Shown: positions 1 through 12,779 of the stretch, piece after piece | Layout: each line of letters begins with the position of its first letter | How positions within the stretch are numbered: the first letter of the stretch is position 1 | NCBI GenBank assembly: GCA_003693905.1 | Contig: RFLL01000077.1 | Span: forward strand, 1 to 12,779 | DNA: 12,779 bases | Reading direction: 5' to 3' | Origin: Alphaproteobacteria bacterium | GTDB taxonomy: Bacteria; Pseudomonadota; Alphaproteobacteria; Kiloniellales; J153 | Made by a program: the position numbers and the translations under genes | Notes under the pieces: generated by a model | Seen by the model: only the letters and a program-made list of their open reading frames with translations | Told to the model about the DNA's origin: nothing | The model's database searches: none

Positions 1-170
1 ATTTTACGCTCGTGGCGATCGCGCTCTATGTGGTGGCGGGGTGGATCGTTGATCGTATCGAGCGCTTCCGCGGCGCGCGTCTGGAATCGCGTTCGGTGGT
101 TTTCTTCTTCGTGCTTCTGACTCTTGCCCTGACCACTTTCGCCGTATTGCGGCGTCTGCTGGAAGGCTGA
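1..170 (+). CDS. C-terminal end of an unidentified membrane protein (partial)
   Basis: The reading frame is open from base 3 to a TGA at 168-170 and its start lies outside the window. The visible 55 residues contain two hydrophobic stretches, about residues 1-16 (FTLVAIALYVVAGWIV) and 33-50 (VVFFFVLLTLALTTFAV). A basic and acidic loop (DRIERFRGARLESR) separates them, and the protein ends in RRLLEG. This pattern is typical of a small integral membrane protein with two or more helices. I do not recognise the family. It runs in the same direction as the respiratory operon but is separated from it by about 158 bases holding an FNR-type box, so it is probably a different transcription unit. Confidence 0.6.
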   Translation, partial: FTLVAIALYVVAGWIVDRIERFRGARLESRSVVFFFVLLTLALTTFAVLRRLLEG

Positions 171-211
171 ACCCGCCCTCCGCAAACCATTCGCGACCTT
201 CCCGCTCTCAA

Positions 212-225
212 TTGACGTGCGTCAA
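212..225. promoter_or_regulatory. FNR/DNR-type palindrome upstream of the respiratory operon
   Basis: TTGACGTGCGTCAA is a perfect inverted repeat, TTGAC-N4-GTCAA. It matches the TTGA-N6-TCAA architecture bound by Crp/Fnr-family regulators (FNR, FnrL, DNR). It lies 103 bases before the first operon ATG. If the protein binds at -41.5, transcription would start near base 260, and TACCAAT at 248-254 would be a weak -10 element. The regulator encoded at 7352-8119 has the E..SR recognition helix expected to read this site, so local control is plausible. The palindrome is directly visible; the regulator that uses it is inferred. Confidence 0.7.
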
Positions 226-328
226 GGAAGGAGCTCCGTCCGGCGCGTACCAATCAGCATGGGCACATGGTTTTTGCGTGCCCGTACACGTTCATGCGGA
301 TGGCAGTTGCCCATCGACGGAGGGTGTC

Positions 329-517
329 ATGACCGACCACAACCAGGGTTCGGCCGCGGAAACCGGACATGGGCCGGGAGACGAGGGACCGGTGCCGATC
401 ATGCAACGGGTGCTCGACAACCCGTTTCTGCTGCTCTTCCTAGGCGTCACCATTCCGACGGTCCTCTATCTCATCTGGGGGATCATGGAGGTGGCCCAGA
501 TTCCGATTGCCGAATAA
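329..517 (+). CDS. Small single-helix subunit of the heme-copper reductase (IIa-like)
   Basis: A 62-residue protein with a hydrophilic N-terminus rich in Gly and acidic residues (about 1-24), one transmembrane helix (about 33-52, FLLLFLGVTIPTVLYLIWGI) and a short tail. A longer open frame extends upstream, but the ATG at 329 has a good ribosome binding site (GGAGG, about 318-322) and gives the compact product expected. Tiny one-helix subunits precede or accompany subunit II in ba3-type and related oxidases, such as subunit IIa of Thermus ba3. Its place 15 bases before the CuA subunit supports the same role here. There is no catalytic motif. It probably stabilises the complex, but sequence alone cannot prove membership. 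Confidence 0.7.
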   Translation: MTDHNQGSAAETGHGPGDEGPVPIMQRVLDNPFLLLFLGVTIPTVLYLIWGIMEVAQIPIAE

Positions 518-532
518 CGCTGCGAGGACGCC

Positions 533-1072
533 ATGGCGATTACACCGCCCACCGACCGCCTGTGGTGGAAGGAACCCCTGAGCAAGACGGAGATCACCTG
601 GATCTCGATTGCGTTTGCGTGGTCCATCATCATGTTCCTCGCCATGATCTACTGGCATATGACGGGGGAACAGAACCTTTCCAATGAAGCGTACCGGATC
701 AAGCCGGAAGTCTTTGCCGCCAAGGCCGAGGCCATGGTCGAGCAGTATCAGGTCGGCGAAGAGGGCGACACTGGCGTGCCGGTCGTTCATCCGCCGCCGG
801 GCAGCGACGTCTATCTGATCGCGCGACTGTGGGAATGGTGGCCGGTTCTGGAGCTGGAAAAGGGCCAGAGCTACCGCCTGCACCTGTCATCCATGGACTG
901 GCAGCACGGCTTCTCGCTGCAACCGACCAACATCAACATACAGGTCCATCCCGGCTACGAGATGGTCCTGACCATCACGCCGAACGAGGCCGGCGAATTC
1001 GGCGTCGTCTGTAACGAGTACTGCGGCATCGGCCACCACACGATGGTGGGCAAGATCCGCGTTGTCGAATAA
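533..1072 (+). CDS. CuA-containing subunit II of a heme-copper NO reductase/oxidase (NorS-like)
   Basis: This 179-residue protein has one N-terminal membrane helix (about 21-41) and a periplasmic cupredoxin domain. The dinuclear CuA site is complete: H125 in DWQHGFSL, then C160-x3-C164-x3-H168-x2-M171 (CNEYCGIGHHTM). A single helix and a short domain are typical of ba3-like subunit II and not of the two-helix mitochondrial type. CuA means electrons enter from a soluble periplasmic donor, such as cytochrome c or a cupredoxin; no CxxCH cytochrome c is encoded in this window. A GAGGA ribosome binding site sits at 524-528, and the next gene follows after 16 bases. With the Tyr-less subunit I beside it, it fits NorS of sNOR clusters; an automatic annotation would call it cytochrome c oxidase subunit II. 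Confidence 0.9.
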   Translation: MAITPPTDRLWWKEPLSKTEITWISIAFAWSIIMFLAMIYWHMTGEQNLSNEAYRIKPEVFAAKAEAMVEQYQVGEEGDTGVPVVHPPPGSDVYLIARLWEWWPVLELEKGQSYRLHLSSMDWQHGFSLQPTNINIQVHPGYEMVLTITPNEAGEFGVVCNEYCGIGHHTMVGKIRVVE

Positions 1073-1088
1073 GCCATAGGGGGCGACG

Positions 1089-2783
1089 ATGGCTGGTACC
1101 TTCGCATCTCGGATCTGCCCGGATACCGGGCTGCGCGTCGATCGCAACGCCGAGGCGCTCATCAAGGCCAACGCCGTGGTGGCGGTCGTGTTTCTCGCCA
1201 TCGGCGGGCTGTTCGGCCTGATGGTCGCACTGACGCGCTGGCCGGGCGTTCACCTGCTGCCGGACGATCTGTTCTATCTGGTGCTGACGGCGCACGGCGC
1301 CGACGTGCTTCTGTTCTGGATCATCTTCTTCGAGGTCGCGATTCTTTATTTCGCTTCGGCCATCCTGCTGAACTCGCGACTGGCGACACCGCGACTTGGC
1401 TGGCTCGCCTTCGTCCTCATGCTGATCGGCGCGATCATGGCCAACGTGGCCGTCCTTCAGGGTGAATCGAGCGTGATGTTCACCTCCTACGTGCCGATGA
1501 AGGCGGCGCCGCATTTCTATCTCGGCCTGATCCTGTTTGCCGTCGGCACGCTGATCGCCTGTTTCATCTTCTTCGGTACGCTGGTGGTGGCGCGGGCCGA
1601 GAAAACCTATGAAGGTTCGATCCCGCTGGTCACCTTCGGTGCGTTGACGGCGGCGATCATCGCCGTGTTCACCCTGGCCTCGGGCGCGATCATTCTGATC
1701 CCCACGTTCCTGTGGTCGATCGGCCTGATCAGCAACATAGATCCGGTGATGTACAAGGTGATCTGGTGGGGCATGGGGCATTCGTCGCAGCAGATCAACG
1801 TGTCGGCCCATGTCGCGGTATGGTACGCGATCGCCGCCATGCTGCTGGGTGCCAAACCGCTGTCGGAAAAGGTCAGCCGCACGGCGTTCCTGCTTTATAT
1901 CCTGTTCCTGCAACTTGCCTCGGCGCACCATCTGCTGGTCGAGCCCGGCATCAGCTCATCGTGGAAGATCTTCAATACCAGTTACGCCATCTATCTGGCG
2001 GTACTGGGCAGCATGATCCACGGCATGAGCGTCCCCGGCGCGATCGAGGCGGCACAGCGTCGGCGCGGCTTTACCCGTGGTGCGTTCGAATGGCTGCGCA
2101 AGGCGCCGTGGGGGAACCCGGCGTTTTCCGGCATGGCGCTGTCGTTCGTCATGTTCGGCTTCCTGGGCGGCATTTCGGGGGTCGTCCTCGGCACCGAGCA
2201 GCTCAACCTGCTCATGCACAACACGCTGTACGTTCCCGGACATTTCCATGCCACCGTGGTTGCCGGCACGACACTGGCGTTCATGGCGATCACCTATCTC
2301 GTCATTCCGCTCATCTTCCGGCGCGACGTCATTCTGCCCACGGTCGCAAAGTTGCAGCCCTATGTATTCGGAATCGGGGTCGGCGGCATCTCGCTGTTCA
2401 TGATGGGCGCCGGAACGCTCGGGGTGGCGCGACGTCATTGGGACATCACGTTCTCGGATGCGACGATGACGTTCGACTACCCCGGCACCGCGTTCCTGAT
2501 GATGGGGTTGAACGGCGTATTCGCGCTGCTGGCCGCGCTCGGCGGGCTGATGTACGTCGTCGTCGTCGTCGGCTCGATCCTGTTCGGCAAGCGGCGTGAC
2601 GAAACTGCGGCGAAGGAACGGCCCGTGGTTGCGCTTGGCGGCGGAGCCGTTGCCGCCTATGGCAGCGAAGGGACCATCAAGCTGCCGGGGACGATCACCC
2701 TGGTCGCCGTCTTCTTCACGGTGTTCGTTCTCTACTACTTCGTGAACTGGAAGTTCCTGTCCGAGGTCTGGCCGCTCAGCTAG
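1089..2783 (+). CDS. Heme-copper subunit I lacking the active-site Tyr, probable NO reductase (NorY-like)
   Basis: A 564-residue polytopic protein with the six metal-ligand histidines of the heme-copper superfamily. H69 (LTAHGAD) is a low-spin heme ligand, H231 starts the CuB/FeB site, H280-H281 is the paired His motif, and H385-x-H387 (VPGHFHATV) holds the high- and low-spin hemes. The HNTLYVPGHFH block resembles B-type (ba3) oxidases. After H231 the usual HPxVY is replaced by HSSQQ, so Q235 stands where the His-cross-linked Tyr should be. Loss of that Tyr is a hallmark of NO-reducing members, and with CuA and SenC neighbours it points to sNOR/NorY. O2 reduction cannot be excluded from sequence. 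AGGGGG at 1078-1083 is the ribosome binding site. Length is normal for B-type subunit I. Confidence 0.88.
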   Translation: MAGTFASRICPDTGLRVDRNAEALIKANAVVAVVFLAIGGLFGLMVALTRWPGVHLLPDDLFYLVLTAHGADVLLFWIIFFEVAILYFASAILLNSRLATPRLGWLAFVLMLIGAIMANVAVLQGESSVMFTSYVPMKAAPHFYLGLILFAVGTLIACFIFFGTLVVARAEKTYEGSIPLVTFGALTAAIIAVFTLASGAIILIPTFLWSIGLISNIDPVMYKVIWWGMGHSSQQINVSAHVAVWYAIAAMLLGAKPLSEKVSRTAFLLYILFLQLASAHHLLVEPGISSSWKIFNTSYAIYLAVLGSMIHGMSVPGAIEAAQRRRGFTRGAFEWLRKAPWGNPAFSGMALSFVMFGFLGGISGVVLGTEQLNLLMHNTLYVPGHFHATVVAGTTLAFMAITYLVIPLIFRRDVILPTVAKLQPYVFGIGVGGISLFMMGAGTLGVARRHWDITFSDATMTFDYPGTAFLMMGLNGVFALLAALGGLMYVVVVVGSILFGKRRDETAAKERPVVALGGGAVAAYGSEGTIKLPGTITLVAVFFTVFVLYYFVNWKFLSEVWPLS

Positions 2784-2820
2784 CGCGGGGAGGAACGGGG
2801 ACACGCAAGGGAGACCGGCA

Positions 2821-3687
2821 ATGACGGCCGTCATCGGACAGGTGTGGTGCGTGTTCAAGATGCGCATTGCCGTGGCGATCATGTTGAGCGCCCTGGCCGG
2901 GTTGGCCGTCATGCCGGGCCCGGCCCTGTCGGCGTGGCAGGTGGCGGTTCTGGCGCTTTCGGTGCTGCTGTCGGCGGCCAGCGCCGGTGCCTTCAACCAG
3001 TTCATCGAACGTGACCTCGACCGTCGCATGGCGCGCACCGCCGGGCGCCCGTTCGCCAGCGGCGCGTGGCGTGCAGGGCCACTCTGGCTGTCGGTCATCC
3101 TCGCTCTACTGGCGGCTGCCGTCGCGGCGGCGGCGTGGGTTCTCAACGGCTGGGTCGCGCTTCACGTCTTTCTCGGCGCCTTCGTCTATGGCGTCGTCTA
3201 TACGGTGTGGCTGAAGCGGCGCACGTGGCTCAACATCGTGCTCGGCGGCTTGGCCGGCAGCTTTGCCGTGCTGGCCGGGGCCGCCGCCGTCGATCCTGCT
3301 CTGGCGCCGGCGCCGATCATTCTGGCGGTGGTTCTGTTTCTGTGGACGCCGCCGCATTTCTGGAGCCTGGCCACGGTACTGCGGGCCGATTATGCCCGCG
3401 CCGGGGTGCCGATGCTGCCGGTGGTGATCGGCGACGGACCGGCGGCGTGGGTGATCCTGGCCCATGCCGTCGCTCTGGTCGCGTTGTCGTTGATGCCCGT
3501 CGCCTTCGGCATGGGGTGGATCTATTTCGTTGCCGCGGCGCTTGGCGGGGCTTGGTTTGTCCATCGCAGCATCTGCCTGGTGCGGGCTCCGGATGCACGG
3601 ACGGCGATGACGAACTTCTTTGCCTCTCTGATACAGCTCGGCGCGCTGTTGAGCGGAGCCATCGCCGATCGCCTCATCCTCGGGTAG
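2821..3687 (+). CDS. ctaB: Protoheme IX farnesyltransferase (heme O synthase)
   Basis: A 288-residue UbiA-superfamily prenyltransferase that converts heme B and farnesyl diphosphate to heme O in the inner membrane. The first prenyl-diphosphate motif is N59QFIERDLDRRM (N59, E63, D67). The second conserved block is WTPPHFWSLA...DYARAGVPMLPV at about 175-201, diagnostic of CtaB/CyoE. About eight or nine hydrophobic helices are visible. The start ATG at 2821 follows AAGGGAG at a good distance. It lies 37 bases after subunit I, so the operon supplies a modified heme for its own terminal enzyme. No heme A synthase (ctaA) is present in the window; either the enzyme uses heme O or ctaA lies elsewhere. 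Confidence 0.93.
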   Translation: MTAVIGQVWCVFKMRIAVAIMLSALAGLAVMPGPALSAWQVAVLALSVLLSAASAGAFNQFIERDLDRRMARTAGRPFASGAWRAGPLWLSVILALLAAAVAAAAWVLNGWVALHVFLGAFVYGVVYTVWLKRRTWLNIVLGGLAGSFAVLAGAAAVDPALAPAPIILAVVLFLWTPPHFWSLATVLRADYARAGVPMLPVVIGDGPAAWVILAHAVALVALSLMPVAFGMGWIYFVAAALGGAWFVHRSICLVRAPDARTAMTNFFASLIQLGALLSGAIADRLILG

Positions 3688-3688
3688 C

Positions 3689-4558
3689 GTGCGAACTCTG
3701 ATAACGGGACGATTGATGCGACGGGTCGGTGCTGCGATTGCAGGAACCTTGATGCTGCTTGCTCCCGCCTTCGCGGTGGCGCAGGCGGGCAGCGGCAGTG
3801 TGCCCTCCCCGTACGATCCCGAAGCCGCATTGAACTACAGCCAGAAGGCGATCGGCACCGTCATCGGCGATTACGCGTTTCGTGACAGGCGCGGGCGCGA
3901 GGTGCGTCTGTCGACGTACCGTGGCCGGCCGCTGGTCATCAATTTCGTCTATACCGCGTGCACCGACGTATGCCCGCTGATCGTGCAGACCCTGGCCCGT
4001 GCCGTGGAGACGGCACAGGATGCGCTCGGGCGTGACAGCTTTGCGGTGGTCACGATCGGTTTCGATGCCGCACATGATACGCCGAAGCGGATGCGCGCCT
4101 ATGCCCGCTCCCAGGGTATCGATCTGCCCAACTGGACCTTTCTCAGCACCGATGAAGATACGGCCCGTGCCCTGGCCGAGGATATCGGGTTCATCTACTA
4201 TCCCTCTCCCAAGGGCTTCGATCACCTGGCACAGGTCAGCGTGATCGATGCCGACGGGCGGGTCGCAGCCCAGGTCTATGGCGATACCTTCGAGCCGCCG
4301 GCCCTGGTCGAGCCGTTGAAGAGCCTTCTGCTGCGCCGGCAGCTTGCGCGACCGACACTGGACGGACTGATCGAGCGCGTGCGTCTGTTCTGCACGCTGT
4401 ATGACCCCGCGACGGGGCGCTACCGGTTCGACTATTCGCTGTTTGTCGGCTTGACCATCGGCGCCGGCAGCCTGCTGACGGTCGGGTTCATTCTGGTGCG
4501 CGCGCTTCTGCGCCAGCGCCGCATGGAGCGTCAACGACGGATGGGGTTGGGCGCCTGA
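3689..4558 (+). CDS. SCO/SenC copper chaperone with an extra C-terminal membrane helix
   Basis: A 289-residue thioredoxin-fold SCO1/SenC protein that delivers copper to the CuA site. The copper ligands are present: C91-x3-C95 (CTDVCP) and H179 (GFDHLAQ). An N-terminal hydrophobic segment (about 13-32, ending AFAVAQA) acts as signal peptide or anchor. A second strong membrane helix lies at about 249-273 with a basic cytoplasmic tail; many SCO proteins have only the N-terminal anchor. The frame allows a GTG start at 3689, one base after the ctaB stop, which suggests translational coupling. An ATG at 3716 (MRRVGAAIAG) is an equally plausible start and gives 280 residues with an intact signal. 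Its position in the operon supports assembly of the CuA subunit encoded at 533-1072. Confidence 0.88.
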   Translation: MRTLITGRLMRRVGAAIAGTLMLLAPAFAVAQAGSGSVPSPYDPEAALNYSQKAIGTVIGDYAFRDRRGREVRLSTYRGRPLVINFVYTACTDVCPLIVQTLARAVETAQDALGRDSFAVVTIGFDAAHDTPKRMRAYARSQGIDLPNWTFLSTDEDTARALAEDIGFIYYPSPKGFDHLAQVSVIDADGRVAAQVYGDTFEPPALVEPLKSLLLRRQLARPTLDGLIERVRLFCTLYDPATGRYRFDYSLFVGLTIGAGSLLTVGFILVRALLRQRRMERQRRMGLGA

Positions 4559-4559
4559 G

Positions 4560-6209
4560 ATGGATACGTTGGCGAGAAGCGAAACCCCGGCCGCACCGCC
4601 ACCGGATGTGCCGGCGCGGATCCAGCGGCCTTTGCGGATCATGTTCGAATACGCCGAAGCCGCGCTCGACCGCGTCTTCGGACCGGCGTGGAATCCGCTC
4701 TACTTTCTCGGGCCGCTCGGCTTCTACTATTACTGGATCGTCGCCGTCAGCGGCATCTACGTCTACATCTTCTTCGATACCGGCACCACCGAGGCCTACC
4801 AGTCGGTCGAGTACATGACCTATCAGCAATGGTACCTCGGCGGCGTCATGCGCAGCCTGCACCGCTACGCCTCCGACGGCATGGTGTTGATGATGGTCGT
4901 GCACATCGCCCGCGAATTCGCGATGGGGCGCTATCGTGGGCCGCGCTGGTTCACCTGGATAACCGGGGTTCCGATATTCTGGCTGGTCATCGCCAGCGGT
5001 ATCACGGGCTACTGGCTGGTATGGGACACGCTGGCCCAGTACATCGCCATCGCCACCACCGAATGGTTCGACTGGCTGGGCATATTCGGTGAACCGATCG
5101 CGCGCAATTTCCTGACGCCGGAAGATCTCGACGACCGCTTCTTCACGCTGCTTCTGTTCATGCACATTGCGGTGCCGCTCATCCTGCTGTTCGTCCTGTG
5201 GATCCATCTGCAGCGGATCAGTCGGCCCAGGTTCAACCCCAACCGCGGTCTGGCCGTCGGTACCTTCGTCATGCTGCTGGCGCTGGCGTTCGTTCACCCG
5301 GCCGAAAGCCAGGAACCGGCGAACCTGAGCGTTGTCCCCGGGACGCTCGACATCGACTGGTACTATCTGGCCATCTATCCGTTCATGGACGCGACCTCCT
5401 ATGGCGCCGGATGGGGCTTTGCGGTGGCGGCCAGTCTGATGCTGTTCGTCCTGCCGTGGTTGCCGCCGCTGAAACAGCCGGCCGCGGCGGCGGTCGATCT
5501 GTCCAACTGCAACGGCTGCACACGTTGCGCCGAAGACTGCCCTTACAATGCCATCACCATGATGCCGCGCAGCGACGGCCTGCCGTTCGATCACGAGGCG
5601 CAGGTCGATCCGGACTTGTGCGTACGCTGCGGCATCTGCGCCGGGGCCTGTCCGACGGCGACACCGTTCCGCCGCGCTTCCGACCTCATTCCCGGCATCG
5701 ATCTGCCGCAACGGCCGTTACGGGCGCTGCGTGACGACCTTGCACGCAGGACCGCAAAACTGGACGGGCCAGCACGCATCGTCGTCTTCGGCTGCGATCA
5801 CGGTGTGCGGGTGGCGGATATCGAAGGCCCGGGCATCGCGGCCTTCAGTCTGCCCTGCATCGCGGCGCTGCCACCGTCGTTCATCGACTACGTGCTCAGC
5901 CGCGATCTTGCCGACGGAGTGGTGCTGACCGGGTGCCGTGAAGGCGAATGCTACAACCGTTTCGGGGTGATGTGGACGAAGATGCGCCTGGCGGGCGAGC
6001 GCGATCCGTACCTGCGTAAGCGCGTTCCGCGGGAGCGGTTGCTGACCTATTGGGGTGGAACGCTCGACCGGCGCGGGTTGTCCAATGCGGTGGCGGCGTT
6101 CGCTGCGCGCATCGCGGCGTTGCCACGTTTCGACCCGCTCCGGCCCGGCGCCTCGGCGCGTGCGAATGCACGTCCCGATGCCGCCGCACCGAGCGAGACG
6201 GTGGACTGA
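4560..6209 (+). CDS. Cytochrome b / 2x[4Fe-4S] ferredoxin / MvhD-like fusion protein
   Basis: A 549-residue three-part fusion. Part 1 (about 20-300) is a cytochrome b6/b-type membrane domain with two bis-His heme pairs, H101-x13-H115 and H202-x13-H216, and about six helices. Part 2 (about 310-370) is a dicluster ferredoxin: C317-x2-C320-x2-C323-x3-C327-P and C354-x2-C357-x2-C360-x3-C364-P. Part 3 (about 404-490) resembles the delta subunit of F420-non-reducing hydrogenase (MvhD/FrhD). It has four Cys (C412, C433, C459, C464) in GCDHG, LPCIAALP and TGCREGEC, expected to bind [2Fe-2S]. The chain would connect a cytoplasmic low-potential donor with the membrane hemes. It starts one base after the SCO stop, so it belongs to the reductase operon. 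The partner supplying electrons is not in the window; the direction of electron flow is unknown. Confidence 0.9.
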   Translation: MDTLARSETPAAPPPDVPARIQRPLRIMFEYAEAALDRVFGPAWNPLYFLGPLGFYYYWIVAVSGIYVYIFFDTGTTEAYQSVEYMTYQQWYLGGVMRSLHRYASDGMVLMMVVHIAREFAMGRYRGPRWFTWITGVPIFWLVIASGITGYWLVWDTLAQYIAIATTEWFDWLGIFGEPIARNFLTPEDLDDRFFTLLLFMHIAVPLILLFVLWIHLQRISRPRFNPNRGLAVGTFVMLLALAFVHPAESQEPANLSVVPGTLDIDWYYLAIYPFMDATSYGAGWGFAVAASLMLFVLPWLPPLKQPAAAAVDLSNCNGCTRCAEDCPYNAITMMPRSDGLPFDHEAQVDPDLCVRCGICAGACPTATPFRRASDLIPGIDLPQRPLRALRDDLARRTAKLDGPARIVVFGCDHGVRVADIEGPGIAAFSLPCIAALPPSFIDYVLSRDLADGVVLTGCREGECYNRFGVMWTKMRLAGERDPYLRKRVPRERLLTYWGGTLDRRGLSNAVAAFAARIAALPRFDPLRPGASARANARPDAAAPSETVD

Positions 6210-6212
6210 GAG

Positions 6213-6716
6213 ATGACGCGGGCAGTCGCCTATATCGGCCAGGTGATCGTTTATGCGGCCATTGCGGCGCTGCTTGGCGGTTTTGCCACGTGGCCGCGCC
6301 ACACGCACTTTCCCGACGATCAGGCGCTGATCAAGCTCAGCTTTGCACACAGCGCCAAGCACAAGGTCGCCTGTCGCAAACGCACGGCCAAGGAGCTGTC
6401 CAAGCTCGCCCCCAACATGCGCCGGACCCTGTCGTGCTCGCGCGAGAGAGTACCGGTCTATCTCGAACTCGACTTTGACGGCGCGCCGCTGTTCCGCGGT
6501 ACGTTTGCGCCCTCGGGTCTGTCGCGCGACGGGCCGGCGCAGGTCTATGAACGCTTTGTCGTACCTGTCGGCCGTCGTCATGTCGTTGTGCGCATGCGCG
6601 ACAGCACCCGCAGCGAGGGGTTCGACTACGAGGCGCAGGCGACGCTGGACCTGCCGCCGCGGCGCAACCTGGTGATCGGGTTCCGCCCCGAGATGGGAGG
6701 TTTCTTCTTCAAATGA
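6213..6716 (+). CDS. Single-pass envelope protein of unknown function in the reductase operon
   Basis: A 167-residue protein starting three bases after the fusion gene and therefore co-transcribed with it. One N-terminal hydrophobic helix (about 4-26, VAYIGQVIVYAAIAALLGGF) is followed by a basic, soluble and probably periplasmic domain without further membrane segments. Two cysteines (C54, C75) and a group of histidines (H30, H32, H46, H50) lie in the first half. C54 and C75 could form a disulfide or, with the histidines, bind a metal; this is speculation. The second half looks beta-rich (FVVPVGRRHVVVRMRD, LVIGFRPEM). I do not recognise the family. Context suggests an assembly or accessory subunit; it may correspond to the orf that accompanies norSY-senC clusters. 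The frame ends inside a 15-base tandem duplication. Confidence 0.75.
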   Translation: MTRAVAYIGQVIVYAAIAALLGGFATWPRHTHFPDDQALIKLSFAHSAKHKVACRKRTAKELSKLAPNMRRTLSCSRERVPVYLELDFDGAPLFRGTFAPSGLSRDGPAQVYERFVVPVGRRHVVVRMRDSTRSEGFDYEAQATLDLPPRRNLVIGFRPEMGGFFFK

Positions 6717-6737
6717 TGCCCGTTCAAATGATGCCCG
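6708..6737. repeat. Perfect tandem duplication of 15 bases across a stop codon
   Basis: TTCAAATGATGCCCG occurs twice head to tail (6708-6722 and 6723-6737) with no mismatch. The first copy carries the TGA stop (6714-6716) of the preceding gene. The second copy repeats the same codons in the same frame, including a second in-frame TGA at 6729-6731, because the unit length is a multiple of three. The protein ending is therefore preserved. It looks like a recent slippage event with little coding consequence. Confidence 0.9.
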
Positions 6738-6777
6738 CGGCCCGCAGCACGTGCCGGTCGTCGACCGGGAGGTGGCA

Positions 6778-7194
6778 ATGGCATTGATCGAATGGCGCCC
6801 GGAGTTCGAGATCGGCATTCCTGCCGTCGATCACGAGCACCGCGAATTGATCGGACTGATCAACCGTCTGTACGATACCTTGTCGGCAACGTCGGATGCG
6901 GCCGAGATCGAGGCATTCCTGGGCGAGATCTATGCCCGCATCTCGGCTCATTTCGCCCTCGAAGAGCGCACCATGCGGGATCTGCGCTACGACGAGTACG
7001 ACGCCCACAAGGCCGACCACGAACGCCTGCTCGATGAGATCCGCGATATCATGGAGACCTACCAGGCCGGGGCCTACCGTGATCTCGAACGCGATCTCGG
7101 CGGCACGCTGGAGCACTGGTTCACCGAACATTTCCGCATCAAGGACGCGCGCCTGCACAAGTTCCTGGCGGCCCGCGGCGCCGGCGCGGCGTAA
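6778..7194 (+). CDS. Bacteriohemerythrin (single-domain, O2/NO-binding diiron protein)
   Basis: A 138-residue hemerythrin of normal single-domain length with all seven diiron ligands: H21 (DHEH), H58 and E62 (SAHFALEE), H77 and H81 (YDAHKADH), H118 and D123 (EHFRIKD). It opens with the typical W-x3-F-x-IGIP-x2-D block. Hemerythrins reversibly bind O2 and some react with NO, so it could deliver oxygen, sense it, or detoxify. The frame is open further upstream, with a GTG at 6751. The ATG at 6778 has a strong ribosome binding site (GGGAGG, 6767-6772) and starts exactly at the conserved domain, so I chose it. The gene lies 61 bases after the preceding operon gene and may be transcribed by read-through. 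No signal peptide is seen, so it is cytoplasmic. Confidence 0.92.
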   Translation: MALIEWRPEFEIGIPAVDHEHRELIGLINRLYDTLSATSDAAEIEAFLGEIYARISAHFALEERTMRDLRYDEYDAHKADHERLLDEIRDIMETYQAGAYRDLERDLGGTLEHWFTEHFRIKDARLHKFLAARGAGAA

Positions 7195-7195
7195 C

Positions 7196-7212
7196 CGCCC
7201 GTCACCCGGGCG
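7196..7212 (+). terminator. GC-rich hairpin directly after the hemerythrin stop
   Basis: CGCCCG (7196-7201) and CGGGCG (7207-7212) can pair around the five-base loop TCACC, starting two bases after the TAA. No U-run follows, so this is not a classical intrinsic terminator. It could stabilise the 3' end of the long operon transcript. Confidence 0.35.
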
Positions 7213-7258
7213 CGGATCGCGGGTGCGTTGCTGGGCGGCGAGAAATCCTCAGATTTTT

Positions 7259-7273
7259 CCTCATATTATGAGG
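7259..7273. promoter_or_regulatory. Perfect 15-base palindrome upstream of the Crp/Fnr gene
   Basis: CCTCATATTATGAGG is a perfect inverted repeat (7-base arms around one T), 79 bases before the regulator ATG, in a local AT-rich patch. It does not resemble TTGA-N6-TCAA, so a different regulator would bind it. A near half-site, CCTCAGA, lies just upstream at 7247-7253. A weak possible -10 (TATCAT, 7309-7314) would put its centre near -55, a position suited to activation. Function is inferred from symmetry alone. Confidence 0.4.
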
Positions 7274-7289
7274 GGCCAAGGGTGGTTTC

Positions 7290-7305
7290 GCCGGCCTTGG
7301 CCGGC
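7290..7305. promoter_or_regulatory. GC-rich inverted repeat in the Crp/Fnr gene leader
   Basis: GCCGGCC (7290-7296) and GGCCGGC (7299-7305) are perfect complements separated by TT. It directly precedes the possible -10 TATCAT and would lie in the promoter spacer. It could be an operator or a DNA hairpin; without a T-run it is a poor terminator. Low certainty. Confidence 0.25.
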
Positions 7306-7351
7306 TGCTATCATGACCTGTGGGAGCCGAAAGAAAAAAAGGCGTCCAGGC

Positions 7352-8119
7352 ATGGCGGAGCAGGATGCGGAACGATTCCGGCGCAGAACCGGTCTCAATG
7401 AAGAGGATTACCGGATGCTTGCCCGGTTGCCGCTGTTTGCCGGTTTCTCCCGGTCCGACATCCGCTCTCTGCTTGCCGATGCCTGGGTGCAGCGCTTTCC
7501 GCGCAACGCCGTCCTGTTCCTGGAGCAGGAACCCGCAACCCGTTTTTTCGTCGTGTTCGAAGGGTGGGTGAAGCTGTTCCGCGAGACCGAGGCCGGTCAG
7601 GAAAGCGTCATCGGCGTCTTTGCGCCGGGTGAATCGTTCGCCGAGGCGGCGGTCTTCGATTCCGGCGACTATCCGGTCAGCGCGATGACGGTCGAAGATT
7701 CGCGCCTGCTCGTCATACCGGCCGACAGCTTCATTCGCAAATTGCGCGAGAATGCGGATTACGCCCTCAACGTCATGGCCTCGGTGTCGCGCCACATGCG
7801 CCGGCTGGTACAGCAGGTCGAGCGCCTGTCGGTGAAATCGTCGACCGAACGGGTGGCGGAATTTCTGCTTCGTCTGGCCGCGACCGAGGATGGGCCGGTG
7901 GAAATCCGCCTTCCCCTCGACAAATCCCTGATCGCGCGCCGGCTCGGCATGCAGCCGGAAACCTTCTCCCGCTCGCTGGCACGGTTGCGCGCGCTTGGCG
8001 TGGCGACCAGCGGTGCCCGGGTGACCATCGCCGATATCGGAGCCCTGAAGAGGCTCGGTGCCGAAACTGCGTCGCCGTGCGCTCCGGCCTCGCCGACCGG
8101 GCGCCGTGCTCAGGGATGA
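7352..8119 (+). CDS. Crp/Fnr-family transcriptional regulator, DNR/NnrR-like
   Basis: A 255-residue protein with an N-terminal cyclic-nucleotide-binding-type beta-roll (about 22-130), the dimerisation helix (about 134-163) and a C-terminal winged helix (about 168-230). The recognition helix reads PETFSRSLARL, with E203, S206 and R207. These are the positions that contact TTGA half-sites in FNR-type proteins, as opposed to the RE-x2-GR pattern of CRP. The only cysteine is C243 near the end, so there is no FNR-type iron-sulfur cluster. This leaves a DNR/NnrR-like, heme- or NO-responsive type as the best guess. The frame is open far upstream, but the ATG at 7352 follows AAAAAGGCG and matches the family length. 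Two suitable TTGAC boxes lie in this window at 212 and 8807. The ligand is not provable from sequence. Confidence 0.9.
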   Translation: MAEQDAERFRRRTGLNEEDYRMLARLPLFAGFSRSDIRSLLADAWVQRFPRNAVLFLEQEPATRFFVVFEGWVKLFRETEAGQESVIGVFAPGESFAEAAVFDSGDYPVSAMTVEDSRLLVIPADSFIRKLRENADYALNVMASVSRHMRRLVQQVERLSVKSSTERVAEFLLRLAATEDGPVEIRLPLDKSLIARRLGMQPETFSRSLARLRALGVATSGARVTIADIGALKRLGAETASPCAPASPTGRRAQG

Positions 8120-8123
8120 GCTG

Positions 8124-8144
8124 CCCGGGGACGACATCCCCGGG
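8124..8144. terminator. Strong hairpin between convergent genes
   Basis: CCCGGGGA (8124-8131) and TCCCCGGG (8137-8144) form a perfect eight-base stem with loop CGACA. It begins five bases after the regulator stop and lies in the 60-base gap between two convergent genes. No U-tract follows on either strand, so termination would need Rho or rely on the stem alone. A bidirectional 3'-end structure is the likely role. Confidence 0.5.
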
Positions 8145-8179
8145 GGCGATGCCGACGAGGCGAAGACACGGGACGACGC

Positions 8180-8770
8180 TCAGGCCGGGAATGAAATGCC
8201 GCGCCGCGTGGCCATGGTCTGACCCAGGCTCCACAGGTCTGCGTTGCCGAGTCGCCGCCGCGCCAGTGGCAGTAGCAGCCGGTTCTGCCACGCGATCGTG
8301 GCCCGTACGGCGGCGACCAGGGTCTCGGCCTTTGCTGCAAAGGTGCCCGGATCGGGCAGCCGGCGACGCACGGCCAGCGTTTCCAGCCCCGTCTGTACGG
8401 CCGTCGCCGTTTCCCGGATCGCGGCGTGTTCGCGGCGCAGGCGCGCAAGCAGTAACGGCACGCCGTCCTCCTCGCGGGCGCAGGCGAGAAGGCGCGTTCC
8501 CAGCGCCTCTTCCTCGTCGTTCATGTGATGGACGAGATCGCTTTCCAGAAAGTGCGCGATTTTCTCGGCCCGGGCCGGTGTTCCCGCCGCGTGCGGGGCG
8601 GTCACGATGGCGCTCAACGCCTCGCTGACGAGCGTCTGTCGGTAGTGGTCGGTCAGCAGCAGATCGACGGGTACGCGGAACAGATTTTCGGGTAGGGGCT
8701 CAAGCTTGGCGAGCGCCTCGGCACTGCCTGATGCCGTCGGCGTTTTCCGGCTGCGCGTGCTCGTGGGCAT
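8180..8770 (-). CDS. Hemerythrin-like HHE-domain protein with incomplete metal ligands
   Basis: A 196-residue, mostly helical cytoplasmic protein. Hemerythrin/HHE features are H42 (TDHYRQ), H81-H82 with E86-E88 (LVHHMNDEEEAL), H115 (RREHAAI) and the C-terminal block W161QNRLLLPLARRRL. In the HHE proteins I know, the last block usually carries a His and a Glu (as in HI-x-WEN-x-LLPLA). Here these positions read T and Q, so one iron site may be weakened or lost. The start is the ATG at 8770; a TTG further upstream would add 22 residues without a ribosome binding site. It is convergent with the Crp/Fnr gene. The FNR/DNR-type box at 8807-8820 is centred only 43 bases before the ATG, which fits control by nitrosative or low-oxygen signals. 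Confidence 0.78.
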   Translation of the reverse strand: MPTSTRSRKTPTASGSAEALAKLEPLPENLFRVPVDLLLTDHYRQTLVSEALSAIVTAPHAAGTPARAEKIAHFLESDLVHHMNDEEEALGTRLLACAREEDGVPLLLARLRREHAAIRETATAVQTGLETLAVRRRLPDPGTFAAKAETLVAAVRATIAWQNRLLLPLARRRLGNADLWSLGQTMATRRGISFPA

Positions 8771-8806
8771 GAAAATGACTCTGCCGCGGGAGCGGCCGTA
8801 TCCGCC

Positions 8807-8820
8807 TTGACGATGATCAA
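8807..8820. promoter_or_regulatory. Second FNR/DNR-type box, upstream of the HHE gene
   Basis: TTGACGATGATCAA has the form TTGAC-N4-ATCAA, a full match to FNR-family sites and with the same TTGAC half-site as the operon box at 212. Its centre (8813.5) lies 43 bases before the HHE ATG on the minus strand. Binding at -41.5 would place the transcription start at the ATG or only one or two bases before it, giving a very short leader. The other neighbour, folB, is 270 bases away and less likely to be the target. Confidence 0.7.
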
Positions 8821-8996
8821 CCGAATGTGGGGGCAACCGGGGCCGGGGCGGTCGCGAGCCTCACCTTTGTGCATGGTGGATGTGCCCTGCCTGAAGCGCA
8901 GCAACGGGGGAGCGAACCGGTCGCGGTGTCGCCGGATCGCCCCAGAGGCGGCGCGCACGGGCCGGAACCCGCCATCCGTAGTTCGTGTGCGATGAA

Positions 8997-9025
8997 TTGC
9001 GCAGCCCCCGGGTTTCCGGCATAAC
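8997..9025 (+). promoter_or_regulatory. Possible sigma-70-type promoter of folB
   Basis: TTGCGC (8997-9002) and CATAAC (9020-9025) are 17 bases apart, a fair match to the -35 and -10 consensus. Transcription would start near 9032, giving a leader of about 60 bases before the GTG at 9091. This is a pattern match only. Confidence 0.3.
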
Positions 9026-9090
9026 TTTCATCGGCGGGGGAACGTGGAAGCCCGGGAACCGGGGGCCGGGAACAGGGAAAGGATCGTGGC

Positions 9091-9504
9091 GTGGAACAAG
9101 GAGCGCTGGCGACGCGGCTGGTGACGGCGCGCCCGGAAGACGACGTCCGCCACCTGGACCGGATCCTGATCACCGATCTGATTCTGGCGTGCCGAATCGG
9201 GGTCCATGCCCATGAACGAACGGCGCCGCAGCGGGTGCGCATCAACGTGGCCTTGGAGGTGGTGCCGAACCCGGTCGCTCTTGGCGACGATGTCAGCCGG
9301 GTTGTTTCCTACGAGGATATCATCGCCGGCATCCGTGCGATCATTGCCGAAGGACACATCAATCTAGTCGAGACCCTGGCCGAGCGGATCGCCCGTCTGT
9401 GTCTGGCCGATTCACGGGCCGTACGCGTGCGGGTGCGGGTCGAAAAGCTCGACGTCGAACCGCAGGCCGCGGCCGTCGGGGTCGAGATCGAACGGATGCG
9501 CTGA
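9091..9504 (+). CDS. folB: Dihydroneopterin aldolase
   Basis: A 137-residue protein of the FolB family, which cleaves 7,8-dihydroneopterin to 6-hydroxymethyl-dihydropterin and glycolaldehyde in folate synthesis. The first family block is ILITDLILACRIGVHAHE at 25-42. Y74 (SYEDI), E94 (INLVETLAERIA) and K119 (VEKLDVEP) fall at the spacing of the substrate-binding Glu and catalytic Tyr and Lys of known FolB enzymes. The start is a GTG at 9091 after GGGAAAGGA. The N-terminal 22 residues before the domain are an extension beyond the typical 120 residues. The pterin dehydratase gene follows after 54 bases in the same direction, so the two probably form a small pterin unit. Confidence 0.9.
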   Translation: MEQGALATRLVTARPEDDVRHLDRILITDLILACRIGVHAHERTAPQRVRINVALEVVPNPVALGDDVSRVVSYEDIIAGIRAIIAEGHINLVETLAERIARLCLADSRAVRVRVRVEKLDVEPQAAAVGVEIERMR

Positions 9505-9506
9505 AT

Positions 9507-9539
9507 GCGCCCCATGCCGTGACAAGAGGGCATGTGCGC
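9507..9539 (+). other. Inverted repeat between folB and the pterin dehydratase gene
   Basis: CATGCC (9513-9518) and GGCATG (9529-9534) pair around a ten-base loop. GCGC at 9507-9510 and 9536-9539 can extend the stem past a small internal loop. It starts two bases after the folB stop. It may be an mRNA 3'-end or processing structure; there is no U-run. Confidence 0.35.
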
Positions 9540-9558
9540 TTGAACGGGGCTGGAAGCC

Positions 9559-9939
9559 ATGGAGCGGACCTGGAGCGAGGACGAGGTGACGGCCCGGCTG
9601 GCGCGCGAATTGCCACACTGGCGGCTGAGCGGCGGCCATATCTGTCGGGTCTATCGCACGCACGGCTGGAAGGCGAGCCTGATGGTCGTCAACGCCATCG
9701 GGCATCTGGCCGAAGCCACCTTCCATCATCCTGATATCACGCTGTCCTACGACCGGGTCGAGGTGCGCCTTATGACCCATTCGGCCGCCGGCGTGACCGA
9801 CAAGGATTTCGCTCTCGCCGCCAGGATCGAAGCGCTCATCCAGTGGCAGCCGGGTCGCGAAGGCGGTGCGCTGGAAGGGCCGCGCGGCGATGCGGCCGGT
9901 GCCTACATCAAATACGATCAGGAATCAGGACCGCGTTAG
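9559..9939 (+). CDS. phhB: Pterin-4a-carbinolamine dehydratase (4a-hydroxytetrahydrobiopterin dehydratase)
   Basis: A 126-residue PCD/DCoH-family enzyme that dehydrates 4a-hydroxy-tetrahydropterin in pterin recycling. The signature is complete: E52-x3-H56-H57-P58, Y64, then nine residues to H74, and D81 after it (TFHHPDITLSYDRVEV, THSAAGVTDKD). The family is usually about 95-115 residues, so the tail after residue 97, with GAYIKYDQES, is an extension. The ATG at 9559 follows GGAAG at a suitable distance. No phenylalanine hydroxylase is next to it. It follows folB, and similar PCD-like proteins are also suspected of roles with molybdopterin cofactors, so the substrate may not be biopterin. The downstream neighbour is convergent. 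Confidence 0.88.
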   Translation: MERTWSEDEVTARLARELPHWRLSGGHICRVYRTHGWKASLMVVNAIGHLAEATFHHPDITLSYDRVEVRLMTHSAAGVTDKDFALAARIEALIQWQPGREGGALEGPRGDAAGAYIKYDQESGPR

Positions 9940-9988
9940 GGCCGGTGGCCGGGACGCCGGGGACCGCGGGATGCCAAGGGCCGGCGGC

Positions 9989-11770
<1,782 letters not shown>

Positions 11771-12139
11771 GGGCGGTCGTTCCTACCTGCGAATGCCGAC
11801 ACCGTTGTGCACGCGGACGTATGATTATCGCATTCCGGCCTTGGGCTTCCCGGACGGTGGGAAGACGCCCGCCGTGATCGCAACGTTGGGATCGACTCTA
11901 GGGCTGCCGTCTTAACAAACAATGAAAGCGTAAATAACGATGGTGAGATGGTTAACATTACAACAAACAATACATGAATACTTCAAAGTAAATAGATTGT
12001 TTATAGTGCATTATTTTTGAATATCTCAATGGTTAATTGGGACAGTTAATGGATTTCCCCAATGTGTCTTGTGTCCATAGGGAAAATTCAATAAAATTGT
12101 CGCTAAATTCTCACCCGCATTCAAAGGACGGTTCCATCC
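11771..12139. other. Intergenic region with an AT-rich island
   Basis: These 369 bases separate divergent genes. The left 140 bases have ordinary GC-rich composition. From about 11911 to 12112 the sequence becomes strongly AT-rich: in 11911-12020, 30 of 110 bases are G or C. AACAAACAAT occurs twice (11914-11923 and 11962-11971), with a related inverted ATTGTTTA at 11996-12003. ATGGTTAA also occurs twice (11948-11955 and 12029-12036). It probably contains promoters for both flanking genes and may bind a nucleoid protein. No tRNA, CRISPR repeat or convincing small gene is seen. Confidence 0.6.
12069..12097 (+). promoter_or_regulatory. Good sigma-70-type promoter for the hypothetical gene at 12140
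   Basis: TTGTGT (12069-12074) and TAAAAT (12092-12097) are exactly 17 bases apart, each with four or more matches to consensus. Transcription would start near 12104, giving a 36-base leader with AAGGA at 12124-12128 before the ATG. TTTCCC (12054-12059) and GGGAAA (12080-12085) bracket the -35 as an inverted repeat and could be an operator. Confidence 0.45.
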
Positions 12140-12670
12140 ATGAGCATGGCGGGCCTGCCCAGTGCGTCCCCCCTTTCCGTTCCGGCGCTGCCGCCGGATG
12201 CGGTGGCCGCGCTCGGCCACGGTGCGGTGCCGGGGCGGGTGAGCCCGGTCGAGCCGCCGGCGCCGGCCCCCGGGACCCGGGATCGGCGCGCCGCCCACTC
12301 CGCCGTTCGCCCCGGTCCGGACCTTTCTGACGAGGAGCGCTCGGCGCGCGCGCGCCGTGGTGGAAGGAACGGCACGGCAAGCGGCCTGCCGCTTCCCGCC
12401 GGGCTGCACGCTCACCAGCGCCCGGGTTTCGGCCCCGGCGCTTCGGCTGCCTTTTTGGCCCAGGCGTTCGCCCAAGATCTGGACCGGGATGCCTCCCCGG
12501 ATGCGGGTCGAAGCGCGGATCTGGATGGCCCGACCGGACGCAGCGTATCGGCGCTGCTGCTGGCCGAACACCGCGACGGTCCCGGTCTGGGGGCGGCGGC
12601 CTACCGCCGCGCCGGAGCGCACCCGCCGCTCTATTCCGAACAGCCCACGGTCTTCCGGATGAGCATCTGA
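12140..12670 (+). CDS. Proline/alanine-rich hypothetical protein
   Basis: A 176-residue protein. The first 110 residues are rich in Pro, Ala, Gly and Arg and look disordered. The C-terminal part (about 135-176) appears more ordered, with VSALLLAEHRDGPGLGAAAYRRAG and the ending LYSEQPTVFRMSI. That ending reminds me of short conserved tails in hypothetical proteins of alphaproteobacteria, but I cannot name a family. There is no signal peptide or membrane helix. The ATG at 12140 follows AAAGGA, 11 bases upstream, and a good promoter lies before it. High GC allows open frames on the opposite strand too, but only this frame has promoter, ribosome binding site and a plausible ordered end. Function is unknown. 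Confidence 0.55.
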   Translation: MSMAGLPSASPLSVPALPPDAVAALGHGAVPGRVSPVEPPAPAPGTRDRRAAHSAVRPGPDLSDEERSARARRGGRNGTASGLPLPAGLHAHQRPGFGPGASAAFLAQAFAQDLDRDASPDAGRSADLDGPTGRSVSALLLAEHRDGPGLGAAAYRRAGAHPPLYSEQPTVFRMSI

Positions 12671-12727
12671 GGCCCGGACATCGGCGGCCGTGGAGAGGTC
12701 GGGGAAGAAGAGAAGAGGGGAAGTAAA

Positions 12728-12741
12728 AGAAAAAAGAGAAA
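12728..12741 (-). terminator. T-rich tract directly after the tRNA
   Basis: On the minus strand the bases after the tRNA CCA read TTTCTCTTTTTTCT, within a longer pyrimidine-rich stretch. A U-rich tail directly behind a stable tRNA fold is a plausible transcription end, but there is no separate hairpin. Confidence 0.35.
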
Positions 12742-12779
12742 TGGTGCCGATGGAGGGACTCGAACCCCCGACCCACGCA
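12742..12779 (-). tRNA. 3' portion of a tRNA, probably tRNA-Thr (partial)
   Basis: The minus strand reads from the window edge TGCGT, then a five-base variable loop GGGTC, T-stem GGGGG, T-loop TTCGAGT, the other stem strand CCCTC, acceptor strand CATCGGC, discriminator A and encoded CCA. The acceptor implies a 5' end GCCGATG. That, with TGCGT at the end of the anticodon stem, resembles tRNA-Thr as in E. coli (GCCGATA...ATCGGCACCA). The anticodon lies outside the window, so the identity is likely but not proven. Confidence 0.85.

Follow-up and report, generated by a model that had tools for sequence, protein, structure and literature searches.

A conserved cytochrome b/ferredoxin/MvhD protein encoded beside a predicted eNOR-type nitric oxide reductase, with a possible role in electron input

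The operon and its three-domain protein

The window, the whole stretch of 12,779 nucleotides analysed here, contains a gene cluster on the forward strand in the order small protein, CuA subunit II, heme-copper subunit I, heme o synthase, SCO, cytochrome b protein, 167-residue protein, hemerythrin and Crp/Fnr regulator. As this gene order is repeated in tens of loci, chance or misassembly is ruled out as the origin of the arrangement. Neighbouring genes were counted over 46 mapped loci: 28 from a scan of genome contigs, 13 of 14 later stretches, 3 of 15 further stretches, L125 and the window, with L091 omitted because its contig is identical to that of L046. These loci were chosen for holding the cytochrome b/ferredoxin/MvhD protein, so all counts over the 46 describe a non-random sample.

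The first gene (329..517) encodes 62 residues if the ATG at 329 is the start, with one hydrophobic stretch recognised by eye, and was found in 37 of the 46 loci by tblastn with its 335-517 part. Subunit II (533..1072) had no match in a Pfam scan and reached 46.5 bits with TIGR02866 (CoxB), below the cut-off of 147.7; it contains the CuA signature CNEYCGIGHHTM, which is common to its relatives. The B-family-like subunit I (1089..2783; PF00115, 223.5 bits) is of the eNOR type, with the Tyr replaced by Gln. It is followed by a CtaB/CyoE heme o synthase (2821..3687; TIGR01473, 244.4 bits, cut-off 210.3) and a SCO/SenC copper-insertion protein (3689..4558; PF02630, 58.1 bits, cut-off 22.8). Beyond the cytochrome b protein (4560..6209) and the 167-residue protein (6213..6716) lie genes for a bacteriohemerythrin (6751..7194; NF033749, 102.6 bits, cut-off 84) and a Crp/Fnr-type regulator (7346..8119; PF00027 and PF13545). 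A scan for Fnr boxes gave four matches, against 2.13 expected.

The earlier note had proposed that the 549-residue protein at 4560..6209 combines three domains in a single chain, and that its last domain is MvhD-like. Both proposals hold, and the last domain is a true MvhD homologue. The cytochrome b domain (residues 30-305, 4647..5474) has six long helices, haem ligands His101/202 and His115/216 and a D266-W267 pair in the last periplasmic loop. Two [4Fe-4S] motifs with eight invariant Cys follow (residues 311-367, 5490..5660; Fer4 models), and then an MvhD/FlpD domain (residues 406-521, 5775..6122). PF02662 matches residues 425-521 of the latter with 31.9 bits, against a gathering score of 22.3. 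An assignment of this part to some other family was rejected, as its PDB matches are solved MvhD and VhuD structures. The ligand residues are fully conserved: 41 of 41 aligned sequences have the four haem His, the eight cluster Cys and the four Cys of MvhD, one of which sits two columns off in four sequences. L007 and L054, two relatives with in-frame stops, were excluded from alignment A1. Haems and Fe-S clusters are thus the probable cofactors, judged by these conserved ligands. The C-terminus is predicted to be cytoplasmic, with a topology read from the charge pattern.

The membrane core resembles the cytochrome b of bc1 and b6f complexes in its fold and helices up to F, in its four bis-His haem ligands and in the invariant Trp of the last periplasmic loop. 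It differs in its shorter membrane part, in its C-terminal Fe-S domains and in the loop itself, where Asp precedes the Trp in all 41 sequences (xDW), in contrast to the PEWY of the bc1 cytochrome b from the same genome. No Rieske or cytochrome c1/f partner was found among the ten window proteins scanned (Pfam, NCBIfam). The best NCBIfam match to the cytochrome b part is to ExtP/ExtQ of a selenite/tellurite operon; however, its 101.5 bits are far below the 290-bit cut-off, and ExtP and ExtQ are separate models.

The MvhD part matches the MvhD, FlpD and VhuD delta subunits over the whole domain, including the four Cys, but unlike them it forms one chain with a membrane cytochrome b. Among the ten window proteins scanned no partner of the hydrogenase, formate dehydrogenase or HdrA kind was recognised, and none was seen by eye in the ORF clusters shared by at least 3 of the 28 scan loci. 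In QmoABC, which is related to Hdr-like membrane complexes, the MvhD-like domain of QmoB works with the membrane subunit QmoC at the quinone pool (PMC4911364). QmoABC consists of three proteins, two of them with FAD sites, whereas the window encodes one chain in which a Pfam scan recognised no FAD domain.

The 167-residue protein directly downstream is predicted to have one N-terminal helix and a beta-sandwich (35-row alignment; model pLDDT 93), and a PDB search with this fold gave no match under E 0.001. It was found in 44 of the 46 mapped loci. In five Calditrichota/KSB1-type genomes (L040, L041, L042, L045 and one more) it is fused to the cytochrome b protein, and in L143 a 703-residue open frame spans matches to both. 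Such fusion supports physical contact between the two proteins, and the 167-residue protein is likely to be a partner of the cytochrome b protein.

The neighbouring reductase and its co-occurrence with the protein

The best PDB matches of subunit I are ba3-type oxidases (2.9e-45). At the position of the cross-linked Tyr of ba3 it carries a Gln: GHxxQQ and the helix VII HH pair, with the helix VI His kept, were present in 78 of 78 rows of at least 45% identity, in which some genomes are repeated. The adjoining subunit II gene has the CuA pattern C-x3-C and HHxM. These results uphold the suggestion that the neighbour is a Tyr-less, CuA-type reductase. We considered an ordinary ba3 oxygen reductase and rejected it because the Tyr is absent; a Haloarcula match retains it. 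An sNOR was rejected as well, since sNOR has Asn at this position (PMC3475470; Table A4 of PMC8756737). The same table lists Q for eNOR, N for sNOR and D for gNOR, and eNOR enzymes have been grouped with the B-family (PMC11388526). As the Gln agrees with that table and subunit II has a CuA site, eNOR is the best name for subunit I, with nNOR possible too, and the enzyme is predicted to be an NO reductase. Some caution comes from the literature: the related sNOR has been argued to work possibly as an oxygen reductase (PMC6967387), which may extend by analogy to Gln-type enzymes, and a Tyr-less B-type oxidase with SCO in Magnetospirilli was termed degenerate, its function awaiting study (PMC6431628).

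The genomic context fits NO reduction in denitrification. We recognised nirS in the fetched stretch of 15 of the 46 mapped loci and nosR-type genes in 10. The window's own genome, which is 59.6% complete, has a nirS-nirF-nosR cluster on a separate contig. Work by Hemp and Gennis and by Murali and colleagues in 2024 is said to treat eNOR as a family of B-type heme-copper NO reductases; a characterised eNOR is that of Rhodothermus. The window's neighbouring enzyme shares with this family the Gln in place of Tyr, the HH pair of helix VII and the CuA subunit II.

At 21 of the 46 mapped loci we observed that the eNOR operon encodes another protein resembling heme-copper subunit I, about 465 residues long (L028:11014-12408 and relatives, among them L022, L023, L024, L026, L033, L034, L035, L041, L042 and L045). 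It keeps His 69, 216, 347 and 349 and has no conserved helix VII HH pair (11 rows). It may be a di-haem protein without CuB. L031 was omitted from this and the other heme-copper conservation lists because of reading frame shifts.

We then compared how often the two genes occur together. The scan of genome contigs gave 29 loci, of which 28 were true relatives (L047 was dropped as a 26-residue ferredoxin match). Subunit I lay inside the fetched stretch in 24 of these 28. The other four (L038, L040, L044 and L046) are on short or cut contigs; subunit I was found elsewhere in two of the assemblies and was absent from those of L040 and L046. Among 385 Alphaproteobacteria genomes the cytochrome b/ferredoxin/MvhD protein was found in 24 and eNOR subunit I (E < 1e-200) in 23, all of them within the 24; subunit I matches of 25-29% identity (G076, G140, G286, G411) were taken as other oxidases and dropped. 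Both genes were on one contig in 22 of the 23, the exception being G333, where the contig ends just past SCO. The second proteobacterial class sampled was the one to which L022 (Nitrosomonadales) belongs: among 321 of its genomes, each gene was found in 27, with 26 shared. In the two genomes that break the pattern, the contig stops directly behind subunit I in one case and within SCO in the other. Outside these classes, the phylum of L041 had the protein in 4 of 40 genomes, and the three checked for subunit I were all positive. The phylum of L043 had an eNOR match in 1 of 82 genomes, which was the starting genome. As each genome was scored for a few first-look candidates only, no more than 3 to 5 in the large samples, weak second copies could be missed in these counts.

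The two genes are also retained together where their order has changed. In G647 a single contig carries both, with some 16 kb between them; in the Acidobacteriota loci L144, L146 and L147 the cytochrome b/ferredoxin/MvhD gene is divergent from the reductase genes. Such co-retention despite rearranged gene order suggests a functional bond.

A split module and eNOR-like genes without the protein

The pairing is not without exceptions. In 297 Acidobacteriota-group genomes we found nine matches past 1e-40. Of these, five carry eNOR within the fetched stretch and one runs into a contig end; the remaining three (L148, L150 and L151) are without it. These three share a different cluster (L151:1380-9926), which encodes a cbb3-like subunit I, a FixO-type subunit with cytochrome c, a cytochrome c, a Rieske protein, a cytochrome b, a small protein, a cytochrome b-ferredoxin protein and a separate MvhD. 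The score of the cbb3-like subunit I does not reach the curated ccoN cut-off. The Rieske protein was identified by weak NCBIfam matches and a CPHLGC...CPCH motif, with no Pfam match. As in the window, cytochrome b-ferredoxin is followed by MvhD, but here MvhD has its own gene and the neighbours are a cbb3-like oxidase, cytochrome c, Rieske protein and second cytochrome b. Judged by sequence, one module thus exists in two forms, fused into the single chain seen in the window or split and accompanied by another kind of oxidase; we know of no published name for the split form. As it accompanies a cbb3-like oxidase in three of the nine Acidobacteriota matches, the module is not tied to NO. The expectation that the architecture stays with NOR-like genes therefore stood for the one-chain form, which lacked eNOR only at contig ends in the two proteobacterial samples, but not for the split form.

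Conversely, eNOR-like genes (GHGAQQ, 47-48% identity) occur in Thermomicrobium roseum and on a Thermus thermophilus plasmid (ten Thermus records matched, of which this one was examined), and no cytochrome b/ferredoxin/MvhD gene was found in their annotated surroundings. The supposed constant pairing with a Tyr-less subunit I thus applies to 23 of 23 and 26 of 27 eNOR genomes in the two proteobacterial classes, but not to these two genes. As they have no such neighbour, the protein is an accessory to eNOR. Among all plasmids, a tblastn search gave a single further record with the protein, a plasmid of Defluviimonas sp. SAOS-178_SWC whose operon has the window's order. The Gln-type gene of the T. 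thermophilus plasmid (L127:6986-8668) is annotated as an oxidase subunit and lies beside Rrf2 and DUF542 genes.

Electron input and its alternatives

Periplasmic cytochrome c is generally taken to be the electron donor of CuA-type NO reductases, eNOR among them. The arrangement described here suggests that eNOR, or the membrane around it, can be fed electrons directly from the cytoplasm. We propose that the protein is a cytoplasm-facing input module of the eNOR-type reductase, passing electrons from a cytoplasmic donor through the b haems to quinone or the reductase, and we give this proposal an even chance. It retains the earlier idea of a path from cytoplasm to membrane as the best-supported reading, with direction and partner as our inference. 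The donor would be a soluble protein of the cytoplasm, probably a flavoprotein or ferredoxin, that docks on the MvhD domain; no donor gene was recognised near the cytochrome b/ferredoxin/MvhD gene. Electrons would then pass from the [2Fe-2S]-type site of MvhD over the two [4Fe-4S] clusters to the b haem on the cytoplasmic side. They may leave at a quinone site, or via the second b haem to the periplasmic side. They could reach the reductase by way of the quinone pool, or by a more direct route if the 167-residue protein, which would be periplasmic, keeps the partners together in a complex. What the genes themselves provide are the ligands, a topology predicted from charge, the co-occurrence, the fusion to the 167-residue protein and an exchange of domains in a paralogue.

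The direction is hinted at most strongly by that paralogue, a second cytochrome b of the same type encoded in the same operon at 15 of the 46 mapped loci, mostly of beta- and gammaproteobacteria (L022:5022-6944, L024:4922-6850 and 13 others). It retains the haem His and the DW loop, and its cytoplasmic part is a plant-type 2Fe-2S, FAD and NAD-binding reductase (Pfam on the L022 copy). Such reductase domains normally accept electrons from NAD(P)H. This suggests that the donor side of such a cytochrome b core is cytoplasmic, and as the paralogue carries an NAD(P)H-type reductase instead, the cytoplasmic part of these cytochromes is swappable. The earlier note had also considered reverse flow to ferredoxin. 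We found nothing that speaks for this direction rather than the forward one, and the paralogue points to feeding from the cytoplasm.

Several observations count against an input module: the PEWY quinol motif of bc1 is altered to xDW, the Thermus and Thermomicrobium eNOR-like genes have no gene for the protein nearby, and some copies have stops. In-frame stops occur in 2 of the 24 alphaproteobacterial copies (G146 and G103) and, in a sample at order level with 14 matching genomes, in G017, while the copy of G031 is frame-shifted; these may reflect assembly error or decay. The window's genome also encodes an ordinary bc1 cytochrome b and Rieske pair, so eNOR could run on cytochrome c without the protein. 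As a separate observation, the cytochrome b gene of one relative is split by a frame shift between two matching pieces (L021:1941-3456 and L013).

The main rival to electron input is maturation or reactivation, because both SCO and CtaB are encoded in the operon, SCO usually just ahead of the cytochrome b protein. The protein would then pass electrons from the cytoplasm across the membrane so that copper or haem sites on the periplasmic side are reduced during eNOR assembly, a role also attributed to CcoG and NosR with other copper enzymes. CtaB lies within the operon in 33 of the 46 mapped loci, SCO is the next recognised gene upstream of the protein in most loci whose gene order was laid out, and neither SCO nor the protein is named in the annotation surrounding the Thermus and Thermomicrobium genes, for which the gene table is incomplete. 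However, SCO precedes the NAD(P)H-type paralogue instead in L022 and L024 and does not adjoin the gene in L144, L146, L147 and G647. The paralogue looks catalytic, SCO queries found no match in the Acidobacteriota cluster with the split module, and CcoG and NosR are not known to be cytochrome b proteins. We therefore regard maturation as doubtful, if worth serious consideration.

A core with the bc1 helices up to F and the invariant Trp in the last periplasmic loop might also bifurcate quinol or work in reverse. A bc1-like site near the periplasm would oxidise quinol, one electron passing to the reductase and the other through the b haems to the clusters, yielding reduced ferredoxin or NAD(P)H. 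The occurrence of the module beside a Rieske protein and a second cytochrome b in the three Acidobacteriota would agree with this, as would the two cytochrome b proteins with different cytoplasmic domains that occur together in 15 of the mapped loci. Nevertheless, bifurcation is unlikely: no Rieske protein is among the ten window proteins, the residue before the Trp is Asp rather than the Glu of PEWY, the organism has an ordinary bc1 pair, and with ubiquinone and a membrane potential the available energy would hardly suffice.

Where both paralogues occur, we speculate, against the probabilities, that they form a heterodimeric cytochrome b complex. An NAD(P)H arm and an arm for a ferredoxin-like carrier would be joined by a quinone site and would exchange electrons between two cytoplasmic pools across the membrane via NO (or O2) reduction, with the window's operon as the one-armed form. 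If true, this would be a new kind of redox-coupling machine.

The earlier note's interpretation is partly supported, and its idea of an undescribed system needs correction in one respect. The domain combination has already been tabulated once, for ORF RME88945.1 with cytochrome b6, ferredoxin-like and FlpD domains, and the parts of that paper available to us contain no functional comment on it (PMC8756737). No account of the function of the architecture was found in the literature searched, the main eNOR paper (PNAS 2024) lying outside that search. What we describe is a conserved and functionally unexplained arrangement of known domains around eNOR, and it marks a cytochrome b lineage that works outside the bc1 and b6f complexes. 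As the module accompanies nearly every eNOR sampled in two proteobacterial classes and its domains are swappable, a different wiring of eNOR is directly testable. Input from the cytoplasm would link NO removal and N2O output to the cytoplasmic redox state.

The hemerythrin genes close by raise one further alternative, in which the protein is an NO or redox sensor, or part of an NO-scavenging side system with the hemerythrins, and not a bulk electron route. The first hemerythrin is present in 17 of the 46 mapped loci, and a second hemerythrin-domain protein is encoded on the reverse strand of the window (8183..8836; PF01814, 38.9 bits, cut-off 25.3). However, the first hemerythrin was not found in the beta/gamma loci L022-L037, where the cytochrome b/ferredoxin/MvhD protein is retained, and full conservation of the ligands fits electron transfer. 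We consider such a role highly improbable. Further along the window, two short folate/pterin-like frames (9091-9939) and, on the reverse strand, a 593-residue frame resembling a GGDEF-EAL signalling protein (9989-11770) were named by eye.
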